This document shows positions 1-64,000 of a stretch of 64,000 nt of DNA, piece by piece. Under the pieces are notes generated by a model that was not told the DNA's origin, did not search any database, and saw nothing but the letters and a program-made list of their open reading frames with translations. Numbering within the stretch: the stretch's first letter is position 1; the number at the start of each line of letters is the position of its first letter. The position numbers and the translations under genes were made by a program. The DNA comes from Arenibacter echinorum. GTDB lineage: Bacteria; Bacteroidota; Bacteroidia; Flavobacteriales; Flavobacteriaceae. The DNA is taken from positions 310,001-374,000 of the forward strand of contig NZ_QLLN01000002.1 in NCBI RefSeq assembly GCF_003259375.1, written 5' to 3'.

Positions 1-34
1 TCGCTACTATTTTTGTCTTTTTATTTATTGGCAT
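1..34 (-). CDS. pyk: Pyruvate kinase, N-terminal fragment
   Basis: Only the first 11 codons lie in the window; they read MPINKKTKIVA, the usual start of flavobacterial pyruvate kinases (MPxNKKTKIVATLGP). The start is 4 nt after the stop of the IPExxxVDY gene, so the two are probably co-transcribed and translationally linked. Pyruvate kinase makes ATP and pyruvate from phosphoenolpyruvate and ADP in the cytoplasm. The call rests on the N-terminal match and on the known Bacteroidota order rnc - IPExxxVDY - pyk. The rest of the gene is outside the window. Confidence 0.72.
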   Translation of the reverse strand, partial: MPINKKTKIVA

Positions 35-38
35 TATT

Positions 39-503
39 TTAAAATATTAAATTATTTTTAGATTTTAGTTTACTTGCATCCACTAAATAGGCCGTTATGA
101 CCTTTGGGATAGTTAGTACAGACTTCAAAATGTTTTCTTCCACGTCCAATTCGTCGTGTTCTATCTTTAAAAAGTAGTCCACATCCCTAAATTCTGGAAC
201 CAAATGATACTTTGTTAATGTTGGCTGATCCTGAAATAGATTTGCTATACTTAATACCTCTTCCTTTACATCATTATTGCTGACAAATGTGTAATAGCGA
301 TCATTTACCTCATCTCTCCAATCAAAAATTGGGAACGATCCATTTTCCGATAAATCCAAATCGTTCACGGACCTCTTCAACTTTGTTTTAAGACAAGAAT
401 TAAGTGCATATACCAGCATAAAATCTTCTATACTGCTGTGCAAAGCGATTAAAGTAAAAGTTTCTTCATAAAAATCTTCCGAAATTTTGTGTATCGCTGC
501 CAT
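39..503 (-). CDS. IPExxxVDY family protein
   Basis: A 154-residue cytoplasmic protein with no signal peptide or membrane segment. It carries the family-defining motif near residue 103 as VPEFRDVDYFLKI (Ile replaced by Val). Proteins of this family sit between rnc and pyk in many Bacteroidota, exactly as here, and have no established function. The N-terminus ends just before an AT-rich 175-nt gap to rnc, and the C-terminus almost touches pyk. The constant linkage to RNase III and pyruvate kinase hints at a housekeeping role, but the sequence shows no catalytic motif. Confidence 0.85.
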   Translation of the reverse strand: MAAIHKISEDFYEETFTLIALHSSIEDFMLVYALNSCLKTKLKRSVNDLDLSENGSFPIFDWRDEVNDRYYTFVSNNDVKEEVLSIANLFQDQPTLTKYHLVPEFRDVDYFLKIEHDELDVEENILKSVLTIPKVITAYLVDASKLKSKNNLIF

Positions 504-569
504 ACTTTCCGTGAAAGGCGTAAATATAGGATTAATAACGAAACTAGCCTATCCATTCCAAGTATAAAA

Positions 570-585
570 CGTAGTTCAGCCTACG
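570..585 (-). terminator. Weak hairpin downstream of rnc
   Basis: CGTAG and CTACG arms flank a 6-nt loop, followed on the minus strand by TTTTAT. The stem is only 5 bp, so it is at best a partial terminator between rnc and the IPExxxVDY gene. Confidence 0.3.
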
Positions 586-678
586 AAAACGTTGGAGTTT
601 AATAAAATTCTGTGCCCTTGAGGCAATTGCTAAGTTTTCCCTCCAAATTTTAGCGATGATCCATATATTTAGGGATTT

Positions 679-1422
679 TCACTCATTGGATTTATCCATT
701 TTGTCCTGTAAGGCAAAATAGGCCCTCTTGGAAGCCCGTTCTTCCGCCTTCTTTTTTGAGGTTGCCCTAGCTTTGGCCACAATTTTGCCCCCAATAGACA
801 ATTTTACGGCAAAATGCTTAATAACATCATTTCCCGTATCCTCGTAGATATCGTAATTAAAAGATTTTTTTTGTTTTTGGCACCATTCTATTACCAAGCT
901 TTTATAGCTTATAACCTTACCTTCCAATTGTTCAATATCCACATAGGGAACTATAATTCTCTTGTTTATGAACTTTTCGCAGAATTTATACCCTCTATCC
1001 AGGTATATGGCGCCTACCAAGGCTTCAAAAACATTTCCGTGTATATTATCCCCAAAGCGCGATTTAGGAATTCTACTCTCCACAAAATCGATTAATTTAA
1101 GATCCTTCCCCAGCTCATTGAGGTGTTCCCTACTTACGATTTTAGATCTCATTTTGGTGAGATATCCTTCGTCCCCATCCGGGACCATGCTATATAAATG
1201 TTTGGAGATTATGGTCCCCAACATAGCATCCCCTAAAAATTCCAGACGCTCATAATTCATTGGGAAGCCTGCTTTATCCTTTCTGTTGGCAGAACGATGA
1301 ACGAACGCTTTTTGATAAACTTCAAGGTTTTTTGGCTTAAATCCCAAAATTTTTTTCATTCCCAAAAAAAAATCCCCATCCTTTTTTGAATGGGAATTAA
1401 ATATATTGGAAAAAGCGTTCAT
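679..1422 (-). CDS. rnc: Ribonuclease III
   Basis: 247 residues. This endonuclease cuts double-stranded RNA during rRNA and mRNA processing. The RNase III signature NYERLEFLGDAMLG lies near residue 56, and the second acidic catalytic segment GNVFEALVGAIYLD near residue 128. A C-terminal double-stranded-RNA-binding domain ends with the lysine-rich ATSKKKAEERASKRA helix. The N-terminus has an extra 25 or so residues before the catalytic domain, as is usual in Bacteroidota. The start lies 8 nt after the fabF stop, so fabF and rnc are one transcription unit. Confidence 0.97.
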   Translation of the reverse strand: MNAFSNIFNSHSKKDGDFFLGMKKILGFKPKNLEVYQKAFVHRSANRKDKAGFPMNYERLEFLGDAMLGTIISKHLYSMVPDGDEGYLTKMRSKIVSREHLNELGKDLKLIDFVESRIPKSRFGDNIHGNVFEALVGAIYLDRGYKFCEKFINKRIIVPYVDIEQLEGKVISYKSLVIEWCQKQKKSFNYDIYEDTGNDVIKHFAVKLSIGGKIVAKARATSKKKAEERASKRAYFALQDKMDKSNE

Positions 1423-1430
1423 ACTATGAA

Positions 1431-2681
1431 TTAGCTAATTTTTTTAAATATCACACATGCATTATGTCCCCCAAATCCGAAAGTATTGCTCAATGCAACA
1501 TTTACCTCTCTTTTTTGTGCCTTATTAAGGGTAAGGTTTAATTTGGGATCAATATTCTCATCTACGGTAGTATGATTTATTGTAGGAGGTACCAATCCAT
1601 GCTCCATGGCCAAAATTGAAGCTATAGCTTCTATAGCCCCTGCTGCACCTAAAAGATGCCCTGTCATTGATTTGGTAGAATTTATGTTAATGTCGGGAGC
1701 ATGCTCTCCAAAAACCTTGGATATAGCCTTTAGTTCGGCAACATCACCTAATGGTGTAGAGGTACCATGTGTATTTATGGCATCTACATCTTCCGGTTTT
1801 AATCCGGCATCCTTTAAGCAATTTTCCATTACCCGAACAACACCAATTCCATCAGGATGTGGGGCAGTCATATGGTAGGCATCACTGGATAATCCTCCAC
1901 CGGCCACTTCGGCATATATTTTTGCTCCCCTGGCTTTGGCATGCTCATATTCTTCAAGGATCAGAGCTCCTGCTCCTTCTCCCAAGACAAATCCGTCCCT
2001 AGTGGCATCGAATGGCCTAGAAGCAGTTTCTGGGCTATCATTACGTGTGGAAAGTGCATGCATTGCTCCAAAACCACCCATTCCGGCTATGGTAACCGCT
2101 GCCTCACTACCACCAGTAACTACAACATCGCAATACCCCAAACGGATAGTATTCAAGGCATCTATTATGGCATTGGCCGAGGAGGCACAAGCCGATACCG
2201 TAGTATAATTGGGACCCATAAAACCATGCTTTATAGAGATATTGCCAGGAGCAATATCAGCAATCATTTTTGGGATAAAGAATGGATTAAACCTTGGCGT
2301 TCCGTCTCCTGCGGCAAAATTTAAAACTTCGTTCTGAAAAGTTTCCAATCCTCCTATACCGGCGCCCCAAATTACTCCAACTCTAAATTTATCTAACTTA
2401 TCAAGATCCAATCCCGAATCCTTAATGGCCTCATCTGAAGAAATGAGCGCATATTGGGCAAACCTGTCCAACTTGCGGGCCTCTTTTCTATCAAAATAAT
2501 CTTCAGCATTATAGTTCTTTAATTCGCATGCAAATTTTACTTTAAACTTCTCTGTATCATAATAAGTAATAGGGGCCGAACCACTTTTTCCGCTCTTCAG
2601 GCCTTCCCAATACTCTTCAATATTATTGCCAATAGGTGTCAAAGCACCTAGACCAGTAACCACAACTCGCTTTAATTGCAT
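1431..2681 (-). CDS. fabF: 3-oxoacyl-[ACP] synthase II
   Basis: 416 residues, normal KAS II length. It condenses malonyl-ACP with acyl-ACP in fatty-acid elongation in the cytoplasm. The Cys-His-His triad is visible: the nucleophile in VSACASSANAI, the first His in NTHGTSTPLGD and the second in TKSMTGHLLGAAGA. The glycine-rich C-terminal FGFGGHNAC is also present. It lies between acpP (its substrate carrier) and rnc, the common bacterial order. A hairpin terminator between acpP and fabF probably makes ACP message more abundant than fabF message. Confidence 0.97.
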   Translation of the reverse strand: MQLKRVVVTGLGALTPIGNNIEEYWEGLKSGKSGSAPITYYDTEKFKVKFACELKNYNAEDYFDRKEARKLDRFAQYALISSDEAIKDSGLDLDKLDKFRVGVIWGAGIGGLETFQNEVLNFAAGDGTPRFNPFFIPKMIADIAPGNISIKHGFMGPNYTTVSACASSANAIIDALNTIRLGYCDVVVTGGSEAAVTIAGMGGFGAMHALSTRNDSPETASRPFDATRDGFVLGEGAGALILEEYEHAKARGAKIYAEVAGGGLSSDAYHMTAPHPDGIGVVRVMENCLKDAGLKPEDVDAINTHGTSTPLGDVAELKAISKVFGEHAPDININSTKSMTGHLLGAAGAIEAIASILAMEHGLVPPTINHTTVDENIDPKLNLTLNKAQKREVNVALSNTFGFGGHNACVIFKKIS

Positions 2682-2727
2682 TGAACTAAAATTTTGTTTA
2701 ACTTATTAAGTTAGGTGTAAATTAAAA

Positions 2728-2767
2728 AAAATTATCCATGCAGCGTCTTTACCACATGGATAATTTT
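2728..2767 (-). terminator. Intrinsic terminator or attenuator between acpP and fabF
   Basis: Two perfect 13-nt arms (2755-2767 and 2728-2740) around a 14-nt loop, followed on the minus strand by a run of T. It sits 25 nt after the acpP stop and 46 nt before the fabF start, so some transcripts would end here and give excess acpP mRNA. Confidence 0.75.
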
Positions 2768-2792
2768 GAAACTTGTTCAAGAAATCATAAAA

Positions 2793-3026
2793 TTACTTGG
2801 CTTCTTCTATATAACTTATAGCTTGACCAACTGTAGCAATGTTTTCTGCTTGATCGTCCGGAATTTGAATATCAAATTCTTTTTCGAACTCCATTATCAA
2901 CTCAACAGTATCCAATGAATCTGCCCCTAGGTCGTTGGTAAAGCTAGCTTCGGTTACAACTTCGTTCTCATCAACACCTAATTTATCTACGATGATAGCT
3001 TTTACTCTTGATGCAATGTCTGACAT
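2793..3026 (-). CDS. acpP: Acyl carrier protein
   Basis: 77 residues, acidic, all-helical ACP. The phosphopantetheine attachment serine is in [13 protein letters not shown] at about residue 36. It carries the growing acyl chain during fatty-acid and lipid A synthesis. First gene of the leftward acpP-fabF-rnc group. A possible -7 box lies about 35 nt before the start, and the intergenic region is shared with the divergent purN. Confidence 0.98.
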
Positions 3027-3059
3027 AATAATATCGGTTTTAAAAATTTAAATTGATGG

Positions 3060-3067
3060 CAAAAATA
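3060..3067 (-). promoter_or_regulatory. Candidate -7 box for acpP
   Basis: TATTTTTG on the minus strand, a full match to the Bacteroidota TAnnTTTG element. No TTG is seen at the expected distance upstream, so the assignment is tentative. Confidence 0.35.
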
Positions 3068-3185
3068 AAAAACTTTGGTTTAATAACACTATTTGTCGTT
3101 AAAATGTGATGTAATTTAATAAAATTAAATACAAGAGTGCTATTTTAGCCCAAAATTATTTTCTGTCCTAACCCCAAAATAATTC

Positions 3186-3755
3186 ATGAAAAGGATTGTC
3201 CTATTTGCTTCCGGCTCCGGTTCCAACGTTGAAAACATAGCACATTATTTTCGCGACAATCCCGAGGTTTCCATTAGCTGTGTACTTTCCAATAAAAAGG
3301 ACGCCAAAGTTTTTGAAAGATGTAACCGATTAAATTTGAATGCTTTATACTTTAATAGACATTCGTTTTATAATTCGGACTGCGTTTTAAACATACTTAA
3401 ATCCCTAAGTCCGGACCTTATTGTTTTGGCAGGATTTCTCTGGAAAATTCCAGATAACCTTATCAGCAGCTATCCCAATAAAATAATTAATATTCATCCC
3501 GCACTGCTCCCCAAATACGGCGGCAAAGGAATGTACGGAATGTACGTTCACGAAGCGGTAAAGAACAATAATGAGACGGAAACGGGCATAACCATTCATT
3601 TTGTAAACGAGAATTATGACGAAGGAGGCATAATTAAGCAGGCAAAGATTGATTTGAGCCCAAATGATACTCCTGAAATGATTGCGGAAAAGGTTCATCA
3701 ATTGGAATATGACTATTTTCCCAAGGTGATAGAACAGGTTTTGATGGGGACATAA
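3186..3755 (+). CDS. purN: Phosphoribosylglycinamide formyltransferase
   Basis: 189 residues. It transfers a formyl group from 10-formyl-THF to GAR, the third step of purine synthesis. The N-terminal phosphate-binding loop reads FASGSGSNVENI. The catalytic Asn-His pair is in IINIHPALLPKYGGKGMYG, and the catalytic Asp is in the later NYDEGG segment. The protein starts directly at MKRIVLFASG. Its stop codon overlaps the rnhA start by one base (TAATG), indicating translational coupling. A TATTTTAG element at 3141-3148 may be its -7 box. Confidence 0.95.
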   Translation: MKRIVLFASGSGSNVENIAHYFRDNPEVSISCVLSNKKDAKVFERCNRLNLNALYFNRHSFYNSDCVLNILKSLSPDLIVLAGFLWKIPDNLISSYPNKIINIHPALLPKYGGKGMYGMYVHEAVKNNNETETGITIHFVNENYDEGGIIKQAKIDLSPNDTPEMIAEKVHQLEYDYFPKVIEQVLMGT

Positions 3756-4390
3756 TGGCCAAAAAAGAAAAATTCTATACCGTTTGGAAGGGAAGTCGAC
3801 CAGGAATATACACCAGCTGGAAAGACTGTAAAGCAGCTATCACCAACTACAAGGGAGCCCAATATAAATCTTTCCCAACATTTGAAGCCGCAAAAAAGGC
3901 CTACAACGGCAATTATGATGATTATAAGGGCAAAAAAATTACTTCCTCCACACTCAGTAAAGAGCAGATAAGTAAAATAGGCGACCCCAACTATAATTCC
4001 ATTTCGGTAGATGCCGCCTCAAGTGGTAATCCAGGTATCATGGAATACAGAGGGGTAGACACCAAAACAAAAAAAGAGCTTTTTAAACAGGGCCCATTTA
4101 AGCAAGGTACCAATAATATTGGCGAGTTTTTGGCCTTGGTGCATGGACTGGCTTTTTTAAAACAACAGAATAGCGACAGAATAATTTATACGGATTCCAA
4201 GACGGCCATGAGCTGGGTCCGAAAAAAGAGCTGTAACTCCAAATTGCCCGAGACCCCAGAAAACAAAGTGGTTTTCGATTTGGTAAGGCGTGCCATTACT
4301 TGGCTGGAAAAAAACACCTACACTACAACTATTGTTAAATGGGAAACCAAGGCCTGGGGTGAAATTCCTGCGGATTTTGGTAGAAAATAG
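3755..4390 (+). CDS. rnhA: Ribonuclease H with N-terminal viroplasmin-like domain
   Basis: 211 residues. Residues 1-50 form a viroplasmin/caulimovirus-VI-like RNA:DNA-hybrid-binding domain (YTVWKGSRPGIYTSWKDC), the arrangement of eukaryotic RNase H1. The catalytic RNase H domain follows, with acidic residues visible in SISVDAAS, NIGEFLALVHGL, IIYTDSKTA and the final ADFG. It removes RNA from RNA:DNA hybrids such as R-loops and primers. It overlaps the purN stop by one base. The N-terminal domain is common in Bacteroidota but absent from the proteobacterial enzyme. Confidence 0.92.
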   Translation: MAKKEKFYTVWKGSRPGIYTSWKDCKAAITNYKGAQYKSFPTFEAAKKAYNGNYDDYKGKKITSSTLSKEQISKIGDPNYNSISVDAASSGNPGIMEYRGVDTKTKKELFKQGPFKQGTNNIGEFLALVHGLAFLKQQNSDRIIYTDSKTAMSWVRKKSCNSKLPETPENKVVFDLVRRAITWLEKNTYTTTIVKWETKAWGEIPADFGRK

Positions 4391-4477
4391 GGATATCATC
4401 ATTTTTTAAAATTTGATTTCCAATGCTGAGGAATTGGCAGTTCAAAAACCTATCTTTGCAGCAAATTTCGAAATTTA

Positions 4478-5404
4478 ATGGGCAAACTTTTAATCGTAGG
4501 AACAGTTGCATTTGACGCTATAGAAACCCCTTTCGGCAAAACCGATAAAATTTTGGGAGGAGCAGCCACCTTTATTGGTTTGGCAGCTTCCCAGTTTAGG
4601 GTAAAATCTGCTATTGTTTCTGTTGTGGGCGAAGATTTTCCCCAGGATTATTTGGATCTTTTGACCAAAAAGAATATTGATATTTCCGGCCTACAAGTCA
4701 TTAAAGGTGGTAAAACCTTCTTTTGGAGTGGCAAATATCACAACGATCTTAATTCCAGGGATACCTTATCTACAGAATTGAATGTGCTTGCCGACTTTGC
4801 TCCGGTAGTCCCCAACAATTTTAAGGACGCTGACATATTGATGTTGGGGAATTTACACCCAGACACACAACTGAGTGTAATTAATCAGATGGAAGAACGA
4901 CCAAAGCTAATAGTACTTGACACCATGAACTTTTGGATGGACCATGCCCTTAAAGAGTTGATGAAAGTTGTAAGACATATAGATGTGATCACCATTAACG
5001 ATGAAGAGGCCAGACAGCTAACAGGAGAGCACTCCTTGGTAAAGGCTGCTGAGAAAATACATCTAATGGGCCCTAAATTTGTGGTGATAAAAAAAGGGGA
5101 ACACGGGGCGCTGTTGTTTCACAAATCCAAGGTGTTTTTTGCACCGGCGTTGCCTTTGGAAGAAGTTTTTGATCCAACAGGTGCGGGAGATACCTTTGCA
5201 GGCGGCTTTTCCGGATATTTGGCGGAATCCGAAAACATAAGTTTCAACAACCTAAAGAGTGCAGTTATACACGGTTCCAATTTAGCCTCATTTTGTGTTG
5301 AACGTTTTGGCACCGAGAGAATGGAAAAATTAGAAAAGAAAGAGGTCAACGACAGGTTGCTCCAGTTTAAGGAGCTTACCCAATTTGATATTGAATTACA
5401 ATAA
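4478..5404 (+). CDS. PfkB-family carbohydrate/nucleoside kinase
   Basis: 308 residues, ribokinase fold. The second PfkB signature DPTGAGDTFAGGF lies near residue 236, and GGAATFIGLAAS in the N-terminal half matches the substrate-side glycine motif. The substrate cannot be read from sequence; ribokinase-like or adenosine-kinase-like activity is possible. It lies upstream of the PurF-like gene in many Flavobacteriaceae, which suggests a role in ribose or nucleoside phosphorylation feeding PRPP or purine metabolism. A short terminator-like hairpin separates the two genes. Confidence 0.85.
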   Translation: MGKLLIVGTVAFDAIETPFGKTDKILGGAATFIGLAASQFRVKSAIVSVVGEDFPQDYLDLLTKKNIDISGLQVIKGGKTFFWSGKYHNDLNSRDTLSTELNVLADFAPVVPNNFKDADILMLGNLHPDTQLSVINQMEERPKLIVLDTMNFWMDHALKELMKVVRHIDVITINDEEARQLTGEHSLVKAAEKIHLMGPKFVVIKKGEHGALLFHKSKVFFAPALPLEEVFDPTGAGDTFAGGFSGYLAESENISFNNLKSAVIHGSNLASFCVERFGTERMEKLEKKEVNDRLLQFKELTQFDIELQ

Positions 5405-5409
5405 ATATG

Positions 5410-5434
5410 TGCCCTAATTTTACAGGGCATTTTT
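5410..5434 (+). terminator. Short hairpin terminator after the PfkB gene
   Basis: TGCCCT and AGGGCA arms with an 8-nt loop, followed by TTTTTA. The stem has 6 bp. It lies only 20 nt before the start of the PurF-like gene, so it could attenuate expression of that gene rather than fully separate two operons. Confidence 0.5.
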
Positions 5435-5448
5435 AATTTAACATTACC

Positions 5449-7347
5449 ATGAGCGACGCTATTAAGCATGAATGTGGAATTTCCTTAATTCGGTTATTAA
5501 AGCCGTTGGAATATTATCAAGAAAAGTACGGTTCTGCCTTTTACGGGGTAAACAAGATGTACTTGATGATGGAAAAACAGCATAACCGTGGCCAGGATGG
5601 TGCCGGTTTTGCTAGTATTAAATTGGATATGGAGGCGGGCGAGCGTTATATGAGTCGGGTACGATCCATAGACCAACAACCCATACAGGACATTTTTGCA
5701 CAAATAAATGACCGTATCAATACTTCATTTAAAGAAAATCCGGAATATATCAACGATGTAGCCAAACAAAAAAAGCATATTCCTTATATCGGGGAAGTAC
5801 TTTTGGGACACGTGCGTTACGGAACTTTTGGAAAAAACAGTATAGAGAGTGTACATCCCTTTTTAAGACAAAACAATTGGATGCACCGGAACTTGATCGT
5901 TGCCGGAAATTTTAACATGACCAATGTTAATGAACTTTTCGACAATTTGATTCAAATTGGACAACACCCCAAGGAAAAGGCAGATACGGTAACGGTAATG
6001 GAGAAAATTGGGCATTTTCTGGATGATGCAGTAGCCCAGCTCTATAAGGATATTAAAAAAGAGGGCTTTAATAAAAGGGAAGCTTCTCCAATAATTGCTG
6101 AAAGATTAAATGTTGCCAAAATTTTAAGAAGAGCGGCCAAAAATTTTGATGGCGGTTATGCCATGGCAGGTATGTTGGGGCATGGCGATTCCTTTGTTCT
6201 AAGAGATCCTGCAGGGATTAGACCTGCGTATTACTATAAAGACGATGAGATTGCCGTAGTGGCGTCTGAAAGGCCTGCAATTCAGACAGTATTCAACGTT
6301 AGCTTCGAAGATGTTAAGGAATTGGATCCTGGGCATGCCATCATCATCAAAAAAAATGGCAAGGTCAAAATCAAGAGAATTTTAGAGCCTACCGAAAGAA
6401 AAGCCTGTTCTTTTGAACGTATTTATTTCTCCAGGGGCAGTGATAAGGAAATCTATCAGGAAAGAAAAATGTTGGGAAAACTGCTTTTCCCACTAATCCT
6501 GAAATCGATAGATGACGATATAAAAAATACCGTATTCTCCTATATTCCCAATACCGCGGAAACCTCCTTTTTCGGAATGGTAATCGCTGCACAGAATTAC
6601 ATGAACAAGAAGAAAGAAGAACAAATTCTTTCTATTGGAAGAAAAATAACACGGGAAGAACTGCATGAGATTCTGGAAGTGAGGCCGAGGATAGAGAAAG
6701 TAGCCATAAAAGATGCCAAACTCCGGACCTTCATAACCCAAGACAGCAGTAGGGATGATCTGGTGGCACACGTCTATGATATCTCCTATGGATCTGTGAA
6801 GGAAAACGACAATTTGGTAATCATAGATGATAGTATAGTTAGAGGGACCACTCTTCAAAAGAGCATCCTTAGAATTTTGGACCGACTATTACCGAAGAAA
6901 ATTATAGTTGTCTCATCAGCGCCTCAAATCCGCTATCCTGACTGCTACGGTATAGACATGGCCAAACTGGAAGATTTTGTTGCATTTAAGGCCGCTTTGG
7001 CCCTTCATGAAGAAAGGAACACTATGCACCTTGTGGAGGAAATCTATAAAAAATGTTTGCTACAAACACAGACACATGATTCAGAGGTGGTGAATTACGT
7101 TAAGGAATTCTATGCCCCTTTTACGGCAGATGAGATTTCCGACAAAATTGGGCAATTATTAAGTCCGCCGGACATTAAAGCCAAGGTTCAGGTGATTTAT
7201 CAAAATATTGAAAACTTACATGAAGCTTGTCCCAAAAACTTGGGAGATTGGTACTTTACCGGCAACTACCCCACTCCAGGTGGTAACCGGGTGGTAAACA
7301 GGGCGTTTATAAACTTTTTCGAAGGCAAGAACGAACGGGCATACTAA
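5449..7347 (+). CDS. Amidophosphoribosyltransferase-like protein (long form)
   Basis: 632 residues, over 100 longer than ordinary PurF (about 470-505). The N-terminal Ntn glutaminase half has Cys9 in KHECGISL, preceded by 8 residues that resemble the cleaved propeptide of Bacillus PurF, then HNRGQDGAGF. The C-terminal phosphoribosyltransferase half has the PRPP loop NLVIIDDSIVRGTT and SSAPQIRYPDCYGIDM. Extra residues occur right after the nucleophile, in the middle domain and at the C-terminus. It is expected to form phosphoribosylamine from PRPP and glutamine. Because a standard PurF is usually encoded elsewhere in such genomes, this may be a specialised paralogue. Confidence 0.85.
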   Translation: MSDAIKHECGISLIRLLKPLEYYQEKYGSAFYGVNKMYLMMEKQHNRGQDGAGFASIKLDMEAGERYMSRVRSIDQQPIQDIFAQINDRINTSFKENPEYINDVAKQKKHIPYIGEVLLGHVRYGTFGKNSIESVHPFLRQNNWMHRNLIVAGNFNMTNVNELFDNLIQIGQHPKEKADTVTVMEKIGHFLDDAVAQLYKDIKKEGFNKREASPIIAERLNVAKILRRAAKNFDGGYAMAGMLGHGDSFVLRDPAGIRPAYYYKDDEIAVVASERPAIQTVFNVSFEDVKELDPGHAIIIKKNGKVKIKRILEPTERKACSFERIYFSRGSDKEIYQERKMLGKLLFPLILKSIDDDIKNTVFSYIPNTAETSFFGMVIAAQNYMNKKKEEQILSIGRKITREELHEILEVRPRIEKVAIKDAKLRTFITQDSSRDDLVAHVYDISYGSVKENDNLVIIDDSIVRGTTLQKSILRILDRLLPKKIIVVSSAPQIRYPDCYGIDMAKLEDFVAFKAALALHEERNTMHLVEEIYKKCLLQTQTHDSEVVNYVKEFYAPFTADEISDKIGQLLSPPDIKAKVQVIYQNIENLHEACPKNLGDWYFTGNYPTPGGNRVVNRAFINFFEGKNERAY

Positions 7348-7349
7348 AC

Positions 7350-7395
7350 ATTTCATCGATGAAGGGTAGGTTTTTATGCACTTCATCGATGAAAT
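7350..7395 (+). repeat. Nested palindrome behind the PurF-like gene
   Basis: Two 15-nt arms (7350-7364 and 7381-7395) form a perfect inverted repeat around a 16-nt loop. Each arm itself contains the palindrome TCATCGATGA. It starts 3 nt after the stop codon. No T-run follows, so it may be an mRNA 3'-end stabiliser or a protein-binding site rather than an intrinsic terminator. Confidence 0.65.
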
Positions 7396-7439
7396 ACACT
7401 CTTTAACGTCTTTTTGATCAAAAACCTGCTGTGCACCTG

Positions 7440-7447
7440 TACTTTAG
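7440..7447 (+). promoter_or_regulatory. -7 box of small RNA unit A
   Basis: TACTTTAG, one mismatch to TAnnTTTG. It lies exactly 13 nt before the start of the conserved core, the same offset as in unit B. Confidence 0.55.
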
Positions 7448-7452
7448 CAGTG

Positions 7453-7523
7453 CCATAGCATAAGTAGGTTAAGTTCATGGTAAGATTTGGGGCAAAAAAG
7501 GTGGAGACTTCTCCACCTTTTTT
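7453..7523 (+). ncRNA. Candidate small RNA, unit A
   Basis: About 71 nt. The first 40 nt (7453-7492) are identical to unit B. They begin CCATAGCATAAG, end GATTTGGGG, and could close a small CCAT/ATGG stem. A perfect 13-bp terminator hairpin with an ACTT loop follows (7494-7523, ending in T6). No open reading frame with a start codon and conserved coding signal is seen. The terminator stem differs in sequence from that of unit B, with many paired differences that keep it base-paired. I infer an independently transcribed small RNA; its targets are unknown. Confidence 0.65.
7494..7523 (+). terminator. Terminator of small RNA unit A
   Basis: Perfect 13-bp stem (7494-7506 with 7511-7523), loop ACTT, with the A-run and T-run forming the base of the stem. 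Confidence 0.85.
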
Positions 7524-7655
7524 ATTGGACCTAACCCAAGCCCAAATACCAGCTGTATTACATCCTATATAAACTACTCTTTATCGGATAAGAAGTATTT
7601 CAACTTATTAAAGAGACATTCATCTAAAACCTTTTTCCCACAACTTATATTACTA

Positions 7656-7663
7656 TACTTTTG
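7656..7663 (+). promoter_or_regulatory. -7 box of small RNA unit B
   Basis: TACTTTTG, a full match to TAnnTTTG, 13 nt before the conserved core. No clear TTG is found 19 nt upstream. Confidence 0.6.
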
Positions 7664-7668
7664 GAGGA

Positions 7669-7737
7669 CCATAGCATAAGTAGGTTAAGTTCATGGTAAG
7701 ATTTGGGGAAAAAGGTAGAGCTATGCTCTACCTTTTT
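7669..7737 (+). ncRNA. Candidate small RNA, unit B
   Basis: About 69 nt, starting 216 nt downstream of unit A. Positions 7669-7708 repeat the 40-nt core of unit A without a mismatch. A perfect 13-bp terminator with a TAT loop (7709-7737) follows. Sequence outside the core and promoter is not shared with unit A, so selection appears to hold the core rather than a recent duplication preserving everything. This is a pair of sibling small RNAs with a common 5' segment. Confidence 0.65.
7709..7737 (+). terminator. Terminator of small RNA unit B
   Basis: Perfect 13-bp stem (7709-7721 with 7725-7737), 3-nt loop, ending in T5. Confidence 0.85.
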
Positions 7738-7918
7738 ATTTTTGGTAAAATCTGTAATGACAATATCTAGTTAACTAAACTTCCCAACACTTTATTTTGA
7801 GGATTTCGATAGGCTTACTATTTGGATATTAGAGCAGAAATTATAACAAGTATTGACTTCCTAAAGACAAATTGAGTTCCGCTTGTAGTTTTGCACCTTG
7901 CAACAAAAAGTATTTTCG
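7738..7918. other. AT-rich spacer
   Basis: No gene, hairpin or promoter that I can support between small RNA unit B and the convergent AhpD-like gene. Confidence 0.5.
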
Positions 7919-8509
7919 TTAAACGTGTTTGCCTTTCTCCCATCCATATTTTTCCAAATACTGCTTACCACTTTCTATAGCACCATCCTCCAAGCTAGTA
8001 CCCATGGTATCGTTCCAGCGATTTAAAAAGCCGAACAAAGAAATGACCCCTAACATTTCCACAATTTCACCTTCATCCCAATGCCTATATAAGGCCTTCT
8101 TTATCTTTGGATTCATGGTATTTGGTACTTGGGAAGCAGCCAATGCAAAATCCAAGGCCGCTCTTTCGGCCTCTGAGAATGCAGAATGGGTCCTGTACTC
8201 CCAAATATTATCCAATTGTTCCTGTTCCGCTCCATAACGTTCTGCCGCCCTTATTGCATGCGCTTGGCAATATCGACAACCAGTAGCATTACTGCTTACC
8301 CAGGCCATCATTCTTTTTAAAGCAGAACTAACCCTTCCTTCATTGGCCATAACCGCCATATTAAGGTTAATAAATGCCTTGGAAATAGCGGGCCTATGTT
8401 GCATTGTCAATACCGAATTGGGACAGAAACCCAAAGTTTCATTAAAAAATTCAGCCAACTTTTTGGTCGCTGCATCATGATCGGCATCTAAAGGATCTAC
8501 AAGGGACAT
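7919..8509 (-). CDS. Carboxymuconolactone decarboxylase / AhpD-like peroxidase-related protein
   Basis: 196 residues, all-helical AhpD fold. The redox motif is Cys78-x2-Cys81-x2-His84 in GCRYCQAHA, as in peroxidase-related AhpD-like enzymes. The alkylhydroperoxidase-type reaction uses the two cysteines to pass electrons to a peroxide. It is divergently arranged with an OsmC peroxidase gene 55 nt away, so the two probably form a small peroxide-defence pair sharing one control region. No signal peptide; cytoplasmic. Confidence 0.87.
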   Translation of the reverse strand: MSLVDPLDADHDAATKKLAEFFNETLGFCPNSVLTMQHRPAISKAFINLNMAVMANEGRVSSALKRMMAWVSSNATGCRYCQAHAIRAAERYGAEQEQLDNIWEYRTHSAFSEAERAALDFALAASQVPNTMNPKIKKALYRHWDEGEIVEMLGVISLFGFLNRWNDTMGTSLEDGAIESGKQYLEKYGWEKGKHV

Positions 8510-8526
8510 GATTTGTGAATTATGCG

Positions 8527-8534
8527 TATTTTTG
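8527..8534 (+). promoter_or_regulatory. Candidate -7 box for the OsmC gene
   Basis: TATTTTTG, full match to TAnnTTTG, 31 nt before the ATG at 8565. A TTTG lies only 11 nt upstream, closer than usual, so the -33 element is unclear. Confidence 0.4.
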
Positions 8535-8564
8535 ACCTATACAAGTAACGAAAAAAACACCTAC

Positions 8565-8984
8565 ATGACAAATCAAATCACTACGAAATGGCTTGGTAAT
8601 ATGGCCTTTGAAAGTAACAATCCATCCGGAAACAACCTAACTATAGATGTAGCTCCCGAAAATGGTGGAGAAGGCATGGGATATAGACCAAAAGCTCTTA
8701 TGCTTACCGCTTTGGCCGGCTGCTCAGGTCTGGATGTGGCCTCACTTATTAAAAAAATGAAACTGGAGGTGGAAGCGTTTAGAATAGAGACTATTGCCAA
8801 CCTAACAGAGGAAGACCCCAAATATTACGACAAAGTATTGATAGAGTATCATTTTACCGGTCCTAACCTCAATGAAAAAAAGTTACAAAGAGCGGTTGAC
8901 CTTTCCGTTGAAAAATATTGTGGGGTAATGGAAATGTTCCGTCAATTCGCAACCTTGGAGATTAAGACTTATTTTAATAAATAA
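8565..8984 (+). CDS. OsmC/Ohr family peroxiredoxin
   Basis: 139 residues from MTNQITTKW. A longer reading from 8508 is possible but adds a non-homologous leader that overlaps the opposite gene, so I chose 8565. The two family cysteines are Cys53 (ALAGCSGLDV) and Cys119 (VEKYCGVMEMF), which form the catalytic pair that reduces organic hydroperoxides or takes part in sulfur redox chemistry. It lies divergent to the AhpD-like gene and 23 nt before the PNGase-like gene. Cytoplasmic. Confidence 0.9.
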   Translation: MTNQITTKWLGNMAFESNNPSGNNLTIDVAPENGGEGMGYRPKALMLTALAGCSGLDVASLIKKMKLEVEAFRIETIANLTEEDPKYYDKVLIEYHFTGPNLNEKKLQRAVDLSVEKYCGVMEMFRQFATLEIKTYFNK

Positions 8985-9007
8985 TAGTTTCCCTTCTACA
9001 TTTTAAT

Positions 9008-10918
9008 ATGATCCAAAGATTTTTATATCTGTTAGCTAGTTTTATACTGGTACAACAAAACTTACATGCCCAAGCTACAGAAAATATAATATCCCACAAC
9101 CAGGAAACCATTGTTACCGATCCTTCAAAAGGTGAAAATAGTTATAAGAACTGGGCTGTTTTTCCTCCCAAAAACAAGGAAATTCGGCAGATATTCTTAA
9201 ATCTCACCTTTGAATGCCCGGACAAAATGCGTTGTGCGGATTGGGATTATGTTGACCATATTAAAGTGAGACAAAAGAACGACTCTGTCAACTATGAGAT
9301 TGCCAGAATGCTCACTCCATACGGAGGCAGATTGCAGGAGGACTGGCGATTTGATTGGAAGGTAGACATTACTGATTTTATTACCATTTTGAGGGATAGT
9401 CTGGAAGTTGATTACATACACACAGGCTATGAGGATAATAAGACCCGTGGCTGGAAGGTTACCGTAGATTTTGAAATAACTTATGGAATACCCGTTGCCG
9501 AGCCACTGGCCATACATAAGATCTATGATGGCAATTATAGTTATGGAGATAAATCAGATCCGATTGAAAATCACTTGGTACCAGTAGCCTTAAAGGCCAG
9601 TACCCAATCCAACTTTGGGAAGGTAAAAATTCATCAGACAGGACATGGAATGGATGCTAACGGCTGTGGAGAATTTTGTGACAAATACCGCGAAATACTG
9701 CATAACGGAAAAGTCATCGATAGAAAACAATTGTGGATGGAATGTGGGGATAACCCCTTATATCCACAAGCCGGGACATGGATCTTTGACCGTGCCAATT
9801 GGTGCCCTGGGTATTTGCTGCAACCGGATGAAGTGGGGTTCGATATTAAGGCAGGACAAGAATTTACCATTGATCTCAATATGGAACCCTATGAAACGGA
9901 AAAGCCAAGTGCAAAGGAACTTCTAGTGGCCTATGTTCTGGAATATGGTAAGATAAACTCTCAAAATGACGTCACTTTAGTGGATATCATATCCCCTTCC
10001 AACGAAAAAATCCATAGTAGAAAAAATGAAACGGAGGCCTTGGCAGTTATCCGTATCAAGAATAATGGCAAGGAAAATTTAAAGTCTTTGGCAATCAAAT
10101 ATTTTCTAGAGGGACAAAAACCAAAAGAATTTAGATGGAAAGGAGATATTCCTTTCGGGGAAACGGCATTACTAACATTGCCAGAAGAAATATTTATTGA
10201 AAAAGATTCCACTTATTTTTATGTGGAGCTAAAAAGACCCAATGGTAAAAAAGACGGGTACATAGGGGATAATTCCAAAAGTTCGGTCTATATCAGGCCA
10301 AACATATTGCCAGAGACTACTGTCATTTATTTTAAGACGAATAATAAGCCGGGGCAAAATGAATACTCTATTACCAATAGTTATGGGAAGATACTATTTA
10401 AAAGGGACAGTGTAGATCTCAAACCCAATACCTCCTATATGGATACCCTTAAACTTCAAGAGGGCAACTATACTTTTAAGGTAAGGGATAACGGAGGGGA
10501 TGGACTTGAGTTTTGGTTCAAGGCAAAAGATGGCAATGGTAGCGTTAAACTATTGGATACTTTAGGACAGGCCACAAAACATTTTAATTCCGACTTTGGA
10601 AGCCATATTATTTATAACTTTAAGGTACAACCTGGAGCTACCTATCATTTGGACAACGAACCGTCCATAAACATGTTCCCTGCCAGAACCGATGGCCCGG
10701 TAACATTGGATTATTTTGCCAACGACGAAAAAGATGTAAAGGTCATTATAACCCAACAAGAGGATGAGACGAAAATAGTGGAAACCCATACTTACTTAAA
10801 TTTCAAAAAAGGTATTTTTACATACGACCTCTCATATTTGCCCAAAATGCGCTACTATCTAAAAGTTGTTATAGACGGCAATGAGGTATTTAAAAATAGA
10901 ATTAGGCTAAAGGAGTAA
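9008..10918 (+). CDS. Peptide-N-glycosidase F-related secreted protein
   Basis: 636 residues. A signal peptide ends near HAQ22. The PNGase F N and C domains follow: Asp80 in CADWDYVDH corresponds to the catalytic Asp of PNGase F, followed by EIARMLTPYGG, WKVDITDF and GWKVTVDFEITYG. The catalytic Glu is probably Glu222 in GHGMDANGCGEFC, and WCPGYLLQPDEVGF completes the fold. About 300 further residues form beta-rich domains with no clear family. PNGase F cleaves the glycosyl-asparagine bond of N-glycans. Here the enzyme would act in the periplasm or outside, perhaps to scavenge glycoproteins. It is followed 6 nt later by recJ. Confidence 0.87.
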   Translation: MIQRFLYLLASFILVQQNLHAQATENIISHNQETIVTDPSKGENSYKNWAVFPPKNKEIRQIFLNLTFECPDKMRCADWDYVDHIKVRQKNDSVNYEIARMLTPYGGRLQEDWRFDWKVDITDFITILRDSLEVDYIHTGYEDNKTRGWKVTVDFEITYGIPVAEPLAIHKIYDGNYSYGDKSDPIENHLVPVALKASTQSNFGKVKIHQTGHGMDANGCGEFCDKYREILHNGKVIDRKQLWMECGDNPLYPQAGTWIFDRANWCPGYLLQPDEVGFDIKAGQEFTIDLNMEPYETEKPSAKELLVAYVLEYGKINSQNDVTLVDIISPSNEKIHSRKNETEALAVIRIKNNGKENLKSLAIKYFLEGQKPKEFRWKGDIPFGETALLTLPEEIFIEKDSTYFYVELKRPNGKKDGYIGDNSKSSVYIRPNILPETTVIYFKTNNKPGQNEYSITNSYGKILFKRDSVDLKPNTSYMDTLKLQEGNYTFKVRDNGGDGLEFWFKAKDGNGSVKLLDTLGQATKHFNSDFGSHIIYNFKVQPGATYHLDNEPSINMFPARTDGPVTLDYFANDEKDVKVIITQQEDETKIVETHTYLNFKKGIFTYDLSYLPKMRYYLKVVIDGNEVFKNRIRLKE

Positions 10919-10923
10919 TCACC

Positions 10924-12642
10924 ATGCGCTGGACCATTAAACCAAAACCCGAACAACCTCAAATAGATGCACTGACATCTGCATTAGGCGTGGACGATTT
11001 GGTAGCGCAATTATTACTACAGCGCGGCATTACCAACTATGAGGATGCCAAAAGGTTTTTTAGGCCACAGCTTACAGACCTTCACGATCCCTTTTTAATG
11101 AAGGATATGGACAAGGCTGTGGAACGTATAGAAAAGGCCATTGCAGAGCAGGAAAATATATTGATTTTTGGTGACTACGACGTGGATGGCACTACGGCAG
11201 TAGCCTTGGTTTCCTCCTATTTGGAAAGCACCTACCCCAACGTGGCCACCTATATACCGGACAGATATAACGAAGGCTATGGGGTTTCCTATCAAGGTAT
11301 AGATTTCGCGGAGGATAACGGCTTTTCCTTAATAATTGCCTTGGATTGTGGGGTAAAGGCGATTGAAAAGGTTAAATATGCAAAGGAAAAAGGTATCGAC
11401 TTTATTATCTGTGATCACCACAGGCCAGGGAATACATTGCCCGATGCAGTGGCCGTATTGGATGCCAAAAGGGCAGATTGTTCATATCCTTATGACGAAC
11501 TCTGTGGCTGTGGGGTCGGATTTAAATTGATTCAGGCACTGGGGAGCAAAAAGGGGGAAACTATTGAAGATTTAGTTCCTTATTTGGATTTGGTGGCTAC
11601 GGCCATAGGGGCAGATATAGTTCCTATTAATGGGGAAAACCGAGTTATGGCCTATTGGGGACTACAGGTAATCAATCAAGATCCAAGAGCAGGATTCAAG
11701 GCAATAATCAATCAAATAAAAAAACAAGTGCTTACCATTACGGACGTGGTTTTTATAATTGCTCCGCGAATTAATGCGGCAGGGCGCATGGAGCACGGGC
11801 AACACGCGGTTAATCTTTTAAAGGAAACCGATTTGGAACGGGCCGAATTTTTTGCCGCCGAAATAGAGAAATACAACACGGACAGAAGAAACCTGGACCA
11901 GATCATTGCCCAAGAGGCTTTATTACAGATCCAAGAAAACAAAGAGGAAGAAGGGTTTACCTCGGTGGTATATAACGAAACTTGGCATAAGGGAGTGATC
12001 GGAATTGTAGCCTCCCGTCTCATTGAAACTTATTATAGACCCACATTGGTTTTTACAAAGAGCGGCGATAAATTAGCGGCCTCAGCCAGATCCATTAAAG
12101 GTTTCGATGTATATGAGGCCTTGGAGGGCTGTTCCGATACCATTGAACAATTTGGCGGGCATATGTATGCCGCCGGACTTACCTTACTTGAAGAAAATTA
12201 CGAGGCCTTTAAATCCAAATTTGAGGAAGTAGTTGCCAATACCATGGATCCAAATCTGATGTCACCTGAAATTATGGTAGATGCCATAATTAGCCTGGAT
12301 CAAATTACTCCAAAGCTAATGCGCATTATTAAACAATTTGCCCCATTTGGCCCAGGAAATATGACCCCTGTTTTCATGGTAGAAAATCTCAACGATACCG
12401 GCTATGCAAAAGTGGTTGGCCAAGAAGGAAAGCATTTAAAATGTAAGCTTTTTGATAAAAATAACGGCTCCAAGAGGTTGGGAATTGATTCTATTGGCTT
12501 TAATTTAGGTAAGTATTTACCTACGGTGGCAAGCAAAAGCGTTAGTGCCGTTTTTACATTGGATGAAAACGAATGGCAGGGCAAAATAGCCCTTCAAATG
12601 AAGTTAAAGGACCTAAAAGAGCATGATAGTTATCAATTTTAA
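10924..12642 (+). CDS. recJ: Single-stranded-DNA exonuclease RecJ
   Basis: 572 residues, the normal RecJ core length. DHH-family motifs are visible: ILIFGDYDVDGTTA near residue 78, LIIALDCGVKA, and IICDHHRPGNTLPDA. The later DHHA1 domain includes GFTSVVYNETWHKGVIGIV and QFGGHMYAAGL. It degrades single-stranded DNA 5' to 3' in recombination and repair. It starts 5 nt after the PNGase-like gene, so it is likely co-transcribed, although the functions are unrelated. Confidence 0.97.
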   Translation: MRWTIKPKPEQPQIDALTSALGVDDLVAQLLLQRGITNYEDAKRFFRPQLTDLHDPFLMKDMDKAVERIEKAIAEQENILIFGDYDVDGTTAVALVSSYLESTYPNVATYIPDRYNEGYGVSYQGIDFAEDNGFSLIIALDCGVKAIEKVKYAKEKGIDFIICDHHRPGNTLPDAVAVLDAKRADCSYPYDELCGCGVGFKLIQALGSKKGETIEDLVPYLDLVATAIGADIVPINGENRVMAYWGLQVINQDPRAGFKAIINQIKKQVLTITDVVFIIAPRINAAGRMEHGQHAVNLLKETDLERAEFFAAEIEKYNTDRRNLDQIIAQEALLQIQENKEEEGFTSVVYNETWHKGVIGIVASRLIETYYRPTLVFTKSGDKLAASARSIKGFDVYEALEGCSDTIEQFGGHMYAAGLTLLEENYEAFKSKFEEVVANTMDPNLMSPEIMVDAIISLDQITPKLMRIIKQFAPFGPGNMTPVFMVENLNDTGYAKVVGQEGKHLKCKLFDKNNGSKRLGIDSIGFNLGKYLPTVASKSVSAVFTLDENEWQGKIALQMKLKDLKEHDSYQF

Positions 12643-12796
12643 TTTATTGATAATTACCAGGTATTAATAAAATACAACTTTAACAGGCCGTAACTACAAA
12701 TTAAAGTACGAATTATATTACTTTTTGATAGCACAAATTATTAAATCGATCGTATTACGATTTTAACTCTAGATGTTTCACAAAATCTGCAGTATT

Positions 12797-13573
12797 TCAG
12801 CTTAGAGAAGACCCATATTTTTTCAGGGACATGGAAGATCCATCAAACTCACCATAGGTAAAATAGGAAATCCAATCCCCTAAATTTACATAGGTAGAAT
12901 TTTCATTTAAAGGTATTTCCAAAGGCAGGTGCCGATGTCCAAAAACAAAATAATCATAGTGCTGCTGCTCCAGTTTTCGCCTACAATATTGCACCAACCA
13001 TTCGTTCTCCTCTCCCAGAAATTTAATATCTTCATCCCCGGAAATCATTTTGTTCTTTACAGAAAGATATTGGGCCAGTTTAACGCCAAAATCGGGATGC
13101 AACCAATTGTAAAGCCATTTGGATACTGGGTTGGTGAACAATTTTTTCATCCGTTTGTATCCTTTGTCCCCCGGGCCCAGACCATCTCCATGCCCAATTA
13201 AAAACGAATTTCCTTTTAAAAGAAAAGATTGAGGTTCGTGATATACAGGAATGTTCAACTCCTCCTCAAAATAGCCATTCATCCATAAATCATGGTTGCC
13301 CACAAAATAGTACACCGGAATGCCCGAATCGGTAATTTCAGCCAATTTCCCCAAGGTACGGGTAAAGCCCTTGGGCACTACTGTTTTATATTCAAACCAA
13401 AAATCGAAAAGATCCCCGAGGAGAAAAATAGCGGCAGCATCTTCTTTTATGGAATCCAACCAAGCTACAAACTTTTTTTCTCGTGGAAAACTAAGGTCCT
13501 TGGTAGGAGCCCCTAAATGATTGTCACTTGAGAAGTATATTTTTTTGCCCGCGGGAACGTCAATAGTTTTCAT
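12797..13573 (-). CDS. lpxH: UDP-2,3-diacylglucosamine diphosphatase (LpxH-type)
   Basis: 258 residues. Calcineurin-like metallophosphoesterase motifs appear in order: SSDNHLG, LLGDLFDFWFEY, FVGNHDLWM, LIGHGDGLG and FGHRHLP. LpxH removes UMP from UDP-2,3-diacylglucosamine in lipid A synthesis at the inner face of the cytoplasmic membrane. The FDFW and GHGDGLG forms fit LpxH-like proteins of Bacteroidota. It follows queD by 11 nt on the same strand. Confidence 0.87.
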   Translation of the reverse strand: MKTIDVPAGKKIYFSSDNHLGAPTKDLSFPREKKFVAWLDSIKEDAAAIFLLGDLFDFWFEYKTVVPKGFTRTLGKLAEITDSGIPVYYFVGNHDLWMNGYFEEELNIPVYHEPQSFLLKGNSFLIGHGDGLGPGDKGYKRMKKLFTNPVSKWLYNWLHPDFGVKLAQYLSVKNKMISGDEDIKFLGEENEWLVQYCRRKLEQQHYDYFVFGHRHLPLEIPLNENSTYVNLGDWISYFTYGEFDGSSMSLKKYGSSLS

Positions 13574-13584
13574 GCAGGGCCTTT

Positions 13585-14034
13585 TTAATTATCAGAAGCA
13601 TACCATTCCGCAAAGGAGGTGTCGGTTTCCTGCAGCTTTAAAGAATGTAGGCTGATATTTTTTGGCAACCTGGCCTTAATTCTATCTGCAAAATCCAAAA
13701 CCATGTTTTCACTGGTAGGTTGGTAGTTGGCCAATATTACATTATGCCCCCTATCCGTTAGCTCCTGTGCCAATTCCACATGCGGAGTATTTTTATTAAA
13801 AACCGTAGCATGATCAAACTGGTCCACAATCTCTTCCTTCACAATTCTCTTCAAATCCCCAAAATCTATGACCATTCCCAATTTTACGTGGGCAGTATCG
13901 GTAATAGGCTTACCAATTACGGTAACGGAAAGTTTATAACTGTGCCCATGTACATTTCTACATTTACCATCGTAACCGAACAAGGCATGTCCAGTTTCAA
14001 AATTAAACTGTTTGGTAATACGAATATTGCCCAT
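13585..14034 (-). CDS. queD: 6-carboxytetrahydropterin synthase (QueD/PTPS family)
   Basis: 149 residues. The zinc-binding His residues and catalytic Cys are in FNFETGHALFGYDGKCRNVHGHSYKL, which I read as His15, Cys27 and the HGH pair; the C-terminal LQETDTSFAEWY supplies the substrate Glu. It converts dihydroneopterin triphosphate to 6-carboxytetrahydropterin for queuosine synthesis, or acts as 6-pyruvoyl-tetrahydropterin synthase. It precedes lpxH by 11 nt and follows the PHP lipoprotein gene by 40 nt. Confidence 0.88.
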   Translation of the reverse strand: MGNIRITKQFNFETGHALFGYDGKCRNVHGHSYKLSVTVIGKPITDTAHVKLGMVIDFGDLKRIVKEEIVDQFDHATVFNKNTPHVELAQELTDRGHNVILANYQPTSENMVLDFADRIKARLPKNISLHSLKLQETDTSFAEWYASDN

Positions 14035-14074
14035 AATATTTATTTGGACTGCAAAGGTAATTTATTCTGTGAAA

Positions 14075-15283
14075 CTAATCGTTTAGAAGAGGCTGCGTCC
14101 AAGCCGATTCGTATTTGATGTCCTCTATTGGATTTTCCTGAAGTTTTGTAGAAGTTATTTTACTCCTTACAAAGAGTATATCATCCGTTAGCTCGAAATT
14201 GGCAGAACTGCCTTCAACAGTTTTAAACTCCTTGACCTCGGTTTCCCCCTTTAGGCAGCCAAGAAAAGTTATGGTATAATCAATGCCCGCCTCCGGTTCT
14301 ACTTCCACCTTTAAATTCTTTTCGTTTACATCTAAACTTTTAAGGCTAACCCCGGTGGTGGAATAAAAATCGCCTCTTTCCATGGCCTCTATTAATGCAG
14401 GAGCCGATAAGGTATCAGACTGTACCATAACCCAACCCCTGCCGGAATTGCTCCATTTACTGCCCATTTTATGGTAATTATGGGAATCATCGGTTGCCAA
14501 TCCGTACATAATGGGCTTTTTGGCAGCTAAATAGGATATATTGATCTGATCCCACATCTCCTCTGTAGAAATATGTGTTGAATCCCCCATATTATGAACC
14601 ATGGGATGACCGTTGTACACTTCAAAAAAGCGCTCACCCTTCAAGGATATCATATCTTCAAGACTAATGCTGTAATAAAAGTTGGGATGATTTATATGCG
14701 GCATAATAGGAACTCCCGTTTCTTTCCGTTGCTGCAGCACCGCATCCAGATTGTTTTGCATGACCTCGGAAATGCTATTTCCTCCCTGGGGATCTATCTT
14801 TTCTTGAATATTTGTAGCGTTCATGTGAACATGCTTATCCTCGTACCTGTCCGTTATTTCTTCCGCATGAATTACCAAAAATTCTCCAGGCTTTTCAAAA
14901 AGATCCCTATACTCTGCATAAGTCTTTAATTTTACCTGCACTTTTCCCGAGTCCACTTTATATTCTACCCAATCCTCCCCATAGGTTGCCAAATAGTTCT
15001 CAAAGCTTTTTTGATAAACAGAATCTTCCCTGACCTGTATCCATTTTTCCTCCATAGAAATGGTATTATGGTCCGATAGCGCTATAAATTGGTAATTGTT
15101 GGACTTATACCAATCCAAAATAGTCTCAGGAAATTCGTCCCCATCACTCCAGAAGGAATGGGTATGCAAATTTCCTTTATACCACCTTTTCTTTACAGTT
15201 TCCTCTGCATTCTTAGTACTATCTCCACAGCTTCCGAATATAAAGACCAAAATCAATAAAATAGAGGGTAAAATATGTTTCAT
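14075..15283 (-). CDS. PHP-domain lipoprotein (predicted phosphoesterase)
   Basis: 402 residues from ATG 15283. An upstream ATG at 15313 would hide the signal peptide, so I reject it. MKHILPSILLILVFIFGSC is a lipoprotein signal with a Cys in the lipobox. Metal-binding PHP motifs follow: GNLHTHSFWSDGDEFPE, LSDHN, and a later MPHINHPNFYY and ATDDSH. The protein is probably a surface or periplasmic phosphoesterase. Its substrate cannot be read from sequence. It heads a leftward run with queD and lpxH. Confidence 0.82.
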   Translation of the reverse strand: MKHILPSILLILVFIFGSCGDSTKNAEETVKKRWYKGNLHTHSFWSDGDEFPETILDWYKSNNYQFIALSDHNTISMEEKWIQVREDSVYQKSFENYLATYGEDWVEYKVDSGKVQVKLKTYAEYRDLFEKPGEFLVIHAEEITDRYEDKHVHMNATNIQEKIDPQGGNSISEVMQNNLDAVLQQRKETGVPIMPHINHPNFYYSISLEDMISLKGERFFEVYNGHPMVHNMGDSTHISTEEMWDQINISYLAAKKPIMYGLATDDSHNYHKMGSKWSNSGRGWVMVQSDTLSAPALIEAMERGDFYSTTGVSLKSLDVNEKNLKVEVEPEAGIDYTITFLGCLKGETEVKEFKTVEGSSANFELTDDILFVRSKITSTKLQENPIEDIKYESAWTQPLLND

Positions 15284-15415
15284 ATCTAGGCTTGTTTGGA
15301 AATTAATGCTCAAAAGTTAATGAAAATGTATTAGAAATCAAGGAATAAGATAAAAATCAACAATAAACATTACAATTACATAATGCGCGTATAGGGACAA
15401 TTAATACACACTTAA

Positions 15416-15454
15416 CACACTGTGTGAAACCAATGGCATTTTCGTCTATTTTTG
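15416..15454 (+). promoter_or_regulatory. Candidate promoter of the 2OG-Fe(II) oxygenase gene
   Basis: TATTTTTG (15447-15454) matches the -7 consensus. The palindrome CACACTGTGTG (15416-15426) occupies the -33 area and may be an operator. Predicted transcription start is about 19 nt before the TTG start codon. Confidence 0.4.
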
Positions 15455-15478
15455 TCCGATTTTTAAAACCACACAAAC

Positions 15479-16123
15479 TTGGCAGAACTATTTGAACAAC
15501 TGGAGTTTAAGGAGAATCCTCTTTTTGAAAAAGTGATAGATGATATCCTAATCCAGAAATACAGTATTGTAGACGATTTTTTCTCGCCGGAAGATGTGGT
15601 CCAATTAAGGGATTCCCTATTGGCCAAGTATGAAGAGGACCAATTTAAAAAAGCAGCTATCGGGAACCGTGTCAACGAATTGATCATTAAGGCTATCCGT
15701 GGCGATTTTATCCTTTGGATGGATGAAAGCAGTAAGGATGTACTGGAACAGCAATTTTTTCTGAAAATAAATGAATTGGCCAATTATCTGAACAAGACTT
15801 GTTTTATGGGAATCATGCACAAAGAGTTTCACTATGCCATCTATCCTGAAGGCACTTTTTATAAAAGGCATTTGGACACCTTTCAGAATGACGATAGGCG
15901 TAAACTTTCCATGGTCTGTTATCTAAATGAACCGGACTGGAAGCCAGAGCAAGATGGTGGGGAATTGGTACTATACTTACCCATGGAAAATGGGGAAGAG
16001 GCAAAACATATTACCCCCTTTCCGGGAAGGGTAGTTATTTTTGAAAGTCAGGAATTGGAGCACGAGGTAAAACCCGCCCATCGCGAACGGCTGAGCATCA
16101 CTGGGTGGTTAAAGACCCGATAA
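15479..16123 (+). CDS. 2OG-Fe(II) oxygenase, prolyl 4-hydroxylase-like
   Basis: 214 residues. The reading frame starts at TTG; no in-frame ATG precedes residue 80, and the conserved N-terminal part would be lost with a later start. The iron ligands are His-x-Asp in FYKRHLDTF and the distal His in LEHEVKPAHRERLSITGW, where the Arg would bind 2-oxoglutarate. The family hydroxylates proline or other side chains in the cytoplasm. Its target is unknown. It stands alone, convergent with the small membrane protein gene. Confidence 0.85.
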   Translation: MAELFEQLEFKENPLFEKVIDDILIQKYSIVDDFFSPEDVVQLRDSLLAKYEEDQFKKAAIGNRVNELIIKAIRGDFILWMDESSKDVLEQQFFLKINELANYLNKTCFMGIMHKEFHYAIYPEGTFYKRHLDTFQNDDRRKLSMVCYLNEPDWKPEQDGGELVLYLPMENGEEAKHITPFPGRVVIFESQELEHEVKPAHRERLSITGWLKTR

Positions 16124-16128
16124 CCGAC

Positions 16129-16242
16129 TTATCTTTTATATTTTCTATTGTTTTTAATTCGATTAACGAAATAAACTACCAATAAAACCAAGGCTAGTAG
16201 AGGGAAAACAAAGTTTCCGTTTAAAAACGATAAAATATCCAT
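16129..16242 (-). CDS. Small membrane protein (37 residues)
   Basis: A complete short frame starting MDILSFLNGNF and ending in a basic tail NRIKNNRKYKR. One strong hydrophobic helix (about residues 11-26) is followed by positive charges, so an N-out, C-in single-pass membrane protein is expected. It lies 39 nt downstream of the DUF4199 gene on the same strand and 5 nt from the convergent oxygenase stop. No function is recognised. Its amphiphilic layout, rather than homology, supports it. Confidence 0.55.
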   Translation of the reverse strand: MDILSFLNGNFVFPLLALVLLVVYFVNRIKNNRKYKR

Positions 16243-16281
16243 TGCAAAAGTTTAAAAAAATAAAACGGTGAACTGTGCCAG

Positions 16282-16758
16282 TTATTGCTTCTTCACAAAA
16301 AACGCCACAATCGCCGAAGTAACGATTCCCATGGTCAATGCGCCAAAAAGACTTTGAATTATATAACTTTTCACATTAAAATAACTCTCTGCAGCTTCTT
16401 GATCCATTTTCCCCGAATCCACCACAAAATTAGTAATATTTTTAAAATATTCGGGCGTAATTATAGTACTGGTGATATACTGTGTTAGCGGACTAATTAC
16501 GGCAATGATCACGCTTAAAATGATACCACTGATAAATCCCTGTTTCCAATTCATTTTTCCATTGTAATCCACTTTTCTTTTGTCCAACAAGGCCAGTACA
16601 TACACTGCGATAGCTATGATGGCAAAAAAGTTGGTATAAATGGCGTGCTTTTCAATGAGTACATCGTGCCAGCCCATAGATTTCTCAAAGGCCATCCAAA
16701 GCAGGGTAGCCAATGCAAAAATAATGGCCCATTTAATTTCAATCCGGAACTTGCTCAT
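16282..16758 (-). CDS. DUF4199 membrane protein
   Basis: 158 residues, four predicted membrane helices (about 7-27, 39-58, 72-95 and 132-155), with a hydrophilic stretch YFKNITNFVVDSG before the last. It matches the DUF4199 family common in Bacteroidota, whose function is unknown. It starts 3 nt after the stop of the enoyl-CoA hydratase-like gene, so they are co-transcribed. Confidence 0.8.
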   Translation of the reverse strand: MSKFRIEIKWAIIFALATLLWMAFEKSMGWHDVLIEKHAIYTNFFAIIAIAVYVLALLDKRKVDYNGKMNWKQGFISGIILSVIIAVISPLTQYITSTIITPEYFKNITNFVVDSGKMDQEAAESYFNVKSYIIQSLFGALTMGIVTSAIVAFFVKKQ

Positions 16759-16761
16759 AAT

Positions 16762-17532
16762 CTACTTATTTTTGAATTTTTCCAATGCTTGCTTAGTTTC
16801 TTCAGAAATTGCCAAACGTCCGGTTATTTCCGCCCGGTTGGTCAATAAGGTATCCCAATGCCCAGTCCCTTCCCAAAGCACTTTTTTCCATTCCTCCATA
16901 GCCTCAGGATTATACTTGGCCAATTTTTCCGTGAAAATTTCCAATTCCTTATCCATTTCGTCATGTTTATCAAAGACCTTGGAAAACAGCCCCTTTTCCT
17001 GTGCCCAATAGGCATTTTTCCATTCATTCGGGGAAAGCGACAGTTCCGAAAGGGCGGCAACACCAATTTTTCGCTGTACCACCGGCGCAATCACCAAGGG
17101 TGCGATGCCTATGGTTAGTTCGGACAAGCGTATGGAAGCTGCCTCTACGGCAAATACATAATCGCAGGCAGCTATAATTCCTACCCCTCCGCCAACGGCC
17201 TTACCTTGCACCCTGCCCACGATAAGCTTTTTGCAGGTCCGCATTGCATTGATAAGATGGGCAAACCCACTGAAAAATATTTTCCCCTTGGACAAGTTGT
17301 CCACTTCCAAAAGTTCATCAAAGGAGGCCCCCGCACAGAACGCCCTATCCCCTTCAGATTTTAATAGAATTACAGATACCTCTTCCTTATTGGATAATTC
17401 CCCCAATGTCTTGGTGAGCCTTTCCAATAGTTCCGATACAAATGAATTGCTGGCTGGATGTCCAAATTCTACTGTGGCCACACCATTGATGATGTTGGTA
17501 TATAAACTTCCGTTAGATCGGCTAGTGCCCAT
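16762..17532 (-). CDS. Enoyl-CoA hydratase/isomerase family protein
   Basis: 256 residues, crotonase fold. Oxyanion-hole segments are visible in DRAFCAGASFDEL and VQGKAVGGGVGIIAACDYVFA. Hydration or isomerisation of an acyl-CoA is expected; the exact substrate is not evident. The second half (SPNEWKNAYWAQEKGLF) matches flavobacterial methylglutaconyl- or short-chain-type members, but specific assignment is not safe. It is co-transcribed with the DUF4199 gene. Confidence 0.85.
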   Translation of the reverse strand: MGTSRSNGSLYTNIINGVATVEFGHPASNSFVSELLERLTKTLGELSNKEEVSVILLKSEGDRAFCAGASFDELLEVDNLSKGKIFFSGFAHLINAMRTCKKLIVGRVQGKAVGGGVGIIAACDYVFAVEAASIRLSELTIGIAPLVIAPVVQRKIGVAALSELSLSPNEWKNAYWAQEKGLFSKVFDKHDEMDKELEIFTEKLAKYNPEAMEEWKKVLWEGTGHWDTLLTNRAEITGRLAISEETKQALEKFKNK

Positions 17533-17615
17533 ATTATTATGGTTAGTGGTATTCTAATTAAATTTTCCTCCTACTCTGAATTTTTTACTAAAAACCAAAG
17601 TGCGGTATTTCAAAT

Positions 17616-18950
17616 TTAAACGTTTTGAAGTAGCGGACGAAACTTTCGCCTAAATTTCCATACCAAAGCCCCACCCCTAATAAACATCCAAAGCGTAAAG
17701 GCTACCCATATTCCATAGAGGCCCCAACCTAGGTATTTGCCCAGGAAAAGCATAGGAATAAAGCCAAAGAAAGTGGCCACCAACAATACATTCCTAAGGT
17801 ATTTCATCTCCCCTAAACCTTTAAAAAGTCCGTCGAAAACAAATGCCACCATATTCATTGGAATCCCAAGTATAAGGATAAAAAATATGGAATAGAAGGC
17901 TTGCAAAACCGTTATGTCATTGGAAAATATACGGCCTATAGGCTTGTAAAACAGGAAGCCCGCTGCAGCAAGTATCAAACTTATCACAAAACCATAGAGC
18001 ATTATTTTTTTCGCCAATTCCCAAAGTCCGTCGTAATTCTTGGCCCCCAATAGTTTACCTCCCATAATATTCCCCGCGGCACCATAGCCATCAATAAAAA
18101 AGGCAGAAAAAAGCCAAAGATTAATAGCAATGGTATGTGCCCCAATATACTTATCCCCTAGTGCAGTTGCCTCCCTAACGGCCAAAATTAAGGCAATGTT
18201 CAAGGCCAGCGCCCTTACAAAAAGGTTTAGGCTCATAACCACCAACCTACCCAATTCCGGGTGTAGGGGGAATTTAAGTCTAAGGCTGATATTTGTTTTG
18301 GTAATCAGCAGTACAAATGCCATTACAGCCATAATACCTTGGGCAATTAAACTGGCCCAAGCCGCCCCCTCCAAATACATTGGGGAAATAATCCCTTCCA
18401 CTCCATATACCAAAATAAAATCCAAAATTATATTCAAAACAGCTCCGGTTATGGCAATCAACATAGGATAAAAGGTATTCTGCAAACCTCTAAAAATTCC
18501 CATAACGGCAAATACAAATAAGGTCAGGGGAAAACCCCATACCCGTATGGAATAGTAAGAAATACAGAGTTCCAGAATTTTGCCGGAAGCGTTTAGCAAA
18601 ACAAAAATTTCCTCCACTACAAAAACAGTGGAAAGGAGAATCACAATACTCAACAAAATATTTAGGAAAATAGCTTGTGCCGGGAGCGTTTGAACCCTTT
18701 CCAACTTCCCCGCACCCAAGTATTGCGAAATAATAGCCGAGATGGCGCTCCGTGTCTGTCCCAATATCCAAATCAACATGGACAAAAACGAACCCACTAT
18801 TCCTGCGGCTGCCAAGGACTCCATGCCATCATGGGGAATATTGCCCACTATGGCCGTATCGGTTATGGATAGGATTGGTTCTGCTATGCCTGCAATAGTG
18901 GCGGGAATGGCAAGATTATTAATGGTTTTAAAATTAATTGGGTTCTTCAA
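17616..18950 (-). CDS. MATE family efflux transporter
   Basis: 444 residues, about 12 membrane helices in two pseudo-repeats. The N-terminal ATIAGIAEPILSITDTAIVG is the typical DinF/NorM-type first helix, and the length is that of the family. It exports cationic drugs or metabolites in exchange for Na+ or H+. It lies 11 nt after the GNAT gene on the same strand, so both probably share a transcript. Confidence 0.9.
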   Translation of the reverse strand: MKNPINFKTINNLAIPATIAGIAEPILSITDTAIVGNIPHDGMESLAAAGIVGSFLSMLIWILGQTRSAISAIISQYLGAGKLERVQTLPAQAIFLNILLSIVILLSTVFVVEEIFVLLNASGKILELCISYYSIRVWGFPLTLFVFAVMGIFRGLQNTFYPMLIAITGAVLNIILDFILVYGVEGIISPMYLEGAAWASLIAQGIMAVMAFVLLITKTNISLRLKFPLHPELGRLVVMSLNLFVRALALNIALILAVREATALGDKYIGAHTIAINLWLFSAFFIDGYGAAGNIMGGKLLGAKNYDGLWELAKKIMLYGFVISLILAAAGFLFYKPIGRIFSNDITVLQAFYSIFFILILGIPMNMVAFVFDGLFKGLGEMKYLRNVLLVATFFGFIPMLFLGKYLGWGLYGIWVAFTLWMFIRGGALVWKFRRKFRPLLQNV

Positions 18951-18961
18951 AAAAGAATATT

Positions 18962-19462
18962 TTATAAAATTAGTTCATAACAATGAAAGGGAAATTCACT
19001 TTGCTTAGGAAAATAGATATCCCCAACTGCTTGGTAACCGCGTACCTGATAAAAATTATTATTGCGGCCATTTTTACTGAAAGTATCAAGCCTTACGGAA
19101 ATAAAGCCGCTTTTACGGGCATAATCCTCTGCAAAATCCATTAAATCCTGGGCATAGCCCTTCTTTTGTTCTTTAGGATGTACTGCCAAGCGGTGAATGT
19201 AAATATTGTTTTTATTGGGCGTTAACCAGTTAATGGGAATATACTCCCCATCCATAAGGGTGGATACTACGATTGTTCCAATTATTTCATCATTTTTCTC
19301 CAAAACATAAAGTTCCTTACGGGCTATATCCTTTTCAAAGGCTTCTTTTGAAGGATAATACTCGTTCCACTGATAAATGCCCTGGTCTATCATGTTTTTA
19401 GCGCAGGCCTGAGTAATATTAAGAATATTCGGAATTTCCAATATCTTTGCCAATCGAATCAT
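18962..19462 (-). CDS. GNAT family N-acetyltransferase
   Basis: 166 residues. The acetyl-CoA pyrophosphate loop appears in LAVHPKEQKKGYAQDLMDFAEDYA (Q-x2-G-x-A pattern), followed by the typical FISVRLDTFSKN strand and a final NFYQVRGYQAVG motif. The acceptor substrate is unknown. It is divergent from the UspA gene and directly upstream of the MATE gene. Confidence 0.88.
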   Translation of the reverse strand: MIRLAKILEIPNILNITQACAKNMIDQGIYQWNEYYPSKEAFEKDIARKELYVLEKNDEIIGTIVVSTLMDGEYIPINWLTPNKNNIYIHRLAVHPKEQKKGYAQDLMDFAEDYARKSGFISVRLDTFSKNGRNNNFYQVRGYQAVGDIYFPKQSEFPFHCYELIL

Positions 19463-19618
19463 GGACGGTTGAATTTAATTTGTAAATTTATGCTATTCAT
19501 GAATAATCCTATCAAAGAAAGGGAAGAACCCTTTAGTTGGTAATAACCAAGATGTTTAACTGCGCCATGTCTGACCAACAAACAAGTATAGGCGTTAAAA
19601 ACAATTAATACTGAACCG

Positions 19619-20416
19619 ATGAAAAATATCCTTGTTCCTATTGGAACCTCTGAAAATGCCCATGAAACATTACAATATGCGGTTGATTTTGCAACCGAAT
19701 TTGACTCCAACATTTATGTAATGGAAGTATTTAGCGTTAGTTCCAGTGCCAGCAGTTTGGCCAATATCAAGGAAAAACTGGACGATCTTACCAAAGAACA
19801 CATCAAAGGCGTCCTTGAAAAGGTAAATGCAAGAAATATCAACATTAAGATTGCCACTTATAACGGCGACATAGTAGACGGACTAAAGGATATCGATAAG
19901 GAGCTCGGAATTGATCTAATTATTTTGGCACCAAGAAGTAACGACATACAAGAGGAATATTACCTTGGGAATACTTCAGGGAAAATTGTAAAACAAACCG
20001 ATATTCCTACCCTTATTGTACCAAAAGGGACCATTTTTAAACCGTTTAAAACAATTTTGACGGCCTTTAAATCTGGGGTATTAAAGCAGAAGAGTATTTT
20101 ATATCCCTTGGTTGAAATCAAGAAAAAATTCGATTCCAAGGTTAGTCTATTATTTGTAAAAACTCCAGGCTACACCAAGGAAGATCTTAAGATAAACATG
20201 TCCTTAATGGGCCTAGGTTCTGAACTTACCCAATCTGAAAACCCAACTACCTATTTGGGAGTCTTACAGCATTTTGAGGCCAAACATCCGGACTTATTAT
20301 GTGTTTTTAGGAGAAAAAGAGGATTCTTTAAAAAACTATGGGAAAGGAACACCATTCTTAAATCGGAATTTTATGCCCCGGTACCTGTTTTGGTCCTAAG
20401 TGTAAAGAAAGACTAA
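19619..20416 (+). CDS. Universal stress protein (tandem UspA)
   Basis: 265 residues. An N-terminal UspA domain (about 1-140) starts MKNILVPIGTSENAHETL and ends TSGKIVKQTDIPTLIVPKG, which contains part of the ATP loop. The second half (about 145-265) is a degenerate UspA domain. Cytoplasmic stress-response protein. Unlike the UspA gene at 52.9 kb, its upstream region has no TGA-N6-TCA operator. The next element is the tRNA gene. Confidence 0.87.
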   Translation: MKNILVPIGTSENAHETLQYAVDFATEFDSNIYVMEVFSVSSSASSLANIKEKLDDLTKEHIKGVLEKVNARNINIKIATYNGDIVDGLKDIDKELGIDLIILAPRSNDIQEEYYLGNTSGKIVKQTDIPTLIVPKGTIFKPFKTILTAFKSGVLKQKSILYPLVEIKKKFDSKVSLLFVKTPGYTKEDLKINMSLMGLGSELTQSENPTTYLGVLQHFEAKHPDLLCVFRRKRGFFKKLWERNTILKSEFYAPVPVLVLSVKKD

Positions 20417-20485
20417 TAAATTTGGAATTAGCTGTAATTGTACTTTGATTATGTTAGAAAAAGTATTTTCTTTGCGGCAGCCAAA

Positions 20486-20563
<78 letters not shown>

Positions 20564-20601
20564 GATCAAACGCAATTGGGTATTGCGTTATAAAACCAAA
20601 G

Positions 20602-20631
20602 AAAGCCACACAAATAAATTTGTGTGGCTTT
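20602..20631 (+). terminator. Terminator of tRNA-Ala
   Basis: Perfect 13-bp stem AAAGCCACACAAA / TTTGTGTGGCTTT with a TAAA loop, followed by a GTGTTTT tail, 40 nt after the tRNA. Confidence 0.85.
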
Positions 20632-20671
20632 TGTGTTTTAGAAGGCCAAGGTCACAGATATTACCAATTGC

Positions 20672-20693
20672 ACCTGCCTTCGGGCAGGCAGGT
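20672..20693. repeat. GC-rich hairpin, REP-like
   Basis: CCTGCC-TTCG-GGCAGG stem-loop followed by CAGG, much more GC-rich than its surroundings. Such hairpins occur as dispersed intergenic elements in Flavobacteriaceae. The remaining intergenic sequence up to 20869 shows no gene. Confidence 0.5.
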
Positions 20694-20869
20694 TTGCAGG
20701 AAGGGATTTGGTCTGGTGCAATGTGGTTACACAAAACTTAGATGAGCTTACCCTGTATTTGGTTGATTTCAAATAACCTATTTTTATAATTCTTCACTCT
20801 TTAAAACTTATTTCTATTACGAAGAGTATTATGTGTCTAGATAAATTAGCCCAAAATTTTTGGAAACAC

Positions 20870-23293
20870 TTACATTCGATTGCGCTCCTCTTGAGATCCC
20901 GTTTCCCGATTCCTTTTTTCCTCTACTTTTTTATTTCCAAAGGGAAAAGAATAAGTTAGCTGAAATACCCTTTCTGACCAATCATTATCGCCATAGGTTT
21001 TTATGCCCAATTCGGGCTGATTATATTCCCATTCGATGATGCCGCTAGTGGCAGTGATATCCTGTACACTAAACGTAAGCGAACTTTCGTTCCTGAATTT
21101 TTTACTGATTCCCACGTTTACGTAATGTTGCAAGTACTGCTCTTGGTCTCCAGATATGTAAGGACTCATATACCTGCCATCGATGTTGGCGGTCCATGAA
21201 TTACCCAATTCAAAAACGTTGGCCAACTGGGCCGTAACAGTAAATAAACCTTTTTCAAAAGGTAGGGGCCGGTTAGAGGCATCTTTTACCTTTTTGTAAG
21301 AACCGTCCAAATTCCAGTTCATTTTCCACCTCTGAGTGATTTTTATCGGGAAGCTCATATTTAGCAGGAATCCGTCCATTTTATCAAAATTGATGGGGAT
21401 ACTCGTCTGCAGATTCTTTTCCTTATCAACTGTGTTGTAAAATGCGATGGCACCTTTGGCCCTGTTTATCTCCATCGAGATCAAAAAAGAGCCTTGATTA
21501 TAAGCCAACCTGACGGCATTGGTAAATGATGGCCTTATTCGCGTATTTGAACTGGCGAACAGGGACGGGTCTATTAAAACGTAGTAACCTGCCAAACTAA
21601 AAAAAGACGGCCTTTCAATACGTCGGTTAAAGGATAAAGTCAGCGACTTGGTCGAATCAATAGCGTAGCTGGTCCTGACGACCGGAAAAATATTATTGTA
21701 AGTAACGCTAAAGTCGTTCTCTCCAACGGTATCGTCAAGTTCATAATTATAATGCTCCAGTCTAAGGCCCAAATTACTTTCCCATTTCCCGTTCCATTGT
21801 TTATGAACCGAGGCATAGGCTGCCAAAACCTTTTCTGCAATGTCATCGTTCATTGTGAATGCTTCGTCTACTTCCCAAATACCGGATGTTCTGTTCCGAA
21901 TCTGTGATTGGGTATTGGAGTTATTAAAAGTGCCTTTGAGACCTGTTTCCCATTTGTTGCCCGCTTCGGTCTCCCATTCAAAATCGGCCTTTGCCGTTTT
22001 AATTTCAAATTGTGATTCACGATCAACAGCTGTTTTATCAATGGCTTCCCCCGGATCTAGATTAGAAAGTTCGGAAGAATTTTGCACATCCAGTGTTACC
22101 CTATCCACATCGATATTTAAAGAAGCATTAGCCCCTATTTTTCGAAAATAGTTTAGATTTATAAAGGTGTTACTGTTAGGATTGTCAACATCAAGGAGGA
22201 ATTCTGAATTGGTATTGGGCACCGAATTTATTGAACCACTTGACCTACTAGTATAATCATGGCCCAGTTCGTTATTTTTGGAATACCCAAAAAGACCCCC
22301 TACAGTGTTGTTTTTATCAATTTCAAAATCGGCCCCCAATGTAAAACCCAATGAATTGCTGGTAGGGTTTTCAAATTTCAACTTGTTCTCGTAATAGTAA
22401 TAATCGCCCTCATTTTCATATTCCCTAAAATGATTTATCAATAACTGGGGAGATCTGCTATGAAAGCCAGTGGCATTGCCATAAATGTTCAAACGGTTAT
22501 TGCGATAATTAAAGTCGGTACTGCCGTTGAATTTTTCCCTTTGCCCAATACCAGCGGTAAAACTAGCGTTGCCGTTAAACCCATAAAGATTGTTTTCCTT
22601 CATGACAATATGGATAATACCGGCGGCATTATCGGCATCATATTTGGCCGATGGTTGATGTATGAGTTCTATACGATCAATGCTTTCTGCCCGCATTCCC
22701 TTTAATTGCTGTATCAAGTTACCCTTGGGTACGCGCGATACCCTATCGTTTATCATAATCAGCACCTCGCCCTTATTGTTTAGACTAATGCTGTTCGAAT
22801 TCTCCTGTACCATTACCCCAGGTGCCTTTTGAAGAACCTGCAGGGCATTATTACCACTAAAAGTAGGTAAGGACCCCACATTCAATATCAACCTATCGCT
22901 CATTTGCTGGAATAAGGCCTTACGCCCAACCACCTGAACGCCTTGTAACTGTTGGCTCATAGGTGATAATTGGATATTCCCCGTAGAATGCTCTTTTAAA
23001 TCGGTAAGTGCTATAGATCTGAAGTACGGCTCGTATCCCAAAAGTGAAATATTGAGTATATAATTGCCCATTGATATTCCCTCCACAACAAACCCTCCAT
23101 TGGTATTGGTGGTTACGCCCTTCACCAAAACAGAATCCTGTTGTTGTAATATAAGTACATGTGCGAAAGGCATTGCCTCTTTATTTTCATCATAAACATT
23201 GCCGGTCAGCGAAGCGTTCTGTGCAAATACGGCTTGTCCGGATCCCATAAGCACCAAAGCCACCACTAAACCATAATAATTGAGTTGACGCAT
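20870..23293 (-). CDS. Outer-membrane beta-barrel family protein (TonB-receptor-like)
   Basis: 807 residues. A signal peptide ends at VFAQ25. A carboxypeptidase-regulatory-like beta sandwich follows (NASLTGNVYDENKEAMPFAHV), then a plug-like domain (about 120-225, LQVLQKAPGVMVQ) and a large barrel. The domain order fits the OMP_b-brl_3 family, relatives of TonB-dependent receptors that often lack a clear TonB box. The extreme C-terminus is hydrophilic (RNRETGSQEERNRM), unlike the aromatic end of most barrels. The ligand is unknown. It lies alone with a GC-rich hairpin upstream. Confidence 0.85.
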   Translation of the reverse strand: MRQLNYYGLVVALVLMGSGQAVFAQNASLTGNVYDENKEAMPFAHVLILQQQDSVLVKGVTTNTNGGFVVEGISMGNYILNISLLGYEPYFRSIALTDLKEHSTGNIQLSPMSQQLQGVQVVGRKALFQQMSDRLILNVGSLPTFSGNNALQVLQKAPGVMVQENSNSISLNNKGEVLIMINDRVSRVPKGNLIQQLKGMRAESIDRIELIHQPSAKYDADNAAGIIHIVMKENNLYGFNGNASFTAGIGQREKFNGSTDFNYRNNRLNIYGNATGFHSRSPQLLINHFREYENEGDYYYYENKLKFENPTSNSLGFTLGADFEIDKNNTVGGLFGYSKNNELGHDYTSRSSGSINSVPNTNSEFLLDVDNPNSNTFINLNYFRKIGANASLNIDVDRVTLDVQNSSELSNLDPGEAIDKTAVDRESQFEIKTAKADFEWETEAGNKWETGLKGTFNNSNTQSQIRNRTSGIWEVDEAFTMNDDIAEKVLAAYASVHKQWNGKWESNLGLRLEHYNYELDDTVGENDFSVTYNNIFPVVRTSYAIDSTKSLTLSFNRRIERPSFFSLAGYYVLIDPSLFASSNTRIRPSFTNAVRLAYNQGSFLISMEINRAKGAIAFYNTVDKEKNLQTSIPINFDKMDGFLLNMSFPIKITQRWKMNWNLDGSYKKVKDASNRPLPFEKGLFTVTAQLANVFELGNSWTANIDGRYMSPYISGDQEQYLQHYVNVGISKKFRNESSLTFSVQDITATSGIIEWEYNQPELGIKTYGDNDWSERVFQLTYSFPFGNKKVEEKRNRETGSQEERNRM

Positions 23294-23357
23294 GTAGTAT
23301 TATTTTGATTATTTTCTATGGGGGAATTGCTTAGTATCCTAAAAGATCATAGTGATA

Positions 23358-23388
23358 GGTGGGGAAATGGAAACTTTAAATCCCCACC
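23358..23388. other. GC-rich hairpin upstream of the outer-membrane protein gene
   Basis: GGTGGGGA and TCCCCACC arms around 15 nt. No T-run on either strand. It could be a terminator remnant of the NTF2-like gene or a regulatory stem for the downstream gene. Confidence 0.35.
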
Positions 23389-23476
23389 GTTGTGAATAAA
23401 GGTTTGTACAGATAGTATATTAAAAGGAGGTTAATCTATTGCCTATATTTATTGTTATGGCGCGCTTTTAACCGTC

Positions 23477-23971
23477 TTATTTTGCCAAAGGTGAATGATG
23501 TTCGTGAACCATTTTCCATCCATTGTCCGTCCTGACGAACAACAATGTTATTTGGTCATTAACCACCACTAGTTCCTCTCCAAATTTTAAATGAAAATCC
23601 GAGTGAAAGGTTAAATTGGCAACATCGCCATAAACGGCAATTTGTAAATCTTTGGCATCGAACTTTACTACCTCGGACACAGCACCAAAAACAGTTCGTT
23701 CATGCGCCTCGTTTGCATCACCCCCATTTCTTGGTTCTCCATTTTTGAATTCCGTAAACTTTGGACTGTAGGCGTGAAAGGAAATTAGTTTATCCATATC
23801 ACCATCCTTAATACTTTGTGCAATTGCGCCAAAGGTCTCCATCACTTCTTGTTTCGCTTCCGGAAACTCGTCATTTATCAAATCGATCCTATTTACTTCA
23901 GCTTGTTGTGCATATCCTGAAATTAAAATTCCAAAAATCATAATCATTGTAAGTGTCATCTTAGTTTTCAT
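23477..23971 (-). CDS. Secreted NTF2-like protein
   Basis: 164 residues. The signal peptide MKTKMTLTMIMIFGILISGYAQ is followed by a SnoaL/NTF2-type cone fold (FGAIAQSIKDGDMDKLISFHAYSPKFTEF...GWKMVHEHHS). Such proteins bind small hydrophobic ligands or act as isomerases; no active-site assignment is possible here. It lies downstream of the methyltransferase gene (gap about 125 nt), with which it may be expressed. Confidence 0.8.
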   Translation of the reverse strand: MKTKMTLTMIMIFGILISGYAQQAEVNRIDLINDEFPEAKQEVMETFGAIAQSIKDGDMDKLISFHAYSPKFTEFKNGEPRNGGDANEAHERTVFGAVSEVVKFDAKDLQIAVYGDVANLTFHSDFHLKFGEELVVVNDQITLLFVRTDNGWKMVHEHHSPLAK

Positions 23972-24095
23972 AATCTTAAATTTATATAGTTAATAGTTTA
24001 CTTTTTATGTGTCCGATATTTGCCAATAAGGATTGTTTTATTCCTTCTCAGCATAAAATCAAAATGGTTGTATCTCCCAGCAAGAATAAAAAGAT

Positions 24096-25151
24096 CTAAG
24101 CTCTTGCCTCTAAAATCAAATTAAAAGGTGTTTCCGTAGCTCTTCTAAACCTAGTAAACCCAGCAGAGGTCGCAACTTCCCGCAAACGTTTTTCACCTGC
24201 CTGGGCACCTAGGGCAAGGCCTACCTCCTGATTTAGGGAACACGGTGTGCAAAGTGTTGTAGAAAATGCATAAAATGCCCTCCCGACCGGGTTTAGGTTT
24301 TCCTCCAAAGAATCATTTGCAAAAGGTTCCACGATCATACAGGTACCGTCGGGCTTTAAGGCTTTTTTTACGTGGGCACAGGCCCCAACGGGATCGCCCA
24401 TATCATGCAGGCAATCGAAGAAAGCGATAAAGTCGTAATCGCTTCCTGGGAAATCTTTGGCCAATGCAACTTCAAAAGAAATATTGTCCAAACCTGCGGC
24501 GGCTGCACTTTCCCTAGCATGTTCTATAGATTTAGCATGATAATCATATCCAATAAAAGTGGATTTAGGATAAGCCTTGGCCATAATAATAGTAGACGCA
24601 GCATGGCCACAGCCAATATCCGCCACTTTTGCCCCATTCTTTAATTTAGCATCTACACCGTCCAAAGATGGAATCCAGTGGTTAACCAAATTATTTTCAT
24701 AGGAAGGGCTGAAGAATTTTTCGGTACCGCAGAACAAACAAGTGCTGTGATCGCCCCAAGCGACCCCTTCCCCCGATTTAAAGGCTTTTTCCATCTTGGG
24801 TGCATCGTTGTAGACCGATGTAATTGCATAGAATGCTCCGGTCATAAATACAGGACTTTCCGCATCGCCGAAAACAGCTGCCTGTTCTGGGGTCATTGAA
24901 AAGCTATTGGTTGTGGCGTCATAACTTACATAACCCGATGCCGCCTGGGCCGATAGCCATTCACGGACATATCTTTCCGCAGTATTTGTTTCATCGGCCA
25001 ACTCGGTCGAATTCATTGGCCCGGATACGGCCAAAGATTTGAAAAGTCCCAATTTATCCCCCAATAAGATCAAGGGTCCATTGGCTGCAGCTCCCATTTC
25101 GGTAACTACTTTTCCCAGTAACTCGTTTAATTTTGCTTCATTTAATTCCAT
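24096..25151 (-). CDS. Class I SAM-dependent methyltransferase with N-terminal winged helix
   Basis: 351 residues from MELNEAKLNELLG; an earlier ATG at 25190 would add 13 unusual residues. Residues about 15-90 form a winged-helix domain like those of Rv2258c-type methyltransferases (LGLFKSLAVSGPMNSTELADETNTAERYVREWL). The SAM-binding motif I is VADIGCGHAAST near residue 180, followed by a motif with PEGTCMIVEP-like geometry (PDGTCMIVEPFAN). The substrate is probably a small molecule. A membrane AraC regulator is encoded next to it and could control it. Confidence 0.85.
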   Translation of the reverse strand: MELNEAKLNELLGKVVTEMGAAANGPLILLGDKLGLFKSLAVSGPMNSTELADETNTAERYVREWLSAQAASGYVSYDATTNSFSMTPEQAAVFGDAESPVFMTGAFYAITSVYNDAPKMEKAFKSGEGVAWGDHSTCLFCGTEKFFSPSYENNLVNHWIPSLDGVDAKLKNGAKVADIGCGHAASTIIMAKAYPKSTFIGYDYHAKSIEHARESAAAAGLDNISFEVALAKDFPGSDYDFIAFFDCLHDMGDPVGACAHVKKALKPDGTCMIVEPFANDSLEENLNPVGRAFYAFSTTLCTPCSLNQEVGLALGAQAGEKRLREVATSAGFTRFRRATETPFNLILEARA

Positions 25152-25426
25152 GGTTCTAATTTTAAGTGAACAATTAATTTTAATTATCAAGGGGAACTAA
25201 AGTTTACTTTAAGGTCAAAAGGATTGTGCGGAAAGGGGGTTCATTATTTCTGCAAATGGTGGGAGAATTTCCGCTCTACAGCCTATGTATCCTATACCTC
25301 AAAATTGTTGTTGTCAAAGATGGAAATTAACATAAAGCACTGATTAACAGTTATGTTGCAAACTTGTTAAACTTTTGCACATGCCTTTAACTTATGGTGC
25401 AAGACCTTTAAATGATGTTGAAAAGC

Positions 25427-27451
25427 TTAGTTTGAGCTATAAATTTCTGAAGAAGTTTTTATGGGTATGCCTATACTTGAAAATCCAACTTTATCATATA
25501 GATTTATGTATCTTGGATCATCTCTTAAGGGGGCAAGAAGTGGCTCTTCCCGTAACCAGGTCATTTCTACCTCGTGCCTGTCGTACGACCTTTGTAGCCA
25601 TTCAAAAGTCTTCTCATAATTCTTTTGTGTGCTATAAAACAGTGCTATAAACCATGCCGGACTACCAGAAGAGCGATTGTCGTACTTAGTTTCCAACTCT
25701 GCCAAATATTTGGAAGCATCTACGGTATTACCATCCATTTGGGCATATACGGCATTAAGCCACATCAGGATAGGTGGATAATCTGGGAATTGGGTCAGTA
25801 ATTTATGAAGTTGTTCTTTTGATTTCTGATATTCCTTTAGATAAAAATTGAGTTTAGCGGACTCCCTTAGGTAAAACCAATTATCACTGTGCAAAGAATA
25901 GGTATTGTTTAAAAGTTCCAAAGCTTCTTCGGTTTCTCCAAGAAAAACTAAGGCTTCGGCCTTGAAGAAAAAAAGAATGCCGATTGATGAATCGGTCAAA
26001 ATTACTTCATCCATGGCATCGACAGCATTTTGATACCTTCCTGTTTTTATGGCATAATCTGCATTTATAGAGGGAGTATTGTCCACGAAAGAATCCTTCA
26101 AAATTCGTTGGTAATAATTCTCTACTTCTTCAAAACGCCAATCGTAAAAAAAATACCCGCTGTATAATTCTTCCTCCACTTCCTTGTTGGTCGGATCTAT
26201 TTTTAGTGCTTTCTCCAGTAATTTTTTGGCATTTCTCCAGGCTTCTTGTTCATCATATATCCCCCAAACCAATCCTCCGAAGCTCCATACCATAGCCTGA
26301 CCTCTATAGGCATCCACGAAATTTGAGTCTATGGCGATAGCTTTTTCATATGAGGCAATAGCATTGGAGTACGATAGTTCGTTGGCCTTATTCCTTTGAA
26401 ACTCGGCTTGAAGGTAATAAGAGTAGGCCTGTTTGCTTTTTGTGGGAACTTTTTGAATTTTATCAAGTTCATTATCGGCAATAACAGCATTCATATTAGC
26501 GGCAATACCTTCTACAACTGCGGTCTGCATTTTAAAAATTTCGTCACTTCTCCATTCCCTGATGTATTCTTTTGACCATAAATGATCGTTGGTCCGACTG
26601 TCTATCATTTGCAGGTTTATTTTGATTTGGTCACCGGAAATCTGAAGATTGCCCTGCAGGAGATTTGTCACCCCCAATTCAGTTGCAATTTCCTGGGCAG
26701 ACCTATTCGTTTCCTTGTATTTTATAGTAGATGTAAAGGGAATAACCTTATCAATTGAATTAATTTTGGTGAGTCTCGAGATAACGGCATCTGTCATACC
26801 ATCACTTATATATTCCAGATTTGGATCTCCCGTCCAATTTTTAAGGGGCAGTACAGCAATGGATTTTTCTGCAATTAAGTTTTCCATGCCTTTGGTTTCT
26901 ACATTTTTCTTTAAAATAGTACTATAAAGAAATAAGGCCGCTGCTACTATTGCTATTAACAATACAGACAAGACTAATGGTTTTTTATAGCTTCCTTTTT
27001 GTTTTTTTGATAGGTCCACAGAGGAGAGCAACCCTTGGCCTGTTGCGGTATTGGATGGTTCTTTACTCTCAACGCCATCACTGGCCTCTCTAGATTTTAC
27101 CTCCCCTGGGGTGTACCCGTAAAACTTATGGAAAGAAGTGCTGAAGTAGGTGGCACTGCTGAAACCCACCCGATAAGCTACTTCTGAGGCTGTAACATTT
27201 TCCTCCCTTAGCAGCTCCAAAGCCCTCTTCAATCTATATTCCCTGATAAATTGGCTTGTAGAGACACCTACTATTTTGTGCAGTTTTCGATGTAGACTGG
27301 AACGGCTCATTCCCACCGCTTGGGCAAGACTATCCACCCCAAATTGATCGTTGTTTAGGTGCGCCTCAATTTCTTTGGTAAGTTGCTCGACTAGAGTACC
27401 CCCCATTGATTTTGCGTGAAATCCTTTGTCCAAATTCTTGTCCGAACTCAT
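25427..27451 (-). CDS. Membrane-anchored AraC-type regulator with TolB-like and TPR domains
   Basis: 674 residues with a ToxR/CadC-like plan. An N-terminal AraC helix-turn-helix domain (22-118, LAQAVGMSRSSLHRKLHK and VAYRVGFSSATYFSTSFHKF) is followed by a linker and one membrane helix (158-178). A TolB-N-like domain (about 196-320, SIAVLPLKNWTGDPNLEYIS) and about eight tetratricopeptide repeats (340-660) lie on the far side. The HTH would be cytoplasmic and the sensor part periplasmic. It would convey an envelope signal directly to promoters. Neighbours are a methyltransferase (same strand, downstream) and the divergent CcsBA gene. Confidence 0.87.
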   Translation of the reverse strand: MSSDKNLDKGFHAKSMGGTLVEQLTKEIEAHLNNDQFGVDSLAQAVGMSRSSLHRKLHKIVGVSTSQFIREYRLKRALELLREENVTASEVAYRVGFSSATYFSTSFHKFYGYTPGEVKSREASDGVESKEPSNTATGQGLLSSVDLSKKQKGSYKKPLVLSVLLIAIVAAALFLYSTILKKNVETKGMENLIAEKSIAVLPLKNWTGDPNLEYISDGMTDAVISRLTKINSIDKVIPFTSTIKYKETNRSAQEIATELGVTNLLQGNLQISGDQIKINLQMIDSRTNDHLWSKEYIREWRSDEIFKMQTAVVEGIAANMNAVIADNELDKIQKVPTKSKQAYSYYLQAEFQRNKANELSYSNAIASYEKAIAIDSNFVDAYRGQAMVWSFGGLVWGIYDEQEAWRNAKKLLEKALKIDPTNKEVEEELYSGYFFYDWRFEEVENYYQRILKDSFVDNTPSINADYAIKTGRYQNAVDAMDEVILTDSSIGILFFFKAEALVFLGETEEALELLNNTYSLHSDNWFYLRESAKLNFYLKEYQKSKEQLHKLLTQFPDYPPILMWLNAVYAQMDGNTVDASKYLAELETKYDNRSSGSPAWFIALFYSTQKNYEKTFEWLQRSYDRHEVEMTWLREEPLLAPLRDDPRYINLYDKVGFSSIGIPIKTSSEIYSSN

Positions 27452-27849
27452 CTACTAATCCAATTTCTTAAAGGGGAGTAGCACAAGTTAAGCAATTTAA
27501 AAAATAGTTGACCTGTAACTATCAGGCATTTAACTAATCCTTTTAAGCCAACGTTTGGCATTAGGTCTCTTTGGCGACGTCTATAAATTCTTATCTACCA
27601 ACAATTTGCAGACCTATTGCCCTGAACTTATTGTAAACATTCTCTTAATAACGAATACAGTTAAATCAAATTAGGGTTTTATAAAGCATACACTTAAAGT
27701 CTACTTACCGTAATGAAATTTATTGGTGTCGAAATGCAGTCACAACATCAGGCTATTTACAAAAACAGTCAATATTACTTGAAAAAGATTTAATGCATCA
27801 GTCCAACGAGATAATCCCTTGACTAGCAAAATTTTAATTTTTTTTACTT
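27452..27849. other. Divergent intergenic region
   Basis: About 400 AT-rich bases between the AraC-type regulator and CcsBA. No gene or TGA-N6-TCA operator is seen. The promoter of CcsBA lies at its right end. Confidence 0.5.
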
Positions 27850-27872
27850 TAACTTTGATGGACCCACATCAA
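27850..27872 (+). promoter_or_regulatory. CcsBA -7 box and overlapping inverted repeat
   Basis: TAACTTTG (27850-27857) is a full -7 match. It overlaps TTGATG-N6-CATCAA (27855-27872), an inverted repeat over the expected transcription start, suited to a repressor or a 5'-UTR hairpin. The ATG follows at 27880. Confidence 0.5.
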
Positions 27873-27879
27873 CGTTTTT

Positions 27880-30800
27880 ATGAAAAACCTGTTAGTCAAT
27901 ATTAAAAAGTATATATCCCCACTTTTTAATACTAGGGCAGCTGGAATTTATATATTACTATTCGCTTTGTCCATAGGAGTAGCCACATTCATAGAAAATG
28001 ATTTTGGCACCAGTGCTGCCCAAAAAACCATTTTCAAGTCTTGGTGGTTTGAACTATTGCTTCTTCTATTTGGTATTACGATCATCGTGAATATTTTCAA
28101 GTTCCGAATGATCCCTCAAAAGAAATGGCCCTTACTACTTTTTCATGGGGCCATCATTGTCATTTTGATCGGAGCAGGATTAACCAGATACCTGGGTTTT
28201 GAAGGGGTTATGCACATTCGCGAAAATGGTGCTTCTAACAATTTCCTTTCTTCCAATACTTTTTTAAAGTTTGATGTAAGCCAGGCTGGCCAAAACTATA
28301 ATTTCGACGAACCAGTACTTTTTGCTTCCTTGGGAAACAACCGATGGCATGAGTCGTATTGGATAGGCAAAGATTTAATCAATGTACAGGTAAAAGAATT
28401 TATCCCCAATCCCAAACAGATTCTTGGCCAAAGTATAGATGGGAAACCCACCCTACAGATTGTGATGGCAGGAGCCAACGGGAGGGAAGAGTATTTTATC
28501 AATGAAGGTCAGACCAAACGTATAAAGAACCTCATTTTCAATTTTAAGGACACCCAATTGCCAGATGCCATTAATATTGCATATAGAAACGATTCCATTT
28601 TGTTCGCTTCCGATAGAACATTTTCAAGAACCGTTATGGCCACACAGAAGAAGGACACCTTATATCCTTCCCAAAATTATAGTCCCTTATTGCTGCGCTC
28701 ACTTTATTCTGACGGGGCGAACAATATAGTCTTTTCCAATTTCGATAAAAATGGAACTGTCCGTATCGAATCTGAAGATCCCAAGGTAAAAAATGAAAGT
28801 CTCACTGCCCTTTTGATGGATGTTTCCGTAAACGGAAAAACCCAAGAAACAATTGTCTACGGTAGCAGGGGCATGGGAGGTAGGCCCGAAGTGCTTAATT
28901 TTGATGGTTTAAGCGTATCCGTTTCCTATGGTTCCAAAGAAATACAGCTCCCTTTTTACATTAAGTTGAACAAATTTATTTTGGATAAATATCCCGGTAC
29001 CAACAGTGCCTCCTCCTATGCTAGTGAAGTTACCTTGGTGGATGACAAGAACAATGTGAACATGGATTATCGAATATTCATGAACAACATTTTAGACTAT
29101 GATGGTTATAGGTTTTTCCAATCTTCCTTTGACAAAGATGAAAGAGGCACCTATTTAAGTGTAAACCACGATTTCTGGGGCACTTGGATTTCCTATATTG
29201 GATATGCATTGTTGACTATAGGCATGATATGGACATTGTTTAGCAGAAATACCAGGTTTTATCAGGTTACTCAGAAGATCAAGAAACTGCGTGCCAAGAG
29301 CGGTACTTTCCTCTTCCTATTATTTATTGCTTCAACTTCCTTTGCCCAAAAAACACTGGACGATTCCTTTATTGAACCTACCGTTTCTCTGGAACATGCC
29401 AATGAATTTAGCCATTTGGTGGTACAGGATTTTAAGGGCCGTATGAAACCAGTTCATACCCTGTCCCGAGAAATCATGCGCAAATTGGCACGCAAGGAAA
29501 GCATGTACGGCTTAACCGCAGACCAAATTATTCTGAGTCTTTTTATTAATAAACAAGAATGGTATGGTATACCCCTCATTAAACTGGGCAAGCATGAAGA
29601 CATTAAAAAGAAACTTAGTGTAGGAGGTGACTATGCTTCCTATAAGGACTTTTTTGATACCAATGGAAAATATAAATTGCGCGATGAAATGCAAAGAATC
29701 TATGGCTTGGAACCCATTGATCAGGGTGTTTACGAGAAGGAACTTCTAAAAATAGACGAAAGGATCAATATTCTGAGTATGGCCTTTTCGGGTACCTTAC
29801 TTAAGTTAATTCCAAATCCCGAAGATCCCAATAATACCTGGCTTTCCAATACCGCCCATAACCACGGTGCCAACGATGGGCATAACCATGAAGAGAACAC
29901 TGCCGACAAATTTTTTAGTGCTTATACCTCAGCCTTGAAAGAAGCAGTAAATTCAAAAGACTACAAAAATGCGGATCATCTTTTAGCGGAGCTTAAAGCC
30001 TACCAGACCAAAAACGGGGGCGAAATAATGCCCTCCGAAGCAAAGATCAATGCCGAGATTTTATTGAACCAACTAAATGTGTTTACCCGCCTGGCCATAG
30101 GCTATATCTTTTTGGGACTCGCATTATTATTCTTTTTGTTCCTATCCGTTTTTAAGCCGGATGTAAAGTTAAAAAAAGTATACTTGCTTCTATTCTCATT
30201 GGTCCTCATAGGTTTCGCCTTTCATACCATAGGACTCGGTCTACGCTGGTACGTGTCCGGAAGGGCACCATGGAGCAACGGATATGAATCTATGATCTAT
30301 ATTGCCTGGACATCTACCTTGGCAGGCGTTTTATTTACCAGGAAATCCTTCGGTGGACTGGCTGCAACTATGGTTTTGGCCGCTACAATTCTTTTTGTAT
30401 CTACCCTAAGTTTTCTAGATCCCGAGATTACGCCTTTGGTTCCCGTATTAAAATCCTATTGGTTAACCATCCATGTTTCTTTGGAAGCAGGTAGTTACGG
30501 ATTTTTGATGTTGGGAGCTATTATTGGATTGATCAATTTGATTTTGATGGTTTTCCTTAAGGAATCCAACAAGGCACGAATAAAAAGAATTGTTCAGGAA
30601 ATGTCGTACATCAGTGAACTTACGCTGATCGGTGGACTATTTATGGTTAGCATAGGTACTTATTTGGGTGGTGTTTGGGCCAACGAATCCTGGGGTCGAT
30701 ATTGGGGCTGGGATGCCAAGGAAACATGGGCCTTGGTCACTATTCTTGTATATGCCTTTATTTTGCATATGCGCATTATTCCAAAGCTCACCGGACTTTT

Positions 30801-31005
30801 TGCTTATAACGTAGCTACTATTTTTGGACTCGCCACGGTTATCATGACTTATTATGGGGTCAACTATTATTTATCCGGTTTACATTCGTATGCCACTGGA
30901 GATCCGGTGCCGATCCCAAATTGGGTTTATGTGGTGGTAGTTTCCATAATTATAATCAGCAGTGCGGCCTATTATAAAAAGCGGAAGTATCCAGTGATTT
31001 CGTAG
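27880..31005 (+). CDS. ccsBA: Cytochrome c biogenesis protein CcsBA (fused ResB-CcsA)
   Basis: 1041 residues. The N-terminal half is ResB/CcsB-like with membrane helices near 20, 60, 85 and 440 and a large periplasmic domain. The C-terminal half is CcsA with the tryptophan-rich haem motif WANESWGRYWGWDAKETW. It carries haem to the periplasm and ligates it to CxxCH cysteines (system II). A histidine-rich insert NHGANDGHNHEEN lies before the CcsA part. It is convergent with, and 11 nt from, the multihaem cytochrome group, and is likely the maturation factor for the 48 haem sites there. Confidence 0.95.
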   Translation: MKNLLVNIKKYISPLFNTRAAGIYILLFALSIGVATFIENDFGTSAAQKTIFKSWWFELLLLLFGITIIVNIFKFRMIPQKKWPLLLFHGAIIVILIGAGLTRYLGFEGVMHIRENGASNNFLSSNTFLKFDVSQAGQNYNFDEPVLFASLGNNRWHESYWIGKDLINVQVKEFIPNPKQILGQSIDGKPTLQIVMAGANGREEYFINEGQTKRIKNLIFNFKDTQLPDAINIAYRNDSILFASDRTFSRTVMATQKKDTLYPSQNYSPLLLRSLYSDGANNIVFSNFDKNGTVRIESEDPKVKNESLTALLMDVSVNGKTQETIVYGSRGMGGRPEVLNFDGLSVSVSYGSKEIQLPFYIKLNKFILDKYPGTNSASSYASEVTLVDDKNNVNMDYRIFMNNILDYDGYRFFQSSFDKDERGTYLSVNHDFWGTWISYIGYALLTIGMIWTLFSRNTRFYQVTQKIKKLRAKSGTFLFLLFIASTSFAQKTLDDSFIEPTVSLEHANEFSHLVVQDFKGRMKPVHTLSREIMRKLARKESMYGLTADQIILSLFINKQEWYGIPLIKLGKHEDIKKKLSVGGDYASYKDFFDTNGKYKLRDEMQRIYGLEPIDQGVYEKELLKIDERINILSMAFSGTLLKLIPNPEDPNNTWLSNTAHNHGANDGHNHEENTADKFFSAYTSALKEAVNSKDYKNADHLLAELKAYQTKNGGEIMPSEAKINAEILLNQLNVFTRLAIGYIFLGLALLFFLFLSVFKPDVKLKKVYLLLFSLVLIGFAFHTIGLGLRWYVSGRAPWSNGYESMIYIAWTSTLAGVLFTRKSFGGLAATMVLAATILFVSTLSFLDPEITPLVPVLKSYWLTIHVSLEAGSYGFLMLGAIIGLINLILMVFLKESNKARIKRIVQEMSYISELTLIGGLFMVSIGTYLGGVWANESWGRYWGWDAKETWALVTILVYAFILHMRIIPKLTGLFAYNVATIFGLATVIMTYYGVNYYLSGLHSYATGDPVPIPNWVYVVVVSIIIISSAAYYKKRKYPVIS

Positions 31006-31016
31006 AGGAGTTAAGA

Positions 31017-31823
31017 TTATTGTACAAGGGTGCCATTCTCCAAAATCAGGTCATATGTATAGCCTGCCCCAAAATCCCGGTTGAGGCTAACTACAGCTCT
31101 AATGGTAATTTTGGAACCCTCCGGAACAAAGGTATTGGACGTGACAACCAAATCATAATCGTTCTGACTACCATCTTGAACGTGAAGCCAATTTCGTTCC
31201 ATAATATTCGGGTTCACTTTAACACATGTTCCACTAATCTGAACGGTATGGCCTTCATACTTTTTAGGATCCTTTACCAGTTCAGAAATTTTTAAAGTAC
31301 CCTTGTGCTCTACCAATTTTTCGGTATGTGTAGGGATATCTTCCTTAGTTGCCACAGTTTGCTCCATCTTTGGGACAGTCGATTTTAAATCCCCTACATG
31401 TTTCGAATGGTCCTGGGACACCAAATTGGAAACCAGATATATGGTATCGAATACCCGGTTGTATTCCTTGCTTTCAAAGTTGGTCTTTAAAAGGGGTCTC
31501 TTATAAAAATATACCTCCCCTTTTTTGGCCTCTTGTTTTCGGGTTGCGATCCAGAACTGACCATTCCCTTCCTCTTTTACTTTGAGATATACATAGCGAT
31601 TGGTCGGCAAAACCTCTTGCACTACCACCTTATGAAGATCCTCATTGAACGAAATGTCGGAATTAGGAGTTACTTGGGTGGCGGGATTGGTGGTAAAGAT
31701 TCCACTCCCATTTTCAGAATCTTCGGTATGGGTGGAGGGGGCAATGACCTTAGGGCTATTGTTGCAGCCCATTGCCAATAAAGAAACCATCATCAATAAT
31801 CCAAATTTATAAGAAGTTTTCAT
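31017..31823 (-). CDS. OB-fold lipoprotein of the cytochrome group
   Basis: 268 residues. Lipoprotein signal MKTSYKFGLLMMVSLLAMGC with Cys20. A central part (about 60-110) resembles an SH3-like or barrel repeat (YVYLKVKEEGNGQFWIATRK), and the C-terminal OB-like domain (about 170-268) contains LVKDPKKYEGHTVQISGTCVKV and NWLHVQDGS. Similar OB-type domains accompany multihaem cytochromes in other phyla, but their role is undefined. Last gene of the leftward group, 11 nt after the barrel gene. Confidence 0.75.
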   Translation of the reverse strand: MKTSYKFGLLMMVSLLAMGCNNSPKVIAPSTHTEDSENGSGIFTTNPATQVTPNSDISFNEDLHKVVVQEVLPTNRYVYLKVKEEGNGQFWIATRKQEAKKGEVYFYKRPLLKTNFESKEYNRVFDTIYLVSNLVSQDHSKHVGDLKSTVPKMEQTVATKEDIPTHTEKLVEHKGTLKISELVKDPKKYEGHTVQISGTCVKVNPNIMERNWLHVQDGSQNDYDLVVTSNTFVPEGSKITIRAVVSLNRDFGAGYTYDLILENGTLVQ

Positions 31824-31834
31824 GTTTCAAAGTT

Positions 31835-33418
31835 TTAAAATCGTTGTACGAGCCTAGAATAAATTCTATAATTATTTTCTTGATCGTAAGTGGTCATTTC
31901 TCCGGAGATGCTGAACATCAATTTTCGGTCTATGTAATAAGAAAGATTGGTACCCACATAATGTTGACTTAGCGGATTTAAATTATTGGTATAATGATAA
32001 TGCACAAATCTATAATAAAAATCAGCGTTCAACCTTCCATCCAAATAGGAATTTGAATGCCGTATAGCGGCAACATTACTTTTTAAATAATTGGATTCAT
32101 TCATGTTATAGGACAATGATAATCTTCCTCCGATGGTAGGAAGTTTTGAAAGGGTAATAAAGCCATAGATATTATCCGATCTATTCTCACTATTATTTTG
32201 GAACCGTTTGCTATAACTGGCTCCAGCAAATATATTTTTAAAGGGCCTAAAATTAATACGGGCACGGGCCCCTTGCCGGGCCACGTCATCATCCAAAAGT
32301 CGTTCTACCTCTGTCTGGAAAGTTTCATAGTACAAAATCCTTTTTCGAGAATCATAGGAAACCATCATATTAAATTTTCTACTGAATCTGTATCGGGCGG
32401 ATAGATATAAATTGGTCAATCTAATATTATTGCTGACCACTTCATTGAGTTTACTGTACAGGTCCATTTCGAGAGAGGAAAACAGGTTAAGGTTCTGGAA
32501 AATGGTACTGGTATGCTGAAAATAAGCATAACGCCGATCTATTTCTCCACTATTTTGCTGTTGAATGAATCCCAATGTGGTCTGGGAATATAATGAAGCG
32601 CCTTCGGTCAGAGTACCTACATATCCCCCATATTGCAGCAAATTGGAATTAAATCCAAAATCCAATATGTCCGGGCGAAATCCTGCAATGGCACCAAAGT
32701 ATTGTTTTCCGAAGAATTTTTCTACCTGCAAGCCGTCTATGGCTCCCAAAGAGGATATTTTGGAGTTGATGTTCCTTCCCAAGGTAAGAGACAATGTTGG
32801 TGTAGCATCGTAATGTGCAGCGAGATTGTAAATTCTCAACAAACTATTTTTTAGATAGGATGAAGTATCCTTTAAGCCCAAAATATGCTGATAATTCAAG
32901 TAGGTATTAAGCGAGAACTTTGACCCTTTAATATGTTCTGCATTCATGGAAAGACGACCCACTAAACGATGTCGGTCATCCCTTTGGCTATTTATCGTAT
33001 TATAACTCGCAGCGGATACACTTCCCCTAATCGTTTCCTTATACAGTGGCTTTTCCTCCAATTCAATGATGGGCTGTATAACTTCCTTCCTTGGTGTTTC
33101 CTTCTTTTTTTCTGGTATTTTTGGAGGTATACGGTATATTACTACATCACCTTTTTGAATGGTACAGCCCTCGACCACTGTACAAACACATGAGGTGGTG
33201 GACTTGTTCTTAATCACCAAACAGGAATTACCTGTTCCTTCCAAACGTAGGGAATCCCCAATAATTATAGCCTGGGTATCATGGAATTTTACATATACAT
33301 TCTGTGTTGTAACAAACGAGACTTCCCCACTTAACAATGGTGCAGGTACAGGATCCTGCCCATATATGTTGTAGGTTAGAGCTACAAAGCTTATAAAGAA
33401 ACTAACTTTAAATCTCAT
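31835..33418 (-). CDS. Outer-membrane beta-barrel protein of the cytochrome group
   Basis: 527 residues from ATG 33418, 7 nt after the 25-haem cytochrome; an ATG at 33436 would overlap it. Signal peptide MRFKVSFFISFVALTYNIYG. Residues about 20-100 form a small domain with a cysteine cluster CVCTVVEGC; a proline-lysine-rich linker follows (IPEKKKETPRK). The rest is an alternating strand pattern ending in the aromatic terminus RLVQRF, typical of BAM-assembled barrels. I infer a porin-like partner of the multihaem cytochromes, comparable in role to MtrB-type barrels, without claiming homology. Confidence 0.72.
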   Translation of the reverse strand: MRFKVSFFISFVALTYNIYGQDPVPAPLLSGEVSFVTTQNVYVKFHDTQAIIIGDSLRLEGTGNSCLVIKNKSTTSCVCTVVEGCTIQKGDVVIYRIPPKIPEKKKETPRKEVIQPIIELEEKPLYKETIRGSVSAASYNTINSQRDDRHRLVGRLSMNAEHIKGSKFSLNTYLNYQHILGLKDTSSYLKNSLLRIYNLAAHYDATPTLSLTLGRNINSKISSLGAIDGLQVEKFFGKQYFGAIAGFRPDILDFGFNSNLLQYGGYVGTLTEGASLYSQTTLGFIQQQNSGEIDRRYAYFQHTSTIFQNLNLFSSLEMDLYSKLNEVVSNNIRLTNLYLSARYRFSRKFNMMVSYDSRKRILYYETFQTEVERLLDDDVARQGARARINFRPFKNIFAGASYSKRFQNNSENRSDNIYGFITLSKLPTIGGRLSLSYNMNESNYLKSNVAAIRHSNSYLDGRLNADFYYRFVHYHYTNNLNPLSQHYVGTNLSYYIDRKLMFSISGEMTTYDQENNYRIYSRLVQRF

Positions 33419-33425
33419 GTTCTTA

Positions 33426-35309
33426 TTAATTGCCATTGGGATGGCATTCTAGGCATGCAGTGCTTACATATTCATATCCATTTTCCTCTTTGTGTTTATC
33501 GTCCATTTCATTTTGCCCATGACACTGGAAACAGGAAAAATCCGCATAACTGGCCGGATTGGTATGACATTCCACGCAATCGTTCCAAACCTCTCCTTCC
33601 CTATGTTTTCCCGAGTAAATAGGGAAATATTGTGCATCGTGGTCAAATGTTGCAGGCGTCCATCCCGGATTGGTGGTATGACAGGCCACACAATCGGTAG
33701 GAAAATTGGCTGCCAGGTGGTTGGGGTTGTTGGTTTGGTCATAATTATCCTGATGACAATTTACACAATCAGGAGAAGCGTCCGAATAATTGGCCGTGGT
33801 ATGGCACTGGGCACAATCCTGAATATTATGACCTAGTGTTAGTGGAAAAAAGTCATGGTCTATAGTGGCGGGTGCCCAACCGGGATTCGTTGTATGACAT
33901 GATACACAATCCGTTGAAAAACCTGAGGTGGTATGATTTGGATCTTGGGTTCCGTTGTAATCACTTTGATGACAATTCACACATTCGGGCGAAAGCCCGG
34001 CATAAGTGCCAATGGTATGGCACTGGGTGCAGTCTTGTAAATCATGGCCCTGGGTCAACGGGAAAAAGTCATGATTGATCGTTGCCGGTGACCATCCTGG
34101 GTTGGTAGAATGACAAGATGCGCAATCATTTGAAAATCCGCTAGTCTGATGATTTGGATCTTGGGTTCCGTCGTAATCGCTTTGATGACAATTAACACAA
34201 TCGGGCGAAAGTCCGGCATAGGTACCATTGGTATGGCATTGTGTACAATCCTGTAGGTCATGGCCTTGGGTCAAAGGGAAAAAGTCATGGTTAATGGTCG
34301 CCGGCGTCCATCCAGGATTAGTGGTATGACAGGAGACACAGTCTGTTGAAAAGCCAGAACTAGAATGATTTGGGTTTTGGGTACCGGCATAATCATCCTG
34401 GTGACAACTTACACAGTCTGGTGATGTATCCGCATAATTGGCCGTAGTATGGCATTGGGCACAATCCTGAATATCATGACCTTGGGTCAGGGGGAAAAAG
34501 TCATGGTTAATGGTCGCTGGGGTCCATCCGGGAGCAGTCGTATGACAGGAGGCACAGTCCGTGGAAAAACCAGAACTAGAATGATTCGGGTTTTGGGTAC
34601 CTGCATAATCGTCTTGATGGCAACTAACACATTCAGGTGATGCATCTGCATAATTTCCCGTAGTATGGCACTGGGTGCAGTCTTGAATATCGTGCCCTTC
34701 CGTAAGCGGAAAAAAATCGTGGTTGCCAGCTCCTGCCGAATCCCATCCAAAACCTAGAGGATTATGGCATTCTATACAATCTGTTGAAAAGCCCGAGGTT
34801 TCGTGATTGGGGCTCTGTGTACTGGCATAATCGTCCCTATGGCAACTAATACAATCGTTCCCAATCCTATCAAACCTCAAGGTCGTTTCAGAAGTGTGGC
34901 ATTCTACGCAGCTAAGATTACCATGGGCTCCGATCAAAGGGAAACCATTTTCTTCGTGCAGTTCTGGAATATTGTCTACCAACCAAGTCTGGGAAGTATG
35001 ACAACGAACACAATCGTTGCCCACCGATTGGCTGTGTATATCAACATGGCAAGAAACACAGTCCGTTGAAGGCACTTCATTAAAAACCAAAGTACTGTGA
35101 CAAAGTTTACAATCTACTTGGGCATGGGCACCCTCCAAAGGGTATTCTGTTTTATCGTGATCAAACTGAAGCGTGTAGTTATCAATAGTCCACCCCGAAG
35201 GATTATGGCATTTGGCACAATCCATTCTAAGCTGGTCACCATGAGGTGATTGCGCAAACAAATGCCAAACGCCCATAAGGGCAACTATTGTAAGTGACAG
35301 TCGATACAT
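33426..35309 (-). CDS. 25-haem c-type cytochrome, tandem-repeat type
   Basis: 627 residues. Signal peptide MYRLSLTIVALMGVWHLFAQ. I count 25 CxxCH motifs. The central part has six 72-residue modules, each with three motifs and the recurring text NHDFFPLTQGHDIQDCAQCH and NPNHSSSGFSTDC. Each module would bind three haems in a periplasmic or surface wire-like protein. The ATG overlaps the 3' end of the preceding 23-haem gene by 25 nt, so translation is coupled. The Asp, His and Thr pattern FDH..T.F.L.GAH is shared with the 23-haem protein. Confidence 0.9.
   Translation of the reverse strand: MYRLSLTIVALMGVWHLFAQSPHGDQLRMDCAKCHNPSGWTIDNYTLQFDHDKTEYPLEGAHAQVDCKLCHSTLVFNEVPSTDCVSCHVDIHSQSVGNDCVRCHTSQTWLVDNIPELHEENGFPLIGAHGNLSCVECHTSETTLRFDRIGNDCISCHRDDYASTQSPNHETSGFSTDCIECHNPLGFGWDSAGAGNHDFFPLTEGHDIQDCTQCHTTGNYADASPECVSCHQDDYAGTQNPNHSSSGFSTDCASCHTTAPGWTPATINHDFFPLTQGHDIQDCAQCHTTANYADTSPDCVSCHQDDYAGTQNPNHSSSGFSTDCVSCHTTNPGWTPATINHDFFPLTQGHDLQDCTQCHTNGTYAGLSPDCVNCHQSDYDGTQDPNHQTSGFSNDCASCHSTNPGWSPATINHDFFPLTQGHDLQDCTQCHTIGTYAGLSPECVNCHQSDYNGTQDPNHTTSGFSTDCVSCHTTNPGWAPATIDHDFFPLTLGHNIQDCAQCHTTANYSDASPDCVNCHQDNYDQTNNPNHLAANFPTDCVACHTTNPGWTPATFDHDAQYFPIYSGKHREGEVWNDCVECHTNPASYADFSCFQCHGQNEMDDKHKEENGYEYVSTACLECHPNGN
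33680..34830 (-). repeat. 216-bp tandem coding repeats in the 25-haem cytochrome
   Basis: Near-identical units recur with exact 216-bp spacing (for example the same motif at 33949, 34165, 34381 and 34597). This equals 72 codons. Neighbouring units differ at few bases, so array length may vary by recombination. Confidence 0.85.
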
Positions 35310-37123
35310 CTAAATTTCTGAATTTTGTATACTACTTCTACTTCTCCGTTAGCATTGGCTATCTCGTGACATGCACTACATTGAATTTTGGCATGCCTTC
35401 CTTCCAAAGGAAAATTGGTCAAGTCGTGATTGAACGTTTCCGGGAACCAACTGGAGGTGATATGGCAACGTTTACAATCAGTAACCCCGTCAATAGCAAA
35501 GGTGTCATCATGAATATTTTCATGACAGGTGGCGCAATTACTCTCTAAATTAGCGAATTTTTGACCCTTAATGGGTTCGTTCACAGTTAATTCGTTGAAA
35601 TGACATGCCCTGCACTCCACCTCGGTATGTTTACCGGTTAATGGCCAATCTGTTTTGTTATGATCAAAATTCACGGAACTCCATGTATCATTGGTATGAC
35701 AGCTAGTACAATCGTCGTTGGGATAGTATTTTTCACTTATGTATCCCTCATGGATGTCCTGATGGCAATCTACACAGTTGGCCCCCATATTTCGAAAAGT
35801 CCAGCGATCATCATCTTCGCTAACGTGACAACTAAAGCAAGGGGTCGCAATATGTGCCCCTTCCAAAGGAAATTCAGTTTCTTTATGCTGTTCCAAAGTA
35901 TATAGGCTATAATCAAAACCTTTTTCCAAGGAATGGCATTGAACACAATCCGGTGAGACGCCGTTCTCTTTAAATTCCCCCTTATGATAGTCGACATGAC
36001 AGTTGGTACATGCCGCAAAATCTATGGGAGCGGTGAACCTTTTTTTATGGCACTGTTTACAATCTACCTCTATATGTTTTCCTTCCAAAGGATAATCGGT
36101 TACACCATGGTCAAAGAAATCCATCGAACGAAGGGCTAAAAAGCTAGTCTCCCTATGACATTTTACACAGTCCGTTCCAAATTTACCGTCGTGCACGTCT
36201 TTATGACACTTTACACAACTATTCTCATTGATATTGTTCCTGTCCTGAAAAACTTGTAAGGGTTCACTGGTCTGGGCATGACAACTGAAGCAGTCCGTCT
36301 TTTGATGGCTACCTTTTAAGGTAAAATCGGTAAGATTATGATCAAATTGGTCCTGTCCCGAAAAGGTTGCAAAAGAGGTTTCAGTATGGCACTGGGCACA
36401 TTGACCGGGTATTTTGGCATCGTGGGGGTCTTCGTGACAAGAAATACAATCCTCAAATGGTATATCAGTAAATTCTTGAAATTCCTTGCCATTTTTGATG
36501 GTCATCTTATGACATTCAATACAATCTACCGTGGAATGTTCCCCACTTAACTGAAAATCGGCTTGGTCATGATCAAATTTGGGAGCCGGTTTAAAGGCTT
36601 CCATATCATGACAGTCCACACAGTTGCTTGCCAAAGTTTTTTGATGGTAATCATCATGACACGATAAGCAGGTCTCATCCAAACCCAAATACGTTTTTTC
36701 CCTTTGTTTAAGATCGTTATTGGCAATATTTTCAGATATGTGGCATTTCCTGCAATCGACCGTCTCATGGGCACCTGCCAATTCATATCCAGTACTTTCA
36801 TGATCAAAAGCGTCCTCATCGAGGTGAATCATATCGAATTTTCTTCCGTGATGTTCACTATGGCATTGAAAACAATCCTGTCTTATAACATCAGTCTGAC
36901 CATGCAGCCCTTGTTTTTTGTTGACCAAACTTTGAATTTCTTTATGGCATTCCAAGCATTTTTTGTCGGTAACCTTATTCCCCAAATCATGGCATTGGGT
37001 ACAATTGGACATGCCTTCCAGGTCCGCATGAGCCTTGGTCAGGTCACCAGGAGATATCTGGCCATATCCCATGTAGATGGTCAATAATAAAAGTAGGGCG
37101 GTATATTTGGAAATGGATTTCAA
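35285..37123 (-). CDS. 23-haem c-type cytochrome
   Basis: 612 residues. Signal peptide MKSISKYTALLLLLTIYMGYGQ. I count 23 CxxCH motifs, with repeated FDH-x2-T-x-F-x-L-x-G-x-H-x3-C-x2-CH blocks, spaced about 25 residues. The spacing is less regular than in the next gene. Likely periplasmic electron carrier, haem-loaded by CcsBA. It starts 5 nt after the Fe-S/FAD gene stop and overlaps the 25-haem gene by 25 nt. Confidence 0.92.
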   Translation of the reverse strand: MKSISKYTALLLLLTIYMGYGQISPGDLTKAHADLEGMSNCTQCHDLGNKVTDKKCLECHKEIQSLVNKKQGLHGQTDVIRQDCFQCHSEHHGRKFDMIHLDEDAFDHESTGYELAGAHETVDCRKCHISENIANNDLKQREKTYLGLDETCLSCHDDYHQKTLASNCVDCHDMEAFKPAPKFDHDQADFQLSGEHSTVDCIECHKMTIKNGKEFQEFTDIPFEDCISCHEDPHDAKIPGQCAQCHTETSFATFSGQDQFDHNLTDFTLKGSHQKTDCFSCHAQTSEPLQVFQDRNNINENSCVKCHKDVHDGKFGTDCVKCHRETSFLALRSMDFFDHGVTDYPLEGKHIEVDCKQCHKKRFTAPIDFAACTNCHVDYHKGEFKENGVSPDCVQCHSLEKGFDYSLYTLEQHKETEFPLEGAHIATPCFSCHVSEDDDRWTFRNMGANCVDCHQDIHEGYISEKYYPNDDCTSCHTNDTWSSVNFDHNKTDWPLTGKHTEVECRACHFNELTVNEPIKGQKFANLESNCATCHENIHDDTFAIDGVTDCKRCHITSSWFPETFNHDLTNFPLEGRHAKIQCSACHEIANANGEVEVVYKIQKFRCIDCHLQ

Positions 37124-37128
37124 ACCAT

Positions 37129-38472
37129 TTATTTATGTTTTTTCATTACGTGTCCAAAACGTTTGGATATTTCTACCCCGGCGTTCTGTAAAAAGCTTGT
37201 TGGCAATTCTCCCCCTGCAAAAATATACACCAAGTCATTCTCAATTTCGATTTCGATATCCTCATCCTCCATCTTCATCAAAACCGTATTATCGGCAATT
37301 GACACTAAGTTAGAATTAAATTCAACACGAATGGATTTATCGGACATTGACTGTTCAATTTTTTCCTTGTTCTTAGGTTTTAACCTAGAGAATTTATCTT
37401 TTCTATAGGAAAGGATTACTTCGTTGTCATCTTTCAAAAGCAATGCCGATTCAATTGCCGAGTCTCCCCCGCCTACAACGATTATTTTCTTGCCGGAAAT
37501 TTGTTCCGGCTCCAGCAAACGATAGGCCACTTTTTGCGAATCCTCACCTGGAACGCCCAACTTTCTTGGGGTACCTCGTCGACCAATGGACAAAAGCACT
37601 TGATTGCATAGGTATTCATCTCCAGTATTGGTCATTATCTTAAATACCTCATCATCAATGGGAACTATACTCTCTACTTTTATGTTTTCAATAATATTCA
37701 AATCGTGTTCGGAAATTACCTTTTTCCACAATTGTAATAATTCATCCTTAGAGGTATTGTACAATTTGGCTTTCCCATAAAGTGGCAAATCCATGGGAGC
37801 TGTCATTACGATTTTCGACCTTGGAAAAGTATAGACAGTTCCTCCCAAAGTATCCTGCTCAAGGGTCACAGAGCTAAGTTTATGCTCTTTAGCGGCAAGG
37901 GTGGCGGAAATACCCGCGGGACCAGCGCCTATAATTACCACATCCAATACATTTTCTTTGGACGGCTTTTTATTCTTGGCAATATTTTCCATGGCCTGTT
38001 GGCCTTGTTCCACACTGTTTTTTATAAGTCCCATACCTCCCAATTCTCCAGCAATGTACATGCCTTTGATATTGGTTTCATAGTCTTCGTTAACATGTGG
38101 CAGTTCCACTCCTCTTGATTCAGTACCTATACGTAAAGAAATTGCTTCAACTGGACAGGCATGAAAACAGGCTCCATGGCCTATGCAATTTGAGGTATTG
38201 ATTACTGTGGCAATACCATCAACAATCCCTAAGATATCTTTTTCCGGACAGGCAGTAATGCAGGCACCACTACCAATACAGGTGCCAAGGTCGATATGGG
38301 GATACAATGAAATTGGTTCATAAAGTCCCTCTTCCTTGGCCACTTGAACCTTTACCTCGGTTTTTGCAGATTTTACTTTTTTCTTCCTCAAATAGAAAAA
38401 AATAATGATGGTACATAGAAGAAATACGGTACCATAAACTAGCAGCTGTTCCAATAAAACTTCATCCATCAA
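37129..38472 (-). CDS. Membrane-anchored Fe-S/FAD oxidoreductase
   Basis: 447 residues. One N-terminal membrane helix (about 8-28) is followed by a positive patch, so the body is cytoplasmic. Two Fe-S motifs CIGSGACITACP (Cys65, 71, 75) and CIGHGACFHACP (Cys96, 102, 106) each lack the usual second cysteine (Ser68, His99). Then comes a thioredoxin-reductase-like domain with FAD loop VVIIGAGPAGISA (about 178) and NAD(P) loop IIVVGGGDSAIES (about 330). It has no CxxC disulfide centre. I infer NAD(P)H oxidation passing electrons to the adjacent cytochrome b. Confidence 0.85.
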   Translation of the reverse strand: MMDEVLLEQLLVYGTVFLLCTIIIFFYLRKKKVKSAKTEVKVQVAKEEGLYEPISLYPHIDLGTCIGSGACITACPEKDILGIVDGIATVINTSNCIGHGACFHACPVEAISLRIGTESRGVELPHVNEDYETNIKGMYIAGELGGMGLIKNSVEQGQQAMENIAKNKKPSKENVLDVVIIGAGPAGISATLAAKEHKLSSVTLEQDTLGGTVYTFPRSKIVMTAPMDLPLYGKAKLYNTSKDELLQLWKKVISEHDLNIIENIKVESIVPIDDEVFKIMTNTGDEYLCNQVLLSIGRRGTPRKLGVPGEDSQKVAYRLLEPEQISGKKIIVVGGGDSAIESALLLKDDNEVILSYRKDKFSRLKPKNKEKIEQSMSDKSIRVEFNSNLVSIADNTVLMKMEDEDIEIEIENDLVYIFAGGELPTSFLQNAGVEISKRFGHVMKKHK

Positions 38473-38538
38473 AATAATATTTATTATTAAAACAACTGAA
38501 AGCTGTTATTCCCTACCTATAATTGGAACTTTTTCAAT

Positions 38539-38569
38539 TAAAGTTACGCACGTGCAATTTTCATGACAA
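38539..38569 (-). promoter_or_regulatory. Candidate promoter within the redox group
   Basis: On the minus strand, TTG-N20-TAACTTTA precedes the Fe-S/FAD gene by about 75 nt. It would allow separate expression from the cytochrome b gene. Confidence 0.35.
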
Positions 38570-38614
38570 TAGGCTGTGAAATTTAATCCTTTTAATAGCT
38601 CCCGTTCCTAATTA

Positions 38615-39442
38615 TTAGAAAATCCATCTATAGCCAAAAGCCAAGGTTACAGCCACATGAATAACCACAATGACAAGCATTATTATAGCAAAGGGCATGT
38701 GCACTACATGCCAATATTTAAAAAGCTGTTGCATCCTTTCCAGTCGCTTTATCTTCTTGGAAAGAGATATTTCTTGTTTGACTATTTTCAAAATACCCTT
38801 GCGATCTTCCTTGGGCAAATCACCTCTATTGAGCACTTTTCTCAAATAGCCCATCTTCTTTCCGCTGTCCAAGGTGTTTTCCTCTTTCATCAAATCGGAA
38901 ATGATATCCAAGGTATTGGATTCCAAATGAAATTTCTGATGAATAACAACCGCAAGATCGGTCTGCATACTCTTAACCTCGTTCATTGTCAACTGCCTAC
39001 CTTCTATGGTCTTGGGAATCTGATTGTAAATAAATCTGCCTACAACACCGCTTAAAACAACGGCCACCATGCTCCAAAATGCCACGGAAACAATACCACC
39101 AAATTTAAAAGCGGTATGGAAAAGCACTAGGATAGGACCCAAAGTGCAAAGAAAAATATGAAATTCCAACAGGTACTTAAGACGAATATATTTGGCCAAA
39201 AAGTTATATCGCTTTCTAGCGATGTAAATTGACACTCCAAATACTATCAAAAATGTGCCAATTATTCCCAATCCTTGGCCGTAAATCCCGCTAGGTTTAA
39301 ACCAATTGTGTCTGGGGTGATAGAAACGTTCTTCCAAAGGCGTCCCATAGTAGGTATAACCTGTATAAAAAAGGTAAACAGTGACCAAAACGGTAATAGT
39401 CACCATTGTAAAAATATATACCGTATGTACTGATTTGTTCAC
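38615..39442 (-). CDS. Di-haem cytochrome b-like membrane protein
   Basis: 275 residues, five membrane helices. Helix three holds His95 and His109, and helix five holds His248 and His262. Both pairs are 14 residues apart, the spacing of bis-histidyl haems stacked across a membrane. Long charged loops (150-240) lie between them. No family is recognised beyond b-type cytochrome architecture. First gene of the leftward redox group; I see no clear promoter in front of it. Likely quinone- or flavoprotein-linked electron transfer to the periplasmic cytochromes. Confidence 0.75.
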   Translation of the reverse strand: MNKSVHTVYIFTMVTITVLVTVYLFYTGYTYYGTPLEERFYHPRHNWFKPSGIYGQGLGIIGTFLIVFGVSIYIARKRYNFLAKYIRLKYLLEFHIFLCTLGPILVLFHTAFKFGGIVSVAFWSMVAVVLSGVVGRFIYNQIPKTIEGRQLTMNEVKSMQTDLAVVIHQKFHLESNTLDIISDLMKEENTLDSGKKMGYLRKVLNRGDLPKEDRKGILKIVKQEISLSKKIKRLERMQQLFKYWHVVHMPFAIIMLVIVVIHVAVTLAFGYRWIF

Positions 39443-39716
39443 TCTTCAAAGCACCTTTTGTAAGTGATAGTGCTATTGATTAAAACGGGTTTTTTTAGGA
39501 ATTATTGGATTTAAGGTAAGTATGTATTTTTATCAATTGGAATTAGTACGGTATTGGACAAATAGGTGTACTCCTAAATTGTACCATATAACCATAAGTA
39601 TTACACTAAAACCATTCTTAGCCTCTCAGGGGGGTGATCTGCAGCAACAAGAAATTTGCTTTGAAGCTTAATAATGGAATTAAATTGCCAAAACCAATTG
39701 TACTAAACCTTTAGGT

Positions 39717-40286
39717 TTAGTTACCCATCCCTTTAAGGACCTCTATTATTTCCATTGGACCCATCCTTTCGGTATAATTGGCCTCAACATGTGCTGCTTC
39801 AATGATCTGGTTAGTATTGACTATGAATGTAGCCGGAACTGGTAAGGTTTTTAATCCCCCGCCGTTCACAAGGGTCAAATCCCGACGCTGGTGATAATCC
39901 TCCCCTGGATCAAACTGAAGGTTGTACGCTTTTATCACTTCCTGATCCGCATCGCTAAGCACCTCAAATTCGAGTTCATTTTTTTGAATAGCCGTTAGTG
40001 CATCATCCGTTTTTTGCGGACTAATAGCAATTAAAGAAGCACCTAAAGACTTTATTTGTGGCAAGTGATTCTGAATTTCCCGAAGATCCAAATTACAAAT
40101 TGGGCACCATTCTCCACGATAGAATTTTATGATCACAATTCCAGATTTTAAAGCATCGGATAGTGTTAATTTTTTTCCTAATGCATTGGGCAGACTAAAA
40201 TCTGGCGCCTTATCTCCTTCAGAAAGCCCTTTTACTCCAGAAGCATTGGCGATAACCAACTTTTGAAAATCCTTTAATTCACTCAT
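39717..40286 (-). CDS. Peroxiredoxin-like (AhpC/TSA) protein
   Basis: 189 residues, thioredoxin fold. The active segment is RGEWCPICNLDLREI (Cys61, Cys64), the C-x2-C form of peroxiredoxin-like proteins that lack a distant resolving Cys. It is expected to reduce peroxides in the cytoplasm. Intergenic sequence on both sides (about 275 and 83 nt) shows no other gene. Confidence 0.87.
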   Translation of the reverse strand: MSELKDFQKLVIANASGVKGLSEGDKAPDFSLPNALGKKLTLSDALKSGIVIIKFYRGEWCPICNLDLREIQNHLPQIKSLGASLIAISPQKTDDALTAIQKNELEFEVLSDADQEVIKAYNLQFDPGEDYHQRRDLTLVNGGGLKTLPVPATFIVNTNQIIEAAHVEANYTERMGPMEIIEVLKGMGN

Positions 40287-40369
40287 AAGAAACTATTTGA
40301 AGCTCGAAATTTTTAATAGCAAAATCTGCAGACAGCCAAAAATAGTCATTTCACAATAGATTGGGTAGG

Positions 40370-41323
40370 CTATTGATAGTTATAGACGTCCTTTAATTTC
40401 TGTACTTCCCCATTTTCATCCAAAATATCCAGATCATAGCGTATTTGGACACGTGTATTTAAGGGCGCATGGTAATAAATAATCCAAGCGTCTGCCTCGG
40501 TAACCCCAATACATCCATTGGAAGATGCCTTGCCCAGGGTTACTGGGTTAGTGGTGGGATGTATCATTTGCCCGTTACGAATGCCATTAATTTCTGTTTC
40601 TATCCATGGAATTGTGGGCATTATGGTCGTTTTTTTATCATCCCTTCTGGTCACATAAAATCGCTTGCCTGTTACAGGATTATAAAAACTGGGATTCCGC
40701 TCCAACCTTACAATCTTGCCTTTTCCTGTCTTGGTTCTTAGATCTGTTATTCGATCTCCCATGGCCAAATACCTTTTCCTATCTTGCCCAACCCTGATCG
40801 GAAAGGTATATAACAACAAGGAATCTTGATAAATGCGGAGCCTATATTCGGGAATATTTATATCTATCAATGTATTTTCCATATCCTTGATAAGTTGCTG
40901 CCCCACTTTGGTATCGGGAATCAACAAGGAATCATTGGCCCGAAGCACAATCATTTTCCGTTGATCATAAACAAAGGAATCCTTTGCCATTTGCCTGTAA
41001 TAATCCGTATTGGCCAGAGTATCCACTATCCAAGGATTCGCACGAACCAGCACATGTTCGGACAAAGCATAGGGCACTAAGGAATCATACTTCTTGGCCA
41101 TTGCATCCATAAAACTGAAATAATTAGCCACTGTAATGTCCTTGTCAATATAAGCCATTTGGGGCTTGGCTTTCTTAGGGACATTATTTTGCGGCACTAT
41201 TTTTTGCTGAACAGATGGAGGGTTTTGAGCAGATGGGTTTTTCGTGGAAATAGGTCGGTTAACATTACATGAAACTATCAAAAGAACTAATAGATGGAGA
41301 ATGATCACCTTAGATTTAATCAT
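40370..41323 (-). CDS. L,D-transpeptidase (YkuD) lipoprotein
   Basis: 317 residues from MIKSKVIILHLLVLLIVSC, a lipoprotein signal; an ATG at 41353 would precede the signal and the predicted transcription start, so I reject it. A Pro/Gln/Lys-rich linker precedes a region (about 160-290) with the YkuD catalytic motif, His in MIHPTTNPVTLG and Cys in SSNGCIGVT. It cross-links peptidoglycan or attaches proteins to it. Its promoter carries a TGA-N6-TCA site at the standard position. Confidence 0.88.
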   Translation of the reverse strand: MIKSKVIILHLLVLLIVSCNVNRPISTKNPSAQNPPSVQQKIVPQNNVPKKAKPQMAYIDKDITVANYFSFMDAMAKKYDSLVPYALSEHVLVRANPWIVDTLANTDYYRQMAKDSFVYDQRKMIVLRANDSLLIPDTKVGQQLIKDMENTLIDINIPEYRLRIYQDSLLLYTFPIRVGQDRKRYLAMGDRITDLRTKTGKGKIVRLERNPSFYNPVTGKRFYVTRRDDKKTTIMPTIPWIETEINGIRNGQMIHPTTNPVTLGKASSNGCIGVTEADAWIIYYHAPLNTRVQIRYDLDILDENGEVQKLKDVYNYQ

Positions 41324-41350
41324 ATTGGTAAAGTTTGGTATTATTATAAT

Positions 41351-41393
41351 CAAAACTAATACGCCTCAAGGGATTATAAAATGACAATGGTCA
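41351..41393 (-). promoter_or_regulatory. Crp/Fnr-type operator and -7 box of the L,D-transpeptidase gene
   Basis: Site TGACAATGGTCA (41382-41393) and perfect -7 TAGTTTTG (minus strand, 41358-41351). Centre-to-box distance 29.5 nt; predicted start 22 nt before the ATG. Confidence 0.75.
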
Positions 41394-41405
41394 CCACCCT
41401 ATTAT

Positions 41406-41428
41406 ATGACATTCCTCATTTTAAGCCC
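41406..41428. repeat. 23-bp direct repeat, copy 1
   Basis: ATGACATTCCTCATTTTAAG plus CCC, identical to 42347-42369. It contains the imperfect operator TGACATTCCTCA. Copy 1 has no -7 box at the standard distance. Confidence 0.8.
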
Positions 41429-41686
41429 ATATTTTTGGATTTTTATTATTTATTTGAACCGGTCAACCTAAAATAGGTTCAGTAAAAAATAGTGTAGCAA
41501 GACAAATAACGAAAGTTTGTTCTTATTCCATTTAAATAATCCCATAAGTAAGGGAAATGGTTGGTGGACTAAAACGAAATAATTAAATTAAAGTTTAAAT
41601 TTACAGATGACATATTTAATAGAAAGCACATATTCCTTTTTGTGTTTTTCAGGCGGTAACCCAAGCAACTTTTAAACTAGAAAAAA
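41429..41686. other. AT-rich intergenic region
   Basis: Between copy 1 of the direct repeat and the NTF2-like gene I see only AT-rich sequence, with no supported gene or complete promoter. Confidence 0.5.
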
Positions 41687-42142
41687 ATGAAAAAGAACTT
41701 CCTTTTAATCCTTTATACTTTTCTGGCCATGCAATTGTTATTCCCCCAGGGTAATAAGGGTAATACCGAACAAAGGCAAGGAATTTATACCTTGATAGAA
41801 GCCTATGCCCAGGCAAGGGAAAAGAAAGATACCTTATTGCTCAAAGATATTTTAACGACAGATGTAGATCAACTGGTTTCATCAGGGATTTGGAGAACGG
41901 GTAAAAATGAATCCATGAAAGGGATGCTCCAGAGCTCGGCTGGCAACCCAGGAACGCGAACCCTCAAAATTGAAAAAATACGCTTTCTTAGTTCGGAGAG
42001 CGCAATAGCAGATGCCAAATATCAAATACAGAATCCCGATGGTTCCCTTAGGAATATGTGGAGCACTTTTATTGTAGTTTTCGAGGAAAATAGGTGGAAA
42101 ATTTCTGCTATAAGAAATATGTTGCCCGCAGCGCCACAATAA
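41687..42142 (+). CDS. Secreted NTF2/SnoaL-like (DUF4440-type) protein
   Basis: 151 residues. Signal peptide MKKNFLLILYTFLAMQLLFPQ. The remainder fits the SgcJ/DUF4440 cone fold: IYTLIEAYAQAREKKDTLLLKDILTTDV at the start, and WSTFIVVFEENRWKISAIRNM at the end. Function unknown. It lies inside a 940-bp segment flanked by two identical 23-bp repeats, with a broken HTH gene on the other strand next to it. Confidence 0.8.
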   Translation: MKKNFLLILYTFLAMQLLFPQGNKGNTEQRQGIYTLIEAYAQAREKKDTLLLKDILTTDVDQLVSSGIWRTGKNESMKGMLQSSAGNPGTRTLKIEKIRFLSSESAIADAKYQIQNPDGSLRNMWSTFIVVFEENRWKISAIRNMLPAAPQ

Positions 42143-42213
42143 GCTTTCACCATGGCAATTAAGAAAAATCTATAATTAAATTACCAAAATCGATTCTGAT
42201 ATCCAATTGATCA

Positions 42214-42360
42214 TCATTCAGGACTAAATCCCAAAATGTCGCCGGGCTGACAATCCAAAACCTCGCATATGGAGTTAAGCGTACTGAAGCGAACAGCTTT
42301 TGCTTTCCCATTTTTAAGAATGGAAAGACATCTGTCACAACAACACATGACATTCCTCAT
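42214..42360 (-). pseudogene. Remnant of a YozG-like (XRE) helix-turn-helix regulator
   Basis: A 48-codon frame. Its last 38 residues, starting LSILKNGKAKAVRFSTLN and continuing through CEVLDCQPGDIL, match the C-terminal half of small Cro/C1-type regulators that normally have about 70 residues. The first helix and recognition-helix start are missing and are replaced by MRNVMCCCDRC. The beginning overlaps copy 2 of the 23-bp repeat and the mlaE promoter. I infer a gene truncated by rearrangement. Confidence 0.7.
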
Positions 42361-42369
42361 TTTAAGCCC
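42347..42369. repeat. 23-bp direct repeat, copy 2
   Basis: Identical to copy 1 at 41406-41428. This copy lies in front of mlaE, where its TGACATTCCTCA core occupies the operator position. Confidence 0.8.
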
Positions 42370-42390
42370 CCACCTTTCAAGTTATCTTTG
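42348..42390 (+). promoter_or_regulatory. Crp/Fnr-like operator and -7 box of mlaEFD
   Basis: Imperfect site TGACATTCCTCA (42348-42359) and perfect -7 TATCTTTG (42383-42390), distance 29.5 nt. Predicted start about 26 nt before the ATG. Confidence 0.6.
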
Positions 42391-42421
42391 ATGAAATAGA
42401 CCCTTACAAAGGGATTTGGGT

Positions 42422-43204
42422 ATGGGCAAAACAGCTACATTATTTAAAGGGGCGAAAAAGTTTTTCATAGAGATAGGGGATCTCTCCTACTTTGGTGCCC
42501 GATTTTTTAAGGAGGTCTTTAAACCTCCTTTCGAGTTTAAGGAACTAATGCGCCAATGCTATCAAATGGGAAATAGGTCCCTAATGCTGGTTACGGTAAC
42601 AGGCTTTATCATTGGGCTGGTACTTACCTTGCAATCCAGACCCACCCTGATTCAGTTTGGAGCAGTTTCCTGGATGCCGAATATGGTAGGAATCTCCATA
42701 GTACGGGAAATAGGACCTGTAATTACCGCCCTTATCTGTGCTGGCAGAATTGCATCAGGGATAGGAGCCGAATTAGGTTCCATGCGGGTTACGGAACAAA
42801 TTGATGCCATGGAAGTCTCGGGGACCAACCCTTTTAAGTATTTGGTAATAACAAGGATAATGGCCACCACTTTAATGCTCCCTATTTTAGTGATATACGG
42901 GGATTTGGTAGCCCTTTACGGATCGGCACTGGTAGAAAATTTAAAAGGAGATGTTTCCTTTCAACTCTATTTTAATACGGTTTTTGATGCTCTGTCCTTT
43001 AGTGACCTGGTACCGGCCACTATAAAATCGTTCTTTTTTGGCTTTGCAATAGGATTGGTAGGCTGTTATAAAGGCTATTATTCCAAGAAGGGAACCGCAG
43101 GTGTAGGGGTAGCGGCCAATACCGCTGTAGTAATGGCATCATTACTTTTGTTTGTGGTAGATTTTATTGCTGTATTTATTTCAGATATTTTTTATGAGCT
43201 TTAA
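42422..43204 (+). CDS. mlaE: MlaE-type ABC transporter permease
   Basis: 260 residues from ATG 42422; a TTG six nt earlier is less likely. About five or six membrane helices, with the MlaE motifs MVGISIVREIGPVITALICAGRIASGIGAELGSM (conserved arginines and ELG) and KSFFFGFAIGLVGCYKGY. It forms the inner-membrane channel of a phospholipid trafficking system that keeps the outer membrane asymmetric. First of mlaE-mlaF-mlaD; the next gene begins 1 nt after its stop. Confidence 0.92.
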   Translation: MGKTATLFKGAKKFFIEIGDLSYFGARFFKEVFKPPFEFKELMRQCYQMGNRSLMLVTVTGFIIGLVLTLQSRPTLIQFGAVSWMPNMVGISIVREIGPVITALICAGRIASGIGAELGSMRVTEQIDAMEVSGTNPFKYLVITRIMATTLMLPILVIYGDLVALYGSALVENLKGDVSFQLYFNTVFDALSFSDLVPATIKSFFFGFAIGLVGCYKGYYSKKGTAGVGVAANTAVVMASLLLFVVDFIAVFISDIFYEL

Positions 43205-43205
43205 T

Positions 43206-43988
43206 ATGACAGAACCGGACCAAATAACAACTTCAAACGAATCTGCCCAAGGAGGGAAGGCAGTTATAGAGATCAAGGACCTTTATAAAAGTTTTGGGGA
43301 CAACCACGTCCTGAACGGATTTAATATGACCCTAATGGAAGGAGAAAACCTAGTGGTCATGGGGAAATCGGGCTCTGGGAAATCGGTAATGATCAAATGC
43401 CTGGTTGGCCTGGTAAAACCCGATAGCGGAACGGTAAAAGTATTGGGCGAGGAAATAAACAAACTGGACCAACAGACATTGGACGAATTGCGATCGGATA
43501 TTGGATTTCTTTTTCAAGGAAGTGCGCTATACGATTCCATGACGGTGCGTGAAAATTTGGAATTTCCCATGCGTAGGCACAAGGAAAAATTGGGAGTGGT
43601 TTCGGATACAGAACCGCTGGTTCGTGAAGCGTTGGAAAATGTTGGCTTGGCCCATACTATGGATTTAATGCCGGTGGAATTATCGGGAGGAATGAAAAGA
43701 AGAATAGCCTTGGCACGTACACTGATCCTAAAACCAAAGGTAATCCTATATGATGAGCCTACAAGTGGCTTAGACCCCATTACCTCCAAGGAGATTATAG
43801 AATTAATGCGCTCCATTCAAAAGAAATACGGCACTTCCTCCCTAATAATTACCCATGATGTGGATTGCGCCAGAGTAATATCGGAGCGGATGATCCTCTT
43901 GGTAGATGGTATTAACTATGCAGAAGGCACCTATTCCCAATTATCACAATCTACCGATCCAAAAGTGGATGCGTTTTTTAAAAAATAA
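43206..43988 (+). CDS. mlaF: MlaF-type ABC transporter ATPase
   Basis: 260 residues from ATG 43206 (an ATG at 43194 is an alternative overlapping mlaE). Walker A GKSGSGKSV, signature LSGGMKRR, Walker B VILYDEPTSGLDP and switch ITHDVD are all present. It powers the Mla permease. Normal length for the family. Confidence 0.95.
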   Translation: MTEPDQITTSNESAQGGKAVIEIKDLYKSFGDNHVLNGFNMTLMEGENLVVMGKSGSGKSVMIKCLVGLVKPDSGTVKVLGEEINKLDQQTLDELRSDIGFLFQGSALYDSMTVRENLEFPMRRHKEKLGVVSDTEPLVREALENVGLAHTMDLMPVELSGGMKRRIALARTLILKPKVILYDEPTSGLDPITSKEIIELMRSIQKKYGTSSLIITHDVDCARVISERMILLVDGINYAEGTYSQLSQSTDPKVDAFFKK

Positions 43989-43992
43989 GAAC

Positions 43993-44982
43993 ATGGCAAA
44001 GACAACATTAGAAAATTTGAAACTCGGGATATTCGTTGTCCTCGGCACGGCACTGCTTGTCGTTGCAACATATTTAATTGGGAACAGACAGAATATGTTT
44101 GGTAAAACCATCTCTATAAGTGCCCTTTTTAAGGATGCCAACGGACTTCAGAATGGAAATAATGTACGCTTTTCCGGTATAAATGTAGGCACGGTGAACA
44201 AAATTGAAATGATCAACGATACTACCATTCGCGTTCATATGATCATCGAGGAAAAAATGCAAAATCACATTAAAAAAGATGCCGTAGCCACTATTGGTTC
44301 CGATGGACTAGTGGGCAGTATGCTCATCAATATTGTACCTGGGCAAGGAAAGACAACCCACATTGGCCCAGGGGACGAATTACAATCCTTTAGCAGGGTG
44401 GCCACCCAAGATATGCTGAACACCCTTAACCAAACCAATGAAAATGCCGCTTTATTAACGCAAGACCTGCTAAAGGTAACACGAGCTTTGACCCAGGGCA
44501 AAGGCACCTTTGGCAGGTTGCTGAACGATTCCCTCATGGCAAAGGAACTACACCAAACCATTACCAATCTGAAACATACCAGTAATGAAGCCAATATAAT
44601 GATTGCAGAGATAAACCAGATTGTTAAGCAGGTGGATTTTGACAATAGTACTGCAGGTGTTCTCTTAAAGGACTCCATTACTGGGGATAAAATGAAAAGT
44701 GTTATTTCTCATCTGGAAAACTCCAGCCTGGAGATCGAAAAAATGTCCAAGAACCTAAATTCGGTCATCGGGGATATTAAAACAGGGAAGGGGGCCATTA
44801 ATTATTTGGCCACAGACACCGTATTGGTAGGACAATTGGAAACTAGCATGGAAAACGTTACGGAAGGAGTTAAAAATTTCAACGAGGTTACGGAAGCCTT
44901 AAAGCATAACTTTCTCACCCGCCGCTTCTTCAAAAAGAAAGAAAAAGAGGAAAAAAAGAAACTGGAAAAAATTGATGAATAA
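43993..44982 (+). CDS. mlaD: MlaD-type substrate-binding protein
   Basis: 329 residues from MAKTTLENLKLG. One N-terminal membrane helix (about 12-30), then the MCE/MlaD domain (about 38-115, GLQNGNNVRFSGINVGTV), and a long helical part ending in a charged tail (FFKKKEKEEKKKLEKIDE). It forms the periplasmic ring that passes lipids between membranes. 4 nt after mlaF. The window shows no mlaB or mlaC neighbour. Confidence 0.93.
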   Translation: MAKTTLENLKLGIFVVLGTALLVVATYLIGNRQNMFGKTISISALFKDANGLQNGNNVRFSGINVGTVNKIEMINDTTIRVHMIIEEKMQNHIKKDAVATIGSDGLVGSMLINIVPGQGKTTHIGPGDELQSFSRVATQDMLNTLNQTNENAALLTQDLLKVTRALTQGKGTFGRLLNDSLMAKELHQTITNLKHTSNEANIMIAEINQIVKQVDFDNSTAGVLLKDSITGDKMKSVISHLENSSLEIEKMSKNLNSVIGDIKTGKGAINYLATDTVLVGQLETSMENVTEGVKNFNEVTEALKHNFLTRRFFKKKEKEEKKKLEKIDE

Positions 44983-45035
44983 ATACCTTAAATCCAGTTA
45001 TACTTTGACCCAATTACATGGAAAAAATGGTTGCT

Positions 45036-46253
45036 CTATACTTTTTCAAGCTTTATAAAGGTAATTTCCGGACGCATGCCCAATCGGCCAGGAAATCCCA
45101 TCCATCCCAATCCACGGCTTACATACAGAAATTGAGGGCCCAAACTATATAGTCCTGCCCAATGTTTGTATTTGTATTTTATGGGACTCCATTCTTTATT
45201 TCTGATGTTGATCCCCGCCTGCATACCATGGGTATGCCCTGAGAGCGTAAGCGCTATATTAGTCTTATCCGCCACCTCCTCGCTCCAATGCGAGGGGTCA
45301 TGCGACAATAAAATTCTAAACCCTATACCCTCTACTTCATGTAGGGATTTTTGAAGGTCCCCGTATTGCTTAAAGGGTGGATTCCCCCAGTTTTCCACTC
45401 CCACAATTGCAATTTTCTCGCCCTTGTTCTCAATACATACGGCTTCATTCAGTAAAAGCTTAAAACCAATTTGGGAATGAAAATCCTTTATATCCTCAAA
45501 ATTGCTCTTTCTATCTTCTTCCGATTCCCATTTACTGTAATCCCCATAATCATGATTTCCCAAAACCGAATATTTTCCCCGTTGGGCGGTCAATTTATTA
45601 AGTACATCCTCCCAACCATTTAATTCCCAAGCATAATTGTTGACCAAATCACCGGTAAAAAAAATAAAATCGGGCTTTAAACTATTTATGGTATTGATGG
45701 CGCGGTGCAATATATGATAGCGATAATTAAAACTGCCCAAGTGAAGATCGGATATTTGAACTATCCGCAATCCGTTAAAATTTTGCGGCAACAAATTGGA
45801 TTTTATAACAACCTGGTGTACTTTAAATCTGTATACCGCCCTGAATACGGCATACACAATAACGAAGAATGGTAAAAACCCAAAAAAAACACCTACTAAA
45901 GGAATAATCAGCAAGGATTTCTCCCCTGAGATCAAAAAATTTGAGAAGTAAAGTGTGGAAATAACAACTACGAATATCAGCTTGGGAATAAAGGAGGAAA
46001 CCGTTAATCCATATAAGGACGAAATAAGGAGTTGTTTTCTATAAGGTGATATACTTTCCAATCTAATTTTCAACACCAAAATAGAAATAATGAGGCCGAT
46101 GGTAAAAAACCAAAAGGCGATAAAAATAATATTCTTAATGTTGGAAGATTCAATAGGCTCCATGATAGATTTAAGCCAGTAGAAAGCCAAGGCATCGATC
46201 AATAAAATGGCCAAACATAAAAGGACTATTGCAAAAAAAGTGTAGGATCGCAT
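45036..46253 (-). CDS. Membrane metallophosphoesterase (YaeI-like)
   Basis: 405 residues. Four N-terminal membrane helices (about 5-25, 40-60, 88-108 and 117-140) precede a calcineurin-like domain with VQISDLHLGSF, FFTGDLVNN, VLGNHDYG, LLSHDP and LSGHTHGMQ. The active site faces the cytoplasm or periplasm, depending on helix count. The YaeI/YkuE class acts on lipid-linked or small phosphoesters. It follows the CDP-alcohol transferase gene by 14 nt, supporting a lipid role. Confidence 0.88.
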   Translation of the reverse strand: MRSYTFFAIVLLCLAILLIDALAFYWLKSIMEPIESSNIKNIIFIAFWFFTIGLIISILVLKIRLESISPYRKQLLISSLYGLTVSSFIPKLIFVVVISTLYFSNFLISGEKSLLIIPLVGVFFGFLPFFVIVYAVFRAVYRFKVHQVVIKSNLLPQNFNGLRIVQISDLHLGSFNYRYHILHRAINTINSLKPDFIFFTGDLVNNYAWELNGWEDVLNKLTAQRGKYSVLGNHDYGDYSKWESEEDRKSNFEDIKDFHSQIGFKLLLNEAVCIENKGEKIAIVGVENWGNPPFKQYGDLQKSLHEVEGIGFRILLSHDPSHWSEEVADKTNIALTLSGHTHGMQAGINIRNKEWSPIKYKYKHWAGLYSLGPQFLYVSRGLGWMGFPGRLGMRPEITFIKLEKV

Positions 46254-46267
46254 TAAAAGGGGTTTTG

Positions 46268-46864
46268 CTACTGGTTATTGTTATTCGCTAGCCGTCTTTT
46301 ATCTTTCAACGCCCAGAAATAACCTTTTACATCCTCTACCCAGTTGTCATACATAAAGATAAGAGTAATTTCCTCAAGAGTTTCCAATACCCCAAAAACA
46401 ATCATTGCATAAAACAGCCAATATACCGGTCCAAAAAATAACAGCCATAAAATAAATATCCCTTGGGTAATGGCAGATATTTTGGCCAAATAGGTGTGAA
46501 AGGCAGTTGCTTTACCGTATTTCGCAAACGCAATGGACATTTGAATCAAGTATGGTACAAATGCAATAATTATAAGAAGAAAGTTTTCCATGATGAAATT
46601 ATTTTCAAAAAAGAACAGACCGATCAATCCAATAATAAGGGTTATTTGATCTCCCACAGAATCCAACTGTGATCCCCTGGCGCTTGTAATTTTCAACCTT
46701 CTTGCCAAAAACCCATCAATGGCATCGGTAGCATAACTTATAAGGAGCATCCAACTAAACCATTCCCGTTCACCATACCAAATTAGAGCAAGTAATAGGG
46801 GTACGGCCATAATTCGATAAAAGGAAAACCAGTCGGCAATATTGAAGTTTTTAAAATTATACAT
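46268..46864 (-). CDS. CDP-alcohol phosphatidyltransferase family protein
   Basis: 198 residues, about five to six membrane helices. The family motif is complete: DAIDGFLARRLKITSARGSQLDSVGD (D-x2-D-G-x2-A-R-x8-G-x3-D-x3-D). It transfers a phosphatidyl group from CDP-diacylglycerol to an alcohol such as glycerol-3-phosphate or serine. The acceptor is not evident. It precedes the metallophosphoesterase gene, which could be a partner phosphatase. Confidence 0.9.
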   Translation of the reverse strand: MYNFKNFNIADWFSFYRIMAVPLLLALIWYGEREWFSWMLLISYATDAIDGFLARRLKITSARGSQLDSVGDQITLIIGLIGLFFFENNFIMENFLLIIIAFVPYLIQMSIAFAKYGKATAFHTYLAKISAITQGIFILWLLFFGPVYWLFYAMIVFGVLETLEEITLIFMYDNWVEDVKGYFWALKDKRRLANNNNQ

Positions 46865-46915
46865 AACTATTCATCAGTATTATAAATCCTATGATCAGAA
46901 ACCGTATTACTACAC

Positions 46916-47425
46916 TTACAACTTTAGCAAGGGGTTTAATTTTTTAATAATTTCACCTACGAACATGGGAGTTTCGTCCAAAATAGATTCTCCCGTAAAA
47001 GCATCTACGCCTTCCATTTTGTAGGAGCCTTCGCCCGAGGTGGTCAGGACAACCATCTTGTCCCTATCATCGGTGGTTCTGTCCATAAATGATTTAACGG
47101 AAGAAGGTGGCTTCCAATTCTCCCAGGTGTGGATTACCAATAAGGCATCGTAATTATTCGGATTTACACCCACTAATGCGGAAACATCTATTACCTTGAT
47201 ATATACCGGCTCCGTTTTGTAGTAATCCACAATGGCGGTAGTAATTGTATTTTTAAATTCACTTCCCTGTGTGGCCAAAAGCAATCTGGAATTTTCCCCG
47301 GGAGAATTTACCTCGTATTCCTGAACATGGTCCATAGCGTATTCATTTTGATACCAAAACATAAACACCAAGAAGACCACAGCAGCCGATAAAAACACAA
47401 GAAGTATCTTTCTAAATTTTTTCAT
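46916..47425 (-). CDS. Membrane-anchored flavodoxin-like protein
   Basis: 169 residues. One N-terminal membrane helix (KILLVFLSAAVVFLVFMFW) with the rest likely outside. The body has a flavodoxin-type alternation: SRLLLATQGSEFKNTITTAIVDY near the first strand, LLVIHTWENWKPPSSVKSFMD and MVVLTTSGEGSY. The phosphate-binding loop (ATQGSEFKN) is not a full flavodoxin T/S-x-T-G-x-T, so FMN binding is unproven. It resembles predicted flavodoxin-fold dialkylrecorsinol-type proteins only in fold. Preceded by a TGA-N6-TCA promoter and a 108-nt leader. Confidence 0.62.
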   Translation of the reverse strand: MKKFRKILLVFLSAAVVFLVFMFWYQNEYAMDHVQEYEVNSPGENSRLLLATQGSEFKNTITTAIVDYYKTEPVYIKVIDVSALVGVNPNNYDALLVIHTWENWKPPSSVKSFMDRTTDDRDKMVVLTTSGEGSYKMEGVDAFTGESILDETPMFVGEIIKKLNPLLKL

Positions 47426-47538
47426 AGAATTACATCTTTAATTTACTGCCCTTAAGAAGGAAAAGTACAAGCAACTCGGGTCTTAATCCCTCTTGAATAG
47501 CGTTGTGGGCAGCACCCACTAATTCCTGCTTAGGATTA
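47426..47538 (-). other. Leader region of the flavodoxin-like gene
   Basis: The minus strand contains a stop-bounded frame ending 4 nt before the ATG, with the peptide QELVGAAHNAIQEG and LRPELLVLFLLKGSKLKM and no ATG (a GTG is possible). It may be a leader peptide or gene remnant. A GTGGG/CCCAC hairpin lies at 47505-47519. Confidence 0.3.
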
Positions 47539-47581
47539 TAAAGCTATACCTTAACACTGCACCACCCTATGACCATTGTCA
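47539..47581 (-). promoter_or_regulatory. Crp/Fnr-type operator and -7 box before the flavodoxin-like gene
   Basis: Site TGACCATTGTCA (47570-47581), the reverse complement of the site at 41382. Minus-strand -7 TAGCTTTA (5 of 6 positions), distance 29.5 nt. Confidence 0.65.
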
Positions 47582-47706
47582 GTTATACACACAACGCAAT
47601 TAATATAAGTTGAATAATAGATAAATCCAGTTCAGTGAACCAAACTGATGAAGTGTTGTGAAGAAAGAATACCAATATCCAAAAACCTAAAGGCCAATGC
47701 CCTACA

Positions 47707-47749
47707 TGATATTTATCATTTGATACCGATTGAATTGTAACTTTCTTTA
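47707..47749 (+). promoter_or_regulatory. Possible Crp/Fnr-type operator of the OmpA-like lipoprotein gene
   Basis: Site TGATATTTATCA (47707-47718). At the standard distance lies TTTCTTTA, which matches only 4 of 6 -7 positions, so this is the weakest member of the set. Confidence 0.45.
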
Positions 47750-47781
47750 TGGGACAACTATTATTCAATAAAATTATGAAT

Positions 47782-48648
47782 ATGAAAACACTATTTCTTT
47801 ACGTATTGGCACTAACACTTTTTACTTCCTGTGTAAGCCAAAAAAAATATACTGCTATGCAAGACCGGGCAGTAAATTGTGAAAATGAATTAAATACCAG
47901 CAAGAACGAAATTAATTTGTTGGAAGCCGGATTGGCCAATGAGAAAAACAGATCCAAATCCTTGGAGCAACAAATGGAATACTTTAAAAGTACCAACACA
48001 GACCTGTTGGCCCGACTTTCCGATCTTTCCGTTGTAAGCAAATCGGGAGCCGAAAGTATTAAGAAATCTTTGGAAGCCCTAAACGAACAGAATAAATACA
48101 TAAAAGACCTTACAAGTAGTATGCAGCGAAAAGACTCCATTAATTTGGTATTGGTCATGAACTTAAAAAGGTCCTTGGACAATTTTGAGGATGAGGACAT
48201 AAATATTGAGGTGAAAAAAGGAGTGGTCTATGTCTCTATCTCGGACAAAATGCTTTTCCGTTCCGGGAGTTATAACATAAGTAACAGGGCAGAGGAAGTT
48301 ATCGGCAAAATTGCCAAGATCATCAATGACCATAAGGAATTGGATATTTTAGTTGAGGGCCATACAGACAATGTTCCCATTTCTACCGAATGCATGACCG
48401 ACAATTGGGATTTAAGTGTAAAAAGGGCAACGTCGATTGTACGATTAATGCAAACTAAATTTGCTGTTCAACCTTTAAGAATGACGGCTGGGGGACGTTC
48501 CGAATACCTGCCAAAAACTACCAATGCAACAGCGGAAGGTAGAGCCGTTAATCGCAGAACGGAAATCATTATTTTACCCAAACTAGATCAATTCTTTGAA
48601 TTGCTGGAACCCCCAACCACAAATGTAGAGGGACAGGGAAAAGGATAA
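47782..48648 (+). CDS. OmpA-family lipoprotein
   Basis: 288 residues from MKTLFLYVLALTLFTSC (an ATG six nt upstream is equally possible). Lipoprotein signal with LFTSC lipobox. A coiled-coil region (about 25-115, NELNTSKNEINLLEAGLANEKNRSKSLEQQMEY) is followed by an OmpA C-terminal domain (about 155-270) with the peptidoglycan-binding ILVEGHTDNVPI and NRRTEIIILP. It should link the outer membrane to peptidoglycan. The next feature is the candidate noncoding RNA. Confidence 0.9.
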   Translation: MKTLFLYVLALTLFTSCVSQKKYTAMQDRAVNCENELNTSKNEINLLEAGLANEKNRSKSLEQQMEYFKSTNTDLLARLSDLSVVSKSGAESIKKSLEALNEQNKYIKDLTSSMQRKDSINLVLVMNLKRSLDNFEDEDINIEVKKGVVYVSISDKMLFRSGSYNISNRAEEVIGKIAKIINDHKELDILVEGHTDNVPISTECMTDNWDLSVKRATSIVRLMQTKFAVQPLRMTAGGRSEYLPKTTNATAEGRAVNRRTEIIILPKLDQFFELLEPPTTNVEGQGKG

Positions 48649-48723
48649 TAGTCATAGAAGGATTCAGGACATTAAGCATTCCTGTTTCCTTTATTCAAAA
48701 ATCAAGAAAAAAAAACACTCAAC

Positions 48724-48766
48724 TGATCTATGTCATTTCGTATCCAATATGATAACCATATATTAG
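48724..48766 (+). promoter_or_regulatory. Crp/Fnr-type operator and -7 box of a noncoding RNA
   Basis: Site TGATCTATGTCA (48724-48735) and -7 TATATTAG (48759-48766, 5 of 6 positions), distance 29.5 nt. Predicted start near 48772, with no gene until 49119. Confidence 0.6.
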
Positions 48767-48771
48767 TATTA

Positions 48772-49000
48772 TTAAAAAGCAATCGTTCTTTGAAAGAAAT
48801 AAAAATAAAGTTTCTAAGCAGTAATGCCTTAGCGACCATAAACCGGTGCATAAGTAACTTCTTGAGCCTTATTACCCTACCCCCTTGTACAGCCCGTTAC
48901 AATTGAAGCATGCTGCTTGGGACTCGGATAAGTGCAAAAGTGCTGCCCAAGCCCGGACATTAAGGATTGGGATATCTATATATCCCAATCCTTTTTTTTA
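48772..49000 (+). ncRNA. Candidate regulated structured RNA
   Basis: About 228 nt from the predicted start to the terminator. It includes a CTAAG/CTTAG hairpin near 48813, a 7-bp stem GCTTGGG (48915-48921) with CCCAAGC (48946-48952), and a 13-14-bp terminator hairpin. Any reading frame here is short and unconvincing. The structure does not let me assign it to 6S, SRP, RNase P or tmRNA. It could be a trans-acting small RNA. Confidence 0.5.
48962..49000 (+). terminator. Strong terminator of the candidate RNA
   Basis: 13-bp stem AAGGATTGGGATA / TATCCCAATCCTT with a 6-nt loop, then an uninterrupted T-run. Confidence 0.88.
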
Positions 49001-49118
49001 TATATGGTCCTTTTTTTTTGAAGGACAACCATACCTTCTTTACGTTATGAACCGATTTAAATGGATTAAAAAATTAGTATATTAAGTACTATATTAAAAA
49101 CACATTAATAATCTTATT

Positions 49119-49511
49119 ATGGAATACTATTTTAACAAGACCATTGGAAATACCCCTTTTGAAAAAGCAGTGGAAAAAACAAAATTGGCCCTACAGGAAG
49201 AGGGCTTTGGAGTACTAACAGAAATTGATATGAAGGCTACATTAAAGAAGAAATTAGATGTAGATTTCTATAATTATATCGTTCTGGGTGCCTGCAACGC
49301 CCCCTTTGCCCATAAAGCCTTACAGGCCGAGGATAAAATTGGTACCATGTTGCCCTGTAATGTAATTGTTATGGAAAAGGAACCTGGGCTTGTAGAAATT
49401 GCAGCAGTAAACCCTATGGCGTCAATGCAGGCCGTAATTAACCTGGATTTAATGAATATTGCTGATGAAGTGGGTGAGAAACTAAAAAGGGTGGTAGAAA
49501 AAATCCATTAA
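49119..49511 (+). CDS. DUF302 domain protein
   Basis: 130 residues, one DUF302 domain (FNKTIGNTPFEKAVEKTKLALQEEGFGVLTEIDM, then VLGACNAPFAHKAL and LPCNVIVME). The fold binds small molecules or metals; function unknown. Cytoplasmic. It lies in the stress cluster directly after the candidate RNA; its own promoter is not clear (an imperfect TGAACCGATTTA occurs at 49048). Confidence 0.87.
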   Translation: MEYYFNKTIGNTPFEKAVEKTKLALQEEGFGVLTEIDMKATLKKKLDVDFYNYIVLGACNAPFAHKALQAEDKIGTMLPCNVIVMEKEPGLVEIAAVNPMASMQAVINLDLMNIADEVGEKLKRVVEKIH

Positions 49512-49514
49512 GCA

Positions 49515-49970
49515 CTAAGAACCATATTTTTTAATGATGGCCATTTGACCCGAATGGTGTACGGTGTGGGATACGATTCTTCCAAAGGCCTCCGCCTTTG
49601 TCTTTGTGCCAAATTCCTTGGTGGTAACTGTGGCCTCCCAATCTTTCTCTTGTTGCTTTTCCAATACCGATTTAAGCATTTGGAAAGAATATTCCACATA
49701 TTCCAATAATTCGGTCAGATTGGTCCACTCCCCTGTATCCTTCTGCGCAATAACCGATTTTGCAATGACCTTTACATCCTGTGCACCAAAAACGTTCTTG
49801 GCAAAAAGCAATTCCACGTCCCCAATATGCCTAATAAGAAAACCTATACTGTTTGGTGCCGGTAATAATCTTTTGCTTAGATCCTCTTGTGTTATATTGG
49901 ACAACTGGTTGGAAAACCGGGTCCTGGCCTCTTCCCATAATTCAATAAACAATTGTGTTTTTGATTTCAT
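49515..49970 (-). CDS. DinB-family protein
   Basis: 151 residues, four-helix DinB/YfiT fold. Candidate metal-binding histidines occur in IRHIGDVELL and IVSHTVHHSGQMA. Family members are thiol- or metal-dependent transferases; the substrate is unknown. It is convergent with the DUF302 gene, the two stops being 3 nt apart. Confidence 0.83.
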   Translation of the reverse strand: MKSKTQLFIELWEEARTRFSNQLSNITQEDLSKRLLPAPNSIGFLIRHIGDVELLFAKNVFGAQDVKVIAKSVIAQKDTGEWTNLTELLEYVEYSFQMLKSVLEKQQEKDWEATVTTKEFGTKTKAEAFGRIVSHTVHHSGQMAIIKKYGS

Positions 49971-50157
49971 GAAATATTAAATAAGAATATTAAAGAATAT
50001 GGGTAGGTTGTGGAAATCATGTAGGTTATCATAGCCTATTTAGGACTAAATTCCCCCATACTTTTTTAACCTCTTGAATATCTTTTCAACATAAAGGATA
50101 CTATATAAATACTGGCATAAATAAAAAGTGCTAGGTATAAGGTCATGGTATTGGTAT

Positions 50158-50610
50158 TTAGAATATTAAATTATTAAAGATCATCCCTTTTAGATTTTTT
50201 GGAAGGCTATCCCTGATATCGGACATTTCTCCCTGGGATACATATTTTCGTAAATAAAGAAATGTGGTATTTACATATTCTTCGGCCACTTCATCACTGT
50301 ATTCAAAATCGTTTATTGCTGTAGGTCCATCAAATTGTCTGACCAAATCCAAAAATTCGGCCATATGCTTAATTTTGGGCTTCTCCTTTTTTACCGTCCA
50401 ACCGTTAACATAAACGGCCTTTAGAAACATGGGCATCTGGGCAATAAATTGCAAGGACTCCTCCACAGGAATAATTTCCCTCAACGCATGAAGTACCGAG
50501 GTTAAAATGCGACCGGCTTTGTCGGTATCGTTCCCCAGATCCATTTGCTTAGTGTAATCCTTAAGGAAGGTGTGCCCCTCCGTAGCGTACTGATTAAAAT
50601 TAAGTGCCAT
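50158..50610 (-). CDS. DUF2267 domain protein
   Basis: 150 residues, all helical, DUF2267 family (TDKAGRILTSVLHALREIIPVEESLQFIAQMP, and MSDIRDSLPKNLKGM). Function unknown; family members occur in stress and low-oxygen gene groups. Its promoter bears the best operator of the set: an 18-nt nearly perfect palindrome with TGACCTGGGTCA. Confidence 0.87.
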   Translation of the reverse strand: MALNFNQYATEGHTFLKDYTKQMDLGNDTDKAGRILTSVLHALREIIPVEESLQFIAQMPMFLKAVYVNGWTVKKEKPKIKHMAEFLDLVRQFDGPTAINDFEYSDEVAEEYVNTTFLYLRKYVSQGEMSDIRDSLPKNLKGMIFNNLIF

Positions 50611-50634
50611 GATTTCTTTTTTTTAGGATATATA

Positions 50635-50677
50635 CAAAAATGGTCTTATCTTTTTAATTGTAAAATGACCTGGGTCA
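50635..50677 (-). promoter_or_regulatory. Crp/Fnr-type operator and -7 box of the DUF2267 gene
   Basis: Site TGACCTGGGTCA (50666-50677), embedded in the longer palindrome AAATGACCTGGGTCATTT, and minus-strand -7 CATTTTTG (5 of 6 positions), distance 29.5 nt. Predicted start 19 nt before the ATG. Confidence 0.78.
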
Positions 50678-50800
50678 TTTATACTAAAATCATGGATTAA
50701 ACTAATTTGAATTTGTCCAAAAACACCTTGCTTTTCGTATCGGTTTTATCTATTGTTTTAATATAGGGCAAGAGGATCAGAAAATTTCATTAACCCCTCC

Positions 50801-51499
50801 TTAAGCAATATTTAAGGCTATATCTATCATGTCCTGAAAAGTAGTTTCCCTTTCTATGGAATTGGATTTTTGGCCAGTGACCAAAGAATCCGAAATAGTC
50901 AATATTGCAAGGGCCTTAACATTAAACTTGGCAGCTATGGTATATAATCCGGCCGCCTCCATTTCTACACAAAGAACCCCAAATTTCGCCCACAATTTGT
51001 AAAAATCTGGATCGTCCTCATAAAATTCATCCGATGAAAGTACATTCCCTGCCTTAATGTTAATTCCCTTTGCTTTGGCATAAATTGCAGCTTTAAGAAG
51101 CAGGTCGAAATCGGCCGTTGGCGCAAAATCCGCATTAATAAATCTGGAATTATTGATCCCAGAGGTGGTGGAAGCCGCCATTGCCAAGACAATATCGCGT
51201 ATTTTCACCTCTTTTTGATAAGAACCGGCGGTACCTACACGAATTAGATTTTTCACCCCATAATCATTTATTAGCTCTTGATAGTAGATGAGCGCCGAAG
51301 GAATGCCCATACCACTTCCCTGAACAGATATACGTTTGCCCTTAAAGGTGCCGGTATATCCCAACATACCACGAACTTGGTTATAGCAGAAGGGGTTTTC
51401 TAGAAAGGTGTTCGCTATCCATTTGGCCCTTAAGGGATCTCCGGGCATCAGTACGGTTTCGGCAATTTCACCTTGCTTGGCCTCAATATGTGTGCTCAT
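50801..51499 (-). CDS. deoD: Purine-nucleoside phosphorylase
   Basis: 232 residues, DeoD-type hexameric enzyme. Motifs include GDPLRAKWIA, GSGMGIPSALIYY (phosphate and ribose site), CVEMEAAGLYTIA and SDSLVTG with the catalytic Asp. It splits purine (deoxy)nucleosides with phosphate to base and (deoxy)ribose-1-phosphate. Transcribed downstream of deoC (51-nt gap), forming a deoxynucleoside-salvage pair. Confidence 0.95.
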   Translation of the reverse strand: MSTHIEAKQGEIAETVLMPGDPLRAKWIANTFLENPFCYNQVRGMLGYTGTFKGKRISVQGSGMGIPSALIYYQELINDYGVKNLIRVGTAGSYQKEVKIRDIVLAMAASTTSGINNSRFINADFAPTADFDLLLKAAIYAKAKGINIKAGNVLSSDEFYEDDPDFYKLWAKFGVLCVEMEAAGLYTIAAKFNVKALAILTISDSLVTGQKSNSIERETTFQDMIDIALNIA

Positions 51500-51550
51500 A
51501 TATAATATAATTTCTAATTCCTGTTCCCAAATTCTATTGGACCAACACCT

Positions 51551-52198
51551 TCAGTTTTGGTTGGTGACTATGGCTACTCCAGAAGATGTACCTATTCTAG
51601 CCACCCCTAAATCAATATAGTTTTTGGCGGTCACCGCATCCTTAATTCCTCCTGATGCTTTTATCTTAATCTTGTTTCCTACTGCCTTCTTCATCAAAAC
51701 CACATCTTCAAAAGATGCCCCCCTGGAACCAAAACCAGTTGAAGTCTTTACAAAATCGGCTTTAGCTCTTACCGCTATTTTACATGCGGTAATTATTTCA
51801 GCATCGGTCAAATAACAGGTTTCCAAAATTACCTTTAGCACATTATTGCCTACAACTTCCTTTACTTGCCTTATTTCTTCTTGGACAGCTAAATAATCCC
51901 CTGATCTTAGCCTCCCAATATTTAATACCATATCCAATTCATTGGCCCCCAGCTCTATATAATCCATGGCTTCGTTCACCTTGGCCTTGGTGGACATGGC
52001 CCCTAATGGAAATCCCACCACCGAGACCACCCTTACCTTCGAATCCTTAAGTAAATCCTTTGCAAGGGCTATATGACATCCATGGATACATACCCCATAG
52101 AAATTAAAATGCAAAGCCTCTGAACAAAGTTGTATAATATCCTTGTCTGTTGCCGTTGGCTTTAATAAAGTGTGATCAATAAAATTTTCAAAGTGCAT
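51551..52198 (-). CDS. deoC: Deoxyribose-phosphate aldolase
   Basis: 215 residues. The Schiff-base lysine is in DFVKTSTGFG, the second lysine in IKIKASGGIKD, and the catalytic Asp in NELDMVLNIG. It splits deoxyribose-5-phosphate to glyceraldehyde-3-phosphate and acetaldehyde. First gene of a deoC-deoD unit whose promoter has a perfect -7 box and a TGA-N6-TCA site. In E. coli the deo operon is also Crp-controlled, though with a different architecture. Confidence 0.96.
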   Translation of the reverse strand: MHFENFIDHTLLKPTATDKDIIQLCSEALHFNFYGVCIHGCHIALAKDLLKDSKVRVVSVVGFPLGAMSTKAKVNEAMDYIELGANELDMVLNIGRLRSGDYLAVQEEIRQVKEVVGNNVLKVILETCYLTDAEIITACKIAVRAKADFVKTSTGFGSRGASFEDVVLMKKAVGNKIKIKASGGIKDAVTAKNYIDLGVARIGTSSGVAIVTNQN

Positions 52199-52253
52199 TT
52201 TTCAAATTAAAACCTGTTGGAAATTAAGCATTTCATAAACGACCCCATTTTAC

Positions 52254-52296
52254 CAAAAGTAAACTTCTTAAATATGCCATTTTATGACAACGATCA
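52254..52296 (-). promoter_or_regulatory. Crp/Fnr-type operator and -7 box of deoC-deoD
   Basis: Site TGACAACGATCA (52285-52296) and perfect minus-strand -7 TACTTTTG (52261-52254), distance 29.5 nt. Predicted start 50 nt before the ATG. Confidence 0.75.
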
Positions 52297-52352
52297 TCAA
52301 AATAATACATGGACAAAACAATTATGAAGATATAAGGTTAATGAGGAAAGAA

Positions 52353-52622
52353 TTAGGCAAAGGCGGTCTCAGTACTACTATCACCATGTAAATTGGGGCT
52401 TAATGTAGAAAGAAATTTAAAATGTCGTATGGGATATCCAATCCTCCAAAGTTCCTGTTTTACTTGTTCCAAAGCTATTGGACTATAGTAAAGGAAGATG
52501 AGCCTTCCAGTGTCAACTTCAAGGTCTATTACCCTAATATCCATAATACGCCTAAGGTTCCGAAGAATCATCATCTTTTCATTATTAGAGATTAGGTTGC
52601 CAATTTTTGCTATAGCTTTCAT
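52353..52622 (-). CDS. Small HMA-like protein (89 residues)
   Basis: 89 residues with an HMA-like alternation (MDIRVIDLEVDTGRLIFLYYSPIALEQVKQELWRIGYPI) but no CxxC metal site. A serine-threonine tail follows (LSPNLHGDSSTETAFA). Function unknown; it may be a small regulator or interaction partner. It is divergent from the UspA gene, and both have sites of the same class. Confidence 0.65.
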   Translation of the reverse strand: MKAIAKIGNLISNNEKMMILRNLRRIMDIRVIDLEVDTGRLIFLYYSPIALEQVKQELWRIGYPIRHFKFLSTLSPNLHGDSSTETAFA

Positions 52623-52653
52623 GAAGTTTAGGATTTATGAATTCCAATGAATA

Positions 52654-52696
52654 CTAAAATACAACTGAAAATTGTCCTTAGAAATGATACAGATCA
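52654..52696 (-). promoter_or_regulatory. Crp/Fnr-type operator and -7 box of the HMA-like gene
   Basis: Site TGATACAGATCA (52685-52696) and minus-strand -7 TATTTTAG (52661-52654, 5 of 6 positions), distance 29.5 nt. Confidence 0.7.
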
Positions 52697-52816
52697 GTTA
52701 ACACATATTTTATACCATATATGGGCTTTAGATATAATAAAGTTGCACCGAAAAGACAGTTTTTATGATTAATACAACAATCCAAAATGCCTAAAAACCC
52801 AGTGTACTTTAGCTTA

Positions 52817-52859
52817 TGACCGATATCATATTTATTATCGGCAAATGCTTTTAGATTTA
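52817..52859 (+). promoter_or_regulatory. Crp/Fnr-type operator and -7 box of the UspA gene
   Basis: Site TGACCGATATCA (52817-52828) and -7 TAGATTTA (52852-52859, 5 of 6 positions), distance 29.5 nt. Predicted start 14 nt before the ATG. Confidence 0.7.
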
Positions 52860-52878
52860 ACCTATAAATAAAGTTAAC

Positions 52879-53721
52879 ATGAAGACAATACTTTACGCCT
52901 CCGATCGTACCGAAAACTCCGCAGCGGCCTTGAAATATGCATATCAATTAAGTAATCAGTTAAAGGCTTCTCTGATGGTCCTTTATGTTCATGAAATGGA
53001 TCACATTAGGGTTTCTGTTTCTCGGCCAGTGGCACAAATTGAATACCACGTAATTCAGGAGCAGACCGAAATTTTAACCAAATATTGCGAAAAGCATTTG
53101 GGCGTTACCGTAGATGGCAAAAAGATACAAGTCCAGGTAGTCCATAACGATTCGGTTTCCGATGCCATTTTGGAAAAATCCAGGGATTTTGGAACCGATA
53201 TGATCATCATAGGGAGAAAGGACAAACATACAGATCGCGGTCTATTTGTGGGCAATATAGGAAAGGGCCTTCAGGAAAAGGTTCCCTGTCCCCTACTAAT
53301 TATCCCAAATAATGTTGTGGCCAAGTCCATAAAAACTATTTTGTATGCCACAGATTTTGAGGAAGCGGATATTTTGGCTCTTAAGAAATTGGTCCCAATG
53401 GCAAAGGCACTTGGCGCCAAAATACAGATAGTACATATATCCACTGAAAAAGAATATGCTGGAAAAGAACAGATGGAGTGGTTTAAGGATATGCTTCGGC
53501 AAGAGGTTGACGATACTGCCATAGGCTTCACCCTAATTTTCTCTGACGAGATCCAGGATAAACTTAAAACCCATGCCAAGACTATTGGGGCCGATTTATT
53601 GGTACTGCTTGAACGGGAGGAAAAGGGATTTTTTCAAAAAATATTCCATATAAGCTTGGTTGCAAAAATGGAGGAACATATCAGCATCCCCTTACTGAGT
53701 TATAACGAGCTAAATTTATAG
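52879..53721 (+). CDS. Universal stress protein (tandem UspA)
   Basis: 280 residues, two UspA domains (about 1-145 and 150-280, each beginning with KTILYASD or KTILYATD). The first contains GRKDKHTDRGLFVGNIGKG near the ATP loop. Cytoplasmic stress protein. Its promoter has the site class shared by the local cluster, unlike the homologue at 19.6 kb. Confidence 0.9.
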   Translation: MKTILYASDRTENSAAALKYAYQLSNQLKASLMVLYVHEMDHIRVSVSRPVAQIEYHVIQEQTEILTKYCEKHLGVTVDGKKIQVQVVHNDSVSDAILEKSRDFGTDMIIIGRKDKHTDRGLFVGNIGKGLQEKVPCPLLIIPNNVVAKSIKTILYATDFEEADILALKKLVPMAKALGAKIQIVHISTEKEYAGKEQMEWFKDMLRQEVDDTAIGFTLIFSDEIQDKLKTHAKTIGADLLVLLEREEKGFFQKIFHISLVAKMEEHISIPLLSYNELNL

Positions 53722-53941
53722 TTTTTTCTTAAAAAGCCCTTCTGCATAAACAATATAACTCTCATGTGGTTGCCTAGGGATATTAATATGGCACTTCTTT
53801 TTCATGGTTTCCCTGCCCCTACTTTAAATGAAAAAATAGGGGTTTATGGAATAGCCTTTATGCCCGAGTTTAAGAAAACAATAACGCTTTGTTTTTTATT
53901 TTCTGCCCTTATAATTATAATTTCACCTAAAACTAAACAGC

Positions 53942-54655
53942 ATGAATAATCTAAAAAATAAAGTAGCCTATATTACAGGGGGCTCCAAGGGAATAGGATT
54001 TGGGATAGCGTCCAAATTATTGAAAGCGGGAATGAAAGTGGCCATAAGTAGCAGGCTTTTGGAGAATGCCGAAAAAGCCGCCAAAGAGCTTGGTCCGGAA
54101 GACATGGTACTTGCCATTGCCTCTGACGTATCAAAACTTGGCGACGAAAAAGCAGCGATTAAAAAGATTTTGGATAAGTGGGGAAAATTGGATGTGATGG
54201 TGGCCAATGCAGGAGTTGGACATTTTGCCCCCATAGATCAAATTTCCGACACTCTATGGCATGAGATGGTAAACACCAACCTAAACGGAGTATTTCACTC
54301 GCTAAAAGCTTCGGTAGAAGCCCTTAAGAAATCCAAAGGGTATTATATTACCGTGGCAAGTTTGGCCGGCACCAATTTCTTTGCCAATGGTGCGGGATAT
54401 AATGCCACCAAATTCGGAGTAGTAGGTTTTACCCAAGCTGCCATGTTGGATCTAAGACCCTATGATATTAAGGTCTCCACCATAATGCCAGGTTCCGTAG
54501 CCACTAATTTTAATGGCCATAAACCTTCCAAAGAGGATGCTTGGAAGATACAACCAGAAGATATTGGTGAGCTGGTTTTAGACCTCTTGAACATGAATCC
54601 AAGGACCTTGCCCAGCAAGATAGAGGTTAGACCAACGCGACCCGATAAAAAATAG
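53942..54655 (+). CDS. SDR family oxidoreductase
   Basis: 237 residues, Rossmann fold. Cofactor loop TGGSKGIGFG, NANAG-type VANAGVGHF, catalytic Ser in TVASLAG and Tyr-x3-Lys in GYNATKFG. 3-ketoacyl-ACP reductase-like, but the substrate is unknown. It is convergent with the AddB-like gene, the two stops 2 nt apart. The 61-codon frame just upstream (53764-53949) is probably not a gene. Confidence 0.88.
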   Translation: MNNLKNKVAYITGGSKGIGFGIASKLLKAGMKVAISSRLLENAEKAAKELGPEDMVLAIASDVSKLGDEKAAIKKILDKWGKLDVMVANAGVGHFAPIDQISDTLWHEMVNTNLNGVFHSLKASVEALKKSKGYYITVASLAGTNFFANGAGYNATKFGVVGFTQAAMLDLRPYDIKVSTIMPGSVATNFNGHKPSKEDAWKIQPEDIGELVLDLLNMNPRTLPSKIEVRPTRPDKK

Positions 54656-54657
54656 GG

Positions 54658-57408
54658 CTATACCTCTTTTTCGGTAAACGGCACCTCCGGATTACCAATT
54701 TCAAATATTAAAGTTTTTATGGATTCCATAAAATGGGCAATGGTTTCTTGGGTAATGAAATTATCCTTGTTTCTACTGCCCTTTTTTTCCTTTGTGGCAA
54801 ATTTGAGCAGACCCGAACTTAAATTTTTAAAAGAAATAATCCCTGCTTCAATAGTACCAATAGGTTTAATACTGTTGTACATTATGGCATAACACAACAA
54901 TTGAAAGGCTTTGCTGTAGTTGTAATCCGCAATGGCATCTTCCCAGTCCACAATTTCAACTTGAGAACTGGTTACAGTTCCCGTTTTATAGTCGATAATT
55001 CTAATAACCCCATCCTTTTCATCGATCCGATCCAATTTTCCTTTTAGGGCTACAGGGAAATCCAGCCCTGGAACATGAATATCCATTCGTAGTTTTTCTT
55101 CTACCCCCAATATCCTTATTTGATGTTGCGCCACTTCTGCCAATTCCAGTTTTAGAAAATTTTCCACATACCTAACTACCACATTATATGCAATTAGGTT
55201 TTTACCTCTGGAAATATCGCCATCTGCGAAGCTTTTCGCAAAGTGGCCAATAACTAAGGGCCTTACTTTCTTTTTCATTTCCTGCAGCATGGACTCCTCC
55301 AAATAGGTATTTAAATAAGGCTTATAGAGGTCTTCCAAGGTATCGTGTACAATTGTTCCAAAGGTATTGTTGGCAACAGTTTCCTCCACTTCTAAAATAT
55401 CGTCTATGCCCAATAGATTTCGTTTATAAAAATCTATCGGGTTTCTAATATAGTTGCTCAGGGAGGTAGGAGAAAATCCTTTAGCAGCATGCGTCTTGAT
55501 CAAATCCATAAGGCTCTCATCCTTGGCTATGGTCTGTAAAACCTTAATAGAAGGAGTAATTTCAGGGGCCGCGATTATCTCAGTGATCTCTGCCAACTTA
55601 TTTTCATCAGTTAACAGTTGGGTCAGCAACCTACTCTTCTCCCCGCCTTCCAGAACATCCGGCTCGGTATTGTACACCAAGTAGATATTTTTTGCCCGTT
55701 GCAATAAGCGATAAAAGTGATAGGTATATACGGCATCCTTTTCCTTATAGGTTGGAAGTTTGTAATATTTTTTAAGATCGAAGGGGATAAAGGAATTATT
55801 GGACTTCCCGGAAGGGAGAATACCCTCGTTAACGGAGGTTAGAATTACAGTTTCAAAATCGAGCACCCTACTTTCCAACATTCCCATTATTTGCAAGCCT
55901 TCCAAAGGTTCTCCCTGAAAATCCAGGGTTTCGTTCCTGACAATTTCCAAATAAAGACTTTCCAAGGATTTTAGGTCATTGACAAATGAGTACTGTTCTA
56001 CCATGTCCTGAAGTTGATTGAACAGGGAGTAAAACTTGTACAAGTACTCCAATCCAAGGGAATCTTTGGACAGGGCAAACCTTTCCCTAAGAATTTGGAT
56101 AATTTGATGGCATTTATTTAAAAAAACGGTTCCCGGGACCTCCTCCCGAAAAAATAGTAAACTTAGCAAATCATCGTTTCCTTCCCCTAGGGACCGTAAA
56201 TTATCAGAAGTTATAAATGCCCAATTCTTTGTTCTGATAGCTTCACTTATCCGAGTAGCCTTATTTTGTTGGTTTTCAGTACATAAAATCTGAATGTAGG
56301 GATGTGATAAAAAGTCCAGCACCTGCTGGAAATACCAGCCTTGGGAATCCTTTTTTATATGTATAGAAAGATATTGCGAAAACAAACTGGCCAAAGGAGT
56401 GCTCTTTAAGGGATATCCCATGGTGATGTTCACCATATCCAATTCCGAGGGAATAGAATTTAAAAGTGGGTTCAACAAGGTTTCATCACCCAGAACTATT
56501 GCGGTGTTTTTAAGTATATTATTGTCCTCTTTTTTAAGTTGTAATAAAAGGTTTCCTACGTACTTCGCTTGGGAAACATTTTTGGGGACGCCAACTATTT
56601 TGATATTCTTTTGGGATAAATAGTTGTTTTCCACGCCCTTTAGGGCCTTCCCCTTTAGCCAGGTCCAGGTATTTAAATGTTGCCTTATAAAGTAACCGGC
56701 GTCATGTATGGGATCTTCCACAAAATAGGTATCCCCATCCCAAAAAATGTCCGCTTTGGTATTGGCAAGTATTTCCTGAATTATGTACGATTCCGCCGTA
56801 TTTAAGGCATTAAAGCCAATGAATATATGTGTATTATTTTTGTTATTGCTTAAATAGTCCTTAAGCTGTTCACAGGCAGTACGATAAATTAGACCCTGAT
56901 GGCCTAATTTTTGGGCCTTTAGCAAATCATTGAAAGCGTTATACAGGGGTTCAAGATTATTCCAGAATTTAATGTAATTCGTTATTATTTCAGATTTTTC
57001 CTTCTGTAATGACCAATGATTTATTTCTTGGATATTGGCCAAATAGGAAAATATATCTTTGGTATCTATAAGATATCTATCTATTTCATTAAAATCCTGT
57101 AATAAGGTCTGTCCCCATTTGGAAAAGGTGTAAAAGTTATCCTTTTCGCCATATTCCATGGACGAATAGGCTTTATAAAGTGTAAAAAGCTGCTCCATAT
57201 TGGAAGCCGTCTGCAGATTGGATATTTGTTCCACAAAGCCCTCAATACTGTATATTTTTGGTGAAAAAATGGTTCTATTGGCCGTGTTGGCCAATGTGGT
57301 CCTTAAAATAGTTCCTGCCCTTTTACTGGGAAGTATTAAGATTAGGTCGTCTAAGGAGACATAGGTCTGTAATATATCATCAACTACCTGTTGGAGAAAG
57401 CTTTTCAA
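54658..57408 (-). CDS. AddB-like PD-(D/E)XK nuclease
   Basis: 916 residues. The C-terminal RecB-family nuclease motif is LKGKLDRIDEKDGVIRIIDYKTGTV (about 810), with the Asp-x-Lys core in IIDYKTG. The central region corresponds to the inactivated helicase domains of AddB (ILPSKRAGTILRT near the N-terminus), so its Walker site is degenerate. It should pair with the AddA-like helicase-nuclease at 60.2-63.3 kb in double-strand-break end resection. The two are separated by ompA and a gene-poor stretch, rather than lying adjacent as in Firmicutes. Confidence 0.85.
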   Translation of the reverse strand: MKSFLQQVVDDILQTYVSLDDLILILPSKRAGTILRTTLANTANRTIFSPKIYSIEGFVEQISNLQTASNMEQLFTLYKAYSSMEYGEKDNFYTFSKWGQTLLQDFNEIDRYLIDTKDIFSYLANIQEINHWSLQKEKSEIITNYIKFWNNLEPLYNAFNDLLKAQKLGHQGLIYRTACEQLKDYLSNNKNNTHIFIGFNALNTAESYIIQEILANTKADIFWDGDTYFVEDPIHDAGYFIRQHLNTWTWLKGKALKGVENNYLSQKNIKIVGVPKNVSQAKYVGNLLLQLKKEDNNILKNTAIVLGDETLLNPLLNSIPSELDMVNITMGYPLKSTPLASLFSQYLSIHIKKDSQGWYFQQVLDFLSHPYIQILCTENQQNKATRISEAIRTKNWAFITSDNLRSLGEGNDDLLSLLFFREEVPGTVFLNKCHQIIQILRERFALSKDSLGLEYLYKFYSLFNQLQDMVEQYSFVNDLKSLESLYLEIVRNETLDFQGEPLEGLQIMGMLESRVLDFETVILTSVNEGILPSGKSNNSFIPFDLKKYYKLPTYKEKDAVYTYHFYRLLQRAKNIYLVYNTEPDVLEGGEKSRLLTQLLTDENKLAEITEIIAAPEITPSIKVLQTIAKDESLMDLIKTHAAKGFSPTSLSNYIRNPIDFYKRNLLGIDDILEVEETVANNTFGTIVHDTLEDLYKPYLNTYLEESMLQEMKKKVRPLVIGHFAKSFADGDISRGKNLIAYNVVVRYVENFLKLELAEVAQHQIRILGVEEKLRMDIHVPGLDFPVALKGKLDRIDEKDGVIRIIDYKTGTVTSSQVEIVDWEDAIADYNYSKAFQLLCYAIMYNSIKPIGTIEAGIISFKNLSSGLLKFATKEKKGSRNKDNFITQETIAHFMESIKTLIFEIGNPEVPFTEKEV

Positions 57409-58344
57409 CTGATTATATTTTATTTTAAGTTCATAGGCAGACTACCTAGGGGCTGGGCAGCTGTAATTTGCAATAGCCCAACAATCTCCATAGTTGCCAA
57501 CAGGTATCCAGTTTTTATAGTGGCCCCTTCAACAATACAGTTGTCTGCAATTATGGGGTAATTTAATTATAATAAATAGAACATAAGCATGCACTCGGTT
57601 CCATTATGAAAGATAAAATAATTTCTGGCCAAGGTATATATAGATTAATCCCATAAGTTATTAATAAATTTGAAAAAGATAGAATTCGCTATCCCAGAGT
57701 TGATGTCTGTTCATTTTTTGCATCACCCAAAAAACGAACCAAAATCCCGATAACTATCGGGAGTAGGCTGATTTTAAATTTCTTTAAATCCACGCACTTT
57801 CCACGGCCGCACCGCCCAGGCCGATTTCACTTGGGTGAAATGCTCTATGGACGGCTACCCCCGCCCAGTGTGAAAACCACTTGATTTAAGACGAAATTGA
57901 AAATAGGCCGTTTCTTTGTTCCGTCAACCTACATAGTACCGATAAATCATAGTGCCTAATTCGGTACCGTTGAACATTGCCTGCAAAGCATGTTGTTTGG
58001 CAGGTCTTCTTCCGTGGTGGAGATGGCATGGTCGTAAAGAATTATTGAAGCCTTGGAAATAATTTAGGCCATGGCATCGTTCCCTAAAATCCCGAGATTT
58101 AAGGGACCACATAGTGAAGAAGGGTCTTTTCTTTTGTTTCGTTTTCTTTGGACAAGCAAAGAAAATGAAAGAAGAGGCTATACATGAATTTCTTTTGCCG
58201 GATTCATTATTCATAAGCTGATTCAATATTTTTTTTAAACAAATATGAATTCTTCCCTTACAGAATAACCACAGCTTTTAAATAAACCCAACAATTGGTC
58301 TAGACCCGAATATATTTTAGAAATATATCCTGTTAATATTAAAC
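57409..58344. other. Gene-poor, hairpin-rich stretch, possible dispersed repeat
   Basis: No convincing gene. Hairpins: TCCCGATA-AC-TATCGGGA (57745-57762) and ATTTCAC-TTGG-GTGAAAT (57824-57841). The stretch 57770-58230 is more GC-rich than its surroundings and contains a lysine-rich shadow frame (57924-58226, minus), typical of widespread non-coding repeats in Bacteroidota. No coding signal was accepted. Confidence 0.5.
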
Positions 58345-58370
58345 AAAAAAAGCCCCGCAATTGCGGGGCT
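58345..58370 (-). terminator. Terminator of the major OmpA gene
   Basis: Perfect 20-nt palindrome AGCCCCGCAATTGCGGGGCT followed on the minus strand by T7, 31 nt after the stop codon. Confidence 0.92.
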
Positions 58371-58400
58371 CTTAATTATAGTATTAAAACTAATTGGAAA

Positions 58401-59741
58401 TTATTTTACCAAGTTAATTTCAACTCTTCTGTTTTGAGTTCTACCAGCTGAAGTATTATTAGTAGCGATTGGCTTATCCTCACCGTAACCTACAGCAGAT
58501 AATCTGAATTGCTCAATACCTTTTTCTACTAAGAAATCTTTAACTGAAAGCGCTCTTGACTCAGATAATTTTTGGTTCAAGGAAGCACTACCTACACTGT
58601 CAGTATGACCTTCTACAGTAAATTTAGCAGTAGGATACTCTTTAAGGATAGTGATAATATCAACCATTACAGAAGTAGATTCTGCTTTGATAGAAGATTT
58701 ACCAGTATCGAACAAGATTGTTCTAGCGTATTCGTTCAATTGCTTCTGAACTTCTTCAGTAACTTCAGGACAACCTTGGTTAGCTACAGTTCCGGCAACA
58801 TCTGGACATTTATCATCTTTATCCAATACACCGTCACCATCTTTATCTTGGTAAGGACATCCTTTGTTAGCGGCAGGACCAGCTTCGTTAGGACAAGCAT
58901 CATCTTTATCAGCAACACCGTCACCGTCAGCATCTGGACAACCAGCTAAAGCAGCAAGACCAGCTTCGTTAGGACAAGCATCATCTTTATCGGCAATACC
59001 GTCACCGTCAGCATCTGGACACCCGTTCATTTCTTTAGAACCAGCTTCGTTAGGACAAGCATCTTTGCTATCCTCTATACCATCACCGTCAGCATCTGGA
59101 CATCCGTTGAAAATCTCAAGACCAGCAACTTCTGGACAAGCATCATCCTTGTCGTAGATTCCATCACCATCAGTATCAGTACCACCAAATTTGATAGCAA
59201 TACCGGCCATATGTTGGAAATGCTTAGCTAAATAATCTTCGAAAGCGTGCTTGTAACTAGACTGTAAAGTAAGACCGATGTTCTCAGTGAACCAAATGTT
59301 AAGTCCAACACCTCCATTTACGGTACCAGCACCAACTTCGTCAATCCAAGTATAACCACCACCTATTTCAATAAAAGGATCGATTACTGTACTTTTTAAG
59401 AAATTATATTTTATTGTACCATCAACAGCATAGTGAGACAAATCGTCAACACTTGTATCCCCCAATTTGTCGATACGGTTCAAAGAACCTCTTGCCCCAA
59501 TTGAGAAGCCGCTACCTACGTACTTGGAAACTCCAACATAGGAAATAGATGGAAGTATGTTCCAGTGGTCTGTTGCATTAAAGAATTCATTCCCAAAGCT
59601 GCTATAATCTTCAGTAGGGAAAACGTCGATTGCGTTAGCTCCGAAACTTACTTGCCAAGGGTTATTCTCGTCTTGCGCTTGTACGTTGTTAAAACCTACA
59701 ATAAGTAAGGCAACAACCAATAATTTGCTAAGATGTTTCAT
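58401..59741 (-). CDS. ompA: OmpA-family outer-membrane protein with TSP3 repeats
   Basis: 446 residues from [10 protein letters not shown]; a TTG two codons earlier is not needed. Signal peptide ends at VQAQ. An N-terminal eight-strand barrel (about 25-185) is followed by calcium-binding thrombospondin type 3 repeats of 27 residues ([19 protein letters not shown], 81-bp DNA repeats at 58.87-59.15 kb) and a C-terminal OmpA domain with [11 protein letters not shown] and [11 protein letters not shown]. An abundant structural porin that binds peptidoglycan. Its own strong promoter and terminator isolate it. Confidence 0.95.
58870..59150 (-). repeat. 81-bp coding repeats in ompA (TSP3)
   Basis: Near-identical units recur every 81 bp, for example at 58879, 58960 and 59041. 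They encode 27-residue Asp/Gly-rich calcium-binding repeats. Confidence 0.85.
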
Positions 59742-59757
59742 GTTCAATTTTTTAAGT

Positions 59758-60033
59758 TTAAGTGTTTATTAGCTGCAAATGTAAGTTGTTAAAAATTATT
59801 AACAAAATCATTCTCTTAATTTTTTTAACGTATTTCATACCAAAAAAGACGCATTTAAACGATATTTCATGCTGCCTCCCCCTTGCCAAAAACCCATACG
59901 GAATAACCAGAGTCCAAAAAAGCAATACCAATAAGACCTTGTAGGCAAGTTCTTGGTTAACCTTTAAGTAATACAGAAAGATTAATCCGATATGACATAA
60001 GCTTATTAGGACAACTATTTGGAATAATTCCAC
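59758..60033 (-). CDS. Possible small membrane protein
   Basis: 91 residues. The first 50 contain two plausible membrane helices ([20 protein letters not shown] and [20 protein letters not shown]). The last 40 look non-coding and overlap the ompA promoter. If real, the protein may end earlier or be a decaying gene. Only hydrophobicity supports it. Confidence 0.35.
59776..59807 (-). promoter_or_regulatory. Canonical promoter of ompA
   Basis: On the minus strand TTTTG-N19-TACATTTG, a textbook Bacteroidota promoter. Predicted start about 30 nt before the ATG. Confidence 0.85.
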
Positions 60034-60166
60034 CTTGAATTAGACATTAAATAACATGATAGAAGACCAAAAATAGAAGTATCACAAACAATTCTGCCCC
60101 AATCAGCACCTTTAATTACCAAAATTCCCCCTCCTTGCACTGCACAGACCATGAGCTTAACCTCAT

Positions 60167-63100
60167 CTAAATGAAGTCTAGCGTAATATCCTCATTTATA
60201 TAGATAAGGATTTTATTTTCAATTTCATATCCCATAGCTTCCAAGGCGTCTGCATAGGAATAGATTTGCTCATGGTACGAGGGATTCTTTTTCCCTGTCT
60301 TATAATCTATTATGGTTGCCTTGTTATCCTTGATGACCAGCCTGTCCGGGCGGAGTACCTTCCCATTTTTGGTAAGGATATCCTGTTCATTCTTAATTAG
60401 GCTTCCCTTTAGAAAGTAGGAGGATAACTTTGGATGATCGGCAATGGCTTTTATCCTTTGCTTCATCCCAAGACTATCATCATGGCCAAGGTCTCCATTT
60501 CTAATTAGCATATCAATGGCACCGTCAATATCTTCATTGGTCTCTATGAGCCCCATCACATAATGAAGCATATTTCCTTTGCTAAGGGCTGTTCCCCTCT
60601 GCGTATCCCATAAGGCACCGGCCTTGGTCAAGATCCTAAATTCGGGTCGCTCTTTATAAGTGTACAAATGGGTTATCTTTTCCTGTTGTTCCCCTTGGCC
60701 GGTGAGCACATCCTGTATTTCAAGATTTCCGAAGCGATAACAGGTCTTGGCATCTTCCCAAAGCCCCTTTTCCTTTAAATAGTGAATAAATAATCCGGAA
60801 TAATAATTTGGTTTATGCTCCCCCTTTGGAGTAAGGTCTTTTTTGGATATAATATAGAGACCTTTAACCGCCCTGGTCAAGGCTACGTACAACAGGTTAA
60901 AGGCATCCAATTCCAATTTATGCTGTTCTTCGTTATAAATTGTTTCCGCAAGACGGCCATAGCCTATAACTTCCTGTTTTTTGTTTATTAGAATTTCCTC
61001 AAATCCTTTAAAGGAAATAGGATTTACCGGCAGCCAGAGTTTAGCATCCCGTTCTTCATATATATTGGTATTGGCAAAAGGGAAGATTACAATTGGGAAT
61101 TCCAATCCCTTGGATTTGTGTACGGTCATTATTTGAACGGCATCCACATTTTCGGGAGCGGTAATGCTTAAACTGTCCTTTTTCTTATCCCAGTAGGCCA
61201 AAAAGACTTGAGTATTGGCTCCTTCTTTTTGTTCCACCTCCAAAACAGCATCCAGGAAATAGGTTATATAGGCATCCGAACTGTTTGCCAAACCAAACTT
61301 TTTTATAGTATACTCCAAACCGTCATAAACCGAGGATTGCCCAATAATATCCACATTAAAGCCGTAGGCCCCCATTAGTAGCTGGGATACTCCATTAATA
61401 TTGGCGTTTATAAATTGATGCCTATTTTCAAGATCCTCGGAAAGAAAACTCAGTATTTCATAACACCTTTCCATTTCCGTGGGCTGAAGGCTATAATGCA
61501 ATAAATTAACCAGGAACCTTACCTTGGGGTTGCTATTTAATAATAATGTTTCAGACGAAATGATTGGGATTTTGTTCTGCATTAGAAAATCGGCCAACAG
61601 AATCCCGTGTTTCTTTTTACGGGTGAGGATGCAAACATCCTTTAGGGAATAGTTTTTTTGCAAAACCTCTTCCAAGGTTTTCATTACCAAATTACAGTAT
61701 TCCCCATCTTCTTCTTGGGATTCCTCAACATCAATAAAGGAAAGTTGTACCAAACCTCCTTTTTTATGATTATAGTCTTGACTATTGCCTTCTACAAACA
61801 ACTTATTATATACCGTATTCTCCAAAAAGGGACTAGTAACCGTAAAAAAATCGTTGTTGAATTTTATTATCTCTTCATGACTCCTATAGTTTGCTGGAAG
61901 ATTTGCCGTGGATGGCGGAAAAACAAACGGATTTTCCTTTAGATTGATAAGGTTTAGGAATTGTTCGGCCTTACCACCCCTCCAGCGGTATATGGCCTGT
62001 TTGGCATCGCCCACCAAAAGCAAGGAACCTATTTTTCCTTGATCGTCCTGACTTTCCAATGCGTTGCCTATTAATGGTATAAGGTTGTGCCATTGCATTT
62101 CGGAAGTGTCCTGAAATTCATCCACAAAATAATGACGGTACTTTTCCCCAATACGTTCATAAATAAAAGGTGCAGGCTGATCCTTTATTTCTTTGGAAAT
62201 AATACTATTGAAAGAGGAGATTGGCAAAAGATCGCGCTCCCTTTCCAGGATTTTGATTTCATGTTGAATAGCACTGAGTACAGTAAGCGGAACTATATTT
62301 TTATACGCGTTCTTAACTAAGGACAAGGCACTAAAATGGTCCTTAATCTCGTTGAACAAACCTATAAATCTAGGATGAAGTCCGTCCAGAATATCTTTAA
62401 TCCCTTGGGGACAGGTTTTGGTGTATAGGGGCTCGGTTTCAAAATTTTGTTTCCAACCCGCGTTGAAATCCATATTTAAATCTCCCGAGGCGATTTTGGC
62501 AATAAATTTTGGAAAATAGCTGGATTTAAAATTATTGAATTCCAGATCATTCTCATCAATAATATTGAGTATATCCTTTGCCCAAGCCACAATCTTTGTT
62601 TCATGGGACTGTATGTGATGTACCAATTCCTTTTTTAAATCCAAAAAATCATCGATGCCCTTGTCTTCAAGCTTTTTAAGGTGAGGAGCCTGATTTTCAT
62701 TGAACAATAAAATCCCGATCTTTTGTAGATCGAAAGCTATATCCCAACTTTTATCGTCATCAATTTTTTCCAAGGCAAAATCTATCAACACTTTGGTCAA
62801 TTGTGTATCGGCACCTGCCTTATTGATCAGTTTGGCAATGGCCTCATCCAACAATAATTTGGTATCCAGCACCACCTCAAAATTTTGTGGCAGTTTTAGA
62901 TCTTTAGCAAATGTCCTTATAAGCCTATGTGTAAATTTATCAATGGTGGAAACATCAAAAAATGCATAATTATGCAGAATTTCCTTGAGTACCTTTTTGG
63001 ATCTATTTCGCAGCGTGCTTATATCTATTCCCAACTCTTGGGAAATATCGGCCAGCATGGACGGAATCTCCTTGGTATCGGACGTTTTGCCAAAGGCAAA

Positions 63101-63286
63101 TAGACTACCCAGAATTCGCTGTTTCATTTCGTTTACGGCCTTGTTGGTAAACGTAATAGCCAGAATACTGCGATAGTTCCTGTTAAAATCAGAAGAAAGG
63201 ATAATTTTTAAATATTCTTTTGCAAGCGTATAGGTCTTGCCAGACCCAGCAGAGGCGTTATAGATTTTGTATGGAGCGTCCTGCAC
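60167..63286 (-). CDS. AddA-like UvrD helicase-nuclease
   Basis: 1039 residues. Walker A ASAGSGKTYTLAKEYL at the N-terminus, Walker B VDEFQDTSEMQW, helicase motif VMTVHKSKGLEFPIVIFP, and the C-terminal RecB-type nuclease RPDRLVIKDNKATIIDYKTGKK. It unwinds and degrades duplex ends with the AddB-like partner. Divergent from the superoxide dismutase gene. Confidence 0.9.
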   Translation of the reverse strand: MQDAPYKIYNASAGSGKTYTLAKEYLKIILSSDFNRNYRSILAITFTNKAVNEMKQRILGSLFAFGKTSDTKEIPSMLADISQELGIDISTLRNRSKKVLKEILHNYAFFDVSTIDKFTHRLIRTFAKDLKLPQNFEVVLDTKLLLDEAIAKLINKAGADTQLTKVLIDFALEKIDDDKSWDIAFDLQKIGILLFNENQAPHLKKLEDKGIDDFLDLKKELVHHIQSHETKIVAWAKDILNIIDENDLEFNNFKSSYFPKFIAKIASGDLNMDFNAGWKQNFETEPLYTKTCPQGIKDILDGLHPRFIGLFNEIKDHFSALSLVKNAYKNIVPLTVLSAIQHEIKILERERDLLPISSFNSIISKEIKDQPAPFIYERIGEKYRHYFVDEFQDTSEMQWHNLIPLIGNALESQDDQGKIGSLLLVGDAKQAIYRWRGGKAEQFLNLINLKENPFVFPPSTANLPANYRSHEEIIKFNNDFFTVTSPFLENTVYNKLFVEGNSQDYNHKKGGLVQLSFIDVEESQEEDGEYCNLVMKTLEEVLQKNYSLKDVCILTRKKKHGILLADFLMQNKIPIISSETLLLNSNPKVRFLVNLLHYSLQPTEMERCYEILSFLSEDLENRHQFINANINGVSQLLMGAYGFNVDIIGQSSVYDGLEYTIKKFGLANSSDAYITYFLDAVLEVEQKEGANTQVFLAYWDKKKDSLSITAPENVDAVQIMTVHKSKGLEFPIVIFPFANTNIYEERDAKLWLPVNPISFKGFEEILINKKQEVIGYGRLAETIYNEEQHKLELDAFNLLYVALTRAVKGLYIISKKDLTPKGEHKPNYYSGLFIHYLKEKGLWEDAKTCYRFGNLEIQDVLTGQGEQQEKITHLYTYKERPEFRILTKAGALWDTQRGTALSKGNMLHYVMGLIETNEDIDGAIDMLIRNGDLGHDDSLGMKQRIKAIADHPKLSSYFLKGSLIKNEQDILTKNGKVLRPDRLVIKDNKATIIDYKTGKKNPSYHEQIYSYADALEAMGYEIENKILIYINEDITLDFI

Positions 63287-63339
63287 AGTATTTTAGTCGC
63301 AAAATAAGCAATATTAAACAGTTCTTAACAAATTATTAG

Positions 63340-63369
63340 TTGAATTTCTATGATAAAACCGTAATTTTG
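63340..63369 (+). promoter_or_regulatory. Canonical promoter of the SOD gene
   Basis: TTG (63340-63342)-N19-TAATTTTG (63362-63369), a full Bacteroidota match. The ATG is 36 nt downstream. Confidence 0.8.
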
Positions 63370-63405
63370 GGAAACAACATTTTTTAACATAAAAACGAAA
63401 ACATT

Positions 63406-64000
63406 ATGGCTTTTGAATTACCTAAATTACCTTATGCGTACGACGCTTTGGAACCACATATTGATGCCAGAACAATGGAAATACATCACACCAAGCATCA
63501 CAACGGGTATACTACCAATCTAAATAACGCTATTGAAGGAACGGATTTGGCAAAAAAATCCATTATGGATATTTTGACCAACTTGGACATGTCCAATGCA
63601 GCTGTAAGAAACAACGGAGGAGGATTCTATAACCACTCTTTATTTTGGGAAATAATGTCACCAAATGGTGGTGGACAACCTTCGGGTGAGCTTGCCGATG
63701 CCATTAAATCTGCTTTTGGTTCTTTCGAATCATTTAAGGATGCTTTTTCCAAAGCTGCAGCAACAAGGTTCGGCTCTGGCTGGGCTTGGTTATGTGTTCA
63801 CAAAGGAGGGAAACTGGAAATTTGCTCAACTCCAAACCAAGACAATCCAATCATGCCTGGAACGGGCTGTGGTGGTGCTCCAATTTTGGGCTTGGATGTT
63901 TGGGAGCATGCTTATTACCTAAATTATCAGAATAGAAGACCAGACTACATCAACGCATTTTTTAATGTAGTTAATTGGGATAAAGTAGCCGCTTCCTACA
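63406..64000 (+). CDS. sodA: Superoxide dismutase, Mn/Fe family, C-terminally incomplete
   Basis: 198 codons are present and the frame runs off the window. Metal ligands: His in [12 protein letters not shown] and FYNHSLFW, then Asp and His in [18 protein letters not shown]. The residues RNNGGG before YNHSLFW and NQDNPIM fit the Mn-type (glycine and glutamine positions of MnSOD), so I favour Mn or cambialistic use. Disproportionates superoxide in the cytoplasm. Confidence 0.93.

Follow-up and report, generated by a model that had tools for sequence, protein, structure and literature searches.

Promoters with a shared Crp/Fnr-type operator at a near-rigid spacing in Arenibacter echinorum, and two regulator classes linked to it

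Nine promoters in a window of 64,000 nt of Arenibacter echinorum (contig NZ_QLLN01000002.1) carry a Crp/Fnr-type operator 23 nt upstream of a Bacteroidota -7 box. The operator, its spacing and its conservation are evident from the sequences, as are its linkage to two regulator classes, an Fnr-type protein and a hybrid response regulator, and a one-base difference between the half-sites found near each. The best explanation, which we hold with somewhat better than even confidence, is that all nine promoters depend on an activator and form part of a single large regulon, of which the window part would be driven by the hybrids.

Operators, boxes and genes of the window cluster

The sites are listed with the operator, the box placed 23 nt further (N23) and the number of the six box positions matched.

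41351-41393, minus strand: operator TGACCATTGTCA, box TAGTTTTG (6/6), L,D-transpeptidase promoter
42348-42390, plus strand: imperfect operator TGACATTCCTCA, box TATCTTTG (6/6), mlaE operon promoter
47539-47581, minus strand: operator TGACAATGGTCA, box TAGCTTTA (5/6), flavodoxin-like gene promoter
47707-47749, plus strand: operator TGATATTTATCA, box TTTCTTTA (4/6, the weakest), OmpA lipoprotein promoter
48724-48766, plus strand: operator TGATCTATGTCA, box TATATTAG (5/6), probable small RNA promoter
50635-50677, minus strand: operator TGACCCAGGTCA, box CATTTTTG (5/6), DUF2267 gene promoter
52254-52296, minus strand: operator TGATCGTTGTCA, box TACTTTTG (6/6), deoC-deoD promoter
52654-52696, minus strand: operator TGATCTGTATCA, box TATTTTAG (5/6), HMA-like gene promoter
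52817-52859, plus strand: operator TGACCGATATCA, box TAGATTTA (5/6), UspA promoter

The initial annotation had reported nine TGAN6TCA repeats, each centred 29.5 nt upstream of the first box base and pointing toward the next gene. All nine are present with this spacing and orientation, and the box scores (6, 6, 5, 4, 5, 5, 6, 5 and 5 of 6, in sum 47/54) agree with its count of at least 5/6 at eight sites. It had assigned the inner pattern TGAYN4RTCA to six sites, but the count is eight of nine; the sole exception is the mlaE operator at 42348, which is no proper palindrome. It had called four boxes full or nearly full matches; three boxes are full, and the OmpA box at 47707 is the weakest. Another palindrome at 41407, a second copy of TGACATTCCTCA, was excluded, since its box at N23 scores only 3/6.

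The following genes and RNA lie behind these promoters.

40370-41323, minus strand: L,D-transpeptidase (YkuD) lipoprotein (PF03734, 1.8e-16)
42422-44982, plus strand: mlaE, mlaF-like ATPase and mlaD-like ORFs (PF02405 for MlaE, 3.5e-74)
46916-47425, minus strand: flavodoxin-like gene
47779-48648, plus strand: OmpA-family lipoprotein (PF00691, 9e-18), with its likely start codon at 47779
48772-48998, plus strand: probable noncoding RNA of ~225 nt, start approximate, by conservation and terminator
50158-50610, minus strand: DUF2267 gene (PF10025)
52198-50801, minus strand: deoC-deoD (PF01048 for deoD)
52353-52622, minus strand: HMA-like gene of 89 aa
52879-53721, plus strand: tandem universal stress protein, UspA (PF00582 in two stretches, 2e-23)

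Pfam backs the names given earlier to the L,D-transpeptidase, MlaE, OmpA, DUF2267, phosphorylase (deoD) and Usp products; for the flavodoxin-like and the HMA-like product it gives no match at 1e-3. The names deoC, mlaF and mlaD come from reading the ORF sequences, outside the Pfam scan.

The probable noncoding RNA ends in an intrinsic terminator (48962-48993 plus a T-run), holds no long ORF and is followed 3′ by a DUF302 gene starting at 49119, a name that Pfam supports. Its mean column identity is 84% over 10 sequences including its own. The Rfam scan of the region returned nothing at gathering level and for the RNA itself a chance-level match only. When 149 family genomes, with no second member of its own genus among them, were searched at the DNA level, the full-length RNA turned up in its own genome only and 27-58-base fragments in five others; the copies within the genus come from a separate same-genus comparison.

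Spacing and conservation

The spacing is sharply preferred. Over the nine sites, the summed box score of 47/54 at N23 compares with 10-26 at all other spacings from 5 to 59 in the same direction and with 9-26 in the opposite direction, where N23 itself scores 21. In the whole window, TGAYN4RTCA alone occurs 10 times against 3.9 expected, with eight of the ten inside the cluster, and the strict composite with two mismatches also 10 times, against 2.8 expected and with nine inside; neither count was reached by any of 100 shuffles. A looser pattern, TGAN6TCA-N23-TANNTTTG with two mismatches, was dropped as a test in favour of the strict and genome-wide ones, being barely above shuffled sequence (18 against 12.3 expected, reached by 6/100 shuffles).

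The genome-wide scan proposed in the initial annotation is the decisive test and bears the spacing out. TGAN6TCA-N{10..38}-TANNTTTG has 65 matches, with 25 at N23 and no other spacing exceeding 5, and TGAYN4RTCA-N23-TANNTTTG with one mismatch has 79 against 4 for the reversed control. Exact operator-box matches occur in 30/30 same-family genomes, own included, and reversed controls are near zero. Among the class genomes without either regulator, 3/5 nonetheless have a match.

In nine same-genus relatives, all 72 of 72 syntenic promoter copies keep the operator at N23. The mlaE operator and box are identical in 9/9, and the flavodoxin-like gene site is kept in 9/9 and the deoC-deoD site in 6/6. 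The OmpA site retains palindrome and N23 in 8/8, with a 4/6 box every time. Box scores are 5-6 of 6 at the L,D-transpeptidase site (8/8 syntenic relatives) and 4-5 of 6 at the small-RNA (9/9) and HMA-like gene (8/8) sites. The DUF2267 site is found in 7/7 syntenic relatives and both rearranged ones, and the UspA site in 8/8 and one rearranged.

As in class II promoters, a constant interval separates the operator from the -7 box downstream, and the operator overlaps the -33 position. Over 78 regulon sites the -33 TTTG is mostly missing, occurring with spacers of 16-19 in 10/78 and of 20-21 in 0/78. If transcription starts at its customary distance from boxes of this kind, the activator would sit at about -42. 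The earlier proposal of a Crp/Fnr operator at class II distance is thus supported by the site orientation, the near-rigid spacing across genomes and the recognition helices, which are alike in three Crp/Fnr-fold proteins of this genome (TATESAIR, TATETAIR and IATESLIR). That proposal named a single operator; its class holds, and two regulator classes, not seen then, are linked to it.

Two regulator classes and the half-site base

The hybrid regulator joins a receiver, a cNMP-binding fold and a Crp helix-turn-helix in one chain, and both hybrids of this genome match PF00072, PF00027 and PF13545. They have the order of the Crp/Fnr family, a cNMP fold and then HTH_Crp with Glu and Arg, as well as the phospho-acceptor Asp, the Lys and the adjacent histidine kinase of response regulators. 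Hybrids are present in 43/296 genomes of the phylum, and D9, D52, K104 and the recognition-helix E316/R320 are kept in 48/48. At 41/46 loci a kinase match lies no more than 1.3 kb from the centre of the hybrid, whereas 1/14 controls has any kinase match; PAS histidine kinases adjoin both own hybrids. These two reside on contig C6, not on the window contig, and no regulator gene is near the window cluster.

The surroundings of 46 hybrid genes, taken to ~10 kb and amounting to 909 kb of sequence in 42 other genomes, contain 118 operator-box pairs at N23 and 1-11 at each other spacing; 9/46 hybrids have no N23 site around them. One own hybrid has an N23 site before its kinase operon. Palindromes without an N23 box also occur, near hybrids too. 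The island genes were rejected as constant hybrid neighbours, with Usp at 21/46 loci, LdhA-like at 6/46, and Pta and AckA at 1/46 each.

In a PDB sequence search with the hybrid, the top stretch of each of the best 60 of 169 matches was in the receiver or the Crp part and none spanned both. By titles and abstract openings among the matches listed in full-text searches, none described a receiver-Crp hybrid or the operator in Bacteroidota. One paper (PMC8510549) places a flavobacterial Crp/Fnr homologue in a MalR-like group.

The Fnr-type protein has C4, C7, C53 and C106 in 30/30 sequences read; C4/C7 and C106 align with cysteines of a solved Fnr and C53 does not. The protein is possibly an Fe-S oxygen sensor. 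Its gene adjoins a CcoI-like gene. A palindrome is near the gene start in 26/26 same-family members read, while the four such genes read from other families have none upstream. Only 3/26 of the family genes are faced by an N23 box scoring 5/6 or better. On the divergent side, such a box is at N23 in 18, at N22 in 1 and at N24 in 4, and in 3/26 it is absent anywhere from N15 to N31. Because of the N22 and N24 cases, the spacing is not absolutely fixed.

The two classes can be told apart by one base. Half-sites of the form TGAYC occur in 7/8 window palindromes, 35/80 near same-family hybrids and 4/98 in Fnr-only family genomes, where the test was picked after the sites were seen, the window side is eight palindromes, and the Fnr-only set is 98 N23 sites in 14 genomes, 13 of them of one genus. 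In eight genomes with both regulators, the C is found in 0/15 sites nearest the Fnr gene but in 17/29 nearest a hybrid (16/28 without one site). Near hybrids of other families it is C in 7/31, and C or G in 24/31 against 8/98 in the Fnr-only genomes. Since the window half-sites carry C as those near hybrids do, the hybrids are the most likely regulators of the cluster, as judged from this sequence comparison. The same sites may be bound by both regulators.

This comparison also bears on whether the Fnr-type protein alone runs the cluster as a classical oxygen-responsive regulon, with the hybrids controlling other genes. The own Fnr-type gene is indeed immediately preceded by the operator and a full box, N23 sites are present in Fnr-only genomes, and the putative HemN- and CcoI-like targets are of a kind typical of Fnr. 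The half-site C, frequent in the window yet rare in Fnr-only genomes and absent nearest the Fnr gene, goes against it, and we regard this possibility as unlikely. Less probable still is a reading by another cNMP-fold protein, of which the genome has 20 with PF00027. L032 (226 aa, contig C1), a third Crp/Fnr protein, resembles Fnr in its recognition helix, and a Glu...Arg helix, e.g. TPESLSR, is also seen in several short members (~175-200 aa). L032 was set aside, however, for its VETLAR in place of the TE(S/T)..IR of the Fnr type and both hybrids and for the classical box with outer T upstream of it, TTGATTTAAATCAA, which departs from the A or C of the regulon sites given below; moreover, linkage to the operator was found solely for the hybrids and the Fnr-type protein.

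That the palindromes are mainly repressor or class I sites, or that their spacing merely reflects how AT-rich promoters are, appears very improbable. Some boxes are weak, and the palindromes without an N23 box, hybrid surroundings included, would fit such an account, but the N23 peak in the other genomes far above other spacings, the near-zero reversed controls and the missing -33 TTTG all speak against it.

Proposed mechanism and known systems

For the favoured hybrid-driven cluster, we infer binding, activation, phosphorylation and signal as follows. A Crp/Fnr-fold dimer would bind TGAY-N4-RTCA centred 29.5 nt upstream of the housekeeping -7 box, substitute for the -33 element and contact RNA polymerase in the class II mode. 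Almost the same operator would be read by the Fnr-type protein and by the hybrid, the latter a phosphorylatable receiver fused to a Crp/Fnr body and fed by the neighbouring PAS histidine kinase. The two contig C6 hybrids would drive the window cluster in trans upon kinase signalling, probably triggered by oxygen limitation or energy stress. Targets elsewhere in the regulon are presumably HemN-, CcoI- and NirK-like proteins, Pta-AckA, a D-lactate-dehydrogenase-like protein and many Usp. This target set suggests that the regulon serves low oxygen or energy stress.

The Fnr/Anr/FixK class II promoters of Proteobacteria have two TGA half-sites, an activator near -41.5 and hypoxia-type targets. The TGA palindrome and the HemN, Cco and Usp-type targets are alike, whereas here the TAnnTTTG box of Bacteroidota is used. 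The 78 sites do not follow the Fnr/FixK box TTGAT-N4-ATCAA with T at the outer half-site positions; the upstream outer base is A in 49%, C in 40% (A or C in 89%) and T in 6%. Fnr has three N-terminal Cys and one more, unlike the CxxC, C53 and C106 here.

The FixL-FixJ-FixK system likewise has a PAS histidine kinase, a receiver domain and a Crp/Fnr-type activator of low-oxygen genes, but here a single protein combines receiver and activator, which would merge the FixJ and FixK steps. With the OmpR/PhoB- and NarL-type regulators the hybrids share a receiver with a conserved Asp, an adjacent kinase and a DNA-binding output, which is instead a Crp/Fnr body.

In summary, we give about even chances to a widespread Bacteroidota two-component class with Crp/Fnr output, whose class II operator would be shared with an Fnr-type sensor except for one base in each half-site; phosphorelay and Fe-S signals would thereby converge on one large stress regulon including the window cluster. 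The operator and spacing offer a concrete rule for activator-dependent promoters in Bacteroidota that is readable from raw sequence, and the two named classes with their one-base discriminator are directly testable. These results suggest how universal stress proteins, fermentation and high-affinity respiration may be tied to two different sensors.

Operator spacing in the cluster and across the genome

All nine TGA-N6-TCA inverted repeats located by the initial annotation are present, and the fixed operator-box distance that it claimed is borne out. Aligned on the palindromes, the scores for the -7 box TAnnTTTG sum to 47 of 54 at a 23-nt distance (N23) and to 10–26 at other spacings of 5–59. 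The opposite direction gives no peak (21 at N23, range 9–26 for the nine palindromes). TGAYN4RTCA fits eight of the nine, the mlaE site being the exception. The strict composite with two mismatches allowed occurs 10 times in the window, nine of them in the cluster, versus 2.8 expected, and none of 100 shuffles reaches 10; a loose composite pattern stays near chance level in the window. The cluster observation is real, and in principle it would be ordinary Crp/Fnr class II activation, with predicted binding.

The same spacing recurs in the whole Arenibacter echinorum genome (5.19 Mb, 24 contigs), in which the window spans C2:310001-374000. With the gap left free at 10–38, a scan yields 65 composite matches, 25 at N23 and at most five at any other spacing. 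Fixing the gap at N23 and allowing one mismatch gives 79 matches, versus 4 with the reversed pattern. We read 78 sites, comprising 77 of those 79 and the OmpA site, with C5:504110 and C7:224659 (C numbers for contigs) omitted for a damaged operator. Base frequencies come from these 78 and, at the searched positions, are shaped by the search itself. At unsearched positions, A or C precedes TGA in 89% and T follows TCA in 81%. TTTG lies upstream of the box at spacers 16–19 in 10 of the 78 sites and at spacer 20 or 21 in none.

Eight of the 70 distinct palindromes are flanked in both directions by N23 boxes of at least 5/6; each of these operators may drive a pair of divergent promoters.

Palindromes with N23 boxes in both directions
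C4:191360
C4:583257
C6:97909
C6:99443
C6:156244
C6:161611
C6:170901
C6:190628

Conservation and a candidate small RNA in the genus

Nine same-genus relatives have the syntenic island, and the operator is kept at N23 in every copy, 72 in total, with box scores of 4–6 of 6. The distance is invariant among the genus copies; the inner bases and the 23-nt spacer sequence vary. Two rearranged relatives have the N23 operator for DUF2267 in both and for UspA in one, and the LDT (L,D-transpeptidase) box scores 4/6 in one.

Syntenic copies per promoter, all with N23 kept
LDT: 8
mlaE: 9
Flavodoxin-like: 9
OmpA: 8
Small RNA: 9
DUF2267: 7
deoC: 6
HMA-like: 8
UspA: 8

Between the LDT and mlaE promoters, an insert of ~940 bp carrying a DUF4440 ORF is bounded by the two copies of a 22-bp direct repeat, at 41407-41428 and 42348-42369 of the window. 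Without the insert, the two operators lie 22–31 bp apart in seven relatives (G308, G309, G311, G312, G297, G304 and G301).

One cluster promoter is followed by a stretch with no long ORF.

Window positions 48772-48998, downstream of promoter 48724: candidate small RNA, 225 nt

A terminator-like hairpin closes the stretch, and ten genus sequences align with 84% mean column identity and an invariant core. No Rfam family fits it. It is probably a genus-level, genus-specific regulatory RNA.

Candidate regulators and their linkage to the operator

Among 20 PF00027 proteins of the genome, the four-cysteine Fnr-type protein (C4:190.6 kb) has the recognition helix TATESAIR, and two hybrids on C6 have TATETAIR and IATESLIR. 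Both hybrids join PF00072, PF00027 and PF13545 within a single chain, and the ORFs adjoining them are PAS histidine kinases. A Glu...Arg helix (TPESLSR type) is also found in several of the other, shorter PF00027 proteins.

C6:166560: operator preceding one kinase-hybrid operon
C4:191329: operator preceding the Fnr-type gene

The cysteines C4, C7, C53 and C106 occur in all 30 Fnr-type proteins read (L212 of A. echinorum and 29 orthologues). Compared with a solved Fnr, one ligand seems to have left the N-terminal segment and to lie in the beta-roll instead. A different Crp/Fnr gene, L032 (C1:479 kb), with a VETLAR helix and a classical TTGATTTAAATCAA box upstream, possibly encodes a separate Dnr-like regulator.

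Family genomes with both regulators average 13.3 exact N23 matches (n=13), those with the Fnr type only 7.0 (n=14) and those with the hybrid only 5.3 (n=3); class genomes with neither average 1.8 (n=5). Around the hybrids (46 stretches, each up to 20 kb), an operator whose box scores 5/6 or more occurs 118 times at N23 versus 1–11 times per other spacing of 5–36, and 0 times at N23 in 14 control stretches taken from some of the genomes. The palindrome density is 0.279 per kb near hybrids versus 0.043 in controls. An N23 site is absent around nine of the 46 hybrids.

Of the Fnr-type proteins read, 26 come from the family, in which 27 genomes have a match, and four from outside it. A palindrome lies within 400 nt of the gene start in all 26 and near it in none of the four. 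Just three of the 26 loci have an N23 box pointing to the Fnr gene. The divergent-side box is at N23 in 18, N22 in one, N24 in four and absent in three, so these loci (L213-L237) may allow the spacing to shift by one base.

The TGAYC half-site is a proposed discriminator between the two regulators. It occurs in 4/98 exact sites of the Fnr-only family genomes (14 genomes, 13 from one genus), and near hybrids in 35/80 of the same family and 7/31 of other families; C or G near the latter is 24/31 versus 8/98 in the Fnr-only genomes. In A. echinorum, it is found in 9/18 on the C6 island and 11/40 elsewhere. It takes 7/8 in the window (mlaE uncounted; Fisher 1e-7 versus Fnr-only) and, within eight of the 13 family genomes having both regulators, 0/15 nearest the Fnr gene and 17/29 nearest a hybrid (p 8e-5, two sites >36 kb away dropped), these p-values being optimistic because the feature was chosen after seeing the sites and neither half-sites nor related genomes count as independent.

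Distribution and target genes

The full-length hybrid is in 43 of the 296 phylum-set genomes, every one in the same class as A. echinorum; three further matches are receiver-only. Fnr-type matches at 1e-30 occur in 65/296, at least two of the matches listed being hybrids themselves. Among the best 80 matches in named genomes, at least 11 cover both hybrid parts, all Bacteroidota among the matches listed, including uncultured Aquimarina, Chitinophaga filiformis, Jiulongibacter sediminis, Arcticibacter svalbardensis and Sphingobacterium corticibacter.

The exact N23 pattern is matched in 123/296 genomes: family 30/30, rest of order 5/6, rest of class 31/37 and others 57/223. For family, order and class, reversed-pattern counts are ~0.2 per genome. 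G271, a genome of another class of the phylum, has 28 exact N23 matches and 0 reversed, so the geometry exists outside the class. Its Fnr-type protein has 40% identity, and no hybrid was found in it at 1e-40.

Downstream of the genomic sites lie ORFs that, judged mostly by their sequences, would encode 13 universal-stress-type proteins, a HemN-like enzyme, a CcoI-like ATPase, a CcoS-like protein, a NirK-like copper enzyme and FtsH-like and thioredoxin-like proteins. Another island, at C6:140-197 kb, contains PpsA-, D-lactate-dehydrogenase-, Pta-, AckA-, HSP20-, Ca-ATPase- and phosphorylase-like genes. Such a target set looks like a regulon for low oxygen and energy stress, the signal being our inference.

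The cluster promoters follow the same principle as known Crp/Fnr class II activation, here as read from sequence. What appears new is the regulator side, which looks like a response regulator built on a Crp/Fnr body and sharing its operator architecture with the Fnr-type protein.
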